Source: Clostridiales bacterium
GTDB lineage: Bacteria; Bacillota; Clostridia; Saccharofermentanales; Saccharofermentanaceae
DNA length: 64,000 nucleotides
Reading direction: 5' to 3'
NCBI GenBank assembly: GCA_017561715.1
Contig: JAFZBN010000017.1
Span: 62,001 to 126,000 of the forward strand
Shown: positions 1 through 64,000 of the stretch, one piece after another
Layout of the letters: every line of letters begins with the position of its first letter
How positions within the stretch are numbered: position 1 is the first letter of the stretch
The notes under the pieces: generated by a model
Databases searched by the model: none
What the model was told of the DNA's origin: nothing
Seen by the model: the letters and a program-made list of their open reading frames with translations, nothing else
Program-made: the position numbers and the translations under genes

Positions 1-1049
1 CTCGTATTTCCGAACTCTTCCGGTTCGGTCGTCGGTGACGGGATCGGTGTCGGTGTAGGCGTCGGCGAAGGTGTCGGAGTCGGCGCGATCCCTTTAATGA
101 TATGCACTTCACCCCAGACCTCGTCATAAAGTGTGACCGTCTGAAGTTCCGATACTTCTGAGATCAGGCAGTCAAACGGATCATTGATATAGCAGTTGTT
201 CATCTGGATGGACTTTGCGGCCATCGCGGCGCTTTCCGAGCTGATATCGACCACGACGGAATTAAATACGATGTTTCCCTCCGGACAGTAGACCGATGTG
301 ACCGCGTTTTTGCTTTCCGCGCGAAGTCTCGCCGGTTCTTCCACAGAGATGCCCGATTTCGCGTAGACCGAGTTTTCCGTCGCGAGGATCTCCGCTTCCG
401 TACCTTCACCCCGGATCGATACTTTGCCGCTTATTGCCGCGATTCCTTTTGTCGAGGAAAAAACGGTAAGCGTGCATCCCTCATTTACAAGGATATCTCC
501 GCTCATCGAGCCGATCGCTCCGCCCGAGCCCGAGATCTCGTCCACGATCGAAAGCCTCGTTCCCGTCATCGAAACGGTCTTATCCGCCATAAGAAGATAT
601 CCCGAGTCGGAAACCACGCCGTTTCCTGTCACGGAAACCGTCGTGTTTTCGATCGTAAGAGAACCGCCCTGCGCACAGACTGCGCTGTGGCAAGCGTCCA
701 CATCCAAAGAAAGCGAGCCCTCGCCCGTGATCAGAAGATCCCCTTCCACGAGGATCGCCGGAGACGCGACATGAGATACGACATTATTCTCGCCCGAAAG
801 CTCGATCACCACGCTTTCCTGCGTACCGAGATCGATGTACATGCCGTTATAGCCGTTTAGGGAAAGAGTGTGTGATCCCGCGTTGTATTTCCAGTTGTCG
901 CCCTTGCAGTTTCTTGTCGAATTGAAGGTCTTTCCGTCCACGATGATCGTGTCCGCTTCCTTAGTAAAAGCAACTGTCGACGCCGCGGAGATCCCCATTA
1001 GGACTGCCGCCGCGCAGGCGATACTGATGATCTTTTTAAAGACTTTCAT
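1..1049 (-). CDS. Secreted beta-helix-like protein with Pro/Thr-rich tail (C-terminus cut off by window edge)
   Basis: An open frame runs on the minus strand from an ATG at 1049 out of the left edge. An AGGGAGT ribosome site precedes the ATG. The first ~27 residues are a signal peptide (KKIIS, a hydrophobic Ala-rich stretch, then AST). The body is Gly/Ser/Thr-rich with short recurring strands such as ILVEGDLLITGEGSLSLD and GSLTIENTTVSVTGNG. This is the pattern of carbohydrate-binding or right-handed beta-helix surface proteins. It ends inside the window in a TPTPSPTPTP spacer, which typically links to a further domain or a wall anchor. That part lies outside the window. Function is unknown; attachment to carbohydrate or the cell surface is an inference. 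Confidence 0.7.
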   Translation of the reverse strand, partial: MKVFKKIISIACAAAVLMGISAASTVAFTKEADTIIVDGKTFNSTRNCKGDNWKYNAGSHTLSLNGYNGMYIDLGTQESVVIELSGENNVVSHVASPAILVEGDLLITGEGSLSLDVDACHSAVCAQGGSLTIENTTVSVTGNGVVSDSGYLLMADKTVSMTGTRLSIVDEISGSGGAIGSMSGDILVNEGCTLTVFSSTKGIAAISGKVSIRGEGTEAEILATENSVYAKSGISVEEPARLRAESKNAVTSVYCPEGNIVFNSVVVDISSESAAMAAKSIQMNNCYINDPFDCLISEVSELQTVTLYDEVWGEVHIIKGIAPTPTPSPTPTPTPIPSPTTEPEEFGNT

Positions 1050-1110
1050 CGGATACTCCCTTTCCCTTTTTCTTCCACCTACTATACCACAGAAGATAGG
1101 AAAATTCGCC

Positions 1111-1139
1111 TTGACATTTAATGAGTCAACCACGATAAT
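1111..1139 (+). promoter_or_regulatory. Sigma-70-type promoter of tRNA-Ala(CGC)
   Basis: TTGACA at 1111-1116 and GATAAT at 1134-1139 are separated by 17 bases and lie 14 bases upstream of the tRNA. The -35 box is a perfect consensus match and the -10 box matches at five of six positions. Confidence 0.75.
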
Positions 1140-1152
1140 AGTGAAGTAATTC

Positions 1153-1228
1153 GGGGCATTAGCTCAGCTGGGAGAGCGCCAGGTTCGCAATCTGGAGGTC
1201 GTGAGTTCGATCCTCATATGCTCCACCA
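1153..1228 (+). tRNA. tRNA-Ala, anticodon CGC
   Basis: The cloverleaf is complete, with the 3' CCA encoded. The acceptor arms are GGGGCAT and ATGCTCC. They contain the G3:U70 wobble pair that is the alanine identity element. The D arm is GCTC-AGCTGGGA-GAGC. The anticodon arm CCAGG-TTCGCAA-TCTGG gives anticodon CGC, reading GCG codons. The T arm is GTGAG-TTCGATC-CTCAT. A second alanine tRNA with anticodon GGC lies at 37809. Confidence 0.96.
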
Positions 1229-1232
1229 TAAA

Positions 1233-1265
1233 GAAAAAGACCGCCATATCAGGCGGTCTTTTTTC
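1233..1265. terminator. Bidirectional terminator between tRNA-Ala and sufB
   Basis: GAAAAAGACCGCC and GGCGGTCTTTTTTC form a long stem around a six-base loop, with an A tract on one side and a T tract on the other. It can end the tRNA transcript on the plus strand and the sufCB transcript, whose stop lies at 1291, on the minus strand. Confidence 0.85.
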
Positions 1266-1290
1266 GTTTACATGTGCTTTTCGCGCGGGA

Positions 1291-2217
1291 TCACTTCAGG
1301 AATCCGTTGATGATCTGCTCCTCAGCTTCCGCTTCCGTAAGACCCAGCGTCATCAGCTTGATCAGCTGCTCACCCGCGATCTTACCGATGGCCGCTTCGT
1401 GCACGAGCGCCGCGTCGACGTTGTTCGCTTCGAGTCCCGGAACTGCCAGGATACGGCCGTTATCCATGATGATCGCGTCGCACTCGGTGTGTCCGGAGCA
1501 TGCGGTGTTACCATTGAGGACCGCGTCGAACTTCTGGTAGGAATCATCCTTGGCAACGGAACGGGAAACAACGTCCGCCGAGCAGCCTTCACCGTTAAGA
1601 TCAACACGGTAATTACTTACGGCCTTCTGATCCCCATGGGTCATGAGACGCTCATGAACGACCAGTCTTGCGCCCTTGCCGAGCTCTGCCTTCGTGTCAC
1701 GGACAGTGTCATCAACGCCCTTGATCTGCGTCATTTCCATCTCCATGTAGCTGTCTTCTTCCATGTAGACTTCGGTGCCCGGATTGAGGATACGCTTACC
1801 GGTGCCCTCACCGGAACCATAGTGCTTTTCGACATATTTGACCTTCGAGCCCTTACCTACGAAGAAGCGGTGGATACCGTCGTGCTCGCTGTCCTTCGGA
1901 CCGCAGTTGTCGATACCGCAGCCGGCAACGATGACGACATCACAGTCTTCGCCGATATAGAAATCGTTATAGACGATCTCCTTGATGCCGCTGGCGGTCA
2001 TGACGACCGGGATATGCACGCTCTCGTTCTTCGTTCCGGGCTTGATCTTGATATCGATGCCCGAGCCGTTTTCTTTCGGGATAATGTCGATGTTCGCAGA
2101 GGAATTTCTCGCGACTGCCTTACCGTTGGCGCGGATGTTAAACGCTCCGACCGGGACCTTGTGCAGGTCTGCAACTTCCGCCAAAAGGCGATCTGATGTA
2201 GCATCCAGATTCAGCAT
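1291..2217 (-). CDS. sufB: SufB/SufD-family Fe-S scaffold of a minimal SufBC system
   Basis: This 308-residue protein is a compact member of the SufB/SufD beta-helix family, well short of E. coli SufB (495 aa). The C-terminal family signature is clear: a cysteine-containing GHTECDAIIMDNG strand, then ALVHEAAIGKIAGEQLIKLM and a helical end. With SufC it would form a SufC2B2 complex that assembles Fe-S clusters in the cytoplasm using ATP. The ATG shares one base with the sufC stop (TAATG), so the two are translationally coupled. No SufS, SufU or SufD lies nearby. The architecture is that of the archaeal/clostridial two-gene (SMS-like) Suf systems, so the partner desulfurase must be elsewhere or absent. 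Confidence 0.9.
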   Translation of the reverse strand: MLNLDATSDRLLAEVADLHKVPVGAFNIRANGKAVARNSSANIDIIPKENGSGIDIKIKPGTKNESVHIPVVMTASGIKEIVYNDFYIGEDCDVVIVAGCGIDNCGPKDSEHDGIHRFFVGKGSKVKYVEKHYGSGEGTGKRILNPGTEVYMEEDSYMEMEMTQIKGVDDTVRDTKAELGKGARLVVHERLMTHGDQKAVSNYRVDLNGEGCSADVVSRSVAKDDSYQKFDAVLNGNTACSGHTECDAIIMDNGRILAVPGLEANNVDAALVHEAAIGKIAGEQLIKLMTLGLTEAEAEEQIINGFLK

Positions 2218-2966
2218 TACTCCTCGCCTCCTTCCTCAGTCAGTCCCTTGCCGCAGCGTTTCACGGCGGACATAGTGCCCTCGAGCGACGGCAGGATCTC
2301 GTCCTTCGGACCATGTGCGACGAGGTTTCCGTCGCTGATGACAACGACCTCATCGGCAATATTCAGGATCCTCTCCTGGTGGGAAATGATCAGGATCGAG
2401 CTGTCCTTGATCTTCTTTCTCATGCTTTCGAAAACCTTGATGAGGTTCTGGAAGCTCCAAAGGTCGATACCGGCTTCCGGCTCATCGAAAACAGAAAGCT
2501 GCGAGCCCTTCGCGAGAACTGTCGCGATCTCGATACGCTTCAGCTCACCTCCGGAAAGGCTGGCATTGACTTCGCGGTTGATATATTCTCTCGCGCAAAG
2601 ACCGACTTCGGACAGATACTTGCAGGCATCTACCGAAGAAAGCTTCGAGCCTGTCGCCAGGCGGATCAGGTCAAAAACCTGAAGTCCCTTAAAACGCACC
2701 GGCTGCTGGAACGCAAATCCGATACCCTTCTTCGCGCGGTCGGTAATGGACATCTCCGTGATATCCTCGCCGTTAAAGAGGATCTTGCCCGCCGTCGGCG
2801 TAAGGATACCGGCAATGATCTTCGCCAGAGTGGATTTACCGCCACCGTTCGGTCCTGTGATCACGGTCAGATTTCCGTCCGGGATCACGAGGTTAATATC
2901 ATGCAGGATTCCTTTCTCCTGCCCGTCCTCATTCACTTCGAATGAGACATGCTGTAATTCGAGCAT
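2217..2966 (-). CDS. sufC: SufC, Fe-S assembly ABC ATPase
   Basis: A 249-residue ABC ATPase with Walker A GPNGGGKST (residues 38-46), Q-loop region FQQPVRFKG, signature LSGGELKR, Walker B plus D-loop SVFDEPEAGID, and switch His in ISHQ. The LSGGELKR form and GIGFAFQQPVRFKGL are typical of SufC rather than transporter ATPases. It is the first gene of the sufCB pair. RBS AAAAGGAG lies just before the ATG. A weak promoter (TTCGAT, 17 bases, TACAAT) can be read on the minus strand at 3059-3087, leaving a leader of ~90 bases. No Rrf2-type operator was recognised. Confidence 0.93.
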   Translation of the reverse strand: MLELQHVSFEVNEDGQEKGILHDINLVIPDGNLTVITGPNGGGKSTLAKIIAGILTPTAGKILFNGEDITEMSITDRAKKGIGFAFQQPVRFKGLQVFDLIRLATGSKLSSVDACKYLSEVGLCAREYINREVNASLSGGELKRIEIATVLAKGSQLSVFDEPEAGIDLWSFQNLIKVFESMRKKIKDSSILIISHQERILNIADEVVVISDGNLVAHGPKDEILPSLEGTMSAVKRCGKGLTEEGGEE

Positions 2967-3104
2967 GGTGTCTCCTTTTCTAGGGAATTATATATTTTCA
3001 GTTCTTTTTCCGCGGCAAAAGCACCCGCCACCGGAACTGATTCAATTCAACCACGCGTATTGTACCACGTTTTACCCTGAAATCGAATAGGTAATTCCTC
3101 GGAG

Positions 3105-3214
3105 CGGTTATCGAGACTATCATTCTTCGAAAATAACCTTACGGCGCTTCGCTTCGGCATGCCTCAGAGGCGCCTTCAGGTTTTTTCGAAGAACTGTTAC
3201 TGATCGATAATCGG
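3105..3214. repeat. Long imperfect palindrome, copy E of the dispersed family
   Basis: The left arm (3105-3140: CGGTTATCGA, TTCTTCGAAAA, AACCTT) pairs with the right arm (about 3173-3214: CAGGTTTTTTCGAAGAA, then GATCGATAATCG). The core on the minus strand reads GGCGCCTCTGAGGC, then CCGAAGCGAAGCGCCG, which resembles the core of copy F and, more loosely, copies A-D. The outer right arm contains an in-frame TAA and the end of a vestigial coding tail (next entry). It lies between the small membrane protein gene and sufC. A role as terminator is plausible. Confidence 0.7.
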
Positions 3215-3306
3215 ATCCTCGTCATGGGGATTGGCGCCGTCAGGATTGATTCAAAGAAATGATTCCCCGATAATCGAATCCTCGTCATGGGGATTGGCGC
3301 CGTCAG
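3205..3306. repeat. 39-bp direct repeat: duplicated coding tail after the small membrane protein
   Basis: Positions 3205-3243 and 3268-3306 match at 38 of 39 bases with a 63-base period. On the minus strand both copies are in the same frame as the upstream gene ending at 3317. They read DGANPHDED followed by PIIDQ-stop or SIIGESFL-stop. Between that gene's TAG and the first copy there is also an in-frame TAA. The copies therefore look like a C-terminal tail, duplicated in tandem and then cut off by stop codons, or recoded by readthrough. Confidence 0.75.
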
Positions 3307-3316
3307 TTTATACGGT

Positions 3317-3922
3317 CTATGGAACTACATATTGTACAGTGAATCGGAACGTCCCGTCTTCGTACTCATCAATACAGTAATACCGGGGAGCTCCGAGCGA
3401 ATACCAACCATACCTTGTTTGCACTTCACTCTCGCTTATCAGCGGAAGAAGCTCGTTGCTTACCTTGTATTGTTTTACATCTACTCCATGCACATCTTCC
3501 TCATCCTGCGGTTTGCCATTCAGGGCAGCCGAGATGGCCTTTTCACAGCCTTCCGGAAGATCAGCGCACATTTCTTCGACACTGTTATAAGCACGAGTTT
3601 CGACCAAATATCTCGGATCGCGGATACCATAAATGAAATAGTGTTCGAAGCAGTGCTCCGCTTCGGGAAGAAACATGCGGTAACTCCATCTCTCTTTATC
3701 TTCGGCGGTCAGTTCTGTTTGTTCATACCATTTCGTATCCGCTTCCGCGAATTTATATACACTGAAGAAACCATAGCCGACGAAAAGCAAGACAATGACG
3801 CCGACAGCCCCCAAACACGTTAAACATCCTGATGCCTCGGAGTTCTCTTTCGGCTTTCTGATATACAAGACTGCCATAATGATAAAAACAGCGATTATTC
3901 CCACAAACACCCCGGATGTCAT
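3317..3922 (-). CDS. Small two-helix membrane protein of unknown function
   Basis: 201 residues. An N-terminal hydrophobic helix (about 4-20) is followed by a charged RKPKENSE loop with a Cys pair (CLTC) and a second helix (about 36-55). The remaining ~145 residues form a soluble, acidic domain rich in Tyr and Glu, presumably outside the membrane. I do not recognise the family. A strong promoter lies upstream at 3985-4013. The gene stands alone between palindromes E and F. After its TAG stop the frame continues into two copies of a short acidic tail, suggesting the protein once ended later. A similar two-helix plus soluble layout is seen in the unrelated gene at 21230. Confidence 0.75.
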   Translation of the reverse strand: MTSGVFVGIIAVFIIMAVLYIRKPKENSEASGCLTCLGAVGVIVLLFVGYGFFSVYKFAEADTKWYEQTELTAEDKERWSYRMFLPEAEHCFEHYFIYGIRDPRYLVETRAYNSVEEMCADLPEGCEKAISAALNGKPQDEEDVHGVDVKQYKVSNELLPLISESEVQTRYGWYSLGAPRYYCIDEYEDGTFRFTVQYVVP

Positions 3923-3984
3923 ACGTGCACCTCTTTCTTATCCTTCCCGATCTCTCGGGTTTCAGACAAACTTCATCTGATTGG

Positions 3985-4013
3985 ATAATAGCACGCTGTT
4001 TATTGAATTGCAA
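3985..4013 (-). promoter_or_regulatory. Promoter of the small membrane protein gene
   Basis: On the minus strand TTGCAA (4008-4013), 17 bases, TATTAT (3985-3990). A perfect 12-base palindrome, TTTATCGATAAA (4020-4031), sits just upstream of the -35 box and could be an operator. That role is inference. Confidence 0.65.
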
Positions 4014-4064
4014 GTATTTTTTATCGATAAACGATAAATTATTATTCTTTCGCAACACATCTTT

Positions 4065-4162
4065 CGGAATAATGGCTTTCTTCGAAATAACCTGAAGGCA
4101 CCTCCGAACGAAGTGAGGCGAAGGGCCGCAAGGTTAATTTCGAAGAAAGCCGAGATTATCCG
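4065..4162. repeat. Long palindrome, copy F, overlapping the mnmA stop codon
   Basis: The arms are CGGAATAATGGCTTTCTTCG (4065-4084), continuing AAATAACCT, and AGGTTAATTTCGAAGAAAGC (4131-4150), continuing CGAGATTATCCG. They enclose a core with GCACCTCCG, CGAAG, GTGAGGCGAAG. The outer right arm covers the last Gly codon and TAA stop of mnmA (4156-4158). It is probably the mnmA terminator in RNA. Its shared core places it with the other palindromes of the window. Confidence 0.75.
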
Positions 4163-5226
4163 ATAATCGTTCCGCCACCGATCACTTCATCGCCGTTATA
4201 GAAAACCGCGGCTTGTCCCGGTGTGATCGCACGGATCGGTTCGTCGAACACAAGGCGGACTTTTCCGTCTTCTAGAGGAATGGCAGTCGCCCACTGTTCT
4301 TTCTGGTGGTAGCGTAGCTTTGCCGTAACGCGGATCTCGCCCGTCGGAACTTCGCCACTGATCCAGTTCACGTCATCGATCAGGGCTTCGGTGTTTCTTA
4401 GATCTTCATCGTATACAAGAATGACTCGGTTGTTCTCCACATCGAGGCGGGAAACATACATCGGTGCCGGAAGCGCGAGGCCCAGACCTCTTCTCTGCCC
4501 CGGGGTGTAACTGACGATACCTTTGTGGGTGCCGAGTACTTTTCCGTCTTTATCAACAAAATCACCTGCCGGGTATTCTTTTCCCGTAGTCTTCTTTAAG
4601 AAGGAAACGTAGTCTCCGTCGGGAACGAAGCAGATATCCTGGCTCTCTCTTTTTTCGGCATTGATCATGCCCGCGTCTTTCGCCGCCTCGCGGACCTCGC
4701 TCTTCTGAAGATCGCCGAGCGGGAATACTGTATGTGCCAGCTGTTCCTGCGTCAGGTTATAAAGCACATAGCTCTGATCCTTGGTCTCGTCCAGTGCTTT
4801 CAGAAGATGATAGCGACCGTCGTCTCTTTTTTCGATACGCGCATAGTGACCCGTGACGATCACGTCGCACTTAAGGACCTGCGCGCGCTCATAGAGTTTT
4901 CCGAACTTGAGATAGCGGTTGCAGTCGATGCAGGGATTCGGGGTCCTGCCGTGTTCGTAGGAATCAACGAACTTGCCGATGACCTTTTCCTTGAATTCTT
5001 CCTTGAAATTGAAAACGTAATACGGGATACCGAGGTGCATGCAGACAGAACGCGCGTCTTCCACGTCGTCTAAAGAACAGCATGTCTTGGGATTGGCAAC
5101 GACGATATCCTCGTTGCTGTAGAGCTTCATGGTGCAGCCGATACAGTCGTATCCTCTGTCCATCATGATCTTGGCGGCCAGTGAAGAATCCACGCCGCCG
5201 CTCATCGCGATTAAGGCGCTGCTCAT
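4156..5226 (-). CDS. mnmA: MnmA, tRNA-specific 2-thiouridylase
   Basis: 356 residues from the ATG at 5226, which overlaps the nadA stop as ATGA. This start is preferred over one ten codons upstream inside nadA. The PP-loop SGGVDSS is at residues 9-15. The catalytic cysteines fall at 102 (NPCIDCN) and 199 (ESQDICF), the same numbers as in E. coli MnmA. The enzyme adenylates U34 in the anticodon of Lys, Glu and Gln tRNAs and inserts sulfur from a persulfide relay. GHYAR and the C-terminal SPGQ-like segment (TPGQAAVFY) are present. The sulfur donor desulfurase is not nearby. The pairing with nadA may reflect translational coupling only. Confidence 0.95.
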   Translation of the reverse strand: MSSALIAMSGGVDSSLAAKIMMDRGYDCIGCTMKLYSNEDIVVANPKTCCSLDDVEDARSVCMHLGIPYYVFNFKEEFKEKVIGKFVDSYEHGRTPNPCIDCNRYLKFGKLYERAQVLKCDVIVTGHYARIEKRDDGRYHLLKALDETKDQSYVLYNLTQEQLAHTVFPLGDLQKSEVREAAKDAGMINAEKRESQDICFVPDGDYVSFLKKTTGKEYPAGDFVDKDGKVLGTHKGIVSYTPGQRRGLGLALPAPMYVSRLDVENNRVILVYDEDLRNTEALIDDVNWISGEVPTGEIRVTAKLRYHQKEQWATAIPLEDGKVRLVFDEPIRAITPGQAAVFYNGDEVIGGGTIIG

Positions 5227-6140
5227 TTTCCGAGTTCCAGCATCGCGTCGATGCACTTTCTGGAATCGCGGATCAGCTCATCGCTCATGATGATCTCTTC
5301 GCCGCCGATACCGAGAACGGTGCGGTATACATCGACCAGTGTCGTGGCCTGCATGTTGTGGCAGACGCAGTCTTTGGAAAGTGCGAAAAAGCTCTTGTCC
5401 GGGCAGTCGAACTGCAGATGCTCGACGATACTGTTTTCCGTCGCGATGATGAATTCCTTCTCATCGCTCTTCTTCGCGTATGCCATGATCTCCGTCGTGG
5501 ATCCGACGAAATCCGCCTGAGCGACGAATTCCGGACGGCTCTCCGGATGGATCAGGATCTTGGCACCCGGGTGTTCCTCGCGGGCTCTGTCAAAATCTCT
5601 CTGGGTGAAACGAAGGTGTGTCGGGCAACCGCCGTGAACGAGCTTCATTTCCTTTTCCGGAAGTTTCTTGCCGATCCAGTCGCCGAGGTTACAGTCCGGT
5701 ACGAAAAGGATCTTATCGTTATCGATGTTCTTGATGATCTTTACCGCGGAAGAAGATGTGACCGCGACATCGCAGAGAGTCTTTAATTCAGCAGTGGTAT
5801 TGATGTAAGCAACTACAGTATGGTCCGGATTCTCGGCCTTTAAAGCGGCGAGCATTTCCGGCTCGATCTGCTCGGCCATCGGGCAGCCCGCAGTAGGATT
5901 TGCGAGATATACCTGTTTCTCCGGGGAAAGCATCTTTACGGTCTCGGCCATAAAGCGTACACCGCACATGATGACTTTCTTGGCAGATACTTTTGCCGCT
6001 TCCTGGGCAAGTCCGAAGGAGTCACCGATATAGTCGGCAACTTCCCAGATATCGTGACGCTGATATGCGTGTACCAGGATACAGATATCGCGCTCCTTCT
6101 TTTCCTTGTTGATCGCATCCTGCAATTCGCGAACGGTCAT
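5223..6140 (-). CDS. nadA: NadA, quinolinate synthase
   Basis: 305 residues. NadA condenses iminoaspartate with dihydroxyacetone phosphate to quinolinate, the first committed precursor of NAD, using a [4Fe-4S] cluster. The three cluster ligands are in the expected places: C86 (NPTAGCPMA), C172 (HGGCPTH) and C260 (DCVCHNMQ). Further motifs are HAYQRHDIWEVADYIGDS near the N-terminus and FVPDCNLG. The usual partners nadB and nadC are absent from this window. It overlaps mnmA by four bases. A 14-base gap separates it from the CAT-fold gene upstream, so 7323 down to 4156 could form one transcript. Confidence 0.94.
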   Translation of the reverse strand: MTVRELQDAINKEKKERDICILVHAYQRHDIWEVADYIGDSFGLAQEAAKVSAKKVIMCGVRFMAETVKMLSPEKQVYLANPTAGCPMAEQIEPEMLAALKAENPDHTVVAYINTTAELKTLCDVAVTSSSAVKIIKNIDNDKILFVPDCNLGDWIGKKLPEKEMKLVHGGCPTHLRFTQRDFDRAREEHPGAKILIHPESRPEFVAQADFVGSTTEIMAYAKKSDEKEFIIATENSIVEHLQFDCPDKSFFALSKDCVCHNMQATTLVDVYRTVLGIGGEEIIMSDELIRDSRKCIDAMLELGK

Positions 6141-6154
6141 AAAACTACCTCACA

Positions 6155-6808
6155 TTAATCGTTGATGAACATCGGGAAATAGCTCTCGATATCGTCGAAG
6201 AATTTCTTTAAGTGGATCAGATCCGTCGCCGCTTTATGCACGGTGATCGAGATCGGCAGATACTTTCTGCCGTTCTCCTCAACGATCTTGCACATGTCGA
6301 CCGTCGGGAAGAAATAGTCCTTCATCTCATGAAGATCCACGGAGTATCCGTCAAAAGAGAACCACGGATTGAAGCAGACATTATAGCTGTTCGTCGGCGG
6401 CATGCCCTTCATGGCAAAAACGCCCTTGCTGCTGCCGTACTTTTCCAGATCCATCAGGAATTTTTCGTTAAAAACCGCAAAGTCCTCATCGTACTCTGTC
6501 CAAAGGATCGTGCTCGTCTCGTCATCCTCGTGATAGACCGGATACGCCGGATTTAAGTAATTCCACCAGCCGATCTGTCCGTCCTTGTACGCAACGGAAA
6601 GCTCGCCCTGATTGTTGATCGCGCGGGTAACCATGTAATAGAAAACGCAATCCTGACGGAATCCCTTTTTCTCGATCGCCGGAAGAAGCTCCGTGACGTC
6701 GATCTTTCTGTTCAGGGAGATGTTCATCGGGAACATTTTCGCGTAGTAGTGAAAATGCTGGGCGCGCGGCCATGTTGTCTGGTCATAGGTGAAAAACTGT
6801 GATTTCAT
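6155..6808 (-). CDS. Chloramphenicol-acetyltransferase-fold protein, catalytic His replaced
   Basis: 217 residues from the ATG at 6808, which overlaps the preceding stop as ATGA and follows a GAGGAG site. Length and the MNISLNRKIDVT, FYYMVTRAINN and NVCFNPWFSFDGY segments fit the CAT (CatA) family, whose trimers acetylate chloramphenicol using acetyl-CoA. The active-site block HHxxxDG, however, reads HKAATDLIH (191-199). The second, catalytic His is Lys192 and the Gly after Asp196 is Leu. It is therefore unlikely to work as an ordinary acetyltransferase. It is co-transcribed with an isochorismatase-like hydrolase. Function unknown. Confidence 0.75.
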   Translation of the reverse strand: MKSQFFTYDQTTWPRAQHFHYYAKMFPMNISLNRKIDVTELLPAIEKKGFRQDCVFYYMVTRAINNQGELSVAYKDGQIGWWNYLNPAYPVYHEDDETSTILWTEYDEDFAVFNEKFLMDLEKYGSSKGVFAMKGMPPTNSYNVCFNPWFSFDGYSVDLHEMKDYFFPTVDMCKIVEENGRKYLPISITVHKAATDLIHLKKFFDDIESYFPMFIND

Positions 6809-7323
6809 AAGCACTCCTCAATATGGTCGATAGACATCACCTGCGCATAGCGGTGATTCCAGATCTCGTAACTGTAGTAGTGATAGAGTTCCTCTCCGGA
6901 GAGGTATCTGTTATCGAAAGTCGAATGTCCGCCACGCGGAATGATGACGTTATATCCGAGCTCGAAAGCCACCTTGACCGTCGCGTCCACGCAGAAGTCC
7001 GTCTGCATGCCCGTGATGATCAGGTTCTTGATCTCTCTTTCCTGAAGATATTCGTTTAATCCTGTTCCGCGAAAAGCACTGTTATATTTCTTGTCGAAGA
7101 TCTTCTCTTCTTTTCTCGGCGCGACCTGCGAATAGATCTCGAATCCATTCTCACCCTTGACGAGTGTATTATCTTCGTGACGGACAAAGATCACTTCGAT
7201 CCCCTTGTCCCTGCAGATCTTTTCCATCTGGGAAACTGTTTTGATCAGTCGTTTCTCATCATAAGGATGCTCCAGGATCAGAGCATTCTGCATATCGATC
7301 ACAAGCATAGCCGTCTTCGGCAT
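6805..7323 (-). CDS. Isochorismatase-family cysteine hydrolase
   Basis: 172 residues with the Asp-Lys-Cys triad of the family: D10 (LVIDMQN), K79 (FDKKYNSAF) and C111 (GMQTDFCVDAT). The cis-peptide region precedes the Cys. Members hydrolyse nicotinamide, N-carbamoyl compounds, isochorismate and similar substrates. Length and motifs do not decide among these. The nadA gene two positions downstream makes nicotinamidase tempting, but the His/Asp metal site of nicotinamidases is not evident, so I do not assign it. It is the first gene of the pair with the CAT-fold protein (4-base overlap). A TATAGT -10 box lies about 50 bases upstream, just outside palindrome A. Confidence 0.85.
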   Translation of the reverse strand: MPKTAMLVIDMQNALILEHPYDEKRLIKTVSQMEKICRDKGIEVIFVRHEDNTLVKGENGFEIYSQVAPRKEEKIFDKKYNSAFRGTGLNEYLQEREIKNLIITGMQTDFCVDATVKVAFELGYNVIIPRGGHSTFDNRYLSGEELYHYYSYEIWNHRYAQVMSIDHIEECL

Positions 7324-7385
7324 GGGACAACACTTCCTTTATCAAGAGAATCGCACACTTATGTACCTTAATACTATACCACATA

Positions 7386-7461
7386 TTGCAAGAAATTAAT
7401 TCTCTTGTGCTGGTCCTCGGACGAAGTCCTGCGGAGGCACGTCGAGAATTATTTCTTGCAA
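7386..7461. repeat. Long palindrome, copy A of the dispersed family
   Basis: The arms TTGCAAGAAATTAATTCTC (7386-7404) and GAGAATTATTTCTTGCAA (7444-7461) pair almost perfectly. The core on the minus strand is GTGCCTCCGCA, then GGAC-TTC-GTCC, then GAGGACCAGCAC. It lies in the 437-base non-coding gap 7324-7760, which holds copies A and B and a further hairpin and no credible gene. Confidence 0.85.
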
Positions 7462-7534
7462 ACCGTCGGAAGTTAAATTCCATAAGAGCAAAACCCTTGA
7501 AAACGAACTGTCGGACGTGTCTCCGCCAGCGGAA

Positions 7535-7681
7535 ACCCTTTCTTCGCGCAGTAGCTTTACTTGGCAAAATGCTGAAGAAAAGAGTTTTCGAAGTGCCTCC
7601 GCAGGCGAAGCCGAGGACCAGCACGAGAAAACTCATTTTCTTCAGCAGATGATCAATGAAATTCCTGCGCGAAGAAAGGGT
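7535..7681. repeat. Nested long palindrome, copy B of the dispersed family
   Basis: A perfect 17-bp outer stem, ACCCTTTCTTCGCGCAG (7535-7551) with its complement at 7665-7681, encloses an inner stem TGCTGAAGAAAAGAGTTTTC (7570-7589) pairing with 7625-7647. The core at 7591-7623 reads GTGCCTCCGCA, GGC-GAA-GCC, GAGGACCAGCAC. It is the plus-strand counterpart of copy A 180 bases away. Two nested stems with unrelated sequence around one core are unusual. Confidence 0.85.
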
Positions 7682-7711
7682 GAGGCTGCCCGGAATTCTC
7701 CGAACAGCCTC
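7682..7711. terminator. Stem-loop downstream of the SDR gene
   Basis: GAGGCTG pairs with CAGCCTC, with an inner CGGA-ATTC-TCCG stem. It lies ~50 bases past the SDR stop on the minus strand. There is no clean T tract, so termination is only a possibility. Confidence 0.4.
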
Positions 7712-7760
7712 AGGAAACAAGGAAGTAGAGGTATATATTAGGAAAGGTCCTTCTGTTTTA

Positions 7761-8834
7761 TCAGCCGTTGCCGGCCTTGCTTACCGAATCATATCTCGAT
7801 CTCTCATATCCGGTATATCTTCTTGAGGAGAGAGCGTCCTCTTTATCTTTGGTCTCCACCCACTCGACGGTATCTTCCAGGGAAGATCTCATGTCGCGTT
7901 TGGAGTAGTTCAGTTCAGCGCTTGCGCGTTCACTCTCATAGAGCGGTTCCGGTGACAGGAACGGTCCGTACTTCTCCTTCGGGTTGGTCTTCTTCGTGAT
8001 CTTGTAGTAAAGCTGCGCGATTCCTTTGCCGCTAAGGAGCCAGTTCGGCACTTTCTTCGTAACTTCATCTCTTCCCGTGATCTCATGCAGGTGATGCAGG
8101 AAATCCTGTGTACTCATGTACGTATTGGAAAGGATGTAGCATGTGCCTTTCTGTCCTTTTCGCTCGGCCGCTTCCAGAACACCTGCCGCGACATCTCGAA
8201 CGTCCGTGAAATCCACGCCGCCCGGGATACTGACCTTAAGGTCGCCGGAGAGGTAATCCCTGATCAGACTGATGATGTCCGAATTGCCGTACTCATAAGG
8301 TCCGAGGACCAGTGAGGGCAGGAGGATCACCGCGTTCAAACCATTGAGCGTGACCTTATCCAGGATGTACTGTGTGGCCTCTGCCTTGGACTTGGCGTAA
8401 TCGCCCACAACTTTATTTCTGTCAAAGTGCTGTACTTCTTTTACGGGCTCCCCTTTCTCTTCGAGCGGGATCGCCCTTGCTGAGCCGATGTAGATCAGCT
8501 TCCCTATCTTTTTCTTCACGCATATATCCGTGATGTTCATCGTGCCGTGTACGTTTACTCTTCTGACCATCAGATCCGTTTTCTCGGAGATCACGTTTCT
8601 CTCCTGCGCGTGGATCAGGATCGCGTCACGCGGATCCTCGAGATCGAAGAAATCTTTCATGGAATCCTTCACGAGGAGGTCGCCGTATTTTACCTGTACA
8701 GGAAGTCCCGCGAGAGGAGTCGTATCTTCTTCCGGATGAACAAGTACACGAACCTGCTTTCCGTTATCCAGAAGCATTCGCACGATGGTATTACCGATCT
8801 GTCCGGTTGCACCTGTTACCAAATACTGTGTCAT
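7761..8834 (-). CDS. NAD(P)-dependent epimerase/dehydratase-type SDR
   Basis: 357 residues of the extended short-chain dehydrogenase family. The nucleotide-binding GATGQIG is at 8-14 and the catalytic YAKSK at 146-150, with SARAIPL supplying the Ser-containing segment before it. SSLVLGPYEYGN and DVRDVAAGVLEAAE match the nucleoside-diphosphate-sugar epimerase/NmrA-like group. The substrate cannot be fixed. The C-terminal ~70 residues are charged and less typical. It is monocistronic: 222 non-coding bases upstream carry a TGTCAAAAC direct repeat, and the palindrome region lies downstream. Confidence 0.85.
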   Translation of the reverse strand: MTQYLVTGATGQIGNTIVRMLLDNGKQVRVLVHPEEDTTPLAGLPVQVKYGDLLVKDSMKDFFDLEDPRDAILIHAQERNVISEKTDLMVRRVNVHGTMNITDICVKKKIGKLIYIGSARAIPLEEKGEPVKEVQHFDRNKVVGDYAKSKAEATQYILDKVTLNGLNAVILLPSLVLGPYEYGNSDIISLIRDYLSGDLKVSIPGGVDFTDVRDVAAGVLEAAERKGQKGTCYILSNTYMSTQDFLHHLHEITGRDEVTKKVPNWLLSGKGIAQLYYKITKKTNPKEKYGPFLSPEPLYESERASAELNYSKRDMRSSLEDTVEWVETKDKEDALSSRRYTGYERSRYDSVSKAGNG

Positions 8835-8871
8835 TCTTCTGTCCTCCCTTTCTCGGGGATTTAGGGTCTTT

Positions 8872-8892
8872 TGTCAAAACGTATGTCAAAAC
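8872..8892. promoter_or_regulatory. Tandem TGTCAAAAC repeats upstream of the SDR gene
   Basis: TGTCAAAAC occurs at 8872-8880 and 8884-8892 with a 12-base period, 38-58 bases ahead of the SDR start. On the minus strand each supplies a TTGACA -35 box but no good -10 follows. It may be a direct-repeat operator. I see nothing else in 8835-9056. Confidence 0.4.
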
Positions 8893-9056
8893 ATGTGAAC
8901 CTCTACAATTTCATTATGTCGGGAACATTTGAATAATCTATGCCTATTCAAATAACAAACACGCATCTTTACGTCTTTTCTATGACAGTTTTGTAAACGT
9001 ATGCCCGAAAAGCACTGATATTCAGCATTTCTTTAGATTTTCGGATTGTGAAATCG

Positions 9057-9749
9057 TCAGATGACGGCCTGATCGATCGCTGCGATCGTCTTAGTCAGAC
9101 GCGCGCCGACGAACACCGGGAACTCGGATTCTTCGCAGTTCTCGAGAAGCCATTTTCCGAAGACATCCGGGTTGACGCGGAGGGCTTTACTGATGCCCTC
9201 ATAGATCTCGCTTCTTTCGATCGGATGCGAGGCGGCACTTGCCTCGTCTTCGTCTTCATCGATCAGAACAGGAACGACCCTAGCCATATCTTTCGTCGAA
9301 AGAACACGGTGAAGCGCAAGCCAGTCGGCGAGAACGCACGCCTTTTCTTCCGCCGCACGCGTTTCGACCGCCTCCGGAAGCTTGGCGAATCTCGTATCGT
9401 AACGATCCCACTCGATATGCTCTTTCGTCTTGAAAAGCACTACCACGATCAGCTCGTCGGAGATGATCAGGAAATCGATCGTCGTCGACGCCATATCGGT
9501 CTTAATGGTCAGATTGTAGTAGACATTTAAGGGAAGCTCGCTCTTAACGATCTGGGAAGCGACCTTCTGGTGAAGCTTGACGTGGGACGCAAGTTCTCCC
9601 CACGCAGACAAAAAGACCTTCTTCATCTCTTTGGGACAGGTCTCGGATTTCTCTTTGAGCCGCAGGATCTCATCCATTCGGTTATCGAATGGTTTGACCC
9701 AGATAAGCTCACGGTTTTCCGGTTCCCGTTCCCGATGAAAAAGGTCCAT
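9057..9749 (-). CDS. Hypothetical cytoplasmic protein, possibly nuclease-related (NERD-like) fold
   Basis: 230 residues with no signal peptide or membrane helix. The central segment TTIDFLIISDELIVVVLFKTKEHIEWD recalls the IDHVVVS...IFVIEVK core of NERD/restriction-like domains. The acidic-Lys catalytic pattern is not clear, so this is only a resemblance. The N-terminal half is helical and charged. The C-terminal half is helical with an acidic DEDEDEAS patch. It lies 75 bases downstream of the ABC exporter permease and may be read from the same transcript. Confidence 0.6.
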   Translation of the reverse strand: MDLFHREREPENRELIWVKPFDNRMDEILRLKEKSETCPKEMKKVFLSAWGELASHVKLHQKVASQIVKSELPLNVYYNLTIKTDMASTTIDFLIISDELIVVVLFKTKEHIEWDRYDTRFAKLPEAVETRAAEEKACVLADWLALHRVLSTKDMARVVPVLIDEDEDEASAASHPIERSEIYEGISKALRVNPDVFGKWLLENCEESEFPVFVGARLTKTIAAIDQAVI

Positions 9750-9824
9750 CTTGTTCTCCTAAATCGGGGAAAGGTCAACTATATGACGCACAAAGGATCG
9801 TACCCAGGTGCTTTTGCCGAAGGA

Positions 9825-11435
9825 TCAGCCGTTCAGCGATTCATACTTTCTTACCCCGTAGTGAGTAATTATAGCATAAGCGCCGGCACAAAGTCCTGCC
9901 ATAGCCACGATCTCGATGCCGAGGATCGAGTAGGTCACGACTGTCTTTCCGATGATCACGGCAATAAACGGCGCGATGCACATGAGGAAAGCAAGAAGCA
10001 TGTTGACGACCATGCTCAGGATCACGGCGAGTCCGTTCTTTATGACCTGTGCCTCATTCGTCCAGTCAAGGCGGGCGTAGATCAGGCCGAAGATCAGGCC
10101 GACCAGTGTCGTCAGAAGCTGGAAGAGACTGGTGCCAATGACCAGAAGGAGGAACGGCAGGATGCCGCATCTGCTTACGATCGCCAGGATGACGCAGCAT
10201 ACGAACGACAGCGGCTGGTAGATCAGAAGGCTCACAAGGATCTTCGAGTTAAGGATGTCTCTGGTTTCGATCGGAAGCGACTTGCTGAGCCAGATCCTCT
10301 TTCCTTCGATCGAGACGGACGACGGTGTCGTAAAGGTCACGGAGCCGAAGAAGTTGATGAAGATCATCCAGATACATGTCCACAAAGGACCGGTCAGGTA
10401 ATCCAGAAGCGCGACGGACTTACCGTTGAACTCGACGGTTCCGAAATCGGCGAGTACGCCCAGGCCCTGAACGGCGATAGCGATCGTGATCGCGAGCATC
10501 GCCAGCGTTCCGAAAAGCGTGTTCATGACGTAGTTCGTGGAAGAGAAGTATCTTCTGAACTCCATCTTGAGAACGGCCATGCGGGATGAATTCGTCTTAA
10601 AGGATCGCGCCTTCTTCGAATTATCCACTTGGAATTCCACGCCGGTAAGTCCTCGGGTATGGATATAGACCGCAAGTACCAGCGGGATCAATGTGATCAG
10701 GAGCGTCAGGAGGATGCAGAGCGGATCCGCGTTATAGATCGCTTCGGTGATCCAGTAAAAAGGCGGGATCAACTTCATCTTCGAGATCGATTCGGCAGGT
10801 GTGAGGTCGAGCTCATTTGCAAGGTTGGACATACGCGGAACGACGAACATGTAAAGAAGTACCGCGGCGATAGAAAGGCCCGACGAGGCCATCTGACCAA
10901 ACTTCGTCGCCTTGCGAAGGTATGACATCAGTCCGCTGATCAGAAGCGAAATAAAAAGCGGAAGCGCCGGGATCAGAAATCCGATAAGAAGGCCGCGGGC
11001 GAAGACATCATACGACTGCTTTCCCTCTCCGCATACGATCCAAAGCGTCGGGACCAGCATGACCATCGTGCAGAGAACGTCGAGCAGATACATGCCGAGG
11101 AGTTTGGCGATAACGATCGAAGCCTTTGGGATCGGCATAGCCAGTAGCATCCCCGTATCATTGCTCTTAGCGTCTCTTGTGGAGTTGACCACGCCGAACA
11201 TCAACGCGATGATCATGGAGAGTGTGATGGAAACGAAGATCGAAAACTCCGTCAAGTCCTTTTCGACCAGTTCATGAGCGGTGACAGCGCCTGTAAGCGC
11301 CATCGTTCCGATCATGAAAAGGCCAAAGATGATCAGGAGTATCGCGGCGACTACGACCGGGGTCTTTCCTTTTCTGTTAAAGCTGCCGACGAGCGAAAGG
11401 AACTCTGTTCGGAGCAGCAGATATAGTGAACGCAT
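9825..11435 (-). CDS. ABC-2-type exporter permease
   Basis: 536 residues from the ATG at 11435, two bases after the ATPase stop. Longer readings run through the ATPase gene and are rejected. The protein is highly hydrophobic with about a dozen predicted membrane helices in two similar halves, each starting near a charged amphipathic segment (EFLSLVGSFNRKGKT and MEFRRYFSSTNY). This fits large bacterial ABC exporter permeases of the type that pairs with a single ATPase. The substrate is unknown. A second pair of the same type is at 57030-59476. Confidence 0.85.
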   Translation of the reverse strand: MRSLYLLLRTEFLSLVGSFNRKGKTPVVVAAILLIIFGLFMIGTMALTGAVTAHELVEKDLTEFSIFVSITLSMIIALMFGVVNSTRDAKSNDTGMLLAMPIPKASIVIAKLLGMYLLDVLCTMVMLVPTLWIVCGEGKQSYDVFARGLLIGFLIPALPLFISLLISGLMSYLRKATKFGQMASSGLSIAAVLLYMFVVPRMSNLANELDLTPAESISKMKLIPPFYWITEAIYNADPLCILLTLLITLIPLVLAVYIHTRGLTGVEFQVDNSKKARSFKTNSSRMAVLKMEFRRYFSSTNYVMNTLFGTLAMLAITIAIAVQGLGVLADFGTVEFNGKSVALLDYLTGPLWTCIWMIFINFFGSVTFTTPSSVSIEGKRIWLSKSLPIETRDILNSKILVSLLIYQPLSFVCCVILAIVSRCGILPFLLLVIGTSLFQLLTTLVGLIFGLIYARLDWTNEAQVIKNGLAVILSMVVNMLLAFLMCIAPFIAVIIGKTVVTYSILGIEIVAMAGLCAGAYAIITHYGVRKYESLNG

Positions 11436-11436
11436 C

Positions 11437-12153
11437 TTACTTGGCCTCCTCAGTGATTCCCAGGAAGACTTCTTCGAGAGAAGCATTGCCCTTGACTTCC
11501 TCCATCGTGCCGGAAGCGACCAGTCTGCCGTCTTTGATGATAGCGATCTTGTCGCAGAGCTTTTCGGCAACTTCGAGAACGTGCGTCGAGAAGAAGATCG
11601 CGTTTCCATGATCGCAGGACTCGCGCATGATCTTCTTTACCGTGAATGCCGCCTTCGGATCGAGTCCGACGAACGGTTCGTCCATGACGAGGAGTTTCGG
11701 ATGATGCAGGAACGCCGCGATGATCGCGAGTTTCTGCTTCATGCCGTGGGAATAAGAAGCGATCTGGTTATTGAGAGCACCTAAGATCTCAAGGGATTCC
11801 GCGTAGCTCTCGATGCGTGCTTTTCGATCGTGCTTCGGAACATTGAAGATATCCGCGACGAAGTTCAGGTACTGCATGCCGGAAAGATTATCGTAGAGTT
11901 CCGGATTGTCCGGGATATACGCGAGGATGCTCTTGGCCTTGACCGGGTCGTCGCTGATGGAGATACCGTCGATCGTGATCGTACCTGCTTCAAATTTGTG
12001 TAGGCCGACGATCGCCTTGATGGTCGTTGTCTTACCGGCGCCGTTGTGGCCGATGAAGCCGTAGATCTCTCCGGGCTTTACTTCAAGAGAAAGATCAGAA
12101 ACGCCGACTTTTCCGCCCGGGTATGTTTTTGTAAGATGTTCGATTTTCAACAT
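11437..12153 (-). CDS. ABC exporter ATP-binding protein
   Basis: 238 residues from the ATG at 12153, chosen because GGAGGG lies 7 bases before it. An ATG 15 bases upstream overlaps that site. Walker A GHNGAGKT is at 35-42, the signature is YSHGMKQKL, and Walker B is LLVMDEPFVGLDP, followed by switch STHVLE. The class is the CcmA/NatA-like exporter ATPases. It is the first gene of a two-gene operon with the permease. Upstream lies a 320-base divergent gap shared with the V-ATPase operon. Confidence 0.92.
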   Translation of the reverse strand: MLKIEHLTKTYPGGKVGVSDLSLEVKPGEIYGFIGHNGAGKTTTIKAIVGLHKFEAGTITIDGISISDDPVKAKSILAYIPDNPELYDNLSGMQYLNFVADIFNVPKHDRKARIESYAESLEILGALNNQIASYSHGMKQKLAIIAAFLHHPKLLVMDEPFVGLDPKAAFTVKKIMRESCDHGNAIFFSTHVLEVAEKLCDKIAIIKDGRLVASGTMEEVKGNASLEEVFLGITEEAK

Positions 12154-12283
12154 GGTATCGCCCTCCATCCTTCGCGTACCCGTTCTTCGGGCCGCCCATT
12201 TAACAATACCATTCTATGCAGAAAACCCAAAACAATAGCAAAGCAATTATAAAGAAAGCATTAAGTTTATGCGCTACCGGAAA

Positions 12284-12364
12284 GGGGAAAAGGAATTTCT
12301 CAGGCGGCGAGTTTTTCGCCTCTGGCGAAAGATGTTTGAGTCGCAGGAGAAATATCCTTTTCCC
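12284..12364. repeat. Palindrome in the divergent gap before the V-ATPase operon (copy G, divergent core)
   Basis: GGGAAAAGGAATTTCTC (about 12285-12301) pairs with GAGAAATATCCTTTTCCC (12347-12364). The core carries AGGCG...CGCCT and CTGGCGAAAG. Unlike the others it lies between two gene starts, and its core matches the family only loosely, so membership is uncertain. Confidence 0.5.
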
Positions 12365-12387
12365 TGTATTTCGACGCGCAAAAACTT

Positions 12388-12416
12388 TTGAACACTTTGC
12401 ACAAATTCGCTATTGA
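12388..12416 (+). promoter_or_regulatory. Probable promoter of the V-ATPase operon
   Basis: TTGAAC (12388-12393), 17 bases, TATTGA (12411-12416), about 75 bases before the first ATG. The boxes are imperfect but correctly spaced and are the best pair in the gap. Confidence 0.45.
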
Positions 12417-12492
12417 TTTCTACTAGTTCTTATGTGAAAATAGGAACAATGATTTATATGTGGAAATTTGGGTTTTCGGAAAGGAAGCATCT

Positions 12493-12810
12493 ATGGCATC
12501 AGAACAGGTGAACCGAATTCTCGAGGCTGAAAAGAAGGCCTCCGGGATCGAACAGGACGCAAGGATAAAGGCGGATGAGATCCTGGCTAACGCACAGAAA
12601 CAGGCGCAGAAAGATTATCAGGAAGCCCTTTCGAATGCCAGAAAGAAAGTTTCCGACCTCTATGAAAAGCATAAGACTTCCGGTTCTTCCGAGAACACGG
12701 CAAGCGATGCCGCTTCTGAAAAAGCAGCCGAAAAGTTAAGAGATGATGCCGAGCCGAACCGCGAAGCTGCCATCTCCGCAGCAATGGATATTTTGATGGG
12801 AAGGAAATAA
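12493..12810 (+). CDS. ntpF: V-type ATP synthase peripheral-stalk subunit G/H
   Basis: 105 residues. The ATG at 12493 follows GGAAAGGAAG and is preferred over an in-frame ATG 33 bases upstream that lacks a site. The sequence is a long charged helix (EQVNRILEAEKKASGIEQDARIK and onward) without hydrophobic stretches, as expected for the AhaH/NtpF-type subunit that pairs with subunit E in the peripheral stalk. Residues 60-90 are Ser/Ala/Glu-rich. It is the first gene of the nine-gene V-ATPase operon, so assignment rests on position and helical composition together. Confidence 0.8.
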   Translation: MASEQVNRILEAEKKASGIEQDARIKADEILANAQKQAQKDYQEALSNARKKVSDLYEKHKTSGSSENTASDAASEKAAEKLRDDAEPNREAAISAAMDILMGRK

Positions 12811-12816
12811 AGACTT

Positions 12817-14889
12817 ATGGCTATACTTCCCATGAAGCATATAGAGATCATCGCGATGCAGAAAGACGCCAAAAAGATCGTCGATCTGCTGCAGCGTCTC
12901 GGAACCGTAGACGTCACAGAGCGCGATGCTTCTGATGAGACAGAGGAACTCAACCTCTTCCCTACCAGAACAAGTCTTACCCAGCTCGAAAAGACGTCCG
13001 CGTCTATCCGCCACGCGATCTCACTTGTAGAAGAGTATTCTCAGGAAAAGAAACCGTTCCTTTCCGGCTTTGCCGGTCGTGAAGAACTCACAGAAGAAGA
13101 GTTCAACAAGCGCGCTTCCCGAAATGATGAGACCATGAAGATCGTTTACGACATCGAGGCGCTCGATCGAAAGATCGCTTCGGAGACAACGGTCCGTACA
13201 CATACACGTCACCAGCTCGACGCGATCCTTCCGTGGGAAAAGCTCGACATCCCGATGCAGTACACGGGATCCCAGAAGACTTCCTGCATCACAGGCCAGT
13301 TCTCTGAAGCCTACGACGAGAAATCCTTCTACGCGGAATTCTGTAACCAGTATCGCGCGATGAAAGAATCCGAGGCTGTCCTTAAGGGCATCTCCGCGGA
13401 TGACGAAGAACTGAAGATCCCGGATATCTACACCGAGATCGTTTATACCGCAGGCGATCAGACCTGTGCCACCTTTATTGTTCATAAGAAAGATTATGAG
13501 GACGTCATGGCGACACTTCGCCGTATGTCCTTCACCGCGCCTTCGGATCCGACCAAGCATCCGCCGGAAGTCCGTATCGAAAGATTAAAGAATAGAATTA
13601 AAGAAGCTTCGAAGAATATCGAAGAAGCAAGAGATAAGCTGAAGGAATACACGACCAAGCTCGACGATCTCTACTTCCTTTCTGATTATATGATCATGCG
13701 CGAGGATAAGTACGACATGCTCGGAAGACTTCTCTTCTCGGGCAAGACCTTCATCCTTGACGGTTTCGTCGCGGAGGAAGACTGCGCGCATGTAGAGGAG
13801 GTCCTCACCTCCAAGTTCGAACTGGTATTCGAAAGCCGTGATCCGCTCCCGGACGAAGAAGTTCCGGCGAAGTTTAAAAACGGCGCGTTCGTTGCTCCTG
13901 TTGAGGATGTCGTAGAATCCTATAGCGCACCGACCCGTGGCGATATCGACCCGAACCCGGTCATGGCGTTCTTCTACTATTTCTTCTTCGGCATGATGCT
14001 TTCCGACGCAGGCTACGGCATCCTGCTGATGCTCGGTACTCTCTTCGTATTAAAGAAGAGAAAGCCGGAGGGCAATAACAAAAAGAACATGATGAAATTC
14101 TTCTACTGCGGCATGGCCACCACTTTCTGGGGCTTCATGTACGGCAGTTTCTTCGGCGATGTCGTCGGAGCGGTCTCCAAGGGCTTCTTCTCCGGAAAGG
14201 TCTCTCTGGATCCGATCTGGTTCGACCCGAGTAAGGATCCGATGAAACTCCTCATCCTGAGTTTCTGCCTCGGCTTTATCCATATCCTTCTCGGTCTTTC
14301 CGCCAAGTTCTACAGATATTGCAAAAACGGCGAAGTCGCGGCGGCCTTCTGTGAGATCTTCTTCTGGTTCGTTGCTTTTGCCGGCGTAGTCATGATCATT
14401 CTCCCGATGATCCTCGGAGAGTTCACTCCGTGGACGATCTCCGACAGCGTTCCGATCGCGGAGATCGGTAAGTGGGTCGCAATTGTCGGCGGTGTAGGAA
14501 TCTTCCTCGGCGGCGGTTACGGCAAGAAAGGCATCATCGGAAAATTCATCGGCGGTTTCGGTGCCGTATACGGAGTTACCGGATACTTCAGTGACCTTCT
14601 TTCTTACTCCCGTCTCATGGCTTTGGGCCTCGTAACGGGTATCGTAGGATCGGTCGCGAACTCCATCGGAACCCTCTTCTTCTCGGGAATCGGAAAACTT
14701 CTGATCTTCATTCCTGTTTTCCTGTTCTTCCATGCGATTAATCTGGGCATCAGTGCTCTCGGCGCTTATGTTCATGTTAATAGATTACAGTACGTAGAGT
14801 TCCTCTCGAAATTCTACGACGGCGGCGGAACAATGTTTACGCCGTTCACTGGTAACACCAAACACTACAAAATTAAGGAGGACAATTAA
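12817..14889 (+). CDS. ntpI: V-type ATP synthase subunit I (a-subunit)
   Basis: 690 residues. The N-terminal half (about 1-380) is cytosolic with coiled-coil arms (KNRIKEASKNIEEARDKLKEY). The C-terminal half has about seven membrane helices starting near PNPVMAFFYYFFFGMMLSDAGYG, a hallmark of this family. The conserved segment YFSDLLSYSRLMALGLVTG carries the Arg that lets ions pass between the half channels and the rotor ring. Spacing to the previous gene is six bases, and the next ATG follows the stop directly. Confidence 0.95.
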   Translation: MAILPMKHIEIIAMQKDAKKIVDLLQRLGTVDVTERDASDETEELNLFPTRTSLTQLEKTSASIRHAISLVEEYSQEKKPFLSGFAGREELTEEEFNKRASRNDETMKIVYDIEALDRKIASETTVRTHTRHQLDAILPWEKLDIPMQYTGSQKTSCITGQFSEAYDEKSFYAEFCNQYRAMKESEAVLKGISADDEELKIPDIYTEIVYTAGDQTCATFIVHKKDYEDVMATLRRMSFTAPSDPTKHPPEVRIERLKNRIKEASKNIEEARDKLKEYTTKLDDLYFLSDYMIMREDKYDMLGRLLFSGKTFILDGFVAEEDCAHVEEVLTSKFELVFESRDPLPDEEVPAKFKNGAFVAPVEDVVESYSAPTRGDIDPNPVMAFFYYFFFGMMLSDAGYGILLMLGTLFVLKKRKPEGNNKKNMMKFFYCGMATTFWGFMYGSFFGDVVGAVSKGFFSGKVSLDPIWFDPSKDPMKLLILSFCLGFIHILLGLSAKFYRYCKNGEVAAAFCEIFFWFVAFAGVVMIILPMILGEFTPWTISDSVPIAEIGKWVAIVGGVGIFLGGGYGKKGIIGKFIGGFGAVYGVTGYFSDLLSYSRLMALGLVTGIVGSVANSIGTLFFSGIGKLLIFIPVFLFFHAINLGISALGAYVHVNRLQYVEFLSKFYDGGGTMFTPFTGNTKHYKIKEDN

Positions 14890-15381
14890 ATGAATTGGGG
14901 TATGTTACTTGCATTATTTGGAGCAGGACTTGCCGTTACAACTAACTGTTTCGGTTCGTCCAAAGGCGTAGGTATGGTTGCGGAGGCAGCGTCTCCGGTA
15001 ATCGCCGAGGATTCCAGCAAATTCGGTAAGCTTCTCGTATTGATGCTTCTTCCGGGTTCTCAGGGTCTTTACGGTCTGGTTATCACCATCCTTTCCCTTA
15101 CACAGATCGGCGTTCTCGGTGGAGAAGTTATCCCGAACACAGCAGCAGGCGTTGCTCGTGGCGGTCTCTTCCTCGTCGCTTGTCTCCCGATGGCTCTCGG
15201 CGGATTGGCTTCTGCGCTTCTTCAGGCTCGAGTAGCTCTCACAGGTGTACAACTCATCTCCAAGCGTCCGCAGGATTCCGGTAAAGCCGTTACATCCGCT
15301 TCTCTTGTAGAGCTGTACGCACTTCTTTCCTTCGTTAGCTCACTTCTCATGGTAATGAGCATCAACGGTATCAAGTGGTAA
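14890..15381 (+). CDS. ntpK: V-type ATP synthase proteolipid subunit K, Na+-type ligand set
   Basis: 163 residues with four membrane helices, the doubled-hairpin form seen in Enterococcus hirae NtpK. The ion-site glutamate is E141 in LVELYALL. The other ligand positions known from E. hirae (L61, T64, Q65, Q110, E139) align with L54, S57, Q58 in LPGSQGLYG and Q112 in LLQARVALTG. All side chains are kept except Thr to Ser, which retains the hydroxyl. This supports Na+ rather than H+ transport. The ring would turn against subunit I in the membrane. Confidence 0.93.
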   Translation: MNWGMLLALFGAGLAVTTNCFGSSKGVGMVAEAASPVIAEDSSKFGKLLVLMLLPGSQGLYGLVITILSLTQIGVLGGEVIPNTAAGVARGGLFLVACLPMALGGLASALLQARVALTGVQLISKRPQDSGKAVTSASLVELYALLSFVSSLLMVMSINGIKW

Positions 15382-15421
15382 GAAAACACAACATCTCGTT
15401 GTGATTGAATAAGGAGCAGAT

Positions 15422-16012
15422 ATGGCCGGAATAGATTCCATCATTGACCGGATCCTGAAAGACGCACGTGACGCGGCTGACGCACGTGTGGCCAGGGCCG
15501 AGCAGGATGCCGAAAAACTCATCGCCAAGAAAAAAGATCAGGCCAAGGAAGAAGAAGCAAAAATGCTTTCTGACGCCCAGGCAGTGATCGACGCGCAGGC
15601 AAAGCAGAACCGCGCGACGCAGAACACCAAATCTCAGCGTCGTCTTCTTTCCGAGCGCGTGGCTCTGATCGATGAGATCGTCGAAGAAGCCAAAAAGCGT
15701 ATCCGTGCTCTTCCGAAGGAGGAGCGTCTCGCGATGATCCGTGACTTCGTTGTTGCCAGCAGTGAGGGCGATGACGGATGCCTGATCGTTAGTGCGCAGG
15801 ACAAAGCGGACATCACCGATTCTTTCCTTTCGGAGCTTTCCGAAAAGACGAATTCGAAGATCACGCTTTCCGATAAGGCAGGCGATTTCGACACGGGATG
15901 CATCCTGATCTGTGGAGAATGCGAATATAACGGCACATTGGAAGCACGAGTCTCCGACCTCGAAAGCGATGTCAGAGACGCCGTCAACCAGGTGCTTTTC
16001 GCGAAGAAATAA
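15422..16012 (+). CDS. ntpE: V-type ATP synthase subunit E
   Basis: 196 residues with a charged N-terminal helix (RILKDARDAADARVARAEQD through KQNRATQ) and a C-terminal alpha/beta domain that contacts subunit B. The motif GGCxxxx of many family members appears as DTGCILICGECEYNGTLEARV. It forms the peripheral stalk with subunit G/H. RBS AAGGAG sits before the ATG. The 40-base gap after subunit K contains no clear terminator. Confidence 0.9.
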   Translation: MAGIDSIIDRILKDARDAADARVARAEQDAEKLIAKKKDQAKEEEAKMLSDAQAVIDAQAKQNRATQNTKSQRRLLSERVALIDEIVEEAKKRIRALPKEERLAMIRDFVVASSEGDDGCLIVSAQDKADITDSFLSELSEKTNSKITLSDKAGDFDTGCILICGECEYNGTLEARVSDLESDVRDAVNQVLFAKK

Positions 16013-16038
16013 GTATTACGAAAGGACAGCCTTAAGTA

Positions 16039-17025
16039 ATGGGACCTAGTATTTCAAAATATGCCTACGCCGTTTCCGGCGCTCACGTTTACGAGAAGAG
16101 CTTCTTCCGTAAGGGCGACATGGATAAGCTTCTGGCAGCGCCTTCTTACGAGGCGGTAGTCGCGATCCTTCAGGAACGCGGCTGGACTATGCCCGATGAC
16201 ACAAGGGACAGCGGAAAGATCCTGGACCTTGAGCTTTCTCGCGCATGGAACTGGGTACTTAAGTCCGCTCCGGACCCGTCCATCTTCAAGGTACTGATCC
16301 TTCGCAACGACTTCCACAACCTCAAGGCCGGTATTAAGTGCCTGCTTTCGGATTTCGATGTGGACCAGCAATTCTGCAAACCATCTTATATAGATCCTTC
16401 TCTTATGAAAGAAGCGATCGAGACACACTCTTTCGATAAGCTCCCTGAGCCGTACTCTAAGCTCGGACAGGAAGTCTACGATCTTCTCGTCCGTACGGGC
16501 GACGGCCAGATGGCAGACGTTCTGATCGACAGGAAGTGCCTCGATGAGATCACCAAAGAGGCAGCAGCTTCTGGAGTTGAACTTCTTGAAAAAGAAATGG
16601 AGATCTATACGGCAACATGCAATATCAAGACGGCGTTCCGCGCGATCAAGACCGGTAAGGATTCCGCTTTCCTGGAAAAAGCACTTTCCGCCGGAAATAA
16701 GACGATCTCGAAAGAGAAGCTTGTCGCCTGCGCCGATTCGGAGAAGAAAATGGAGGATCTTCTCTCCTACCTTTCTACTACACCTTACAGTTCGGGGACG
16801 AAATATTTGTCCTCCTCCCCGGCAGAATACGAGAAATGGGTAGACGATGAGATGATCTCTCTTTTGACTCCTACGAAACACTCTCCTCTCGGTCCGGAAC
16901 CGATGATCGGTTTCTATCTGGGCAAAGAGGCGGAGATCAGAAACGTACGTATCATCCTCGCGGCCAAGCAGAACAACCTGCCGCTGGATGTCGTAGCTAA
17001 GAGATTAAGGAGGCTGTATGAATAA
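16039..17025 (+). CDS. ntpC: V-type ATP synthase subunit C
   Basis: 328 residues, helical, of the AhaC/NtpC (d-subunit) family, which sits on the proteolipid ring and couples it to the central stalk. YAYAVSGAHVYEKSFF near the start and IRNVRIILAAKQNNLPLDVVAKRLR at the end are typical of the family. Its last eight bases overlap subunit F. Confidence 0.92.
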   Translation: MGPSISKYAYAVSGAHVYEKSFFRKGDMDKLLAAPSYEAVVAILQERGWTMPDDTRDSGKILDLELSRAWNWVLKSAPDPSIFKVLILRNDFHNLKAGIKCLLSDFDVDQQFCKPSYIDPSLMKEAIETHSFDKLPEPYSKLGQEVYDLLVRTGDGQMADVLIDRKCLDEITKEAAASGVELLEKEMEIYTATCNIKTAFRAIKTGKDSAFLEKALSAGNKTISKEKLVACADSEKKMEDLLSYLSTTPYSSGTKYLSSSPAEYEKWVDDEMISLLTPTKHSPLGPEPMIGFYLGKEAEIRNVRIILAAKQNNLPLDVVAKRLRRLYE

Positions 17026-17335
17026 AATTGCCGCCATGGGCGATCGAGACAGTATATACGGCTTCGCTTCCATCGGTCTGGATATCTTTCCTCTGGACCG
17101 CATGGACAACCCGGCCACCACGCTTCACAATCTGGCCGAAGGCGATTACGCGGTGATCCTGATCACGGAATCGCTTGCCAAGAAGCTGGAAACAGAAATC
17201 GATAAATACAGCGACCGGCCTCTTCCGGTCATCCTTCCGATCCCGGGGGTTACAGGGAACGAAGGCATGGGCATGAAGGCCATCTCCAAGTCAGTGGAGA
17301 AGGCAGTCGGCAGCGACATTTTGAAAGAACAGTAA
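17018..17335 (+). CDS. ntpG: V-type ATP synthase subunit F
   Basis: 105 residues with the Rossmann-like fold of the central-stalk F subunit. MGDRDSIYGFASIGLDIFPL is the conserved N-terminus and PVILPIPGVTG the conserved loop near the C-terminus. It starts inside the end of subunit C, preceded by AGGAGGCTGT. Naming of this subunit differs between species (ntpG in Enterococcus, atpF elsewhere). Confidence 0.92.
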   Translation: MNKIAAMGDRDSIYGFASIGLDIFPLDRMDNPATTLHNLAEGDYAVILITESLAKKLETEIDKYSDRPLPVILPIPGVTGNEGMGMKAISKSVEKAVGSDILKEQ

Positions 17336-17358
17336 GAAGATAAAAAGGAGTAAGCAAA

Positions 17359-19125
17359 ATGAGCAATGGATCCATCGTGAAGGTCTCCGGACCACTGGTA
17401 ATTGCAGAAGGAATGCGTGATGCGAACCTTTTCGACGTTGTACGTGTAAGTAACGAGCGTCTGATCGGCGAGATCATCGAAATGCATGGCGACCGTGCTT
17501 CCATCCAGGTTTATGAAGAGACTGCAGGTCTTCGCGCAGGCGAGCCGGTAGAATCCACAGGAGTTCCGCTTTCCGTAGAACTCGGACCCGGACTGATCGG
17601 TGGTATCTTCGACGGTATCCAGAGACCTCTGGAATCCATCATGGAAAAGATCGGAAACAACCTTTCCCGTGGTATCGAAGTTCCTTCCCTTTCCAGAGAC
17701 AGTGTCTGGAAGTTCGAAGCGACCAAGAGCGCAGGCGATAAGGTAGTCGGCGGCGACACGATCGGTATCGTTCAGGAGACCGAGACAGTTAAGCATAAGA
17801 TCCTGGTTCCGCCGGGAGTCAGCGGCACGATCGCTTCTATCAGTAGCGGCGAATATAAACTCGAAGATCCGGTCGGTAAGCTTACTACCGAAAAGGGCGA
17901 AGAGATCAACCTGATGCTCTATCAGCGTTGGCCGGTAAGAAGAGGCCGTCCGTATGTCAAAAAGCATGCGCCGACGATGCCGCTCGTTACAGGTCAGCGT
18001 GTTATCGACTGCATGTTCCCGATCGCTAAGGGCGGTGTAGCAGCGATCCCGGGTCCGTTCGGTTCCGGTAAGACCGTTACCCAGCACCAGCTCGCAAAAT
18101 GGGCACAGGCAGACATCGTCGTTTATATCGGCTGCGGTGAGCGTGGTAACGAGATGACCGACGTACTTAACGAATTCCCGGAACTCATCGACCCGTACAC
18201 AGGCGAGAGCTTGATGAAACGTACCGTTCTCATCGCGAACACCTCGGATATGCCTGTTGCCGCTCGTGAGGCTTCCATTTATACAGGTATCACCATTGCC
18301 GAATATTTCCGTGACATGGGCTACTCCGTAGCGCTCATGGCTGACTCCACATCTCGTTGGGCGGAGGCTCTCCGTGAGATGTCCGGTCGTCTCGAAGAGA
18401 TGCCGGGTGAAGAAGGTTATCCGGCTTACCTCGGTTCCCGTCTGGCTCAGTTCTATGAGCGTGCCGGCCGTGTTACGACACTCGGTTCCGAAGGTCTTGA
18501 GGGTTCCCTCTCCGCGATCGGCGCCGTATCTCCTCCGGGTGGTGATATTTCCGAGCCTGTATCCCAGGCGACACTTCGTATCGTAAAAGTATTCTGGGGT
18601 CTTGATGCCGGACTTGCTTACAAGCGTCACTTCCCGGCCATCAACTGGCTGACCAGTTACTCCCTCTATACCGATTCCCTCGCAGGTTGGTTCGAAGAGA
18701 ACGTATCTCCTGAGTGGAACGGCAACCGCGCCCGCATGATGCTCATCCTGCAGGAAGAAGCGGAACTCGAAGAAATCGTAAAACTCGTAGGTATGGATGC
18801 TCTTTCTTCTTCCGACCGTCTGAAGATGGAAGTCGCAAGATCCATTCGTGAGGACTTCCTGCATCAGCTGGCGTTCCACGAAGTCGATACGCATACTTCC
18901 CTGAAGAAGCAGGACTTCATGATGAAGCTCATCCTGGATTACTACGACAAGGCAACCGGTGCTCTGGAAATGGGCGCCGACATCGAAGCGCTGGTCGCTC
19001 TCCCGGTTCGTGAGAAGATCGGTCGTTTCAAGTACGTTACCGAAGATGACGCGGAGAATGAATATGTCTCCATCGGTGCACAGCTGGCGTTCGAACTCTC
19101 CGAACTGCTGAATAAGGAGGATTAA
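17359..19125 (+). CDS. ntpA: V-type ATP synthase catalytic subunit A
   Basis: 588 residues, full length. The P-loop GPFGSGKT is at 232-239 and the catalytic glutamate follows in [14 protein letters not shown]. The A-specific insertion (about 110-190) is present. [27 protein letters not shown] is family-typical. Three copies alternate with subunit B in the catalytic head. Strong RBS AAGGAG. Codon choice (many GTT, GAA, ATC) is that of a well-expressed gene. Confidence 0.97.
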
Positions 19126-19128
19126 GAC

Positions 19129-20505
19129 ATGGCAAAAGAGTACCGTACCATATCAGAAGTTGCAGGACCGCTGATGCTGGTCCGTGGCGTTACGGATGTA
19201 AGTTACAATGAGCTCGGTGAGATCGAGCTTGCCAACGGCGAGAAGCGCCGTTGCCGTGTTCTTGAGATCGACGGCACAAATGCTCTCGTACAGCTCTTCG
19301 AAAGCGGCGCCGGCATTAACCTCGCCGACAGTAAAGTAAGATTCTCCGGAAAGCAGATGGAGCTTCCGGTTTCTAAAGACATGCTCGGTCGTGTATTCGA
19401 CGGACTCGGACGTCCGATCGATGACGGCCCGGAGATCATCCCGGACAAGCGTCTCGACGTTAACGGTCTCCCGATGAACCCGGCTGCCAGAAACTTCCCG
19501 AACGAGTTTATCCAGACAGGCGTTTCCGCCATCGATGGTCTGAACACACTCGTACGTGGTCAGAAGCTCCCGATCTTCTCCGCTTCCGGTCTTCCGCACG
19601 CCAACCTCGCCGCGCAGATCGCGCGTCAGGCGAAGGTAAGAGGCACCGACGAGAAGTTCGCCGTTGTATTCGCCGCTATCGGTATCACGTTCGAGGAAGC
19701 GAACTTCTTCATGGACAGTTTCCGTGAGACAGGCGCGATCGATCGAACAGTTCTTTTCATTAACCTTGCGAATGACCCGGCCGTTGAGCGTATCGCGACA
19801 CCGCGTATGGCGCTGACCGCTGCCGAGTATCTTGCTTTTGACCTCGACATGCACGTTCTGGTTATCCTCACCGATATCACGAACTACGCCGACGCTCTCC
19901 GTGAGGTTTCCGCCGCACGTAAAGAGGTTCCGGGCCGTCGTGGTTATCCGGGTTACATGTACACCGACCTTGCGTCCCTGTACGAAAGAGCCGGCCGTCA
20001 GAAGGGCAAGAACGGATCCATCACCATGATCCCGATCCTGACCATGCCTGAGGACGATAAGACTCACCCGATCCCTGACCTTACCGGTTACATCACTGAG
20101 GGACAGGTCATCCTTTCCCGTGATCTTTACAGAAAGGGCATCATGCCGCCGATCGACGTACTTCCGTCACTTTCCCGTCTTAAGGATAAGGGTATCGGCG
20201 AAGGCAAGACCCGTGAGGACCACTCTAACACCATGAACCAGCTCTTCTCTGCTTACGCTCGTGGTAAAGAGGCAAAAGAACTCATGGTCATCCTCGGTGA
20301 GGCTGCTCTTACCGACATGGATAAGCTCTACGCGAAGTTCTCCGACGCATTCGAAAAAGAATACGTATCCCAGGGCTTCAATCAGGACAGAGATATCGAA
20401 GAGACATTAGACCTCGGCTGGAAACTCCTGAGGATCCTCCCGAGATCCGAGCACAAGCGTATCAGCGATAAGCTCCTCGACAAGTATTACGACGAGAAAA
20501 AGTAA
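19129..20505 (+). CDS. ntpB: V-type ATP synthase regulatory subunit B
   Basis: 458 residues. It is homologous to subunit A but has [15 protein letters not shown] in place of a working P-loop, as is usual for [21 protein letters not shown] and [22 protein letters not shown] are conserved family blocks. It starts three bases after the subunit A stop, preceded by AAGGAGG within the end of A. Confidence 0.97.
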
Positions 20506-20523
20506 GAAAGAGACTGACTGAAC

Positions 20524-21204
20524 ATGGCAACCGCGAATGTAAATCCGACAAGAATGGAACTGACACGCTTGAAGAAGCGTTTGGTTACCGCGCGCCGCGG
20601 ACACAAGCTTCTGAAGGACAAGCGTGACGAACTCATGCGCCAGTTCCTCGAAGCCGTACGTGAAAACAAGCGTATCCGCCGCGAAGTGGAAGCAAAGCTC
20701 GAAGTTGCCAACCAGCACATGTCCGTCGCCAGATCCCTGATGTCCAATCAGGCGATCGCCGTCGCCATGATGTACCACAAGCAGAGCATGTCTCTGGAAG
20801 TCTCTGAAAAGAACGTCATGAGCGTTAAGGTTCCGATCTTCAAGGCTCAGTACAAGACCGCCGACGAAGGGGATATCTACTCTTACGGCTACTCCTTTAC
20901 ACCGATCGACCTCGATGACGCGATCCTCGCGCTTTCCGACATCATGCCGGACCTGATCGCTCTCGCGGAGATCGAAAAGAAGTGTCAGCTCATGGCTTCC
21001 GAGATCGAGAAGACACGCCGTCGTGTTAACGCTCTCGAGCACGTCATGATCCCGGACTACGAAGAGAAGATCCGCTACATTACCATGAAACTCGACGAAA
21101 GCGAGCGTTCCGCGACCACGCGTCTTATGAAGGTCAAGGACATGATGATCGAAAAGACCATCCGCGAAAGACAGGCCAGAGAGGCAGAGTACGAACAGGC
21201 CTGA
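20524..21204 (+). CDS. ntpD: V-type ATP synthase central-stalk subunit D
   Basis: 226 residues forming two long helices of a coiled coil (residues ~5-80 and 140-215) with a short alpha/beta middle, as in the rotary shaft. NPTRMELTRLKKRLVTARRG is the conserved N-terminus and RRVNALEHVMIP the conserved C-terminal block. It completes the nine-gene order G/H-I-K-E-C-F-A-B-D. Confidence 0.94.
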   Translation: MATANVNPTRMELTRLKKRLVTARRGHKLLKDKRDELMRQFLEAVRENKRIRREVEAKLEVANQHMSVARSLMSNQAIAVAMMYHKQSMSLEVSEKNVMSVKVPIFKAQYKTADEGDIYSYGYSFTPIDLDDAILALSDIMPDLIALAEIEKKCQLMASEIEKTRRRVNALEHVMIPDYEEKIRYITMKLDESERSATTRLMKVKDMMIEKTIRERQAREAEYEQA

Positions 21205-21229
21205 TCTTCGCCCTTTAGAGAGTTGATCC

Positions 21230-21958
21230 ATGACGAACTTCTTCTTTTTCATTCCGATACCGCTTATCACGCCAAAAAAAGAAGACCGCGAAGAGCGTAA
21301 AAAAGACGAGCGCAGAAAGCTCGCCTGGATCATTGTCGTCTGGGCATTCCTTCTGCTTCTTTGTCTCGGCTGTATCCTTTATGTCTTAACGCCTGCGACC
21401 GGCGGATATAAGAAGTTTGAAAAAGTCGGCACGGTCGACTGCTATCTCAACGGAACAAGTACCGAGAAAGGCTGCATATTCCGTTATTACACGCCGGATT
21501 CTCCGCAGGTCTACTCATCGATCATCACCAAAAAGCGCGCAAAAGAACTCGACGAGATCAGCAAGATGGATCCCTTGGGAACCGAGCTATATCAGATGGA
21601 TGTCTACTCCACGGGATTCTCGGATTATTTTGTCTGCACCTATCCGGACATGGATCGAAAAGAAGCCTGGAAGGACTATAAAGCCGCCCTTTTCGACAAC
21701 TCGATCAGCAAGGACGCAGACCTCATCGCAGCGGCATCCGTCTGCGGAGTGATGATGCTGATCATGCTCATCATCTTCTCCTACGTCCTTAAAAAGTCGA
21801 TCAGAGACGACAAGACCGAAACAGCCCTCAGTTCCGACATCAACAGAGCGAAAGCCGCGGCGACGCCGGATGAACTTGAACTAAAAGAAAAAGAAGAGCT
21901 CGAGGATCAAGCTCTTCTTGACAGTATCGATACAAGTAACACATCCTGGCACAAATAA
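21230..21958 (+). CDS. Two-helix membrane protein of unknown function at the end of the V-ATPase operon
   Basis: 242 residues. A Lys/Glu-rich N-terminal cytosolic stretch precedes helix 1 (about 32-54). Next come an extracytoplasmic domain of ~120 residues (with YYTPDSPQVYSS and CTYPDMDRKEAW), helix 2 (about 173-193), and a charged acidic C-tail. It lies 25 bases after subunit D and shares its strong terminator, so it is probably co-transcribed. No known V-ATPase subunit has this layout. I do not recognise the family. Confidence 0.75.
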   Translation: MTNFFFFIPIPLITPKKEDREERKKDERRKLAWIIVVWAFLLLLCLGCILYVLTPATGGYKKFEKVGTVDCYLNGTSTEKGCIFRYYTPDSPQVYSSIITKKRAKELDEISKMDPLGTELYQMDVYSTGFSDYFVCTYPDMDRKEAWKDYKAALFDNSISKDADLIAAASVCGVMMLIMLIIFSYVLKKSIRDDKTETALSSDINRAKAAATPDELELKEKEELEDQALLDSIDTSNTSWHK

Positions 21959-21976
21959 GCCGGGATGTTCTTTTTT
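21941..21976 (+). terminator. Terminator of the V-ATPase operon, overlapping the last stop codon
   Basis: ACATCCTGGC (21941-21950) pairs with GCCGGGATGT (21959-21968), followed by TCTTTTTT. The left arm lies inside the coding sequence and the loop contains the TAA stop. Confidence 0.9.
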
Positions 21977-21983
21977 CTCCCGA

Positions 21984-23192
21984 TCAGTTCTTTCCGAGAA
22001 GCGGCGCGGAAACGCGTGGCAGGATCCCCTGCATGTGCGCCAGGATCACGCCGTAATTTGTGATCGGAACGCCCGCGTTCTGGCAGATGCGGATACGGTG
22101 CAGCATCTCTCTGGGATTGAGCATACAGCCGCCGCAGTGGATCACCAGGTCGAAGTCCTTCAGGTCATCCGGGAACGAATCGCCGGAACTCCACTCGAAA
22201 CGGAATTTCTTTCCCGTCGTCTTTTCGATCATCTTCGGAAGCTTGACGGTGCCGATATCGTTGCACTGACGGTGATGTGTGCAGCCTTCGGAGATCAGGA
22301 TCCTTGCGTTATCTTCAAGCGTGTCCAGGAACTTTGCGGACAGGATCGCCTCTCCGAGATCGCCCTTATACCGCGCGAAAAGCATCGAGAACGATGTCAG
22401 CGGGATCTCCTCCGGAACGAGTTCATTGACTTCTTTAAATGCCTGACTGTCCGTAACGACGAGTTTCGGGGGCTTGCTTAAGGAAGCAAGTACGTCCGGG
22501 ATCTGCGGAACCTGCGTAACGATACCGATCGCATCCGTATCCAGAATGTCGCGAAGCGTCTGCTGCTGCGGCAGGATCAAACGTCCCTTCGGCGCGGCCT
22601 CATCGATCGGCGTGACTAAAACGACGATATCGCCCTTTTCGATCAGATCGGAAATGATCCTTCTTCCGTTATTCGGATCGACGACAAGATGCGCCACCAT
22701 TTCCTTTAGATCCGTGATATTGATCTTATCGGAAGCGGACACCCAGATGCTGTCCTGGGCCACTTCTTTCGTTCTGCCCTTGCCGATGCGCTGCGGCACC
22801 AGATCGAGCTTGTTATAGACCGTGATATAAGGAAGGCTTCTTTCTTCGAACATCTTCTGGAGAACTCTGTCGCCGTCGGTCATACCGAGCGTTCCGTCAA
22901 CGACCAGGATCGCGATATCGACCTTCGCCATGACCTCTTTGCACTTCTCGATACGAAGCATACCGAGCTCGCCTTCATCGTCCATACCGGGCGTGTCAAC
23001 GATCATGACAGGGCCCAGCGGCAGAAGCTCCATCGCCTTATAGACCGGGTCGGTCGTCGTTCCTTTCACATCCGAAACGATGGCGATCTCCTGATTGGTA
23101 AATGCATTTACAACACTGGATTTACCGGCATTTCTCATGCCGAAGAAACCGATATAAATGCGCTCTCCGCGCGGTGTTGATGACAGTTCCAT
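21984..23192 (-). CDS. hydF: HydF, [FeFe]-hydrogenase maturation GTPase
   Basis: 402 residues from the ATG at 23192, which follows GGGGGT and places the GTPase domain at the N-terminus. A longer frame upstream is not supported. G1 is GMRNAGKSS (18-26), G3 is DTPG (66-69) and G4 NKLD follows. The C-terminal cluster domain has the HydF ligand pattern CTHH...HCGGC. HydF carries the 2Fe subcluster built by HydE and HydG and hands it to the hydrogenase. HydE, HydG and the hydrogenase are not in this window. The gene converges on the V-ATPase operon. Confidence 0.95.
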   Translation of the reverse strand: MELSSTPRGERIYIGFFGMRNAGKSSVVNAFTNQEIAIVSDVKGTTTDPVYKAMELLPLGPVMIVDTPGMDDEGELGMLRIEKCKEVMAKVDIAILVVDGTLGMTDGDRVLQKMFEERSLPYITVYNKLDLVPQRIGKGRTKEVAQDSIWVSASDKINITDLKEMVAHLVVDPNNGRRIISDLIEKGDIVVLVTPIDEAAPKGRLILPQQQTLRDILDTDAIGIVTQVPQIPDVLASLSKPPKLVVTDSQAFKEVNELVPEEIPLTSFSMLFARYKGDLGEAILSAKFLDTLEDNARILISEGCTHHRQCNDIGTVKLPKMIEKTTGKKFRFEWSSGDSFPDDLKDFDLVIHCGGCMLNPREMLHRIRICQNAGVPITNYGVILAHMQGILPRVSAPLLGKN

Positions 23193-23310
23193 ACCTTTAC
23201 CCCCATGTCTTAAAGGCCGAACGGCTTCCTGTTTTTTCCATTCTAACACATGCCTCGAGATCCTCCCATGCGAAAAGCACCGTGTTTTCTTGCCGAAAAC
23301 GCATTTATCG

Positions 23311-23339
23311 TTTACAAGCCCTTTCTTCCCTAATATAAT
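23311..23339 (+). promoter_or_regulatory. Promoter of the CAP-domain lipoprotein gene
   Basis: TTTACA (23311-23316), 17 bases, TATAAT (23334-23339), 36 bases ahead of the ATG. This is one of the best promoter matches in the window. Confidence 0.8.
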
Positions 23340-23375
23340 AAACGGGAAACACATTTTACTCGGGGATGGATCCAA

Positions 23376-24203
23376 ATGAAAAACAATAACCATAAACCAA
23401 GAAGAACCTCTTTAGGCCTTACTATCGGCGTCTTACTAATCGTTTTCGTATACGCCCTTTCAGCATGCAGTAAGAAAGACAGAAACTCCAAAAACCGTAT
23501 GACATCGACGGATTCCGAATCCGAAAGCGTAGAGACCGAAACAACTGAGCCGTCTGAGTCTGAAACGACCGAGGCTCCGGTAACTTCTTCGGAAACATCA
23601 GCGACCGAACCTACGGAAACAGAGACCACTCCCGAGGAAACCACCGAAACCACTCCGGAAGTAACAGAAGCAACACCGACTCCGACACCTAAGCCGAAGC
23701 CGACGAAAGCACCGAAGCCGACAGCAACTCCTGTTCCGGCAACACCTACACCGGTACCGGCGACCCCGACTCCGGTTCCTGCAACTCCTACTCCGGTTCC
23801 GACAGCAGATCCCACAAGTGCTTATGCACAGGAAGTTCTGGATCTGGTTAATGCTGAGCGTGCAAAAGAAGGTCTCGCGCCTCTTACTCTCGACAGCTCG
23901 TTAAATGCAGCCGCAAGAGTCCGCGCAAAGGAAATTACTACAACTTGGGGACATACACGTCCGAACGGAAATAAATGCACAACCGCGATTACCGATCAGG
24001 GGCTTTCCTTCAGTGCGGCATCAGAAAACATTTCCGCAGGCCGCTGGTCCGCTCAGGATGTTGTAAACGGCTGGATGTCTTCTGACGGACACAGAAATAA
24101 CATTATGAACCCAAGCTACACCAAGATGGGCTTGGGCAGCGTCAAAGTCGATAACGATCCCAATGGCTACGGCATGTACTGGGCACAGATGTTTGTCGGC
24201 TGA
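23376..24203 (+). CDS. CAP/SCP-domain lipoprotein with Thr/Pro-rich stalk
   Basis: 275 residues. The signal peptide ends at lipobox LSAC with C31, so the protein is probably lipid-anchored outside the cell. Residues ~45-145 are a low-complexity stalk: Thr/Glu-rich, then a VPATPTP unit repeated in tandem. The CAP domain (about 149-275) has AQEVLDLVNAERAKEGL, WGHTRPNG, SENISAG and GWMSSDGHRNNIMNPSYTKM. It resembles bacterial YkwD-type CAP proteins, whose activity is poorly known. Protease or ligand-binding roles are not shown here. Confidence 0.9.
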   Translation: MKNNNHKPRRTSLGLTIGVLLIVFVYALSACSKKDRNSKNRMTSTDSESESVETETTEPSESETTEAPVTSSETSATEPTETETTPEETTETTPEVTEATPTPTPKPKPTKAPKPTATPVPATPTPVPATPTPVPATPTPVPTADPTSAYAQEVLDLVNAERAKEGLAPLTLDSSLNAAARVRAKEITTTWGHTRPNGNKCTTAITDQGLSFSAASENISAGRWSAQDVVNGWMSSDGHRNNIMNPSYTKMGLGSVKVDNDPNGYGMYWAQMFVG

Positions 24204-24210
24204 TGAACCG

Positions 24211-24232
24211 AGGCGTATCACTTCGCCTTTTT
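24211..24232. terminator. Terminator between convergent genes
   Basis: AGGCG (24211-24215) and CGCCT (24224-24228) form a stem followed by TTTTT on the plus strand. It ends the CAP gene transcript and overlaps the last codons of the InlB-repeat gene on the other strand. Confidence 0.7.
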
Positions 24233-25876
24233 GTTCTTTTTCATCTTCAGGAATAAGAACACTCCGCCTCCGATCGCGGCCAGGATCAGAAGAATGATCA
24301 GTATCCATACGATTATCGAAGTGCCTTCGTCATTTTTGTCGGAGGCATTTTTGTTTTTCAGTGTCTCGCTTGGTTTTGCAGTCGGATCGTTTTCAGCGGG
24401 ATCCGTCTCTTCCGTCGAAGGATCCGTTACATCCGCTTTTTCCGTGTCGACCGTGATCTCCTCGGTCTGCGTGACATCTGTTTCAGAAACAGACGGATCC
24501 ATTTCCTTTGTTTCGGACGTACCTTCCGGTGTCACGGCAGGCGCAGGCGTGGGAGTCGGGGACGGTGTGGGTGTTTTCGCGGACGAGTCGTTACTGAAGA
24601 TATATGTGATCGATCTATAGGGTGTATTCGCTTCCGAAGTATTTACCGTATAGGAACCTTTCAGGTTCGTTCCCGCCTTGGGAGTAACGACCGCTTCCGG
24701 ATCTCCGGGATTCCAAGTCACCGTAATATCTTTCGTGCCGTCACCGTCCAGATCGATATCGTTGGTCACCGGCGGGATCGTGATCGAAGCCCCATACGGG
24801 CGGTTATAGACATAGGCATCTTCACTGAGTTTTCCGGAACCGGAACGAAGATCGACGGTCGCGGTCTTTCTGTCAGAAGTCACGATCGTAAAGGTCACAT
24901 CTTTGGCCGGCATGGTGAGGCCGCCGTCATACTCGAAGATATCGATGCTTTTGCCCTCGTAAAGGATATCGGTGACATATTTTCCGGAAGCAGGCGTATC
25001 GTAGGAGACAAATACCGGGTCTCCCTGCATTCCTTCCGTGATCACATTTGTCCTTGCTTTTTCGCTATAGGCTTTTCCGCCTGTGACCGAGATCTTATAC
25101 TTCGTCACATTCTTCCAGACATACCTGACCGTGAAGTTATAACCGACCTGATAAGAATAAGACTGTCCGACCTTATACAAAGTCCCGTCGATCTCAAATC
25201 CCACAAATTCATATCCGGGCTGAGGCTGTACGACACTCGCATCCGGCTGTGCTACCGTTCCGGTTAAGGTCTTAGAGAAAGGAACGGTCATTGCATCGAT
25301 CCAGTTAGGTCCTTTTGTAGCGCCGCCTGCGTCATAAGTGATCGTGATCTTCAGCGCCCACTGCGCATAAAGCGTCAGGTCTTTTCCGACCGGCTTAGAA
25401 GGGTCGTACTTATTCTGATAGTATTTATCCACATACCATCCCGTAAACAGATAATCCGTATCCGTCGGGCTCGGAGGTATGAACGTTTCATCCGCCCAGG
25501 CATAATCCGGCGCGATCGCGCTTCCGTGCCCGTTCATGTCAAAAGTGATGGTACACTGCTTCGTCCACTTGGCGTAGATATACGTTTTCTTTTTGATGGG
25601 AGTGGAAAAATCGAATACATGCTCACAGGAAGCTTCCTGATACCACCCGTCGAAACGCACTCCCCACACATACGGGTCCGCGGGCTTGGACGCTTTTCCT
25701 CCGTCCTCCACATGCTGAGTTGCGGGTGCCGTACCGTATCCGTTCATTTCGAAGATGACATCATGGGTAATCAGAGCACTGGAATACGAAGTGATGAACA
25801 TTCCCGGCAGGAGCAGGCAAAAAAGGAACAGCATCGGGAAGAAAACCCGGGATTTGAAAGATCGCTTCCTTGCCAT
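24218..25876 (-). CDS. Surface protein with InlB-type repeats and C-terminal membrane anchor
   Basis: 552 residues. A signal peptide (FFPMLFLFCLLLPGMFITSYSSA) is followed by at least two Listeria-Bacteroides (InlB B) repeats, seen as ITFDMNGHGSAIAP...YLFTGWYVD...LTLYAQW and a preceding VIFEMNGYGTAPA...RFDGWYQE unit. Further beta-rich domains follow, then a Thr/Glu/Pro stalk (about 435-515), a membrane helix (about 522-542) and a Lys-rich tail. No LPxTG motif is present, so it is a membrane-anchored rather than sortase-anchored protein. A role in adhesion is inferred. It follows rlmD by 32 bases. Confidence 0.85.
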   Translation of the reverse strand: MARKRSFKSRVFFPMLFLFCLLLPGMFITSYSSALITHDVIFEMNGYGTAPATQHVEDGGKASKPADPYVWGVRFDGWYQEASCEHVFDFSTPIKKKTYIYAKWTKQCTITFDMNGHGSAIAPDYAWADETFIPPSPTDTDYLFTGWYVDKYYQNKYDPSKPVGKDLTLYAQWALKITITYDAGGATKGPNWIDAMTVPFSKTLTGTVAQPDASVVQPQPGYEFVGFEIDGTLYKVGQSYSYQVGYNFTVRYVWKNVTKYKISVTGGKAYSEKARTNVITEGMQGDPVFVSYDTPASGKYVTDILYEGKSIDIFEYDGGLTMPAKDVTFTIVTSDRKTATVDLRSGSGKLSEDAYVYNRPYGASITIPPVTNDIDLDGDGTKDITVTWNPGDPEAVVTPKAGTNLKGSYTVNTSEANTPYRSITYIFSNDSSAKTPTPSPTPTPAPAVTPEGTSETKEMDPSVSETDVTQTEEITVDTEKADVTDPSTEETDPAENDPTAKPSETLKNKNASDKNDEGTSIIVWILIILLILAAIGGGVFLFLKMKKNKKAK

Positions 25877-25908
25877 TTCGTACCTCCTTTTCGGGGCACT
25901 TCGAGAGA

Positions 25909-27330
25909 TTATCTGTTCTTGGAGAGCAGAACGACCGTCTCAACGTGTGTTGTCTGCGGGAACATGTCGACCGGACAGATCTTCTTTATGCCGTATTTCA
26001 CGGATCCTTCTGCCTGCATATGGAAGAAGCGCTCGAGGTCTCTTGCCAATGTCGCGGGATTACAGGAAACGTAGATGATCCTCGTCGGCGCGAGCTGGAG
26101 AAGCTTATTGAGAAGTGCCTCGTCGCAGCCTTTTCTCGGCGGGTCGATGATCACCGTATCCGGCATCATGGCGCCGAAATCGAAGTCTTCGGCACGACTG
26201 CAGAAGAACTCGGTATCTTCGATAAAATTCATTCTTGCGTTATTTCTGGCATCGATAACGGCGGACTCCACCGACTCAATCCCGTACATATGGTGGCACG
26301 CATCCGAGCAGAAGATTCCGATGCTTCCGGTACCACAGTAAAGATCCAGGAGCATTCTCGGAAGAGCTCCGTCGTAGCGCAGATATTCCTTGACCTTGTT
26401 ATAGAGTGTGACCGTCTGTTTCGTGTTGACCTGGAAGAAAGAATCCGGAGAGATGCGGAAAACACGGTTATCCAGAAACTCTCGGATCGTGGTCTCGCCC
26501 CAGATATTCGTCCATGTGCCCTTCGGATTCTTCCACTTCGTGGAACTCGGACGTTCTTCGGTCCACATGCTGATCAGTCTCATGCCCTTGCCGTCTTTTT
26601 TCAGGGCTTCGCCGCATACCTCCGCAAAAGCTTCCGCATCGATCTTTACGGGCTTAGAGATTACGAAGATGACCATCATCTCCTTGGACATGAAGCCGGT
26701 TCTGACAACGACCTGGCGCAGTGCTTTTGCCGCGTCGATACGAGAGAGCTCGGAGAAGAAGATCTGGGCCACGTTTCGTACGATCTCCGCTGCCGGATGT
26801 GCCAGATAACACGTCTTATGCTCGATGATCATGTGGCTGGAGCGTTTATAAAGTCCGATATTCACACAGCGCTTTTCGCGGCTGTACTCGACGGGATACT
26901 GCATCTGGTTTCTGTAGTAGTACTGCTCTTTGCAGGGGAGGATATGTTCCATGCAGGCAGTTATCTCGTTTTCCGGGAAATGACCCATACGGACCAGACA
27001 GTTTTTGACCATGCTCTCTTTCATTTGGAGCTGGCATTCATAGGAAGCGTGCTGGATCTGGCAGCCGCCGCAAACGGGGAATTCCGGGCACATCGGCTCG
27101 CAGCGGTTTTTCGACGGAGCGATCTTGCCGACTTTTACACCGTAGGTCATGTTGTTCTTCTTTTCGGTGATCTTGATCTTGCCCTTTTCGCCGGGAAGCA
27201 TGTCCTGAACAAAGACCTTCATGCCTTCTTCTTTGGCCCCTGCTTCGTCGACGCGCGCAACACCGCATCCCTCATTGGAAATGCCTACACATCGGGCAGA
27301 TAATGCTTTGTAGCTGTCGAAAATCCCCAT
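25909..27330 (-). CDS. rlmD: RlmD/RumA-type 23S rRNA (uracil-5-)-methyltransferase
   Basis: 473 residues. An N-terminal TRAM-like segment is followed by the [4Fe-4S] ligand cluster C77, C81, C87 and C90 (CEPMCPEFPVCGGCQ). The methyltransferase core has LLDLYCGTGSIGIF for AdoMet, VIDPPRKGCDE, and the catalytic-Cys motif YVSCNPATLARDL. The family methylates U1939 and/or U747 in 23S rRNA. Which of these cannot be told from sequence. Confidence 0.92.
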   Translation of the reverse strand: MGIFDSYKALSARCVGISNEGCGVARVDEAGAKEEGMKVFVQDMLPGEKGKIKITEKKNNMTYGVKVGKIAPSKNRCEPMCPEFPVCGGCQIQHASYECQLQMKESMVKNCLVRMGHFPENEITACMEHILPCKEQYYYRNQMQYPVEYSREKRCVNIGLYKRSSHMIIEHKTCYLAHPAAEIVRNVAQIFFSELSRIDAAKALRQVVVRTGFMSKEMMVIFVISKPVKIDAEAFAEVCGEALKKDGKGMRLISMWTEERPSSTKWKNPKGTWTNIWGETTIREFLDNRVFRISPDSFFQVNTKQTVTLYNKVKEYLRYDGALPRMLLDLYCGTGSIGIFCSDACHHMYGIESVESAVIDARNNARMNFIEDTEFFCSRAEDFDFGAMMPDTVIIDPPRKGCDEALLNKLLQLAPTRIIYVSCNPATLARDLERFFHMQAEGSVKYGIKKICPVDMFPQTTHVETVVLLSKNR

Positions 27331-27462
27331 TTCTAAAATCCTCTTTACTTTCTGCTCCCATTATAGCGTAAAAGCCCTTCTCTTTCCAATTATTCTGTTT
27401 ACTGGTATTATTATTGTGGATTTTTATTGATCCCCTACAAAGGGTCTGTAAGAAGGTACATT

Positions 27463-29952
27463 ATGTCTGAACAACATCCGAACGGCAATTCTTCGAAAAA
27501 GCCGTCCGGCACAAATAACAACAAGAAACAGCCTCAGCGCTCCGGATCTTCCAAGCGCCCGGCAACATCATCGGATGCAACCATGCCGAGAACACCTACG
27601 CCGAACGCACAGTCCGGATCGGGGTATTCCCGTCAGCAGGTCTACGAACGTCAGCGCCCGAAGGATCCGACGGGACAGAAGCGTTCGACGGTTCCCTGCG
27701 CTCCGGAAAATTCTGCGCTTGCCGACGAACTCCGTTCGCGTCTTCGTGGTAAGCCGACCCGCGCCGCGCATAACAGGCACTGGTATATTGAAGTACTCCA
27801 CGCCGGACTCGACATCTTAAAGACGGCATTACTGCTTCTTCTTTGCGTCGGTTTCCTGATCGGCGGATTCGGTGCCGGTATGCTCATCGGCTATATCTCA
27901 ACGACCACTCCGCTTTCGATCTCGGACATTTCCATGACCGACTCCGTAGAAACTTCGTTTGTCTACGACAGTAACGGAACCGTCATCGCCAAGCTCACCG
28001 GTAGTGAAAACGTCGACCGTATCTACGTTCCGTATACAGAGGTCAAGAACACCTACATCGATGAGGCCATCATGGCGATCGAGGATGAGCGTTTCCTCGA
28101 TCACTCCGGTATCGACGTAAAACGTATCGGTTCCGCGGTGCTTTCCGCGCTGTTTAACGGCGGTACGGCTTCTCACGGCGGTTCCACGATCACTCAGCAG
28201 ACCGTTAAGCTCATCACGGGTCAGGACCAGAGATCCACACAGCGTAAGGTCCAGGAGTGGTTCTCCGCCATGACGCTCGAGCAACAGCTCAGCAAAGACG
28301 AGATCATGCAGCTTTACATCAACCTCGCGCCGATGGGCAATAACTACGTCGGTATCGAGGCCGGTGCGCAGAATTATTTCGGCAAGAACGCGAAAGAACT
28401 TTCCCTCGCGGAATGCGCCTTCCTCGCGGGACTTCCGAAGAGCCCCTCGTACTATAACCCACTCCGTGAATCCGGAAGAAGAAACGCGATGCGCCGTATG
28501 CGTATCGTTCTGACGAAGATGTACGAACTGGGCGATATCACTCAGGAAGAATACGAGAACGCGCTCAATACCGAGCTCGTCTTTAAGTCGAAGGATACCT
28601 CTTCCGCGACATCGATCAACTCGTATTTCGTTGAGTATGCCGTTTCCGAAGTTATCTCCGATATCCAGAAAGACAGAAATATCAGCCGTTCGCTTGCCGC
28701 GACGACCGTTTATAACCGTGGCTACCACATCTACACTACGATGGAGCCGAACGTTCAGTCCGTTATGGATGACGCTTTCATGAACCAGTCACTGTTCCAG
28801 AGCGATCCGGAATCCCTCGAGGATTATCCGGAAAAGCCGCAGGGCGGTATGGTCGTCATCAACGTCAAGACCGGCGCGATCGCGGGCATGCAGGGCGGAT
28901 ACGGTGAAAAGACCGTTAACCTCGGTACGAACCGTGCCGTAGACGCGAAACGTCAGCCGGGTTCTTCCATCAAGCCGCTGATCGACTACGGACCGGCGCT
29001 TGAGCTTCGTCTGATCACGCCTTCCATGGTCTATGATGATAAGGAATCGCATCTCGACCCGTCCAATCCGGATGCCGTCTGGCCGAAGAACTCCGACGGT
29101 GGTTATAAAGGACGAATCACCATTCGAAGCGCGATCGCTTCCTCGAGAAATACGGTCGCCGTCATGGTGTGGAACGATGTCGGCCCTGAAATGGCCCTGT
29201 GGTTCTTAAATGAGGTCGGTATCGAACGTTTGAAGGAACAATACCCTTCTACCGCGATCGGCGGTTTTAACGTAGGTATGTCGCCTCTGGAGATGGCTGC
29301 CGCTTATACGACATTTGCGACCGGCGGTCTCTACACCAAGCCTTATGCCTATACAAAAGTACTCGACAGTAACGGCAACGTCGTTCTCGAGCATCAGGTG
29401 AATCCTCACCGCGTTTACCGTGAAGACACCTCTTTCCTGATGACCAATATGCTTCAGGATGTTATCGCTTACGGTACCGCGAAGAACAAGGTCATGCCGA
29501 TCGTGAACGCGAACGGCGAGAACATCGCCGTCGCAGGTAAGACCGGTACAACAGACGATAACGTCGATAAGTGGTTCTGCGGATACACCCCGTACTACGC
29601 GGCTGCCGTCTGGTACGGTTATGACAATCGTCTGCGTACGACGGAGATCCCGAAGGGTGACAGAAACAACGCCATGAAGATCTGGAACGAGGTCATGCAG
29701 GCGATCCATCAGGACCTGCCCGCCGCCGAATTCGAGATCCCTGAGAATATTGTCCGTGTCACCGTCTGCAGAGACTCGGGTATGAAGGCCACCGACTGGT
29801 GTAAACAGGCAGAAGCGGCGATCACCGACTACTTCATCGAAGACAGTTATCTGACACCGAATAATGACTGCACCATCCACGTCTCACCGACGCCGACGCC
29901 GGAACCGACCCCGGATCCGAATCTTCCGCCTCCGCCGCCACCGGGAGGCTAA
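27463..29952 (+). CDS. pbpA: Class A penicillin-binding protein (PBP1A type)
   Basis: 829 residues from the ATG at 27463, preceded by AGAAGG. An upstream in-frame ATG lacks a site. A Ser/Pro-rich cytosolic tail (about 1-95) precedes one membrane helix (~115-145). The GT51 glycosyltransferase block has EDERFLDHSGIDVKR and GGSTITQQTVKL. The transpeptidase block has SxxK in GSSIKPL, SRN, and AGKTGTTDDNVDKWFCGYTP. The end is TPTPEPTPDPN then six prolines. It polymerises and cross-links peptidoglycan. The gene converges on cellodextrin phosphorylase. The symbol is by family only. Confidence 0.93.
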   Translation: MSEQHPNGNSSKKPSGTNNNKKQPQRSGSSKRPATSSDATMPRTPTPNAQSGSGYSRQQVYERQRPKDPTGQKRSTVPCAPENSALADELRSRLRGKPTRAAHNRHWYIEVLHAGLDILKTALLLLLCVGFLIGGFGAGMLIGYISTTTPLSISDISMTDSVETSFVYDSNGTVIAKLTGSENVDRIYVPYTEVKNTYIDEAIMAIEDERFLDHSGIDVKRIGSAVLSALFNGGTASHGGSTITQQTVKLITGQDQRSTQRKVQEWFSAMTLEQQLSKDEIMQLYINLAPMGNNYVGIEAGAQNYFGKNAKELSLAECAFLAGLPKSPSYYNPLRESGRRNAMRRMRIVLTKMYELGDITQEEYENALNTELVFKSKDTSSATSINSYFVEYAVSEVISDIQKDRNISRSLAATTVYNRGYHIYTTMEPNVQSVMDDAFMNQSLFQSDPESLEDYPEKPQGGMVVINVKTGAIAGMQGGYGEKTVNLGTNRAVDAKRQPGSSIKPLIDYGPALELRLITPSMVYDDKESHLDPSNPDAVWPKNSDGGYKGRITIRSAIASSRNTVAVMVWNDVGPEMALWFLNEVGIERLKEQYPSTAIGGFNVGMSPLEMAAAYTTFATGGLYTKPYAYTKVLDSNGNVVLEHQVNPHRVYREDTSFLMTNMLQDVIAYGTAKNKVMPIVNANGENIAVAGKTGTTDDNVDKWFCGYTPYYAAAVWYGYDNRLRTTEIPKGDRNNAMKIWNEVMQAIHQDLPAAEFEIPENIVRVTVCRDSGMKATDWCKQAEAAITDYFIEDSYLTPNNDCTIHVSPTPTPEPTPDPNLPPPPPPGG

Positions 29953-29962
29953 CAATACGGGG

Positions 29963-30089
29963 AAGTTCTGATCCTCGTGTTAAGAAACAAGTAAAAAGTA
30001 ATACCCCCGCCGCTGGTCCTCGGGCTTCGCCCTGCGGAATCGCGAACGGGGGTATTCTTTTTACTTCTTAAGTCAGAGGATCAGAACTT
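29963..30089. repeat. Very long palindrome, copy C, between convergent genes and covering a stop codon
   Basis: The left arm runs AAGTTCTGATCCTC, TTAAG, AAGTAAAAAG, ATACCCCCG. The right arm runs CGGGGGTAT, CTTTTTACTT, CTTAA, GAGGATCAGAACTT. The outermost 14 bp include the last two codons and TGA stop of the minus-strand cellodextrin phosphorylase gene. The core (30011-30040) on the minus strand reads TTCCGCA, GGGC-GAA-GCCC, GAGGACCAGC. It probably works as a two-way terminator. Confidence 0.9.
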
Positions 30090-33056
30090 GACCTTGACCT
30101 CATGTACTGCGCCGTCACTGAAGATCGGAACTCTTACGCCTTCGATCGGAGAGCCGTCTACACTGATGGAGACGCCGTCCTTGGTTCTTCTGAAGCCCTG
30201 CGGCTTATCGACTGTGATGTGGTACAGTGCTTTACCCGAAGAAACCATAATATCCTCGGAAGTATCGCCCGGACGCAGGATCGGTTCAACGATCAGGGCA
30301 TCACTTGTGAAGTCTACGCCGAAGCTTGTGAAGAGGCAGAGCAGGAGCCATGTAGATGTACCGGAAAGCGTCGGTCCGATGTTCTCGCCTGTCTCGGAGT
30401 TGTTGTACTGTGTACACAGTCTCGGGTTACCGCAGACGGTGAACGGAGACTTCATTGTGCGATACGGCAGGATGCAGTCGATGACCCAGAATGCCGTATT
30501 TGTGAGACGTTCAGCCAGAGCCTTGTCGTTAACGGCCTTGGCTGCCTTGAGCATCGCGGCGGCAGCCATCATGTTGGCGTGCTTAAAGACAGCACCGTTC
30601 TCACGGTCGCCCTGATAGTAGAGAGCAACGTCGATCTTCGGAGCGATCTTCGGGTAATCAACGCCTGTACAGAGACGGAAACCGAACGGTGTCTTGAGAT
30701 TCTTGTCGAGGCTGTCGAGCATTGTGGAGATCTGCTCTTCCGATGCACAGTCAGCAAGGACCGCCCAACTGAAGGAGTTCAGGAAGTATGTGCCGACCTT
30801 GCCGTCCTCGATGACGAGACCGTCGCCCTGAGCACCGAGGTAAGAAAGTTCCGGCTTGTCTTTCCTGTTGAAAAGAACTCGTGCGAAGTAATCGCCCTTC
30901 CAAGCGTACTCATTAATGCGGCTCTTGAGGTCCGCGGAAACGCTCTCGAGGTAAGCACCATATTCAGCGTCGCCGCATGTCTTAAACATGCCGATAGCGG
31001 CATCTACGGCTACCTTAAGGAGGCATCCGTTCATGACGGACTCGGAATACTCAGACTCGTAAGCGACTTCACCGTACTTCTTACCGCTTGCCTTGAGCTG
31101 CTCGTTGTAGTTCTCGATCTTTGTCGGACCGTTTACGCAGTCAGGATCGACACGCAGACAGTCGTTCCAGTCGGCTCTGTCGATGAGCGGGATGCCGTGA
31201 GCACCTACGGAGATCTTATAGGAGTATGTGAATACTGCCTTGATGGTCTCGAGGATAGATCTCTTCTCACCGTCTTCACCGGCGATCGGGAGTTCTTCCT
31301 TGAGGAAGTCATAGTCGGCGGTCAGGCTGATGTAGCGGTCGAGTGCCTGCAGAAGCCACAGTGCGTCATCAGACCACCAGCCCGGCTCCTTGCCCTTCCA
31401 GTAGAAGTTGTGGTTGGCATAACCGTCTTTATAGATGTTGGAGATCCACTCACGGAGAAGCTTCTTAACAAACTCGATCTCGCCCATGCCCGCGAAGTAG
31501 TACATGGAAGCGAAGATGTCCTGGATCTCACGGAAACCGATCTCACGGTAGCCCTTCTGTGTCCAGTCCAAAGAACGGGATACGAACGTCTGGTAGAATA
31601 CCTGGAACGGAAGGTTGTTGTTTACGTATGCTTCGAAGTTCTTATCCGCATGCTTGATCTGCATGTAGGAAGAGTACTTCTTTGTGAAAGAGATCACCTT
31701 ATCGAGGCACTCCGGAAGTGCTTTTGCATCGGTGAAACGAGCGATGAGCGCTTCGAGCTCTTCCTGCATAGTGATGTCTTCTTTGTAGTTTTCATTGACG
31801 CAGTCAGAAGAAAGGCATGTGAAGTTATCGATCTGGACCTTCGCACCGGCAGCTACCGTAAACGGAGCGGACAGAGCGAAGAAGCCCGGGCCTTTTCTGG
31901 AGTGAGCGTTACTGAGAACTGCCGCGAACTGCGGGTTCTCAAGTGTGCCGGCGCCGACGAAATCAGCATATCTGGCGCAGAACTGATCCGGGAAAACGAC
32001 CTTGCCGTCCTGATGGACCATCAGGGTGTTATAGCGGATATTGCCCTTTGTCCACTTCGGATTCGGGTTGAAGGAGATCGCGCGGATCTCGTCGTTGTCG
32101 CCATAGAATACTTCGGACTGAGCAACGACGGTGCTGAAGATAACGTCTTCACGAAGCGCGTGAACTTCCTGAGTACCGAACATACCTGTGTAAACGATGC
32201 GCAGGTCTTTTCCTTCGGAACCGTTGTTCTCGATCTCGATGAGCTGTGCTTCTGTTGCTACCGGGAGCTTATCTTCCTGCGGCAGGATGAAGATCGTACG
32301 ACGGACCTTAAGGCCGTTCTTAAGGGAATACTCGATGACCGTTCTGTTCTGCGCGTGACGGCATACAGCCTTCTCTACGGAATCCTGCTTTGCGGATCCG
32401 GAATAGAAGATCACCTTGCCGTTTTCAACGAGATAGAACTGACGGTTTGCCGGGAAGCCGTTCTGCTCCGGCAGGTAGTCCCAGCGTGTCGCAAGGACCT
32501 GTGTATCCGCGTGGGAACGGAAGCATCCGCCGCCGACACGGTCGATCGCGCTCTTCGGTGTACTCTGCAGCGGATGATCGAATCCGATGCGGTTACCGAT
32601 GAGAAGGTTGGTGTAGTAGTGCGGACCCGGAGCCGGAGAACTGAGATCGCAGATCAGCTCGCCGCCCTCGTCGAGTTTGCCGCCCCACTCAGAAGCGTAC
32701 TTGATGATCGGAGAGGCTTCGGAAAGGATCTTCTTTCCTTCCGGATCTTCCGTCTTTTCTTCTACCTGACCGTTGCTTTCCGAGAAGAGACGGAGTGCTC
32801 CGTCATCTCCCGCGATCAGGACAGATTCCTTTTTCTGCGCTGCCGCGCCGATATATGCGTTGATGTCATCTGAAGTAAGAAGTGCGGCACAGACAGGAGC
32901 CGGGAACGGGAGACCGGCTACTCCGAAAACAACGCCGCCATTTAAAGTAGAGATGTACTGGGCACTTACGGGACCATTGCCTGCGACATTTCCGAACTTT
33001 TTCGCAAGCACCTGATCCGCCGGTGCAATGACTGATCTTGCTCTTTCACTTTTCAT
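30081..33056 (-). CDS. Cellodextrin phosphorylase (GH94)
   Basis: 991 residues, close to the ~980 of Clostridium thermocellum cellodextrin phosphorylase. It shares FPANRQFYLVENGK, PGPHYYTNLLIGNR, RGFREIQ-like YREIGFREIQDIFASMYYF, and TGENIGPTLSGTSTWL with that enzyme. The general acid lies in RADWNDC. It would cleave cello-oligosaccharides of three or more glucoses with phosphate, giving glucose 1-phosphate in the cytoplasm. No signal peptide is present. It lies downstream of cellobiose phosphorylase with a 481-base structured gap between them. RBS AGGAGG. Confidence 0.93.
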   Translation of the reverse strand: MKSERARSVIAPADQVLAKKFGNVAGNGPVSAQYISTLNGGVVFGVAGLPFPAPVCAALLTSDDINAYIGAAAQKKESVLIAGDDGALRLFSESNGQVEEKTEDPEGKKILSEASPIIKYASEWGGKLDEGGELICDLSSPAPGPHYYTNLLIGNRIGFDHPLQSTPKSAIDRVGGGCFRSHADTQVLATRWDYLPEQNGFPANRQFYLVENGKVIFYSGSAKQDSVEKAVCRHAQNRTVIEYSLKNGLKVRRTIFILPQEDKLPVATEAQLIEIENNGSEGKDLRIVYTGMFGTQEVHALREDVIFSTVVAQSEVFYGDNDEIRAISFNPNPKWTKGNIRYNTLMVHQDGKVVFPDQFCARYADFVGAGTLENPQFAAVLSNAHSRKGPGFFALSAPFTVAAGAKVQIDNFTCLSSDCVNENYKEDITMQEELEALIARFTDAKALPECLDKVISFTKKYSSYMQIKHADKNFEAYVNNNLPFQVFYQTFVSRSLDWTQKGYREIGFREIQDIFASMYYFAGMGEIEFVKKLLREWISNIYKDGYANHNFYWKGKEPGWWSDDALWLLQALDRYISLTADYDFLKEELPIAGEDGEKRSILETIKAVFTYSYKISVGAHGIPLIDRADWNDCLRVDPDCVNGPTKIENYNEQLKASGKKYGEVAYESEYSESVMNGCLLKVAVDAAIGMFKTCGDAEYGAYLESVSADLKSRINEYAWKGDYFARVLFNRKDKPELSYLGAQGDGLVIEDGKVGTYFLNSFSWAVLADCASEEQISTMLDSLDKNLKTPFGFRLCTGVDYPKIAPKIDVALYYQGDRENGAVFKHANMMAAAAMLKAAKAVNDKALAERLTNTAFWVIDCILPYRTMKSPFTVCGNPRLCTQYNNSETGENIGPTLSGTSTWLLLCLFTSFGVDFTSDALIVEPILRPGDTSEDIMVSSGKALYHITVDKPQGFRRTKDGVSISVDGSPIEGVRVPIFSDGAVHEVKVKF

Positions 33057-33120
33057 CGTATTTGTCCTCCTGAAAAAAATAAGACCGGATGATCTATATC
33101 AGATTCGTCCGATCCCTTTT

Positions 33121-33510
33121 CGTTGCCCGATTGTGTTACAGATGGTTCTGCGGCACAAGCCTTGCACCTCCCCACCAGGATTCACGAAATTTCCCATCCC
33201 CTAAGGGCTTTCGCGAACTTATCCACAATCGGGGCAAACGACCTTTCCGATCGCAGCCATATATTCCCAGAACCGCTTTCCCCATAGATAAATCATTCCC
33301 GGTTCTGTCTCCTCAAACAGAAGGTCTGATTTATCCTTCCGTGCAACCACGGAAATAACACGGTGCCGTACATATATGACTGACCAACGGAGCCACCGCA
33401 CATGCCGCAAGATGCAACACAGTACGATGAGGGACGCCGATCGTTACGGCTATGGCTTACGTTTCCGGCCCGGCGGAGTTTCCCCATCCGCCTTAGCGGA
33501 CCGTACTACG
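33121..33510 (-). ncRNA. Candidate large structured RNA between the two phosphorylase genes
   Basis: The 481-base gap 33057-33537 has no credible gene but many strong stems on the minus strand. Distally, AGTACG pairs with CGTACT (33421-33426/33502-33507). That stem encloses CGGTCC/GGGCCG, GGCGGA/TCCGCC with a GGGGAAAC-bearing loop, and GCCG/CGGC. In the middle are TTCCGTG-GTTG-CACGGAA (33337-33354) and GATAAATCA/TGATTTATC (33287-33335). Proximally, CCCGATTGTG/CACAATCGGG (33126-33135/33224-33233) encloses TTCGCGAAA/TTTCGTGAA. CAGAACCG/CGGTTCTG (33268-33307) competes with TTCTGT/ACAGAA, giving two exclusive folds. It could be an independent ncRNA or a long regulatory leader for the downstream gene. 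The class is not identified. Confidence 0.6.
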
Positions 33511-33537
33511 TTTAACCAATCAATAAAATGAGTTTAT

Positions 33538-36018
33538 TCAGCCCATTACGACTTCAACGTTATGAACGCCGCCGTCGAATACAGGCAGAATGTTTCCTTC
33601 GATCGCATTTCCGTCAACGGTTACGCTCTTGATACCCTTGCAAACGTGATCCGGGTTCTTGATCGTTACCTTGTACTCTGCGCCACGATACTTTCTGTTG
33701 ATCGTGAATCCATCCCATGCAGACGGGATAGAAGGATCGATCTTCAGACCGTCAAAGTCAGGCTGTACGCCCAGGATGTACTGGGAAATAGCAACCATGT
33801 TCCAAGCGGCTGTACCTGTGAGCCAGGAGTTCTTGCCCTGACCGAAGTTCTTTCCTGTTCTTCCGATATCGGAACCTGCGTCCTTACCACCGATCATCTG
33901 GCCATATACGTACGGCTCAGTCTTGTGGATGTCGGATGTTTCTTCCGTAAATGCAGGAGCGATCTCGGAATAGTACTTGAATGCCTGATCACCTTCACCT
34001 GCGTAAGCAGCCGCGCAGATGATCCAAGCGTTGTTGTGTGTAAAGATACCGGCGTTCTCCTTGTATCCGCCCGGATATGTGGAGATCTCACCGTACTGGA
34101 TGTAGTACTTGGTAAATGCAGGATTGTTGAGAACGAGACCGAACTTGGTGTTGAGTCTTTCGTCGATCGCTGCAAGAGTCTTCTTGTCAGCGCCCTGCTC
34201 CTTGCCTACATCAGACATGATGGCGAAGCCCTGCGGCTCGATGAAGATCTGGCCTTCTTCGCATTCCTTGGAGCCCATCTTCTCGCCGTTTGCGTCGTAA
34301 GCTCTGAGGAACCAGTCACCGTCCCATGCGGACTCCATGATGTTCTTCTTCATCTTGTCGATCTCAGCCTGAGCTGCTGCTGCCTCATCGTCCTTGCCGA
34401 GGTGCTTAAGGATCGCGACATAGTTCGGACCTGTGTAGGTGAACAGTGTAGCAACCATGACGGACTCAGCTACCTTGGAGTAACCGCCCTCAGCGGCAAA
34501 CTTCGGGTTGGTGTATGTCTGGAAGGACTCACCCGGTGTATCGGAGTAGCAGGAAAGGTTGATGCAGTCGTTCCAGTCGGCACGCATTGCGAGCGGCAGA
34601 CCGTGAGGACCGAGGTTGTTTACGATGTGATAGAAGGATACCTTCAAGTGCTCGAGCATGGTCTGGGCAACGCTCATGTCGTTGTCGTAAGGAACCATCT
34701 CGTCAAGGATGGACCAGTCGCCTGTCTCCTTGATGTAAGCGGAAACGGAAAGGATCAGCCAGAGCGGGTCATCCGAGAAGTCACCGCCGATGTCGGCGTT
34801 ACCCTTCTTGGTGAGCGGCTGGTACTGGTGATAGCATCCGCCGTCCGGGAACTGTGTGGAAGCGATATCGATGATACGCTCTTTCGCGCGGTCCGGGATC
34901 TGGTGAACGAAACCGAGGATATCCTGGTTGGAATCACGGAAGCCCATGCCACGGCCGATTCCGGATTCGAAGTAAGAAGCGGAACGGGAAAGGTTAAATG
35001 TAACCATGCACTGGTACTGGTTCCAGATGTTGACCATACGGTCGACCTTGTCATCCGGTGTAGTAACGTTGAGGATACCGAGGAGCTTGTCCCAGGAAGC
35101 CTTCAGATCAGCAAGACCTGCGGCAACCTTTTCCGGTGTATCGAACTTCTCGATCATGGCCTTGGCTTTTACCTTGTTGATGGTCTTGCCGTCAGCTTCG
35201 AACTTCTGGTCAACAGGCATCTCGACATAGCCGAGGATGAAGATGAGCGTCTTGCTCTCGCCTGCGCCAAGTGTGATCTCTTTGTAGTGGGAAGCGATCG
35301 GGGACCAGCCGTCTGCGAAGGAATCTGTTGCCTTGCCGGCCAGTACTGCTTCCGGATTATTGAAGCCGTTGTAGATGCCGATGAAGGAATCACGATCTGT
35401 GTCGTAACCGTCGATCGCATCGTTTACGGAATAGAAAGCGTAGTGATTACGTCTGTCTCTGTACTCTGTCTTGTGGTAGATAACGGAACCGTCTACTTCT
35501 ACACGACCTGTGGAGAAGTTTCTCTGGAAGTTCGTGCAGTCATCCTGTGCGTCCCAAAGGCACCACTCGGCAAAAGAGAAAAGCTTGAATGTCTTAGCAG
35601 AAGATCCCTCGTTTGTGAGAACGACCTGCTGAACTTCTCCGTCGTATCCGTTCGGTACGAAGAATGTGACCTGCGCCTTCAGATCGTTCTTCTTACCTGT
35701 GATGATGGTATAGCCCATACCGTGACGGCACTCGTAAGAATCGAGTTCTGTCTTTACCGGAGACCAGCCCGGATTCCAGACTGTTCCGTTGTCATTGATG
35801 TAGAAATAACGTCCGCCCATATCGATCGGTACGTTGTTGTAGCGATATCTTGTGATTCTGCGGAGACGTGCGTCCTTATAGAAGTTGTATCCGCCTGCCG
35901 TATTGGAGATCAGACCGAAGAAAGCCTCCGAGCCAAGGTAGTTGATCCAAGGATATGGTGTTTTAGGGGTTTCGATTACATACTCACGCGTTTTATCGTC
36001 AAAATGTCCGAATTGCAT
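33538..36018 (-). CDS. cbp: Cellobiose phosphorylase (GH94)
   Basis: 826 residues, near the ~811 of C. thermocellum cellobiose phosphorylase, and closely similar along its length: [10 protein letters not shown] near the start, [40 protein letters not shown] and [18 protein letters not shown]. The general acid is in MRADWNDC. It converts cellobiose plus phosphate to glucose and glucose 1-phosphate in the cytoplasm. An AAGGAGG site lies ten bases before the ATG. A nearer ATG (CACATGG) is out of frame. The 185-base gap upstream carries a stem-loop and a LacI-type operator candidate. Confidence 0.96.
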
Positions 36019-36073
36019 TTGCCATGTGCCTCCTTAAGACAAGATTTCAAGTACATATATCATACAATAGAAA

Positions 36074-36098
36074 AGCGCAAATCGGAACGATTCGCGCT
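36074..36098 (-). terminator. 25-base palindrome before cbp: terminator or operator
   Basis: On the minus strand AGCGCGAATCG-TTC-CGATTTGCGCT followed by TTTCTATT. As RNA it is a stem with a T-rich tail, so it may end the upstream lipoprotein transcript. It also sits ~20 bases before TATGAT, a likely cbp -10 box, so it could instead bind a regulator. Confidence 0.5.
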
Positions 36099-36164
36099 GT
36101 TAAAAAACGGTAAAAAACGCCTGTTTTTCGGGCAAATTCGGTCAAAGGCAATTAGCAAGGCACT

Positions 36165-36178
36165 CGAAAACGGTTTCG
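36165..36178. promoter_or_regulatory. LacI-family-like operator candidate upstream of cbp
   Basis: CGAAAACGGTTTCG is nearly self-complementary, with the AACG-type centre common to LacI/CcpA sites. It lies ~150 bases before cbp, near the end of the upstream gene. No LacI-type regulator is in the window. Confidence 0.35.
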
Positions 36179-36203
36179 GATTTTCGAAGAAAAATCAAAT
36201 TCT

Positions 36204-37664
36204 TTAAGCCAGTCCGAGCAGCTCGGATAATCCGACGGTGAACAGTTCCTTGAACTCGTCAATGGTTTCGATCTCGCCTTCGTAGTAAGAAGGAAGGAGC
36301 TTGTCGATCTCCGCGACCGCGTATTTCTGGATGGTGATATTCTTCGAGATCTCGATCTTCTTTGCTTCCGGTACCAGGATCGTGTAAGGGTTCTGTCCGC
36401 GAAGGAAATCGCTTGTGAAGTTCGGATCCGCCGCGCACTTTTCCATGATGCTCACGCTGTTGACGAACTGTCCCTTTACGGCCAGATCCGTCAATACCGT
36501 CTCGTCCGTCGTCAATGTACGCAGTACTTTCCCCGCGGTCTCTTTTCTGTCACAGGTAGACGCGACCATCAGCCACATGCCTCCGTCAAAAGAAGGTGTC
36601 GCGGCAGGTACGATCGACCAGCCTGTTTCCGGCGGGGTCGTCGTGCTCTCTGTCGTTTCCGCGCCGGTCTCTGTAGAGGTCGTTGTCTCTTCTACTTCTT
36701 TATGTCCCGGAACATAGCCGATCACATCGGAAGCGGTCTTCAGTGATCCGAAGAACAGAACACACTGTCCGTCAGCGATCGCCTGCTGCCATTCGGTACT
36801 TCCGTATGCAAGATCCATCGTCAGCGTCTCGTGATAAAGTGTCGACTGAAGCGCGACATACTTATCAAAATCGATATCCGTCTTAACGGCTCCGTCTTCT
36901 ACCCAGGGAGTCGTATGTCCCGCCCAGAAAACATTGCTGATCTGGGTCCTGTCGGCAAGAAGCTTCTTCGCGCCTTCGGAATTCATGCTCACTTCTCTGG
37001 CATACTCAAGGAGCGTATCCCACGAGGAGACCATCGGCGCCACCTTGGAAGGATCTGCCGTTCCCAGGCACTGCTCCGCCTCGGCACGGTTATAGAAGAC
37101 CACTGACGGCTGAAGTTCGAAAGCCAGTGCCTTTATGGAATTCTCGTCATTCGTGGCCGCGTCATAGGTGTACTTGAACTGATCGGAAAGCTCCTGTCGG
37201 CCGATGCCTACCTGCTCAATACCGATCGAGTGCTCACTTGCCGTCCAGGCTTCGAGATTGTCGGCATCCATCAGGAAAAGATCCGGTTTCTTCTCACCCA
37301 GAACGATCGCGTTATTAAGCTCTTTAATATATTCGGAACGATCGATATAGACATACTCATATTCGATATCCGTAAGATAATCGGCGAGCGTCTGTTCGAA
37401 GTCTTTATCGTATCCGTAGATTACGAGGGGATCTGTCGATTCGTCAGTGACGGTACTCGGAACGGACGGTTCCGAGGAAGGTTCTGTTCCTCCGGATGTA
37501 TCCGTCGGATCTTCCGTATCGGTAGGGATCGTTCCGGTCGGTTTTTTCTCGGAAGTCTTCTCTGTCTGATCGTCTGTTTCCTTCGAAGAAGAGGGCTTGC
37601 AGGCGCACATCGGCAACGCCATCGAGACCACAAGTATCGAAGCTAAAAGTTTACCTGCTTTCAT
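36204..37664 (-). CDS. Extracellular solute-binding lipoprotein, probably for oligosaccharides
   Basis: 486 residues. The signal peptide ends at MCAC with C22 as the likely lipidated residue. A Thr/Glu/Pro linker (about 25-78) precedes a family-1 type binding domain: DPLVIYGYDKDFEQTLADYL, KKPDLFLMDADNLEAW, PSVVFYNRAEAEQC and WQQAIADGQCVLFFGSL. A second Thr-rich insert (about 330-348) interrupts the domain. Its position directly ahead of the cellobiose and cellodextrin phosphorylase genes suggests a cello-oligosaccharide ligand, but this is context only. No permeases adjoin it. Confidence 0.85.
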   Translation of the reverse strand: MKAGKLLASILVVSMALPMCACKPSSSKETDDQTEKTSEKKPTGTIPTDTEDPTDTSGGTEPSSEPSVPSTVTDESTDPLVIYGYDKDFEQTLADYLTDIEYEYVYIDRSEYIKELNNAIVLGEKKPDLFLMDADNLEAWTASEHSIGIEQVGIGRQELSDQFKYTYDAATNDENSIKALAFELQPSVVFYNRAEAEQCLGTADPSKVAPMVSSWDTLLEYAREVSMNSEGAKKLLADRTQISNVFWAGHTTPWVEDGAVKTDIDFDKYVALQSTLYHETLTMDLAYGSTEWQQAIADGQCVLFFGSLKTASDVIGYVPGHKEVEETTTSTETGAETTESTTTPPETGWSIVPAATPSFDGGMWLMVASTCDRKETAGKVLRTLTTDETVLTDLAVKGQFVNSVSIMEKCAADPNFTSDFLRGQNPYTILVPEAKKIEISKNITIQKYAVAEIDKLLPSYYEGEIETIDEFKELFTVGLSELLGLA

Positions 37665-37693
37665 CTTACCCTCCGCAGAAATATCTACGATAA

Positions 37694-37722
37694 AGTTTAC
37701 AACAATACTTGACCTCTTTCAA
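37694..37722 (-). promoter_or_regulatory. Promoter of the solute-binding lipoprotein gene
   Basis: On the minus strand TTGAAA (37717-37722), 17 bases, TAAACT (37694-37699), 30 bases before the start codon. Confidence 0.6.
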
Positions 37723-37755
37723 CAAAAGTGACCGCACGGTTAGTTTCCCGAATAA

Positions 37756-37784
37756 TTGACAACACCGCTGTTTCATAATAAAAT
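37756..37784 (+). promoter_or_regulatory. Promoter of tRNA-Ala(GGC)
   Basis: TTGACA (37756-37761), 17 bases, TAAAAT (37779-37784), 24 bases before the tRNA. Confidence 0.75.
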
Positions 37785-37808
37785 CTCATTTGTCTGACAA
37801 AGACTCTC

Positions 37809-37884
37809 GGGGCATTAGCGCAGTTGGGAGCGCATCACACTGGCAGTGTGGGGGTCAGGGGTTCAAGTCCCCTATGCTCCACCA
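37809..37884 (+). tRNA. tRNA-Ala, anticodon GGC
   Basis: Complete cloverleaf with encoded CCA. Acceptor arms GGGGCAT/ATGCTCC again contain G3:U70. The D arm is GCGC/GCGC. The anticodon arm TCACA-CTGGCAG-TGTGG gives GGC, reading GCC/GCU codons. The T arm is AGGGG-TTCAAGT-CCCCT. It differs from the tRNA-Ala at 1153 in the D, anticodon and T arms but shares the acceptor stem. Confidence 0.96.
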
Positions 37885-37888
37885 AATC

Positions 37889-37918
37889 AAAAGGCCGTCT
37901 CAAACGAGACGGCCTTTT
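37889..37918. terminator. Bidirectional terminator between tRNA-Ala and the radical-SAM gene cluster
   Basis: AAAAGGCCGTCTC and GAGACGGCCTTTTG form a 13-bp stem around AAAC with T or A tracts on both flanks. It ends the tRNA on plus and the small-protein transcript on minus. Confidence 0.88.
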
Positions 37919-37971
37919 GCTATTCATACGAGGCTGCAGGGAATCGTACAAATCATGTCTTTTATGTTTCT

Positions 37972-38277
37972 TTAACTGCGAAAAAGCTTCTCGGCCTTCG
38001 GATGGATCTTCTTCAGATCGATCTTTCTTTCGAGGATCTGTTTCCTAAGCTCAGCAATATCCGACGGACCGGAAACCTTGTAGTATATTTGGCAATGTGG
38101 AACATATACGCAATTATTCGTTCTCGTACATGGATCACGTTCGAGAACTGGATCTCTGCCTATGATCACACGCTCCACCAGTTTCCGGTCAATGCCGGCC
38201 GCAACCAGTTTCTTGGAAATGCTCTCCGCCTCAGCTTGAGTTAATGTAATATCCGTATTGAACTCTTTGCTTTTCAT
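37972..38277 (-). CDS. Cys-containing small protein 1, possible radical-SAM substrate
   Basis: 101 residues from the ATG at 38277. This start is five bases after GAGGTGA, the same spacing as in its paralogue; an ATG nine bases earlier overlaps the site. The conserved N-terminal half (FNTDITLTQAEAESI, KLVAAGIDRKLVERVI) looks like a helical leader. The middle (40-68) is divergent and holds Cys at 50, 56 and 62 (CX5CX5C). The C-terminal end (GPSDIAELRKQILER, IHPKAEKLFR) is again conserved. It is the last gene of the radical-SAM operon. A precursor or partner peptide modified at the Cys region is inferred. A metal-binding accessory protein is the alternative. Confidence 0.75.
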   Translation of the reverse strand: MKSKEFNTDITLTQAEAESISKKLVAAGIDRKLVERVIIGRDPVLERDPCTRTNNCVYVPHCQIYYKVSGPSDIAELRKQILERKIDLKKIHPKAEKLFRS

Positions 38278-38321
38278 TTTCATCACCTCTACTTTTCCGG
38301 TAATAATCTACCCGGATCTCG

Positions 38322-38633
38322 TTAGTCGCGGAAAAGCGTCTCTGCTTTCGGATGGATCGACTTGATATCAATGTTCCTCTCGAGAATTTGCTTCTTAAGC
38401 TCTGCAATATCTGTCGGTCCAGCTGACCTGAAGTATTTAGTACACGGATTCTTACCTTTTACGCAGTGAACACAGTTTTCTGTTTTATCACATCCTTTAC
38501 CACCAAATACGCGTTCGTCGATCACTCTCGCAACCAGTTTCCGGTCGATTCCGGCTGCAACCAGTTTATTGGTAATAGTCTCTGCATCTGCCTTAGTTAA
38601 TGTAATTTCTGTATTAAACCCTTTACTTTTCAT
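38322..38633 (-). CDS. Cys-containing small protein 2, possible radical-SAM substrate
   Basis: 103 residues from the ATG at 38633, chosen because AGAGGTGA lies five bases before it and it matches the paralogue. A longer frame overlapping the radical-SAM gene lacks such support. The ends are nearly identical to small protein 1 (FNTEITLTKADAETI, LVAAGIDRKLV, IAELKKQILER, IHPKAETLFRD). The middle differs and carries four Cys at 48, 54, 57 and 64 (CX5CX2CX6C) among Gly, Lys and Thr. It lies 19 bases after the maturase stop. The pair arose by tandem duplication, including the ribosome-site region, with change concentrated in the Cys segment. Confidence 0.75.
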   Translation of the reverse strand: MKSKGFNTEITLTKADAETITNKLVAAGIDRKLVARVIDERVFGGKGCDKTENCVHCVKGKNPCTKYFRSAGPTDIAELKKQILERNIDIKSIHPKAETLFRD

Positions 38634-38652
38634 CTTTGTCACCTCTACTTTT

Positions 38653-40077
38653 CTAGTAATTGTCTGCCGAGATTTCATTTCCGACAGATACTCGTTGTTT
38701 TGTGTTCCGACTTGTATTATTCCCTGCAGCCAGAAAAGAATCGGTATATTTCACCAGTTGGTCTTCAAACCGGTTATTGTAATAATCGCAATCATACATA
38801 TTTGCCGACTCCTCATTCGGAAGGGCCGGCCGGATACAGCCTCCACCGCAGATAAAAGCGAATCTGCAACGGATACAATTCTTTTTGTATCCCATCATTT
38901 TTCTTTTCCACTCTTCTTTGGGTTCAGGATTCCATTGGATCGAACCTGTCTCGTCATATGTGCCGATCACGTCTTCCGTTCCGCCTACACAGGACCAACA
39001 AGGATAAATGGTCCCGTCCGGAGCAAAGACACGAAGAAGGCTGTCTGCGCCACAGGCGGCGACTTTGAGCGGATACTTCTGATTAAGATAAACAACAGGA
39101 AAAAGATGATCATCCAGATCCGCTGTCCGGCCGGTAATATCGTATTCAAGTTGCGGATATTCTTGCTCTACGGCTTCTTCCAGTTTCTTTAATTCCGTAT
39201 TCACAAGTGTCAGGTCTCCGGCGCCCACTACAGCATAGGCATTAACCATAAAAGACGGATCGTTCAAGAATCCTCTTCTATCCAGGTCTTCCAGAAGATC
39301 CATAAATTGCGGCTCATTTCGTTTGTCGAGATTGACTCGCATCTTGACGATAACGTCTGTATCTTTCAACGCCGTCTCGATATTCTTCATTATCTTGTCA
39401 TAGGAAGATTCTCTATCCAGTGCGATCCTTCTGCTGTTATGGATCTCGCGGGGACCATCGACCGTGATCTGCAAGGAACTGATTTTCTTGCTCCCGAGAA
39501 GATCCATATAATGCTCGAGGTCATGGCCGTTCGTCACAGCAAAACATGTATTATCGATTTCTTCGCACTTTTCCAGGATGTACTCGATTATATCCCGGTT
39601 TTCTTTTGCCAGCGGTTCTCCGCCGTAAAGGGTAATGTTTTCTCCCGGCTCTATCTTGTCTTTTATGATTTTAAAGACCGCATCCACCTGTTCTTTCGTC
39701 ATTACTTTGGAAGGATATCCGCCTTCTTTTTCAAAACAGTATGTGCAACGGTAATTACAGCCCATAAAGGGTACCAGAACGACAGCCCATTGATCGGGAT
39801 CTCTTAGCGAATTCATTTCAAAAGCAAGTGCTTCTGCCTTCGCCGCTTCTTCATCCTGAGTCAGTTCTGTCAGGTATCCTCTTTCCAGGAAATGCTCACG
39901 GATCACCTCAATTTTGTCCATGATCTCCGATGGCAGGACATCTTCATGTGCATAGGAAGAGACGACTTCATAAGCCTCTTCATCGATCGTGTCCATGAGC
40001 CCCGTGAGCCCGTTGAGAAGAATGTGCTCCCCATTAGATAAAGGAGCAGTAAAAATGTTGTAACTGCTGAATCTCAT
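38653..40077 (-). CDS. Radical SAM/SPASM peptide maturase
   Basis: 474 residues. Radical-SAM cluster ligands are C107, C111 and C114 (CNYRCTYC). YGGEPL (151-156) is the AdoMet-binding GGE region. The SPASM domain has the full seven-Cys pattern: C342, then G355 and C360, then C401, C404, C410, C414 and C430, enough for two auxiliary [4Fe-4S] clusters. The first ~75 residues (YNIFTAPL...HILLNGLTGLMDTIDEEAYEVV) look like the peptide-recognition wing found in sactisynthase and ranthipeptide maturases. Two Cys-rich small proteins follow in the same operon. The product type (thioether or other) cannot be told. RBS GGAGGG lies five bases before the ATG. Confidence 0.9.
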   Translation of the reverse strand: MRFSSYNIFTAPLSNGEHILLNGLTGLMDTIDEEAYEVVSSYAHEDVLPSEIMDKIEVIREHFLERGYLTELTQDEEAAKAEALAFEMNSLRDPDQWAVVLVPFMGCNYRCTYCFEKEGGYPSKVMTKEQVDAVFKIIKDKIEPGENITLYGGEPLAKENRDIIEYILEKCEEIDNTCFAVTNGHDLEHYMDLLGSKKISSLQITVDGPREIHNSRRIALDRESSYDKIMKNIETALKDTDVIVKMRVNLDKRNEPQFMDLLEDLDRRGFLNDPSFMVNAYAVVGAGDLTLVNTELKKLEEAVEQEYPQLEYDITGRTADLDDHLFPVVYLNQKYPLKVAACGADSLLRVFAPDGTIYPCWSCVGGTEDVIGTYDETGSIQWNPEPKEEWKRKMMGYKKNCIRCRFAFICGGGCIRPALPNEESANMYDCDYYNNRFEDQLVKYTDSFLAAGNNTSRNTKQRVSVGNEISADNY

Positions 40078-40324
40078 AACAACCCTCCGATTCTTCGCAT
40101 CAGAAAATAGCTTCTGAATGCGCGCGCCAAAATACCTCCTGTTCAGAAGTTCCTATCGGGACTTCTTTTGAACAAGAAGTTCAGTTTCTTCGGGATTATG
40201 TCACTGGAAGTCATTTCGTTCCGAAGAACGAATCATGATGAAAAGTTGTTATGTCGTTTTGTGTAAAAGATTCACTGGATGGCGCTTGGAATCGGATTCT
40301 GTCATCTCATTCCGAAGTAATTTC
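40078..40324 (-). promoter_or_regulatory. Long structured leader of the radical-SAM operon
   Basis: The transcript would have ~240 untranslated bases. Stems include CGTTC/GAACG around a TCTTCGG region and GAAGTCCC...GGGAACTTC-like pairing. Near the gene TTCTGAA and TTCAGAA flank a perfect AGGAGG (about 40136). After this site a short TTG-initiated frame (MARAFRSYFLMRRIGGLL) could be translated and ends overlapping the maturase ATG as TTATGA. Control by attenuation or coupling is speculation. Confidence 0.4.
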
Positions 40325-40353
40325 ATTATAGACTACCGAGAAACAATTGTCAC
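40325..40353 (-). promoter_or_regulatory. Promoter of the radical-SAM operon
   Basis: On the minus strand GTGACA (40348-40353), 17 bases, TATAAT (40325-40330). The -10 box is perfect. Confidence 0.7.
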
Positions 40354-40407
40354 TAAAAATTGACAACTCCGTTTTCTCCCCTCACAAACCGCGCGCGAAC
40401 GACACAC

Positions 40408-40534
40408 GAGTAATCGGTAACAGCATAAGAATACAAAAAGAAAAACTCTTCGAAGCCTCCGCAGGGCAACGCCCGAGGACCAGCGAGAAAGAGTTTTTCT
40501 TTTTAGTATCTTATTAGGTTTCTACCGATTACTC
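40408..40534. repeat. Very long palindrome, copy D, covering the glmS stop codon
   Basis: A perfect outer 12-bp stem GAGTAATCGGTA (40408-40419) / TACCGATTACTC (40523-40534) includes the last Glu codon and TAA stop of glmS. Inner stems are ATAAGA/TCTTAT and AAAAAGAAAAACTC with its complement. The core (40454-40484) reads GCCTCCGCA, GGGC-AAC-GCCC, GAGGACCAGC. It presumably terminates glmS. I see no gene in 40078-40528. Confidence 0.9.
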
Positions 40535-42355
40535 TACCGTAACGGACTTCGCAAGGTTCTTCGGCTTATCGATATCGCAGCCGTTCTCCTTGGCAACGTG
40601 GTAAGCGAGCATCTGTAAAGGAACGATCTCAACTACCGCGGAGAAGAGATTGTCGATCTTCGGAATAAAGATAACATCATCTGCCTGAGCCAGGATCTCA
40701 TGGTTGCCCTTGTAGGTAACCGCCAGGACCTCAGCGCCACGGGCCTTGACCTCAACGATGTTGCTCAATGTCTTTTCCATGATGTGCGGGTTGCAGCAAA
40801 GAGCGATGACCGGCTGATGCTCTTCGATGAGAGCGATAGTACCGTGCTTGAGCTCACCCGCGGCATAGGATTCTGCGTGGATGTAGGAGATCTCCTTCAT
40901 CTTCAGGGCAGCCTCCAGAGCGATCGCGGAGTCGGTATTTCTTCCGATGAAGAACATCGACTTGGTGTTGTGGTATTTCTTCGCCATCTTCGGGATCTTC
41001 GGGTTCATGTCGAGAACTTCCTGAACACGCTTCGGGAGCATCAGGAGTGTGGACAGGTGATGGTAATAATCGGCATCCTCGATCCTCTCGAGTGTCTTAG
41101 CGATGTAAACGGCAACCAGGTACAGAACGGAAACCTGTGTCGTGTAACCCTTTGTGGTCGCAACGGCGATCTCCGGACCCGCCCATGTGTAAAGGACATC
41201 ATCCGCGAGCTTTGCGATGGTGCTTCCGACAACGTTTACGATTGCCAGAGTTCTGGCGCCTCTCTCCTTGCACTCCTTCATGGCAGCGATAGTATCCGCT
41301 GTCTCACCGGACTGGGAAAGAACGATCAGAAGTGTGTGCTCGTCGATCAGCGGATCGCTGTAACGGAGTTCACTTGCGAGCTCACAGGAAACCGGGATAC
41401 GGCAGAGCTTTTCGATCGTGTACTTGGCGGCGCATCCTGCATAGTAAGCGGAACCGCATGCCGTGATGACGATCTTGTTGATGGACTCGAGATAATCCTT
41501 TGTCCATTCGATCTCGTCGAGAACGATCTTGCCGTCCTTGATACGAGGAGCAACAGTTGCCTTAACAGCTCTCGGCTGCTCGATGATCTCCTTGAGCATG
41601 AAGTGCTCGTAGCCGCCTTTCTCAGCTGCTTCGATATCCCATGTGATACGAGAGATCTTCTTTGTGATGGTCTGACCTGCCGCGTCAAATACCTTGACTT
41701 CTTCAGGAGTCAGTTCAGCGAACTCACCGTCATCGAGGTAGATCGCGTTTCTTGTGTTGGCTACGAGTGCGGTAACGTCAGATGCGAAGAAGTTCTCACC
41801 TGCGCCGACACCGAGGATCAGCGGGCTTGCCTCACGTGCAACTACGATCGTGTCCGGCTTATCTGTGCAGATAACACCGAGAGCGTAGGAACCGGAAAGA
41901 CGAGCGGATGTCTTGATAACGGCACGACGAAGGTCTCCCTTGTAGTACATTTCGATGAGGTGAACGATGACCTCTGTATCTGTTTCACTGTCGAAGTGAT
42001 AGCCCTTGCCGATGAGCTCTTCACGAAGAGAAATGTAGTTCTCGATGATACCGTTGTGAACGATCGCGAAACGGCCGTCGTTACTCAGGTGCGGGTGCGC
42101 GTTCGTATCTGTCGGAGCGCCGTGTGTTGCCCATCTGGTATGACCGATACCGAGCAAACCGGGGCAATTCTTACCGTCTTCTGTCAGTTCGCAGAGATTC
42201 GCGATACGGCCGCTTACCTTATCGACTTTGATGACACCTTCATTTAAAACGGCAACTCCCGCAGAGTCATAGCCTCTGTATTCGAGTTTCTTAAGTCCGT
42301 CCAGAAGGATCGGTGCCGCCGGCTGTGATCCTGTATATCCAACGATTCCACACAT
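40529..42355 (-). CDS. glmS: GlmS, glutamine-fructose-6-phosphate aminotransferase
   Basis: 608 residues, standard length. The N-terminal CGIVGYTG exposes Cys2 as glutaminase nucleophile after Met removal. HTRWATHGAPTDTNAHPH and the NGIIENY loop complete the glutaminase half. Two SIS sugar-isomerase domains follow, with SQSGETADTIAAM and the C-terminal LAKSVTVE that closes the active site. It makes glucosamine 6-phosphate for peptidoglycan. Only 90 bases separate it from purA and none resemble the glmS ribozyme, so the ribozyme control of many Bacillota is missing here. Confidence 0.97.
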   Translation of the reverse strand: MCGIVGYTGSQPAAPILLDGLKKLEYRGYDSAGVAVLNEGVIKVDKVSGRIANLCELTEDGKNCPGLLGIGHTRWATHGAPTDTNAHPHLSNDGRFAIVHNGIIENYISLREELIGKGYHFDSETDTEVIVHLIEMYYKGDLRRAVIKTSARLSGSYALGVICTDKPDTIVVAREASPLILGVGAGENFFASDVTALVANTRNAIYLDDGEFAELTPEEVKVFDAAGQTITKKISRITWDIEAAEKGGYEHFMLKEIIEQPRAVKATVAPRIKDGKIVLDEIEWTKDYLESINKIVITACGSAYYAGCAAKYTIEKLCRIPVSCELASELRYSDPLIDEHTLLIVLSQSGETADTIAAMKECKERGARTLAIVNVVGSTIAKLADDVLYTWAGPEIAVATTKGYTTQVSVLYLVAVYIAKTLERIEDADYYHHLSTLLMLPKRVQEVLDMNPKIPKMAKKYHNTKSMFFIGRNTDSAIALEAALKMKEISYIHAESYAAGELKHGTIALIEEHQPVIALCCNPHIMEKTLSNIVEVKARGAEVLAVTYKGNHEILAQADDVIFIPKIDNLFSAVVEIVPLQMLAYHVAKENGCDIDKPKNLAKSVTVE

Positions 42356-42406
42356 AATGTTCTCCCTTTCTTCCGCATCCTCTTATCGTCTTTTCGGATA
42401 CGAAAA

Positions 42407-42427
42407 CGGGCTTCGAAACGAAGCCCG
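42407..42427 (-). terminator. Terminator of purA
   Basis: On the minus strand CGGGCTTCG-TTT-CGAAGCCCG followed by TTTTCG, 18 bases past the purA stop. Confidence 0.8.
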
Positions 42428-42444
42428 AAGTGTATTGTTCAGAA

Positions 42445-43722
42445 TTATTTTCTGATGATGATGCTCTCTCTTTCAGGTCCGACCGAGACATACGTGATCG
42501 GGCAGCCGATCGCCTTCTCGACGTAAAGGACGTAGTCCTGAGCCTGCTTCGGAAGGTCTTCCCACTTTCTCGCACCGGAGATGTCTGTCTTCCAGCCTTC
42601 GAAATACTCGATGACCGGTTTGCAGGAATTGAGTGCTACCGGGAACGGGAAACGGTCGATCTTCTGTCCGTCGAGTTCATACTGTGTGCATACCGGGATC
42701 TTATCCATGTAGCTCAGAACGTCGAGCTTGGTAAGAGAGATCTCAGTTGCTGCCTGAACTTCGATACCGTAGCGTGTAGCAACGATATCCAGCGGACCAA
42801 CACGACGCGGTCTACCGGTCTTTGCGCCATACTCGAAGCCGGCCTTACGAAGCTCTTCCGCCTCGTCACCGAACATCTCGCATACGAACGGGCCTTCACC
42901 TACGCATGTGGAGTATGCCTTTACGACACCGACAACATCCTCGATCTTCGCACCCGGGAAACCGGATCCGATCGGCGCGTAAGCAGCCATTGTGTTGGAA
43001 GATGTGGTGTACGGGTGGATTCCGTAGTCGAGGTCACGGAGAGATCCGAGCTGAGCCTCGAAGAGGATGTTCTTGTCTTCTTCTTTTGCCTTTGCGAGGA
43101 AAGCACCTGTGTCGCAGACGAACGGCTTGATCTTCTCACAAGCATCGTCGACCCACTCTTTGAGCATTTCCATGGTATACGGTCTTGCTCCGTAAACCTT
43201 TGTGATCGTCAGGTTCTTCCACTCGAGGAGATCTGCGAGGTGCTCCATCAGGTGATCCTTATAGAAGAGTTCGCCGGCAAGGATCGTCTTCTTCTGATAC
43301 TTGTCAGAATAAAACGGAGCGATACCCTGCTTGGTAGAACCGAATTTCTTATCAGCCAGACGCTGTTCTTCCAGTCCGTCCAGTTCTCTGTGCCACGGCA
43401 GAAGGAGAGATGCGCGGTCGGAGATCTTCAGGTTCTCAGGTGTGATCGAAACACCCTGGGAAATAACTTCCGACATTTCCTTCCACAGGTTTTCCGGATC
43501 CAGCGCTACGCCGTTTCCGAGGATATTTACGACACCATCGCGGAAGATACCTGACGGCAGAAGATGCAGAGCGAATTTGCCCTTCTCATTGATAACTGTA
43601 TGACCGGCGTTACCGCCACCCTGGAAACGAACGACGATGTCGTACTTTTCCGTGAGCAGGTCGACCATACGGCCCTTACCTTCATCGCCCCAGTTGATAC
43701 CTACGATTGCGCAGTTTTTCAT
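42445..43722 (-). CDS. purA: PurA, adenylosuccinate synthetase
   Basis: 425 residues from the ATG at 43722, preceded by GGGAGG at six bases. An in-frame start 36 bases upstream is less likely. The GTP loop GDEGKG is at 12-17, and NAGHTV holds the catalytic His. YSDKYQKKT, GSGFPGAKIEDVVGVVKAYSTCVGEGPF and TGRPRRVGPLD are conserved. It joins IMP and aspartate in AMP synthesis. Two promoters lie upstream and its own terminator downstream, so it is monocistronic. Confidence 0.97.
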   Translation of the reverse strand: MKNCAIVGINWGDEGKGRMVDLLTEKYDIVVRFQGGGNAGHTVINEKGKFALHLLPSGIFRDGVVNILGNGVALDPENLWKEMSEVISQGVSITPENLKISDRASLLLPWHRELDGLEEQRLADKKFGSTKQGIAPFYSDKYQKKTILAGELFYKDHLMEHLADLLEWKNLTITKVYGARPYTMEMLKEWVDDACEKIKPFVCDTGAFLAKAKEEDKNILFEAQLGSLRDLDYGIHPYTTSSNTMAAYAPIGSGFPGAKIEDVVGVVKAYSTCVGEGPFVCEMFGDEAEELRKAGFEYGAKTGRPRRVGPLDIVATRYGIEVQAATEISLTKLDVLSYMDKIPVCTQYELDGQKIDRFPFPVALNSCKPVIEYFEGWKTDISGARKWEDLPKQAQDYVLYVEKAIGCPITYVSVGPERESIIIRK

Positions 43723-43771
43723 TTTTTGCCTCCCTTTTCGGTGCGAAAGCCTTTTCAAAACAAGGGTGTCC

Positions 43772-43800
43772 TGAATACTCCATCAAGACACCATTGTCAA
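43772..43800 (-). promoter_or_regulatory. purA promoter P2 (proximal)
   Basis: On the minus strand TTGACA (43795-43800), 17 bases, TATTCA (43772-43777). The -10 lies between GGTGTC and GACACC, an inverted repeat that could hold a regulator or form a leader stem. Confidence 0.6.
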
Positions 43801-43810
43801 TACCGCACAC

Positions 43811-43839
43811 TTTATACTCTATATAATAGGCATTGTCAA
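43811..43839 (-). promoter_or_regulatory. purA promoter P1 (distal)
   Basis: On the minus strand TTGACA (43834-43839), 17 bases, TATAAA (43811-43816). It lies 39 bases upstream of P2 with identical geometry. Confidence 0.75.
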
Positions 43840-43904
43840 GAATAATCAGATATTTTCAGTTTTTCCAACCATTCTTTTTAACAATTCCTCGCGTTTTTAG
43901 TTCA

Positions 43905-44756
43905 TTATGTACTCTCTTGTTCGGAACCGTCCTCGATGACTTCCTCCGGGATCGGACCGAGTACGATATCCGCGAAATTGATCGGGAGTCCGATCGTCGG
44001 AACTCTTACCTGGCCTGCCTTCGACTTTCCGGGGAAGATCGTGATGCCTTTTTTCGGAAGGACGAACGAGATCGTCATGTCGGCACTTACCGCACCCGGA
44101 TCGACCTCACCGGTATCGCAGTCGACACCTGTCGGGATATCGATGGAAAGGACTCTTGCCCCGCGGACATGACCTTCTTCGATCTTTTCCGTGATCGCCG
44201 TCAGCTGTGGCGGAAGGGGTCTTATGAACTCATATCCTGTGCCGATGATGCCGTCAACAAGAACGCACGGCATGCCCGGTTCGTTTTCATAGATCATGCG
44301 GGAGATACCGGCCTGCCAGTTACTCGGATCGAATTCCGTAGCCGGCTTGATCGGTACACCGAACTTCTCGGCGGCCGCGCGGTTGTTCTTTACCGTCGGG
44401 GAATGCGTCTCGCCCGGGAAGCAGTCCCAGATCGTGACCTTATATCCCCAGGAGCTTAGGATCCTTGCGGCTACATAGGAGTCGCCGCCGTTCATGCCCT
44501 TACCGGCGAAGAAGTGGATCGGTGTCGTCGTTGCTTTTGCCGCGGCAACACAGGCATTCGCCACCGCAAGTCCCGCGTGTTCCATAAGGATCGAGACCGG
44601 AACCTGATAATCAGATGCCGCTACTTTATCGAGTGTTCTCTGCTCTTCGCGTGTCAGCGTCATGCGTACGCGGCGAACGGGCTCGTAGGGCTCTTTCGGT
44701 GGTGGTGGATTCAGTATGCTTTTTTGTGGCCAAAAAGGACTTTCATTCTTTCTCAT
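43905..44756 (-). CDS. nnrE: NAD(P)H-hydrate epimerase (YjeF N-terminal domain)
   Basis: 283 residues. It is a YjeF_N domain protein with MEHAGLAVANAC, the nucleotide-binding GKGMNGGDSYVAARIL, VDGIIGTG and SIDIPTGVDCDTGEVDPGAV. The enzyme interconverts the R and S forms of damaged NAD(P)H hydrate for repair. The dehydratase (NnrD) half found fused in many bacteria is absent. The N-terminal ~30 residues (KSILNPPPPKEPYEP) are an unusual Pro-rich extension. A start at residue 32 is possible but lacks a ribosome site, whereas the first ATG follows GGCGGGG. Confidence 0.88.
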   Translation of the reverse strand: MRKNESPFWPQKSILNPPPPKEPYEPVRRVRMTLTREEQRTLDKVAASDYQVPVSILMEHAGLAVANACVAAAKATTTPIHFFAGKGMNGGDSYVAARILSSWGYKVTIWDCFPGETHSPTVKNNRAAAEKFGVPIKPATEFDPSNWQAGISRMIYENEPGMPCVLVDGIIGTGYEFIRPLPPQLTAITEKIEEGHVRGARVLSIDIPTGVDCDTGEVDPGAVSADMTISFVLPKKGITIFPGKSKAGQVRVPTIGLPINFADIVLGPIPEEVIEDGSEQEST

Positions 44757-44800
44757 ATTTCGACCCCGCCTTATCCTCTTCGATTCTTAGATCTACCTGT

Positions 44801-45325
44801 TTATTGTATCATTTCATTTCCGATATGGTCGAGTGCTTTTACCACGGGGATAGTAAGAAACGCGATGAGAGCCCCCGCAAAAGAACTCGCCAGGGTAAGA
44901 TACGGAAGATAACCGATCACATAGACGGTCTTTGTCACAAAGATCGCGACCAGGATCTGCCCCACGGCATGGGTCGCGGCGCCCGCCATACTTACGCCGT
45001 AGATCGAGACATGCTCCATATCCGAAAGAAGGCTCATCGTCGCCCAGGCAGATACGCCGCCTAAAAGCGAGAACATGAAGCCGATGACGTTTCCGCCGAA
45101 AGCAAGGATAACGACCGAGCGAAGGATCGCCACGGCAAGAGCTTCTTTTCTTCCGACGCTATAGAGAGTGACGAGGATGGCGACATTGGCAAGACCGAGT
45201 TTAAAGCCCGGGATCGGAAGGATCCCTCGAGGCAGAAGCCATGCCTCAACGATGCTCAGGATCAGCGCGAGCGCGAGCATCATGGCGGTCTTTGTCAGGT
45301 CATAGGCGGTACGTTTCATTCTCAT
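44801..45325 (-). CDS. Gx-transporter (heptaprenyl-diphosphate-synthase-component-I-like) membrane protein
   Basis: 174 residues from the ATG at 45325 that overlaps the preceding stop as ATGA. About five membrane helices are present, with MMLALALILSIVEAWLLPRG, FKLGLANVAILVTLYSVGRKEAL and GGNVIGFMFSLLGG. This is the family often next to NusG-II-domain proteins and ApbE, as here. In Listeria the analogous neighbour proteins EetA/EetB belong to flavin-linked extracellular electron transfer. Any such role here is inference. Older names linking it to heptaprenyl diphosphate synthase rest on weak evidence. Confidence 0.8.
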   Translation of the reverse strand: MRMKRTAYDLTKTAMMLALALILSIVEAWLLPRGILPIPGFKLGLANVAILVTLYSVGRKEALAVAILRSVVILAFGGNVIGFMFSLLGGVSAWATMSLLSDMEHVSIYGVSMAGAATHAVGQILVAIFVTKTVYVIGYLPYLTLASSFAGALIAFLTIPVVKALDHIGNEMIQ

Positions 45326-45780
45326 TTTGAGATCACATCCACCTTTCCTGAAGTATCGTCCTCGTCTCCGGCAACGATCTCTACGACCACGCGGTTCGGA
45401 AGACACACGGCGCCGTCACCCGGCTTTTTCAGGTCACCCTGATGCACGCAGATCTTATCCGGGCAGTCGCTTTCTTTCACATATACTTTTTCGGAGGAAA
45501 TACAGATCACCATATGGCCGTGATCACCGTCGATCCGATATTCCATCGGCTCGGAAAACTCACGCAGGTCCTTTTCGAGAAGTACCTGACCGTCCCGGGT
45601 GATGCGCACATACGGTGGCTTGTTTTTATTCTTTCGGGTGTAGATCCATGTTCCGACGATCAGGATCGCGCAGAAAAGAAGGATCGAAACGATCACGAAA
45701 ACATCGCCGAGGCAGAAACGAAAACGTCTCTTCGGAAGTGCTTTAGCTGAAGTATTCGATTGTCCATCCTTCTTGGGCAT
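45322..45780 (-). CDS. NusG-domain-II membrane-anchored protein
   Basis: 152 residues. A basic N-terminus (KALPKRRFRF) precedes one membrane helix (about 27-47). An extracytoplasmic NusG-II domain follows (YVRITRDGQVL...VYVKESDCPDKICVHQGDLKKPGDGAVCLPNRVVVEI) with three conserved Cys. Its start lies inside the end of apbE (38-base overlap), with AAGGAAAAGTGA before the ATG. The gene order apbE, NusG-II protein, Gx transporter is conserved in many Bacillota and points to a membrane redox system using a flavinylated partner. Confidence 0.85.
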   Translation of the reverse strand: MPKKDGQSNTSAKALPKRRFRFCLGDVFVIVSILLFCAILIVGTWIYTRKNKNKPPYVRITRDGQVLLEKDLREFSEPMEYRIDGDHGHMVICISSEKVYVKESDCPDKICVHQGDLKKPGDGAVCLPNRVVVEIVAGDEDDTSGKVDVISK

Positions 45781-46840
45781 TCACTTTTCCTTCAAGTGTT
45801 GATGATACCCATAATGTACCATTTTCCATGCAGAGAATACAATCGATGCCTTCACGGGAGGAAAGCTCCATCGCTTTTTCGGAACCGAGTGAAAAGAGTG
45901 TCGTCGAGTAGACATCTCCCTTCGTTCCGTCAGGACCGATCACGGTCGCGGAAAGAAGGTCCGTCTCCGCAGGATATCCTGTCGAAGTATCCATGATGTG
46001 CCCGTAACGGACACCGTTTTCTTCGATATATCTTTCGTACGCACCGCTAGTGATGACCGAGCAGTTCTGACCTTTGGAAAGCGAATACGTGCAGCAGAGT
46101 TCAGAAGATGAAAGCGGTGAAATGATACCGATATTCAGTTCATCCGAACGGGACTTGCAGCAGATGTTTCCGCCGAGGTCGAGGATGATCTTCGAAAGCT
46201 TATACCCATCAAGTCTTTCCATCAGAAGATCTCCGATATATCCTTTGGCCGCGCCGCCGAGATCGACCTTCACGCCTTCTTCGAGATACGCTTTGTTGTC
46301 CGGCAGAAGATGGACTTTTCTATAGTCGACAAGAGGAAGAACTTCAGTGATCTCTTCTTTTGTCGGAACATGCGCGTCTTCTGTTCCGAATCCCCAAATG
46401 TCCATGACCGGAGCGATCGTCAGATCGAATCTTCCTTCGGTTTTATCCGAGTATTCCAGTACCATAGAGAGAAGATCGTAGGTCTCTTTTGAAAGGGAAA
46501 CCGGCGCTTCTTCCGAGGAAAGATTCAGCGACGAGATCTCGCTTTCAGGATCCTGTCTCGATAGTTTTCTCTCAAGATCCATGATGTAGTTTGCCGCGTC
46601 GTTCATCGCCTCTTCCGAGTCTTTTCCCTTTAGCGTGATCGTGATATATGTGTCGAGCGCAAAGAACGAACGGGTCGTTTCCTTTTCCGCCGAGCGGCAG
46701 CCGGTTATGCTGAAAAGAAGGGTGGCCGTGATCATGCAAAAAGCGACAAAAGCCCGCGATCTTTTCCAAAGAAAAGATGCGGGCTCTTTTTCTGAAGTAA
46801 ATCTCTTATCTTGTTTTTTCGTCTTCTGCAACGAACTCAT
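45743..46840 (-). CDS. apbE: ApbE, FAD:protein FMN transferase lipoprotein
   Basis: 365 residues from the ATG at 46840. GAGG lies six bases before it, and an ATG two codons upstream is too close. The lipobox ITGC places C48 at the membrane. Family motifs: FALDTYITITL, DLGGAAKGYIGD, SGAYERYI, GHIMDTSTGYPA and YSTTLF for Mg2+. It attaches FMN to Thr in target proteins outside the membrane. No FMN-binding target (FMN_bind or RnfG type) is visible in the window, so its substrate is elsewhere. It overlaps both neighbours. Confidence 0.92.
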   Translation of the reverse strand: MSSLQKTKKQDKRFTSEKEPASFLWKRSRAFVAFCMITATLLFSITGCRSAEKETTRSFFALDTYITITLKGKDSEEAMNDAANYIMDLERKLSRQDPESEISSLNLSSEEAPVSLSKETYDLLSMVLEYSDKTEGRFDLTIAPVMDIWGFGTEDAHVPTKEEITEVLPLVDYRKVHLLPDNKAYLEEGVKVDLGGAAKGYIGDLLMERLDGYKLSKIILDLGGNICCKSRSDELNIGIISPLSSSELCCTYSLSKGQNCSVITSGAYERYIEENGVRYGHIMDTSTGYPAETDLLSATVIGPDGTKGDVYSTTLFSLGSEKAMELSSREGIDCILCMENGTLWVSSTLEGKVNAQEGWTIEYFS

Positions 46841-48047
46841 TGTCATCCTCGGCTTCTTCCATTTTGTGCCGTGGCTTCTTCCCGTGGATGATCGCGTAGA
46901 TGTTACATCCGCCGACGATCACGAAGAAGATTCCGACGACCAGTGCCTCAGCCCAGAATACCACATATTGCTCGGCAAGTCGCGCCGAACGCTCATAGTA
47001 TGGAACGGAAATTCCGTCACCGCCGACGTAGGACTTCTTCAGCGGAAAGTATTTCTTGAAAAGAGAGATCACGTTGAATCTGTCTGTGTTATTGATCAGA
47101 ACGAGCTTGGAAGTATCTTCCGAATAGCTGACCGTATCGGAAAGCGCTTTCTTCAAGTCGTTGAACGCGATGTTCTTGATTGGATCCATCATGAGGACCT
47201 CATAGCATGTGATCGCCAGATCCTCCTCTTTGACCGCCGAGTCTGTTTCCATGGAGTTCGTCGGCATGAAGCCTCCGTTTGCGAGAGAAGCCAGCTGCGA
47301 GAACTGGATATAAGCTCTCGGCTTTGTCGCGCCGACTGTCTCGGAAAGTTCATCGGTTCCGTCATTCACGACTCCTACGACCGAATAGATCGTTCCGTTG
47401 ATCTCGACAAAAGCACCTAAGACCTGGTACGAGCGGAAGAGGTTCCATGCCATCTGTGTGTTCAATACGATGGACAGTCTGCCAGGCTCATCCTGCTGGA
47501 GAAATCCGCCGCTTTCGTAGATGAAAGGATGGATTGACGCGTAGTCGCCGCCGACCCCGACGATCTCACAGGAGTCCACAGAGCCGGTCTCTTCTTTGTT
47601 GATCATGCCTTTCGCGGCGTATGTCGCGGTCGTGGAGTAGCAGTCTTTCCACGGGTTAACGATAACGCTTCCCTTGCCCTGACCTTTACCTGAGTCACCG
47701 ACCGTAGATCTTTCCGTGATGTCCAGTGCCTCATGAAGACTCTTGACCTTCTCGATATTCAGACCTTCCTCGGTGCTTCTCGCCGCGGAGCCGTCGCCTT
47801 GTGCAAGTCCCGGACCTAAAACGGTCATCTGGCGGTACGGCATTACTTTCGATTCGTATTGTTCAGCCGCGTATTGGAAGCTCTGACGGTCCAGTACCTG
47901 GTTGATCCGGATGACGGATGCCACTCCGAGCACCAGTCCGGCCGTGGCGAATACGAATGGTATGCCGAGAAGGACATAGTGAGTGCGTCGACAAAGGACA
48001 GCCCACTTATTCTTTATGAAGTTTTTCAACTTTTGACGGATCTCCAT
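46806..48047 (-). CDS. MacB-like permease with periplasmic-core domain, without an ATPase
   Basis: 413 residues. One helix near the N-terminus (about 25-47) and one near the C-terminus (about 366-388) flank a large outer domain. It contains IVGVGGDYASIHPFIYESGG and SIVLNTQMAWNLFRSYQVLGAFVEINGTIYSVVGVV, typical of MacB periplasmic-core domains. True MacB/YknZ permeases have four helices and an ATPase partner. Here only two helices are seen and no ATPase gene adjoins. It overlaps the membrane-fusion protein gene by one base, so the pair probably acts together. Confidence 0.75.
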   Translation of the reverse strand: MEIRQKLKNFIKNKWAVLCRRTHYVLLGIPFVFATAGLVLGVASVIRINQVLDRQSFQYAAEQYESKVMPYRQMTVLGPGLAQGDGSAARSTEEGLNIEKVKSLHEALDITERSTVGDSGKGQGKGSVIVNPWKDCYSTTATYAAKGMINKEETGSVDSCEIVGVGGDYASIHPFIYESGGFLQQDEPGRLSIVLNTQMAWNLFRSYQVLGAFVEINGTIYSVVGVVNDGTDELSETVGATKPRAYIQFSQLASLANGGFMPTNSMETDSAVKEEDLAITCYEVLMMDPIKNIAFNDLKKALSDTVSYSEDTSKLVLINNTDRFNVISLFKKYFPLKKSYVGGDGISVPYYERSARLAEQYVVFWAEALVVGIFFVIVGGCNIYAIIHGKKPRHKMEEAEDDNEFVAEDEKTR

Positions 48048-49735
48048 CAGATTGCTTCTCCTTCAGCAAGACGTACCTGCTCACCATTCTTGATCGGTTT
48101 TTCCGTACGTACGATACAGTATGCGTAGCTGATGCCGGAGCCCTGGATCGCGTAGGTTGTCGCGTCCTCGGCAAGGATCTTTACTTCCACTTTTCTGGCG
48201 ATATATCTTTCACCGAGAGGGCTGTTTTTCGTGACGAGAACATAGATGAAAGTTCCCTCGGAATCTGTCTGGACCGCGCCCTTCGGCACAACGCTCTCGT
48301 AGGACTTATTGAATGTCGAGAGTGTGCAGTCGACTGTCATCGCGCCCGGTACCATATACCAGCCGCTGTTTTCGATCTCTACCTTGATGATGCAGCTGTC
48401 GGACGGATTCTGCGGGTCCGGTCGGATGGACTCGATACGGCTGCTTTCGCTGATATCCGTTCTTACTTCCATGCCGGGATACAGGCTCTGTGCTTCGGTC
48501 TTAGTTACCGGACACTCAATATAGAAACCGGATTCCATGTCCGCGATTACGAACAGTACATCATCCTTTGCGTATGTGCCTTTTCTTTCAGCGTTGATCG
48601 TGATCAGAGTACCGCTGATCGGTGCCTTGATCTCCGTGATCTCGTAATACTTTTCAAGTTCCTCGACTTCTTTTTCGAGGTCCTCGAGTTGCTTGAGTTC
48701 CAGTGCTTTATCATCAGCTGCTTTGTCTTTATCGATACCTTCATTAGTTCTCGCATCGCTCAGAGTCTGTTTTGCCTGCTGGAGATTGTGCTTTGCGTCT
48801 TTCAGAGCTCTCTCTGCGTCTTCTACGGAAGAAAGCTGTTCGAACTCCGCAAGATCGGTCTGCTTTTCCTGCAGTTCCGCATCTTTCGCGGCCTTGGCTG
48901 TTTCGTTATCGATCATCTTATCGCTTACTGTCTTGATATTGGCATTGAATCCGTTATAAGAATCCTGATGTGTCTGAACTTCTTTTTCCGCATCGGCGAC
49001 CGCCTGGTTCGCCGCGTCAAGAGCCGCCTGATCGAAATTCGGATCGGCCGGATCCGTGATCTGAGCTGCCAGATTCTCCTGAGCTAATGCCAGGGATTCT
49101 TTTGCCGTTTCGAACTTTTCGTACGCCTCGTCTCTTCTCTGCTCATACTCGGCCTTCTGGTTCTCAAGATCTGCCGCTTCTTTATTCAGCTGTACGATCG
49201 CATCTTCGATCGTCTTGATCTCAGTTTTGGTCTTTGCGATCGCCGCTTCCTTGTTCTTAGCTGCTTCGAGATTCTTCGTAGCCTGTGTGACAGCTTTTTC
49301 GTAATCGACGATCTGCATCTCATCGGCATAGTGGTCAACAGGTCTGTTCGGTGTGCGCTCATCGTATCCCATCTTTTTCTTGAGATCTTCAAGCTGTTTT
49401 TTCTTGTCTTCGAGGTCCTCTTTCTTCTCGGGGATCTCAAGGACAGCGAGAACATCGCCTTCCGCAACTTCCTGATACGGATATACAGGAACTTCTTCAA
49501 TTTTGATCTCACCCGGAGACTTTACCTGAAGCTCGGTATTCGCTCGCAGAAGGCCGGAAGTACGGGAGATAGAAGTCAACGTACCACCGTAGATCTGCTG
49601 AGTGCTGACCTGCGTCAATGTCATGTTCATGATGGTATTAGAAAAGAACGTCAGGATGCCCATCACGATCAGGAAGATGATCAGAGCTTTGATTATCCAC
49701 TTTTTGCTCTTTTTCTTTTTTATTTCGTCTGACAT
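48047..49735 (-). CDS. HlyD/YknX-type membrane-fusion protein with long coiled coil
   Basis: 562 residues from the ATG at 49735, eight bases after GAGGAGG. A cytosolic Lys-rich tail and one helix (about 14-34) precede a half lipoyl segment (GEIKIEEVPVYPYQEVAEGDVLAVLE). Then comes a long charged coiled-coil hairpin (about 85-330), the second half lipoyl (IKAPISGTLITINAERKGTYAKDD) and beta-barrel domains. It is a typical adaptor for a MacB-like permease in Gram-positive export or antimicrobial-peptide resistance. The permease partner follows directly. The ATPase is missing. Confidence 0.85.
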   Translation of the reverse strand: MSDEIKKKKSKKWIIKALIIFLIVMGILTFFSNTIMNMTLTQVSTQQIYGGTLTSISRTSGLLRANTELQVKSPGEIKIEEVPVYPYQEVAEGDVLAVLEIPEKKEDLEDKKKQLEDLKKKMGYDERTPNRPVDHYADEMQIVDYEKAVTQATKNLEAAKNKEAAIAKTKTEIKTIEDAIVQLNKEAADLENQKAEYEQRRDEAYEKFETAKESLALAQENLAAQITDPADPNFDQAALDAANQAVADAEKEVQTHQDSYNGFNANIKTVSDKMIDNETAKAAKDAELQEKQTDLAEFEQLSSVEDAERALKDAKHNLQQAKQTLSDARTNEGIDKDKAADDKALELKQLEDLEKEVEELEKYYEITEIKAPISGTLITINAERKGTYAKDDVLFVIADMESGFYIECPVTKTEAQSLYPGMEVRTDISESSRIESIRPDPQNPSDSCIIKVEIENSGWYMVPGAMTVDCTLSTFNKSYESVVPKGAVQTDSEGTFIYVLVTKNSPLGERYIARKVEVKILAEDATTYAIQGSGISYAYCIVRTEKPIKNGEQVRLAEGEAI

Positions 49736-49765
49736 AGTCAAAACCTCCTCAAAAACCTCGTAACC

Positions 49766-50830
49766 TTATTTGATTCCCGATCGGGAGATGCCCTCGACCA
49801 GATACTGTTCGCCGTAAAGGAATATCAGAAGCGGCGGTAACATGAAAATGAATGATGCCGCGAAAGCAACGCCGATCTCCGATGCATTGATCTGTGAAAG
49901 GAATACAGACAGAGGCTGCTTGCTCTCGTTTTCCAAAAGGATGAGCGGCTGCTCAACCATGTTCCAGTAGTCGATGAACAGAAGGATCGCCATCGCGTAG
50001 ATCGCGCTCTTACACATCGGCAGACTGATCTTCGTGAATATGTTCCATTCGTTCGCGCCGTCCAGTTTCGCCGCTTCGATATACGACGAAGGGATCTGCC
50101 TCATGTATTTACTTAAGAGGTAAACACTGAACGTGGAGAACACACCCGGAAGGATGATCGCCCACCATGTGTTATAGATCCCGAGCCAGTTCGCGATCAG
50201 GTAGTTCGGAACCAGCGTTACCTGGAATGGCATGAGCATCAGGATTACGTATGAGAAGAAAAGAACTTCTCTTCTCTTTCTTCTGTATCTGGAGAAACTG
50301 TATGCCGCGAGGCATCCGACCATGAGCTGTCCGAAAACGATCGGCACAACGAGCGCCACGGAGTTCCAGAACTTCAGAAGATAAGTCGGACTTAAGAACA
50401 GAAGCGTCTTATACTGGCTGAAAGAAACCATGTCCGGGATCATCTTCAGCTTCGGCGTCGAAGAAAGATAAGTCTTCGTCTCGGCCGCCGCGGAAGAAAG
50501 GCTGTTATAAACGGCACTGTAGTTCGTCTTGATCTCATCCGTCGACATGAACGAGTCGAGGATCGTAAGTACGATCGGCATCAGGGCGAAAGCCGCGACC
50601 GCGATCGCGAGGAGCGTTCCGAGCGCCGTCCAGAATTTCGATGTCGCGTTTCTTACGACCGCTTTTCTCTTAGCGACGGCTCTTGCTCTTTCGTGCATCT
50701 CTTCCAGTTCTTCATCGGAAAGACGGACGATCTCAACTTCTTTGATGTCACGGATGGAACCGTGATCGTGCTGTTCTTCCATCACCTTTTCGGGCATCGG
50801 CTGTAATGGAGTAATCTCGTTTTTCTTCAT
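49766..50830 (-). CDS. Sugar ABC importer permease, MalG type
   Basis: 354 residues from the ATG at 50830, preceded by GGAGGAG. A charged N-terminal extension of ~75 residues (IRDIKEVEIVRLSDEELEEMHERARA) precedes six membrane helices. The EAA loop that docks the ATPase is EAAKLDGANEWNIFTKISLPM. It belongs with the MalF-type gene four bases upstream. As usual for carbohydrate importers, no dedicated ATPase is present; a shared MsmK-like ATPase is likely elsewhere. Confidence 0.92.
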   Translation of the reverse strand: MKKNEITPLQPMPEKVMEEQHDHGSIRDIKEVEIVRLSDEELEEMHERARAVAKRKAVVRNATSKFWTALGTLLAIAVAAFALMPIVLTILDSFMSTDEIKTNYSAVYNSLSSAAAETKTYLSSTPKLKMIPDMVSFSQYKTLLFLSPTYLLKFWNSVALVVPIVFGQLMVGCLAAYSFSRYRRKRREVLFFSYVILMLMPFQVTLVPNYLIANWLGIYNTWWAIILPGVFSTFSVYLLSKYMRQIPSSYIEAAKLDGANEWNIFTKISLPMCKSAIYAMAILLFIDYWNMVEQPLILLENESKQPLSVFLSQINASEIGVAFAASFIFMLPPLLIFLYGEQYLVEGISRSGIK

Positions 50831-50834
50831 GTCA

Positions 50835-51758
50835 TTACTCCTCCGTATCTCTGCCCAGTCGGTTCTCCGCAATGAAGAGGATACCGACGATGATGATCAT
50901 CGCGATACACATGATGATCGCCGCTGCAGTAAGTTTCGCGTTATCTAAGTGTGAGAACATATTGTTCATGAAATTCTGAAGCATGTAGAGTGCGTCAAAC
51001 GGATAGTCACCGGCGAGAAGATAAACTTCACGGAAGATCTTAAACGAGTTGATCAGTGACATGATCCCGACAAAGAAGATCGTCGGCCACAGGTATGGCA
51101 GTTTGATGCTGAAGAATCTGCGGACCGCGCTCGCGCCATCCATCTTCGCCGACTCAAGCTGCTCCTGAGGAACAGCGGAGATCGCGGAAATAAAAAGTAC
51201 CATGTTGTATCCGAGGTTCTTCCACAGGAAGAGGATCAGGATAACGAGTCGTGACCAGTCAGATTTCATCCAGTCGATCTTGTCGATGCCGAACCATCCC
51301 ATGTATGTATTCAGCGCGCCGTTGTAACTGAACATTACCTGCCAGATCAGAACGATCGAGGCAACCGGTACCATCATCGGGTTGAGCATGATACTTCTGA
51401 AAACGCTCTTGCCCGGAATCTTCGAACTTAAAAGGAGAGCCAGAAGGAGTGCGAGGAGCACTGCCAGCGGAACGGCGATGCCTGCAAAGATAAACGTGTT
51501 TGTAGCTGCCGTTTTGAATGCCTGGTTGTTCCAGACGTGTACATAGTTATCGAATCCGACAAACTCGGTATTGGTTGAACTTCTCTGAAAGGACTGGACC
51601 AGAACGATGAGCATCGGTCCGAAGAAGAAAAGCAGAACACCAAGAAGACTCGGTGTGAGATATCCGGTAAATACGAACCATTCACGGAGCTTTCTTTTTC
51701 TCCGTCCTTTGATTCGTCTTTTTCTCACTTCATCCGGATTGTATTCGTGTGTCGCCAT
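50835..51758 (-). CDS. Sugar ABC importer permease, MalF type
   Basis: 307 residues with six membrane helices. The EAA-like loop reads ESAKMDGASAVRRFFSIKLPYL. A basic N-terminus (KRRIKGRRKRKLREW) precedes helix 1. It follows the solute-binding gene at 52059 after a 300-base gap with stable stem-loops, and a TACAAT -10 box can be read about 70 bases before its ATG. Ligand unknown; the neighbouring binding proteins are atypical. Confidence 0.92.
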   Translation of the reverse strand: MATHEYNPDEVRKRRIKGRRKRKLREWFVFTGYLTPSLLGVLLFFFGPMLIVLVQSFQRSSTNTEFVGFDNYVHVWNNQAFKTAATNTFIFAGIAVPLAVLLALLLALLLSSKIPGKSVFRSIMLNPMMVPVASIVLIWQVMFSYNGALNTYMGWFGIDKIDWMKSDWSRLVILILFLWKNLGYNMVLFISAISAVPQEQLESAKMDGASAVRRFFSIKLPYLWPTIFFVGIMSLINSFKIFREVYLLAGDYPFDALYMLQNFMNNMFSHLDNAKLTAAAIIMCIAMIIIVGILFIAENRLGRDTEE

Positions 51759-51877
51759 CTTTATACCTTTGTATTATTTTCGCACAAGCCCCAACGCACT
51801 TATTGTACTATATTGAAACAGATTTGTGTCACGTACTTTATGCGTCTGATCGCCTTGCTGTTTTGTTAAGGAGGGGT

Positions 51878-51905
51878 GGGAGCGAGGGGGGTGGACCTCG
51901 CTCCC
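51878..51905 (-). other. GC-rich stem-loop between binding-protein and permease genes
   Basis: GGGAGCGAGG and CCTCGCTCCC form a perfect 10-bp stem around eight bases, with no T tract on either strand. A second stem (GGGAAAC/GTTTCCC, 51962-51990, within 51956-51996) lies further upstream on minus. Such stems often protect the binding-protein mRNA and lower permease expression; here this is inferred. Confidence 0.6.
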
Positions 51906-52038
51906 GGGGTATGAAAGTAAATAGAAGATAGTAAAGGTTCTCTACTTTTTTCCATCCGTCCGGGAAACCAGCTTAGGGGGACCGTTTCCCTTCCGGCAAT
52001 TTTATTGTCACATTGCGGTATGACTAACAAGTGACCTT

Positions 52039-52060
52039 AAAGTGACAAAAACGTCACTTT
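52039..52060 (-). terminator. Stem-loop overlapping the stop codon of the binding-protein gene
   Basis: On the minus strand AAAGTGAC-GTTTTT-GTCACTTT begins inside the TAA stop of the gene at 52059. The tail AAGGTCAC is not T-rich, so termination may be partial. Confidence 0.5.
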
Positions 52061-54515
52061 ACCTCTCATGCACCTTAGTAGTCGCACGATTCTGGATGAC
52101 CTTACAAACATCCTCGGCCGGCTTCTGGTTCGCGAAGAACGATGCCGTCTCCTCCTTGATGATCGCCAGGATGCTCGTATCCGTGGTCTTGATGACGGTG
52201 ATGTTTTCGATCAGCTTGACATAGCCATCACAGATCTCAGGAGTGATCTTCGTTCTCTCTTTGAGTCCTTCAGCGGATGCTCCTTCTTCCTTGATGTACT
52301 TGTTGTAATCTTCAACATACTCGTTGTATCTTGCGATATCATCCTCGTTTTTTCTCGTCAGCGCGTTCTTGCTGACAGGAATGCCCAGGAAAGATTCCGA
52401 GTACTTGTACTGGCTGTCTTCGTCAAAAAGGTATCGGATAAAGTCCCATGCCTCTTCCTGATGATCGGAAGCTGCGGAGATCGCAAATGACATCAGGGAC
52501 ATCGCGGACATACCTTCCGCCTTCGGACCCGGCATACCGATGAAAGTCGGTTGGAATGTGACACTGTTCACGAGACGTGCGTACTCTTCAATACCGTAGA
52601 TGGTAACATTCATGAGAGCGACGAGACCCTCAGCGAATTTGTCTTCCTCACCGACATAACCTGCGGACATACCCGGACCCATATCCATGTCCATGCCGTA
52701 CGTCATGTCACCGGAAACGGTCTTGTCCGCACCGTACTTCTTGGAGATCTCCAGAAGTTTTCTGAAATCCTCGCTGTCAAAAGAGACTTCCTTCTTCTCG
52801 TTATCGATAAAAGAAGCAAGGTCGGACTCAAGGAACATCGCAAGAAGATCCTCTTTAGACGTGTCCTGGATCAGGGAAACATTTGCGGGAAGAGATCCAA
52901 CTGCCTGGTCGAATTCTTCGATCGTCCAGGATGTACGGTCTCCGACCAGCTGCGGATTTGCCGCGAAACCTGTGGCATCGATGCATACCGGGATCTGGTA
53001 AAGCTTTCCGGATTCCTCACACGCACGGAAAATGTTGTCGAAATACTCATCACGGTTAAAGCCGCTCTGACCATCGATGAATTTGTTCAGATCTACGAGG
53101 ATCTCCTCTGTGTTGAACTGGCTCATTCCGAAGAAGTTCATGAGGATATCCGGACCCTCGCCGGAGAGCATATCCAGATAGATCCTGTCGGAAAGCTCCG
53201 TCACAGTGTCTTCGTACGGCTGATTCGCGGAATAGATCTCATCGCTGTAGTCGGAGATCAGGATACGGGAAACATGCTCCGGGGCCTTGTTATAATCGAC
53301 GACATAGTCTCTGAAAGGTCCGTCGACGGACATGCATCCGAGTTCAATGACACTCTTGCCGGCATGCGGATTCTTCGGCGCACGTGTGAACTTGACGAGA
53401 GACATGTCTCTTCCGCTGACTTTCTGCTGCGGATCTTCCGTCTCGGTCCATGTATATTTCGTGAAGATCATCTCATCTTCCGAAAGGATCTTTACATTCT
53501 GCGAAGAGATATTCGTGGAGTTGATGTCCGTCCAGTTCCAGTCGAGGACGAGGTCTCCGGATGTGCCGGTAGTGATGTCGAATCTTTTCAGACCGCTGTT
53601 TCCGAGCACATAGCAGCCGTCGATCCCCTGGATGAGAGAGAAGGCTTCGTATGTTGTCTTGATCTTGTCGCCGACCGGCTTGGCCGTATTCTGATCGATC
53701 TCCTGGAAATAGAACTCATCCTCGTTGCTGCTGCTGTTGTAATTATCGACAAGCTCATAGATCTTGCCGTCAACGGTAAAGATCATTCCGGTGAAACCGT
53801 CAGCAGATTCGTTGGCAAGGAGTTTTCCGTTCGGATCGATGATATGGATACCTGTATAGTCCGCCAGAACGAGGTTACCGTTATCAAGCGGTGTTACCTT
53901 AAGATCCCAGGCAAGTTCGAGTTCTCCGGAAACCTCGATCGTTCCTATTTCTTCGAATTTCTCATTCAGCTTGACGATCTCTAGCTTGCTCTTGCAGGAA
54001 CCTTCCTCGGTCTTGCCGACGACCATGACAAAAGTGCCGTCCGGCAAGGGAGTAATGTTGCCTTCGCTCGATTCCATATCCGAAGCCGGGGTCCTGGAGA
54101 TCAGATTGCCGTCCAGATCGAAAACGACGGTTCCCATCTCGTTATACTGATTGAAGACCTCCTGTGCCTTGGCGAATTCTTCCTTGTTGTTGCAGTCGAC
54201 TTTTTCGAATTTGTCCATGACTTCCTTAGGGATCTCATAGGATACGCAGTAAGTCGCAAGGACACGGTCGCCTGTGATGATCGGCTCGGAGATCTCTTTG
54301 TACTGAAGCTTCTTGTCTTTATCTACTTCAATATCGATCGGGATCTCGACCGCGTCAAAGTACGGATCGTCCTCCGCGATCACTGTCTGTTTCTTTTTGC
54401 TTCCGCTGCTTCCGCTGCTCTTTGTGCCTTTGCCTGATTTCTTGCAGGCGGCGAGCGGAACAGCCATAGTTAATGCTAACGCAAACGCTAGAACATTACG
54501 CGCTATTTTCTTCAT
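52059..54515 (-). CDS. Very large solute-binding lipoprotein 1 with N-terminal propeller-like domain
   Basis: 818 residues from the ATG at 54515 after GGAGGTG; this start gives a clean signal peptide ending in LAAC. Residues ~60-390 form repeated beta segments (FDLDGNLISRTPASD, IHIIDPNGKLLANESADG, GCYVLGNSGLKRFDITTG) like a beta-propeller. The C-terminal half is a family-1 binding domain (GPDILMNFFGMSQFN, GKLYQIPVCIDATGFAANPQL, WDFIRYLFDEDSQYKYSESFLGIPVSK). Usual binding proteins have only the latter, ~400 residues. It is a paralogue of the gene at 54621 and precedes MalF/MalG-type permeases. Confidence 0.88.
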   Translation of the reverse strand: MKKIARNVLAFALALTMAVPLAACKKSGKGTKSSGSSGSKKKQTVIAEDDPYFDAVEIPIDIEVDKDKKLQYKEISEPIITGDRVLATYCVSYEIPKEVMDKFEKVDCNNKEEFAKAQEVFNQYNEMGTVVFDLDGNLISRTPASDMESSEGNITPLPDGTFVMVVGKTEEGSCKSKLEIVKLNEKFEEIGTIEVSGELELAWDLKVTPLDNGNLVLADYTGIHIIDPNGKLLANESADGFTGMIFTVDGKIYELVDNYNSSSNEDEFYFQEIDQNTAKPVGDKIKTTYEAFSLIQGIDGCYVLGNSGLKRFDITTGTSGDLVLDWNWTDINSTNISSQNVKILSEDEMIFTKYTWTETEDPQQKVSGRDMSLVKFTRAPKNPHAGKSVIELGCMSVDGPFRDYVVDYNKAPEHVSRILISDYSDEIYSANQPYEDTVTELSDRIYLDMLSGEGPDILMNFFGMSQFNTEEILVDLNKFIDGQSGFNRDEYFDNIFRACEESGKLYQIPVCIDATGFAANPQLVGDRTSWTIEEFDQAVGSLPANVSLIQDTSKEDLLAMFLESDLASFIDNEKKEVSFDSEDFRKLLEISKKYGADKTVSGDMTYGMDMDMGPGMSAGYVGEEDKFAEGLVALMNVTIYGIEEYARLVNSVTFQPTFIGMPGPKAEGMSAMSLMSFAISAASDHQEEAWDFIRYLFDEDSQYKYSESFLGIPVSKNALTRKNEDDIARYNEYVEDYNKYIKEEGASAEGLKERTKITPEICDGYVKLIENITVIKTTDTSILAIIKEETASFFANQKPAEDVCKVIQNRATTKVHER

Positions 54516-54545
54516 AAAAACACCTCCGTGGTTCTTGTCAGACTC

Positions 54546-54551
54546 ATTATA
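54546..54551 (-). promoter_or_regulatory. -10 box upstream of binding protein 1
   Basis: On the minus strand TATAAT lies 31 bases before the start codon. The -35 region (TTTATT at 16 bases) is weak. It would let this gene be transcribed apart from its paralogue upstream. Confidence 0.5.
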
Positions 54552-54620
54552 GGAATGCACCACGGGGAATAAATGAATGAAATGTAATGTGAATGATTTG
54601 TTATTTAGCGGGGCTAATTG

Positions 54621-57014
54621 TCATCTTTCGTTGACGATCGTCTGCGTACGGTTCTGGATGATCGCGCACACATTATCGACGTCCTTCTGGTCCGCAAAGT
54701 AAGCTGCCGATTCTTCCAAGATGATGTTCAGAAGAGGCGGGTCATACGACTCGATCGTGCTGACGCTTTCGACGAGTTCTTTAAATCCCTGAACGTCCTT
54801 TTCCGTGATCGGACTGATATCTCCGTGAAGGAGCATGCCGTACTCGGCGGCGAATTCCTGATTCTCCTTAAGTTCCCTCTCTCTTTCGTCGATCGCGTCC
54901 TGATTGACACGGTCAAATGCTTTTCTGCTGAGCGGGATCGACATATAAGAATTCGTATAAAGGTACTGGGAGTCCTCATCGAAAAGACGACGGATGAAAT
55001 CCCAGGACTCATCTTTGTTCTGTGAGAACGCAGAGATCGCGAGCGTCAAAGACGCGCTTGCGCATACGCCCGTTCCATCCGGGGAAGGCATGCCGATGAA
55101 GATCTCTTTGTCTCCCAGAGAACGCGATATCTCCGCATACTGGGAGATGCTGTAGATATAGGTGACCATAAGAGCCAGTCTGTCGTCTTTCATCAGGTCT
55201 ATCGGATCAGGACCAAGAGCACCTTCAAAAGGCGCGCAGGTGTTCGTATTAAACTTGCTTTCGTACTCGTCGTAATCCGGCACATATTCCACGCCGTACT
55301 TTTTGACGATCTCCAGAAGCTGCTTAAATTCGTCTCCGTCAAAAAAGACTTCTTTTTTCGTATAGTCGATGAAACTTCTCATCGCTCCCGTGAGAAGAGA
55401 ATAAAGGAGATTTTTGTATTCTGTATCTTCAAAGACCTGTACATCCTCCGGAAGTTCTCCGATGATCTGATTAAACTCGGAGTAGGTCCATCCGGATCTT
55501 TCACCGATCATATCCTTGTTACCCATAAGACCTCTGATATCAAAGCATACCGGGATCTGGAAAAGCTTATCTTTATTCTCATAGGCGGTCAGTACGTTAT
55601 CAAAATACTCGTCCCGGTCAAGTCCGTTTTTCCCGTCGACATACTTATTAAGATCGACGAGAACATCTTCGGAATTAAACTGGCTGTAGCCTGCGAAATT
55701 GACGAGGATATCGGGACCCGTTCCGTTTAACATATCCATGTATACGCGGTTCGAAAGATCCGTCTGTAAGTCCAGATCATGAGTTCCGGTGATCTCATCA
55801 ACAAAGTAGTCATGGACGCGGATCCTTGCTTTTCCGTCTTCTTCGTTGTTATAGCGGATGATGTAATCCTGAAGGTCTGAGGAAGGCATACCGATCGTCG
55901 CCATCTCGATATAGGCTTTTCCGGCGTGCGGGTTCTTTTCCGCGCGGGTCAGTGTCACGAAATAGTTGTGCGGCTGTACATCTCCGGTCTCCTTATCCGT
56001 TTCCCATTCCGAACAGGTAAAGGCGATCTTATCTTCCGAGAATACGTGGAAGCTTTCTTCGTCATAAGAACTGTAGTTGACATCCGTAGCGTTCCAGTTA
56101 AAGAACGCTTCTTCACTTCCGGTATCAAGATCGACTTTCGAGATGCCGTTACCGTCAACGTTATAGAAGTTACCGTCACCACCCGCGATCAGGTTCGTGA
56201 AAAGGTGTTTCATCTTCTTCTTTTCGTCTTTGAACTTTCCGGTTCTGGAATCGAACTCGAGCATGTACACGGTGATCTCGTCGTTCCCGGAAACTTCGTA
56301 GATAAACTGATACAGTTCACCATTCTGCTCCATGAGGTTCAAGGAGTTCTCGATATCGGACTTACCGACGAATTTTCCCTCCGGAGAATAAACATATATC
56401 GCCTGATCACAAACGATGATGTAATTGCCGTTATCCGCCTGACAGAAGTTCTGCGGATAATCGTCGAAGGTCTCCGGGAGCGTGAGCGAACCGGTCTGGA
56501 TCCCCTCGGCGCTGTAGGTATTCATGGTATATGTCGCCTTGCATTCGCCGGGTTTATAGTCATTGACCATGAAGATCACTTCTCCGTCTTTTCCTTCCGC
56601 GACGGCGATCGGTTCGCAGTTATATGCAAGTTCGATATCGGTGACCAGCATTCCTTCCTGGTCGAAGATCGCAAAACCCGTTCTGTAGTACTTTTCGATG
56701 AACTCGATATATTCCTGACTGGGCTGGTCCCAGTCTGTTACAACCTGATCCATCATTTCGTCCGGAAAATCGTAGACGACCATATATCCGATCACAACAT
56801 TGTTACCGATGATACTAGACGTATTTATACACGAATATGAGATCTTGTTTCCCGGCATCGGATCGACCGTAAGTTCCACATAACTCGGGGTAAAGTACGG
56901 ATCATCTTCTTTTACCAGTTCTTTTTTACTCTTCTTTTTCCCGCAGGAAACGGAAGAAAGGAGCACGCCGCCGATCAGGCACATGGAAAGAATGCGTTTG
57001 AATGGAAAGTGCAT
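54621..57014 (-). CDS. Very large solute-binding lipoprotein 2, paralogue of the downstream gene
   Basis: 797 residues. Signal peptide ends at VSCG with the lipidated Cys near position 24. The order is the same as in its paralogue: KEDDPYF, N-terminal beta-rich propeller-like half (MLVTDIELAYNCEPIAVAEG, AIYVYSPEGKFVGKSDI), then the binding domain (GPDILVNFAGYSQFNSEDVLVDLN, KLFQIPVCFDIRG, WDFIRRLFDEDSQYLYTNSYMSIPLSRK). Similarity is clear but moderate, so the duplication is old. It lies 15 bases after an ABC exporter permease gene, so it may be transcribed with the exporter. Confidence 0.88.
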   Translation of the reverse strand: MHFPFKRILSMCLIGGVLLSSVSCGKKKSKKELVKEDDPYFTPSYVELTVDPMPGNKISYSCINTSSIIGNNVVIGYMVVYDFPDEMMDQVVTDWDQPSQEYIEFIEKYYRTGFAIFDQEGMLVTDIELAYNCEPIAVAEGKDGEVIFMVNDYKPGECKATYTMNTYSAEGIQTGSLTLPETFDDYPQNFCQADNGNYIIVCDQAIYVYSPEGKFVGKSDIENSLNLMEQNGELYQFIYEVSGNDEITVYMLEFDSRTGKFKDEKKKMKHLFTNLIAGGDGNFYNVDGNGISKVDLDTGSEEAFFNWNATDVNYSSYDEESFHVFSEDKIAFTCSEWETDKETGDVQPHNYFVTLTRAEKNPHAGKAYIEMATIGMPSSDLQDYIIRYNNEEDGKARIRVHDYFVDEITGTHDLDLQTDLSNRVYMDMLNGTGPDILVNFAGYSQFNSEDVLVDLNKYVDGKNGLDRDEYFDNVLTAYENKDKLFQIPVCFDIRGLMGNKDMIGERSGWTYSEFNQIIGELPEDVQVFEDTEYKNLLYSLLTGAMRSFIDYTKKEVFFDGDEFKQLLEIVKKYGVEYVPDYDEYESKFNTNTCAPFEGALGPDPIDLMKDDRLALMVTYIYSISQYAEISRSLGDKEIFIGMPSPDGTGVCASASLTLAISAFSQNKDESWDFIRRLFDEDSQYLYTNSYMSIPLSRKAFDRVNQDAIDERERELKENQEFAAEYGMLLHGDISPITEKDVQGFKELVESVSTIESYDPPLLNIILEESAAYFADQKDVDNVCAIIQNRTQTIVNER

Positions 57015-57029
57015 TTTCTTTTCTCCTCC

Positions 57030-58619
57030 TTATGCCCGATAGTCAAGTATGCCTTTTGAACTGTAGAAAAAGGCGACCGATACGACAACATTAAACGCCG
57101 CCAGGATCACGAAATCAAGTAGGAACATGTTCGGCGATATGTCATAAAGCTTCCTTCCGATATTCGCCCCGAAGGACAGTTCGAAAAGGAAAATGGCCGA
57201 CAGGATCGCAAATGCCAGAGTCATGTGAGCTCCCCGGGAATTGCGAAGACCCATTGTTTTCAAAGATGCCAGATACGACGCATAGAAAAGAAGCGCCGCA
57301 GACGCGTAGAAGAAAGCACCGCAGAGCACGAATGCCGGGTGAAGTCTTGCGAACAGCGAAACGATCACAAAGCAGAGGATGCCTTCGACGAATGCTTTGA
57401 TCACCGGTGCCGTGGACGCGTAGTAGAGTTTACGCAGCGAGCTTCCCGGGATCAGATAGATGAAAGGCTTATTCAGCTCGTCAACGAACTTGCCCATCGG
57501 GATCGTAAAGATCATGGCGTAGCACAGGATCGCGACCGAAAGGATCTCCATGATGAAAGGATACATACCCTTTCTCTGAAGCGACTGAAGGAAAGCGCCG
57601 AGCAAAACAGCCAGCGCCATCATGCCGAGCGTGCCCCGATCGAAAAGGATCGTCAGGCTTCTTCTCTGTTCGGTCATCTGTCTTTGGAATAAAACGACCT
57701 CGCCTCTCTTCTTTCCGAGAAGATGCGACTTTCTCTTCTTGCCCTGGTCCTTCATCATCATTTCCGAAGTGTTGTGGTAAAGGGAATTGCCGTAGCCGTG
57801 ACCGATGGAGGTCAGTACATCCTCGTAGTAAGCTGATCGGTTACGGAACGCGAAGAACAGTCCGATCATGGGAAGAAGTACCAGAAGTCCCGCGAAGATC
57901 AGGGCACGATCCCAGTTTCCATCCATTCCCGCCGCCATAAAGCCGGAAGCCCAGCCGCCGAGCGGGATGTAGTGAAGGTGCGGTTCGTTAAAGAACGTGA
58001 TCGTATCCGAAAATGGCGTACCGCTCTGCCAAAGGGCAAAGACAACCCCCAGAAGGACCGTCGCGCTCGTAAGATAAAGAGCGATCAGGATGATCCTTCT
58101 CATGACCTTGGAAACCGAGGTGATCGAATAAACGGACAGCGTGATCGCCGAAAGACTCATCGACAGAAGGATCCATGATGCCATCAGGATGAGAAGTTCT
58201 CGGATGCCGAGTCCGAAATAAAAACGCAGATTCGTCAGCTGCATCAGCAGTATCAGAGTCGCGACCACGCTGAGCAGGAATTTTCTTAAAAGTCCGTACA
58301 GAAGGATCTTGTAAGGAGAAAGCGGAGATACGAACAGGTAGTTGATGTCCGATGCCTTGAAAAAAGAACTGCCGTGGTTAAGTCCGACGCAGAGTGCGGC
58401 AAAAGCGATGATAAGAAACGCGATCGTCACGCCGCCTTTAAACGTCGGGATCGCATTGTCCAAAACGCCGGTCGCGCCTGTATGACTGACTTCCTGATAG
58501 ATATAGAGCGTAAAATAGGCAAGCACGATCAGGACACCGATCCAGAACTGCGGATGTCTGATCTTTTCGCGGAGAGAGTTTCTCCATTGCTTTGTCACTA
58601 AATACGTAAAAGCACTCAT
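57030..58619 (-). CDS. ABC exporter permease
   Basis: 529 residues, roughly twelve membrane helices, starting inside the end of the ATPase gene (ATGA overlap). NSLREKIRHPQFWIGVL at the N-terminus, SSFFKASDINYLFVSPLSPYKIL, and KFVDELNKPFIYLIPGSSLRKLYYAS resemble the putative ABC exporter family of Clostridia whose substrates are unknown. It is distantly similar in layout to the permease at 9825. Confidence 0.85.
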   Translation of the reverse strand: MSAFTYLVTKQWRNSLREKIRHPQFWIGVLIVLAYFTLYIYQEVSHTGATGVLDNAIPTFKGGVTIAFLIIAFAALCVGLNHGSSFFKASDINYLFVSPLSPYKILLYGLLRKFLLSVVATLILLMQLTNLRFYFGLGIRELLILMASWILLSMSLSAITLSVYSITSVSKVMRRIILIALYLTSATVLLGVVFALWQSGTPFSDTITFFNEPHLHYIPLGGWASGFMAAGMDGNWDRALIFAGLLVLLPMIGLFFAFRNRSAYYEDVLTSIGHGYGNSLYHNTSEMMMKDQGKKRKSHLLGKKRGEVVLFQRQMTEQRRSLTILFDRGTLGMMALAVLLGAFLQSLQRKGMYPFIMEILSVAILCYAMIFTIPMGKFVDELNKPFIYLIPGSSLRKLYYASTAPVIKAFVEGILCFVIVSLFARLHPAFVLCGAFFYASAALLFYASYLASLKTMGLRNSRGAHMTLAFAILSAIFLFELSFGANIGRKLYDISPNMFLLDFVILAAFNVVVSVAFFYSSKGILDYRA

Positions 58620-59476
58620 GACTTCTTCTTTTTGTTGCCCTTCTTTTTCTTTGTCGTCTTCGGACGGCTCACCGCCTGGGCCTGCTTTCTGGCCGGGTTC
58701 GATGCCGGATGCGTGGCAGGTGCTTTTGCCGTGGAAGGACGGATTTCTTCGTCATAACGCCACTGCGAGTCATACGACTCCGTCTCCGCGAAGAAGATCC
58801 TCTCGAGAGACTCGGACCACATGCCGACCATCTCTTCTTTTCTGTGGCAGGAAACGACTTTGCCTTTGTTCATGATATAGGCCTTGCCCCAGATGCCTTC
58901 GACCGTGGCGATCATGTGCGTCGAGATCAAGACGGCGACGCCCTCTTCCGCGAGGTCCTGAACAATGATCCGGAGTTCTTTGATCGCGTGCGGATCCAAT
59001 CCCAGCATCGGCTCATCCAGAAGGAGGAGCTTCGGACGCGGCAGGAGCGCGCAGATGATCGAGACTTTCTGCTGCATACCTTTGGAGAGGTCCTTGCAGA
59101 GAGTGTCCACGACTTCCGTCAGGCGCAGACGGTCCACGAGCTCCGCGGCGTATCTTCTGCTCTTCTCACGGTCGAGCTTGTACGCGCGGACGACGAATTC
59201 AAACTGCTCACGGACGGTGAGCATATCATAAAGGCACGGAAATTCCGGGACATAACCCAGGATCTGTTTGGCTTTGCTGGAGTTTGCGGGGAAGCCCCCG
59301 ATCTTTACGGTTCCGTCAAAACGTAAAAGTCCGAGGATGCATTTGATGGCAGTCGATTTACCGGCACCGTTTGGTCCCAGAAGAACGCCGATCTCTCCGG
59401 CTTCGAGAGAAAGGTTCACGTTCTCGTTAGCGACTTTTTTGCCGAATTTCTTCGTCAGTCCTTTGACTCGAAGCAT
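58616..59476 (-). CDS. ABC exporter ATP-binding protein with Lys-rich tail
   Basis: 286 residues. Walker A GPNGAGKST, signature LSKGMQQKV, Walker B LLLLDEPMLGLDP, switch STHM. The last ~45 residues depart from the family: ATHPASNPARKQAQ and a poly-Lys end (KKKKGNKKKKS), likely disordered and cationic. It is the first gene of the pair with the permease. The 150-base divergent gap 59477-59626 also serves the plus-strand exporter genes. Confidence 0.92.
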   Translation of the reverse strand: MLRVKGLTKKFGKKVANENVNLSLEAGEIGVLLGPNGAGKSTAIKCILGLLRFDGTVKIGGFPANSSKAKQILGYVPEFPCLYDMLTVREQFEFVVRAYKLDREKSRRYAAELVDRLRLTEVVDTLCKDLSKGMQQKVSIICALLPRPKLLLLDEPMLGLDPHAIKELRIIVQDLAEEGVAVLISTHMIATVEGIWGKAYIMNKGKVVSCHRKEEMVGMWSESLERIFFAETESYDSQWRYDEEIRPSTAKAPATHPASNPARKQAQAVSRPKTTKKKKGNKKKKS

Positions 59477-59537
59477 CTTATCCTCCCCAGTTCATTCACA
59501 TAATAAGACAAAGATAGTCTATCATTTTTTAAGTGAA

Positions 59538-59566
59538 TTTACTATTCCCCGTATCTTGAGTAAAAT
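59538..59566 (+). promoter_or_regulatory. Promoter of the Wzm/Wzt-type exporter operon
   Basis: TTTACT (59538-59543), 17 bases, TAAAAT (59561-59566), 60 bases before the ATG. Confidence 0.6.
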
Positions 59567-59626
59567 AGAGAGAGTTGGGAAAGGGATGTCCCTTGAAAAA
59601 GCAAGAAAAACGAAAAGGGCAGACGG

Positions 59627-60496
59627 ATGTCGGATAAAACCATGATCGAACAGGATAATTCCTACCATATCACCCTTGTGCCGAACGACAAAAGCGCGCG
59701 GCTCAACCTGGGGGAGGTCTGGCAATACCGTGATCTCGTCGTCCTCCTTACGAAAAGAACTTTCACCGTTACCTATCAGCAGACGGTCTTAGGTCCTTTG
59801 TGGATCATCATCAACCCCGTTCTTTCCAGTTTGATCTACATGTTCGTATTCGGTCATATCGCCGATATCGGAACGGCCGGGATCCCGCAGATCCTCTTCT
59901 ATTTTGTCTCTTCCGCGGTCTGGGAGATCTTCGCTTTCAGTCTGACGAGAAACTCGCAGACGTTCGTCGCCAACGCCTACTTATTCAGTAAAGTCTACTT
60001 CCCCAGGATATGTGTCCCGATCTCGAATATGATCGTCAGTATCCTGAAGTTCCTGATCCAGCTTCTCATCGTGGCCGTGCTCCTCGTGACCTTTGTCGTA
60101 CGGGGCGATGTTTCGCCGATGTGGGCGCTCTATCCGCTCCTTCCGCTTTTGTTCCTGCAGATGGCCGTTTTCGGCATGAGCGTCGGCGTCCTGATCTCCA
60201 GCGTGACCACCAAATACAGAGATCTTCTCGCGGTCGTAAATGTTCTGGTCAATCTCTGGATGTACGGTTCCGCCGTCGTCTACCCGATCAGCAGCATCCC
60301 GGACGGCGTCATGAAGACCCTCGTCAAGATCAATCCCGTCAGCGAAATGATGGAGCTGATCCGTATGATCATGCTCGGTCAGGGAGAGTTCGACCTGGTC
60401 TATTATCTGGCCGGACTTGGCATAACGATCCTGATGTTCTTCTTCAGCATCATCATCTTTAATCGTGTGGAAAGGACGTTCGCGGATACAGTATGA
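59627..60496 (+). CDS. Polysaccharide/teichoic-acid ABC exporter permease (TagG/Wzm type)
   Basis: 289 residues with six membrane helices. LNLGEVWQYRDLVVLLTKRTFTVTYQQTVLGPLWII is the conserved N-terminal amphipathic entry of the ABC2 polysaccharide exporters. SKVYFPRICVPISNMIVS and YRDLLAVVNVLVNLWMYGSAVVYPISSIPD are also typical. It would move lipid-linked glycan or teichoic acid across the membrane. The stop overlaps the next start by four bases. Confidence 0.93.
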   Translation: MSDKTMIEQDNSYHITLVPNDKSARLNLGEVWQYRDLVVLLTKRTFTVTYQQTVLGPLWIIINPVLSSLIYMFVFGHIADIGTAGIPQILFYFVSSAVWEIFAFSLTRNSQTFVANAYLFSKVYFPRICVPISNMIVSILKFLIQLLIVAVLLVTFVVRGDVSPMWALYPLLPLLFLQMAVFGMSVGVLISSVTTKYRDLLAVVNVLVNLWMYGSAVVYPISSIPDGVMKTLVKINPVSEMMELIRMIMLGQGEFDLVYYLAGLGITILMFFFSIIIFNRVERTFADTV

Positions 60497-61812
60497 GTAC
60501 GGTCGATAACAAAAACGGGAATACCGAAAGAAAAGTCATGATCCGTGTCTCGGGACTTAAGAAGAAGTACCGCCTCGGCAAAATCGGCGCGCGTACCCTT
60601 CAGGGCGCGATCAAGGAATGGCGTTCCCGCGATAAGAATTCCGATGCAAAAGCACCGTCCGCCAAGACGAACCGCAACAAAGAATTCTACGCCCTCGACG
60701 GCATCGACCTGACCGTCTATAAGGGCGAAACTCTCGGCATCCTCGGCAAGAACGGCGCCGGTAAATCCACACTTCTGAAGATCCTCTGCCGTATCACGGC
60801 GCCGACCGAAGGCACCGTAGATCTTTATGGCCATATCACTTCGATGCTTGAAGTCGGAACGGGTTTTCACGGCGAGATGACGGGACGCGAAAATATCTAT
60901 CTCAACGGAGCGATCCTCGGCATGACCAAAGCGGAGATCGACGAGAAGATGGACGACATCATCGCGTTTTCGGGACTTGAGGAATTCATCGATACACCCG
61001 TAAAAAGATATTCCAGCGGCATGTTCGTAAAGCTCGGATTCTCCGTTGCTTACCACCTCGACAGTGAGATCGTCATCATGGACGAAGTCCTCGCGGTCGG
61101 TGATGTCGAGTTCCAGAAAAAGTGCATCAACTGTCTTCTCGACGCGGCCAACAACGATATCCGTACGGTCCTTTACGTCAGTCATAACATGAACACGATC
61201 CGCCAGCTCTGTAAGCGCTGCATCGTTCTTGATAAGGGAAAGATCATCTTCGAAGGAGATGTCGATCAGGCCATCGCCGTCTATCTCGGATCCGAAGCCG
61301 TGATGCCTTCCGAGATGAAATACGGTCCGGAACATCGTTCGAAGGACTACCAGCGCATGCGCGCAAGAGACGTTTTCTCTTTAGACAGTTTCCGTCTCCT
61401 CAACCGAAAGGAACCTGTTTTCCCGACCTCGGGAGAGGCCGAGTTCGAGCTTGCCTACACGGCCGCCAAGGAGATCAAGAACGTGGGATTCCGCATCCAG
61501 CTCCAGTATCAGGACGGATCAAGGATCGCTTCTTCCCTTCCGGGAAATCTTGTCGATATCCTCCCGGGCGAAAACAAAATCAAACTCACACTTCCGCTTA
61601 CGCATCTGACCTACGGACGCTACACCGCGGACATCGTCGTTTATCAGCTGGATGCCGGTGGTATCGAAAGAAGGATCGACGCCGTTTCTCCGGGCTTTAC
61701 TTTCCAGATCGAATCTGCCCACGACAAGGACGATTATTCCAAGTGGAATCAGCAGAAAATGGGCGCGATCCGTCTTCTCGACAGCAAGGTCGAATCCCTC
61801 CCGGAGAGCTGA
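60493..61812 (+). CDS. Polysaccharide/teichoic-acid exporter ATPase with glycan-binding C-terminus (TagH/Wzt type)
   Basis: 439 residues. The ATPase domain (about 15-255) has Walker A GKNGAGKSTLL, EVGTGFHGEMTGRENIYLNG, signature YSSGMFVKL and Walker B IVIMDEVLAVGD. The C-terminal ~140 residues (about 295-425) form a beta-sandwich like Wzt carbohydrate-binding domains (FELAYTAAKEIKNVGFRIQLQY...LTYGRYTADIVVYQLD), which select the glycan chain end to be exported. No glycosyltransferases adjoin, so the glycan is unknown. Confidence 0.93.
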   Translation: MSTVDNKNGNTERKVMIRVSGLKKKYRLGKIGARTLQGAIKEWRSRDKNSDAKAPSAKTNRNKEFYALDGIDLTVYKGETLGILGKNGAGKSTLLKILCRITAPTEGTVDLYGHITSMLEVGTGFHGEMTGRENIYLNGAILGMTKAEIDEKMDDIIAFSGLEEFIDTPVKRYSSGMFVKLGFSVAYHLDSEIVIMDEVLAVGDVEFQKKCINCLLDAANNDIRTVLYVSHNMNTIRQLCKRCIVLDKGKIIFEGDVDQAIAVYLGSEAVMPSEMKYGPEHRSKDYQRMRARDVFSLDSFRLLNRKEPVFPTSGEAEFELAYTAAKEIKNVGFRIQLQYQDGSRIASSLPGNLVDILPGENKIKLTLPLTHLTYGRYTADIVVYQLDAGGIERRIDAVSPGFTFQIESAHDKDDYSKWNQQKMGAIRLLDSKVESLPES

Positions 61813-61864
61813 CCGATTCAGAATCGACCATCCCCGTTACTCTTTTTTTTCAATATAAGAGAAA

Positions 61865-61918
61865 ATATTGATTTTCATTTCCCTCTAGTATTAAATAAGG
61901 ATATGATTTTCATTTGAG
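61865..61918. repeat. Direct repeats before nfnA
   Basis: ATTGATTTTCATTT and ATGATTTTCATTT recur 36 bases apart in the 146-base gap 61813-61958. They may be regulator sites for the transhydrogenase genes. A T8 run (about 61846-61853) follows a weak CGATT/AATCG stem and may end the exporter transcript. Confidence 0.4.
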
Positions 61919-61958
61919 AAGCATCGAGGGATAGTGCTTTTCGAAAGGACGGGGAAAT

Positions 61959-62825
61959 ATGTTTAGAATCGTAGCCAAAAGGCAGCTCAACGAAGCTGTC
62001 ACTCTCATGGATATCGATGCTCCGTACATCGCAAAAAAAGCGAAGGCCGGGCAGTTCATCATCTTCCGCATCGACGAATACGGTGAGCGTATTCCGCTGA
62101 CGATCGCCGACACGGATCCTGAGCGTGGTACCGTTACCATCATCTTCCAGGCCGTAGGTACTTCTACAAAAGCACTGGCCAAGATGAACGAAGGCGATTC
62201 GATCCAGGATTTCGTCGGACCTTTGGGAAACGCGACAGAGATCGACGGCTACAAGAACGTCTGCGTCGTCGGTGGCGGCGTCGGATGCGCGATCGCTTAT
62301 CCTTCCGCAAAAGCACTGCACAATGCGGGGGCTCATGTTGATATGATCGCCGGATTCAGAAATAAAGACATCGTCATCCTTGAAGATGAGATGCGTGCGG
62401 TAAGTGACAACCTCTATGTCACGACAGACGACGGTTCCTATGGTGAAAAAGGTTTCGTTACCAATAAACTCCAGTCCCTGATCGACGCGGGCAATAAGTA
62501 CGATCTGGTCATCGCGATCGGACCGATCCCGATGATGAAATTCCTTGCCGAGGTCACACGCCCGTACGGCATTAAGACGCTCGTCAGCTTGAACCCGATC
62601 ATGATCGACGGAACGGGAATGTGCGGCGGCTGCCGTGTAACGGTCGGCGGCAAGATCCGTTTCGCATGCGTTGACGGTCCGGATTTCGACGGACACGAAG
62701 TCGACTTCGACGAACTGATGAGAAGAAACTCCTACTACAAAGCCCAGGAAAGAGAGAGCGCCGAGCACGAGTGCCGCATGCTGAAGATGGGCGACGAAAA
62801 GAAGGAGGAACAGAACAATGGCTAA
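61959..62825 (+). CDS. nfnA: NfnA, small subunit of the bifurcating ferredoxin:NADP+ transhydrogenase
   Basis: 288 residues. The FAD motif RIPLTIAD (44-51) and NAD-binding VCVVGGGVGCAIAYP (101-115) are present. The [2Fe-2S] site has D218 with C222, C225 and C237 (DGTGMCGGCRVTVG...FAC), matching the unusual one-Asp, three-Cys ligand set known for Thermotoga NfnA. It works with NfnB to reduce NADP+ with NADH and reduced ferredoxin, or the reverse. Related sulfide dehydrogenase subunits look similar, but the pair with NfnB fits best. It overlaps nfnB by seven bases. Confidence 0.9.
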   Translation: MFRIVAKRQLNEAVTLMDIDAPYIAKKAKAGQFIIFRIDEYGERIPLTIADTDPERGTVTIIFQAVGTSTKALAKMNEGDSIQDFVGPLGNATEIDGYKNVCVVGGGVGCAIAYPSAKALHNAGAHVDMIAGFRNKDIVILEDEMRAVSDNLYVTTDDGSYGEKGFVTNKLQSLIDAGNKYDLVIAIGPIPMMKFLAEVTRPYGIKTLVSLNPIMIDGTGMCGGCRVTVGGKIRFACVDGPDFDGHEVDFDELMRRNSYYKAQERESAEHECRMLKMGDEKKEEQNNG

Positions 62826-64000
62826 TATGTCTCTTACCAAAGTTCCGATGCCGGAGCAGGATCCGAATGTACGTAACAAGAATTTCGATGAGGTCGCTCT
62901 TGGCTATACCGAAGAAATGGCAAAAGAAGAAGCGACCCGCTGCTTGAACTGCAAGAACCGTCCGTGCGTCAGCGGATGCCCGGTCAATGTCCGCATCCCG
63001 GATTTCATCGCGCAGGTCGCGGAAGGCAACTTCGAAGAAGCGTATAAGATCATCACGGCGACCAACTGCCTCCCTGCAGTCTGCGGTCGTGTCTGCACAC
63101 AGGAAACACAGTGCGAAAGCAAGTGTGTTCGCGGCATGAAGGGCGAGAGCGTCGGTATCGGACGTCTCGAGCGTTTCGTTGCCGATTACCATATGGCACA
63201 TTCCAAGGAAGCCGCTCCTGCCGTTACTAAGAACGGTCACCGCGTGGCTGTCGTCGGTTCCGGTCCGTCCGGTCTTACCTGCGCGGGCGACCTCGCAAGA
63301 CTCGGCTACGAAGTCACGATCTTCGAAGCCTTCCATAAAGCCGGCGGCGTTCTGGTCTACGGTATTCCGGAGTTCCGTCTCCCGAAGGCGATCGTACAGA
63401 AGGAAGTCGACAACCTCGAAGCACTCGGTGTTGAAGTAAGAACCAACTTCGTTATCGGTAAGACACTTACCGTCGACGAGATCTTCGCCGAAGGCTATGA
63501 AGCGATCTTCATCGGATCCGGCGCAGGACTTCCGTCTTTCATGGGTATCGAGGGCGAGTCCCTGATCGGTGTTTATTCCGCAAACGAATATCTCACACGC
63601 GTAAACCTCATGAAGGCGTACATCAACGAATACGACACACCGATCAGAAAGAGCAAGGCCGTAGCCGTTGTCGGCGGCGGTAACGTTGCCATGGATGCTG
63701 CCCGTACAGCGAAGCGTCTCGGTGCCGATAAGGTCTACATCGTATACCGTCGTTCCGAAGAGGAAATGCCGGCTCGTGCCGAAGAAGTACATCACGCGAA
63801 AGAAGAAGGCATCGAGTTCATGTGCCTGAATAATCCGACCCGTATCCTCGGTTCCGATAACGGCGAAGTCCGTGCCATCGAGGTCATCTCCATGGAACTC
63901 GGCGAACCGGATGCCAGCGGAAGAAGAAGACCTGTCGCGATCCCGGGCTCCGAGCATGAGATCGAAGTCGATACCGTTGTTATGTCGATCGGTACATCTC
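62819..64000 (+). CDS. nfnB: NfnB, large subunit of the transhydrogenase (C-terminus cut off by window edge)
   Basis: 394 codons are visible from the ATG at 62819, open to the right edge; about 70 residues are missing by family length. The N-terminal Cys-rich helical domain (CLNCKNRPCVSGCPVNVRIPDFI, NCLPAVCGRVCTQETQCESKC) binds two [4Fe-4S] clusters. VAVVGSGPSGLTCAGDLARLGY is the FAD site and VAVVGGGNVAMDAARTAKRLG the NADPH site. It resembles the GltD glutamate synthase small subunit, but the NfnA neighbour makes transhydrogenase more likely. RBS AAGGAGGA lies within the end of nfnA. Confidence 0.92.

Follow-up and report, generated by a model that had tools for sequence, protein, structure and literature searches.

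Does a three-gene operon in a rumen-type Clostridia bacterium, comprising one radical-SAM enzyme and two small Cys-containing proteins, encode a peptide-modifying system, and if so, of what kind? SPASM maturases usually target a C-terminal core that follows an N-terminal leader. In this operon the putative cores are instead positioned between a leader and a follower that are both conserved, an arrangement that is to our knowledge unusual for these enzymes, no counter-example being present in the papers searched.

The window, as the whole 64,000 nucleotide stretch of DNA that was analysed is termed here, carries the operon on its minus strand, in the order promoter, leader, maturase, preA, preB and hairpin, followed by tRNA-Ala(GGC). 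An earlier note on this DNA had the coordinates, strand, gene order and motifs correct on re-inspection, and the position it gave, between tRNA-Ala (37809-37884, past the preB end) and glmS (40529-42355, upstream), is borne out. The locus is also, as had been remarked, more AT-rich than its surroundings, with a GC content of 44.3% against 50.8 ± 2.0% in windows of the same size (2 of 309 being lower) and a GC3 of 0.48 against 0.61-0.64 in the adjoining genes. All three genes are under purifying selection, and the operon contains no protease, exporter or immunity gene. A plasmid or phage origin was considered and rejected, as the operon has no integrase-like sign and just its patchy presence and lower GC content point that way. 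In the flanks, ARAGORN calls a tRNA-Thr at 37410-37500 inside a lipoprotein gene, which has no Rfam support and is therefore probably a false call. A long stem-loop follows glmS (40425-40514), with an inner motif, CTCCGCAGGGCAACGCCCGAGGAC, common to several species; similar stem-loops, either terminators or REP-like elements, are found at loci L019 and L024.

The maturase and its affinities

The enzyme (38653..40077, minus strand; 474 aa) comprises an RRE-like wing (residues 1-95), a radical-SAM core and a seven-Cys SPASM region. The Radical_SAM domain is matched by Pfam (PF04055, 1.8e-19) and the SPASM region by TIGR04085 (51.9 bits, against a cut-off of 27). The CX3CX2C motif of the SAM cluster (C107, C111 and C114) and the full set of SPASM cysteines (342, 360, 401, 404, 410, 414 and 430), both already recognised in the earlier note, are all present and are invariant over 12 maturase homologues. 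In the AF2 model, the N-terminus forms a beta3-alpha3 wing of RRE-like (PqqD-like) topology, with pLDDT values of 51-81 across the block and no RRE match in Pfam.

The maturase aligns almost from end to end with CteB, the SCIFF enzyme that forms thioethers (phmmer 3e-18, starting from residue 16; profile 8e-47). A Foldseek search with the AF2 model gave 5why and 5wgg as the top matches, and the best fold matches in the PDB were CteB, anSME and TigE, the last of which is part of the poly-cyclopropylglycine pathway. Among NCBIfam models, the highest scores were those of TIGR04463 (152 bits, cut-off 525), CefB (146, cut-off 600) and Clo7bot (124, cut-off 600), all of them below threshold, followed by PapB (109) and SCIFF (99). 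None of the ranthipeptide models was passed (TIGR03974, 99 bits against 425; NF047865, 108.7 against 340; TIGR03906, 65 against 453), and no cut-off of a named NCBIfam family was reached. The earlier note had considered an anSME-type grouping to be evidence against its reading; the maturase falls outside anSME, scoring 62 bits with TIGR03942 (cut-off 349) where the RiPP-maturase models give 99-152. Given the CteB alignment, the scores with RiPP models and the fold matches, together with the missed cut-offs, the enzyme is, judged on sequence and model, a RiPP-type SPASM maturase outside the named families. Because those cut-offs all failed, the chemistry is not readable from family membership, and the system is filed as a SPASM-modified RiPP or protein variant outside the ranthipeptides.

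The small proteins and their counterpart in a sister species

Downstream of the maturase lie preA (38322..38633, minus strand; 103 aa) and the paralogous preB (37972..38277, minus strand; 101 aa), both putative precursor or substrate proteins, with likely ATG starts at 38633 and 38277 respectively, each preceded by a GAGGTGA ribosome-binding site. As had been noted, their Cys spacing differs, the preA core CDKTENCVHCVKGKNPCTKYFRS(A) (38424..38492, minus strand) having four cysteines in the pattern CX5CX2CX6C and the preB core CTRTNNCVYVPHCQIYYKVS (38071..38130, minus strand) three, as CX5CX5C. The ends of the two paralogues, previously described as almost identical, are similar, sharing 31 of 41 leader and 25 of 32 follower residues. 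The claim that the middle differs is correct insofar as the cores share 7 of 18 residues, yet this segment is not freely variable, as both cores follow a motif kept between species. The AF2 models of the two proteins consist of a helical hairpin, a low-confidence Cys segment and a second helical hairpin (mean pLDDT 69 for both). An internal duplication of the hairpins was rejected on comparing the N- and C-terminal halves (p 0.36 for preA and 0.28 for preB); the same test gave p 0.005 for the small protein of the sister species, for which duplication is not claimed.

Searches of Pfam, NCBIfam, PHROGs and the PDB gave chance-level matches to preA and preB, including HHH_5 (E 0.093) and one NCBIfam model (E 0.02), and the best fold match to a precursor model had an E value of 2.9. 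A Nif11-like or other known leader family was likewise rejected, there being no match to a precursor family in Pfam, NCBIfam or PHROGs, and no homologues were found in phages or viral contigs. The earlier note's description of the system as undescribed stands against these four databases and the open-access literature searched.

In the sister species G002, represented by a MAG from goat omasum (locus L006), the operon occupies the same locus, and its maturase shares 78% identity with that in the window. Its small protein is a single gene in which Cys units of the same kind as the preA core stand in tandem, as GCGKAGNCHHCGACDKYFRAAAE followed by GCPKASNCVHKHGCDKYFRAAGP. These two units are identical at 15 of 18 aligned residues despite a dS of about 2.9, near saturation and from a small sample, which argues that selection holds the core unit. 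The motif common to the cores, C-x-K/R-x2-N-C-x-H/Y...C-x2-Y-F/Y-R/K, lies between the helical leader and the follower, and its Asn is invariant in all four units. The NG86 method gives dN/dS values of 0.16 in the maturase, 0.15-0.31 in the leader and 0.08-0.23 in the follower.

Each species retains a 4-Cys and a 3-Cys core, carried by separate genes in the window and by a single gene in G002, where the 4-Cys unit is followed by the 3-Cys unit (CX5CX5C). The presence of one unit of each type per species suggests that the two core types act together. It is plausible that the G002 gene is a fusion of the 5' part of preA and the 3' part of preB; this agrees with the arrangement of cysteines and with the follower, in which G002 equals preB at 15 sites and preA at 6, while the leader sites are neutral (10 equal to preA and 14 to preB), so that the fusion stays a suggestion.

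Regulatory sequences, repeats and distribution

A candidate promoter, GTGACA-17-TATAAT (40325..40353, minus strand), has its conservation in the sister species as the sole argument in its favour, as promoter-like matches in the region are at chance level. An operator-like inverted repeat, TTGTCA-8-TGACAA (40347..40366), overlaps its -35 box and is identical in both species. The maturase gene is preceded by a putatively structured 5' leader RNA of approximately 235 nt (40078..40312, minus strand; 3762-4000 in L006). The two species agree at 188 of 232 aligned leader bases (81%), against about 51% at synonymous sites in the maturase gene. Compared with shuffled sequences, the leaders of both species have more stable folds (z -4.1 and -2.7). 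The consensus fold has 57 pairs, none broken and five changed but kept, although it was built from those same two sequences; when the fold is instead computed from a single sequence, paired positions are only moderately depleted of substitutions (p 0.002-0.02), with 8-13 pairs disrupted. The fold is predicted to pair both Shine-Dalgarno sequences, with that of the maturase largely paired to the 5' part of the leader, and the modelled structure would probably gate translation of the maturase; its conservation hints at regulation of such operons. The leader matches no Rfam family, and a covariance model searched across the order found these two loci and otherwise a single chance-level match (E 0.76). 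A possible 18-codon upstream ORF (40074-40130, minus strand), with a TTG start, GGAGG ahead of it and an ATGA overlap with the start of the maturase, has the same length and frame in L006, and may merely reflect the conserved RNA.

At the other end of the operon, a perfect 14 bp hairpin (37888..37919) is likely to be a bidirectional terminator serving both the operon and tRNA-Ala. An inverted repeat brackets the precursor gene or genes in both species: one arm, with the core GGCTGCAGGGAAT, lies within the maturase gene at its 3' end (38709..38731), and its reverse complement is downstream of preB (37932..37954), the counterparts in L006 being at 5347-5359 and 5846-5858. The exact arm match is 13 bp in the window and 14 bp in L006, while none of 60 shuffles gave a match above 12 bp, and the extended motif has two sites in the genome, which are the two arms. 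Homology to the operon-free genome G022 ends at the arm at 37932-37954. The repeat could represent an invertible cassette, an RNA stem or an insertion scar. Elsewhere, short imperfect palindromes form arrays between glmS and tRNA-Ala in L018, L019, L021, L022 and L006 (3300-3650), with motifs that differ by species (GGGATAAAAACG, AGACCATATGG and ACCGATAGAAA); the window has no array at that intergenic site.

The system is very rare, two species being known to carry it, both with the same operon of a maturase and adjoining Cys precursor; the kind of peptide-modifying system is already known, and the variant is new. Close homologues of the maturase were found in 2 of 23 members of the genus. Of 188 genomes of the order, two encode the small proteins; chance matches aside, none of the 391 genomes sampled from the class adds a further case. 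Neither set contained small proteins without the maturase, a dissociation that the earlier note had regarded as evidence against its proposal. Two weak precursor matches in the order, and three inspected in the class (E 5.8e-4 to 0.009), were rejected because they cover short segments lying in frames that are unrelated or antisense. A maturase-peptide scan of 85,000 species genomes found the sister species to be the sole close relative. In 14 other members of the genus, including G022, the closest relative, the operon is absent and glmS and tRNA-Ala are at most about 560 bases apart. The island is thus rare, lineage-specific and maintained.

Proposed chemistry and competing explanations

The reading we favour, with a probability of roughly 0.55, is of a ranthipeptide-like system with an internal core, in which the maturase cross-links the Cys cores of preA and preB, most likely through non-alpha thioethers. 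The RRE-like wing would probably bind the helical N-terminal leaders, and the SAM-cleaving cluster and the SPASM auxiliary clusters would then probably cross-link the internal cysteines by chemistry of the ranthipeptide or QhpD type. Candidate acceptors are the invariant Asn five residues past the first Cys and the Tyr/Phe/Arg stretch past the last. The C-terminal helical hairpin may be conserved as a further element of recognition or folding, and one 4-Cys and one 3-Cys core would apparently be needed jointly. Of the peptide-modification system proposed in the earlier note, the architecture stands, a SPASM maturase beside its own Cys precursors with the core between leader and follower, while the modification itself is something we infer.

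Several lines of evidence favour this reading: the near full-length alignment with CteB and the superior scores of RiPP-maturase models; the invariant SPASM cysteines, the modelled wing and the hairpins around the Cys segment; and the low dN/dS, the shared locus in the sister species and the absence, in the genomes searched, of small proteins lacking the maturase. Precedents are provided by CteA/CteB, freyrasin (PapA/PapB), NxxcA, which has an Asn acceptor, and QhpC/QhpD (PMC8326336, PMC9413430, PMC7876137); freyrasin uses Asp as the acceptor and SCIFF uses Thr (PMC8326336, PMC9413430). Against it are the missed NCBIfam cut-offs, the restriction to two species, the lack of a protease, exporter or immunity gene in the operon, the variation of core spacing by unit, the potential of the 4-Cys knuckle to bind metal and the moderate confidence of the precursor models (mean pLDDT 69).

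Among the nearest described systems, CteB/CteA (SCIFF/thermocellin, a ranthipeptide) shares the full-length rSAM-SPASM architecture, its RRE corresponding to the RRE-like wing, as well as the occurrence in Clostridia and a Cys-rich substrate gene adjoining the enzyme. However, the SCIFF score is about 99 bits against a cut-off of 425, and SCIFF precursors are approximately 45 residues long with a C-terminal Cys core, whereas preA and preB have theirs in the interior, ahead of a helical follower that is conserved. TIGR04463, CefB and Clo7bot are likewise SPASM maturases of Cys-containing peptides and the best models, yet they score far below their cut-offs and preA and preB match no known precursor family. 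PapB is alike in its repeated Cys units and recognises its substrate through an RRE and leader, as is proposed for the maturase, but scores 108.7 bits against 340, and the CX3D/E motifs of PapA are not a common feature of the four core units here. If true, the proposed reading would add a type of substrate intermediate in architecture between ranthipeptides and stapled proteins of the QhpC kind, and the naturally split and fused core pair would show which units must act jointly.

The product might instead be a full-length, internally thioether-stapled structural or regulatory protein retained in the cell, as in QhpC/QhpD; this overlaps the favoured reading, differing in the fate of the product, and is possible while remaining on the unlikely side. 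QhpD modifies an internal part of QhpC, a protein of similar size at about 100 residues (PMC7876137), and a comparable internal cross-linking of a folded protein, rather than a short peptide, would fit a follower more conserved than the core and an operon devoid of protease and exporter; nevertheless, the QhpD model scores 65 bits against 453, the substrate is different, and amine-dehydrogenase genes and partners of the qhpA/B/E/F/G type are absent from the operon. An extended version, in which one maturase staples the 4-Cys and 3-Cys cores of helical-hairpin proteins that are kept full-length within the cell, all switched on by a new leader RNA hiding the Shine-Dalgarno sequence, is improbable as a whole.

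SPASM enzymes as a class form many types of bond, and the maturase could modify the small proteins without thioethers, through C-C or ether bonds or an alpha/beta change on the Y-F/Y-R/K stretch, the cysteines being used otherwise. This finds some encouragement in the conserved KYFRAA stretch within the duplicated unit and in TigE being among the closest solved folds after CteB. We nevertheless consider it unlikely, as the best models (TIGR04463, CefB, Clo7bot, PapB and SCIFF) are mostly maturases of Cys peptides and cysteines are among the most constant core residues.

Less likely still, the small proteins could be helical proteins binding metal through a Zn or Fe-S knuckle, with the maturase having another target or requiring them as partners. 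Although preA and the first G002 core have four cysteines in a knuckle-like CX5CX2C...C arrangement flanked by helical hairpins, and a phage protein cluster near the maturase relative L073 includes Cys proteins of the CxxCPY type, preB and the second G002 core have three cysteines and lack a constant fourth ligand, the units are tandemly duplicated like those of multi-core precursors, there is no match to a metal-protein family and the small proteins are not seen apart from the maturase in the genomes searched. A decaying or recently transferred remnant with no present function, as the AT-richness and the patchy presence (2 of 23 genus members, with G022 and others lacking the operon) might suggest, is very improbable given that dN/dS is well below 1 in the maturase as well as in the leader and follower, that the ribosome-binding sites are intact and that promoter, leader RNA and position are conserved.

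Outside the genus, the nearest maturases, nearly full length, are those of L072 (an IMG/VR contig, 3300002175_000317; 34% identity) and L071 (a Muribaculaceae plasmid; 29-30%). Each adjoins a small Cys ORF, but these are unlike preA and preB, the pieces of the L072 ORF having no homology to them and the L071 ORF no evident similarity by eye. L072 is phage-like, with baseplate- or tail-like genes as well as its full-length SPASM maturase; its small Cys ORF lies before the maturase and seems to be continued in another frame, and a protein of many LGFP-like repeats is encoded downstream. In L073 (IMG/VR 3300037249_000985), a SPASM maturase lies amid several small Cys proteins of the CxxCPY type, which are possible substrates. 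In L074 (IMG/VR 3300021431_002946; 4254-4773), a maturase precedes a run of four paralogous short Cys peptides of the EYCDGCDQVS... type, likely to be a separate multi-precursor RiPP cluster on a 467 kb contig.
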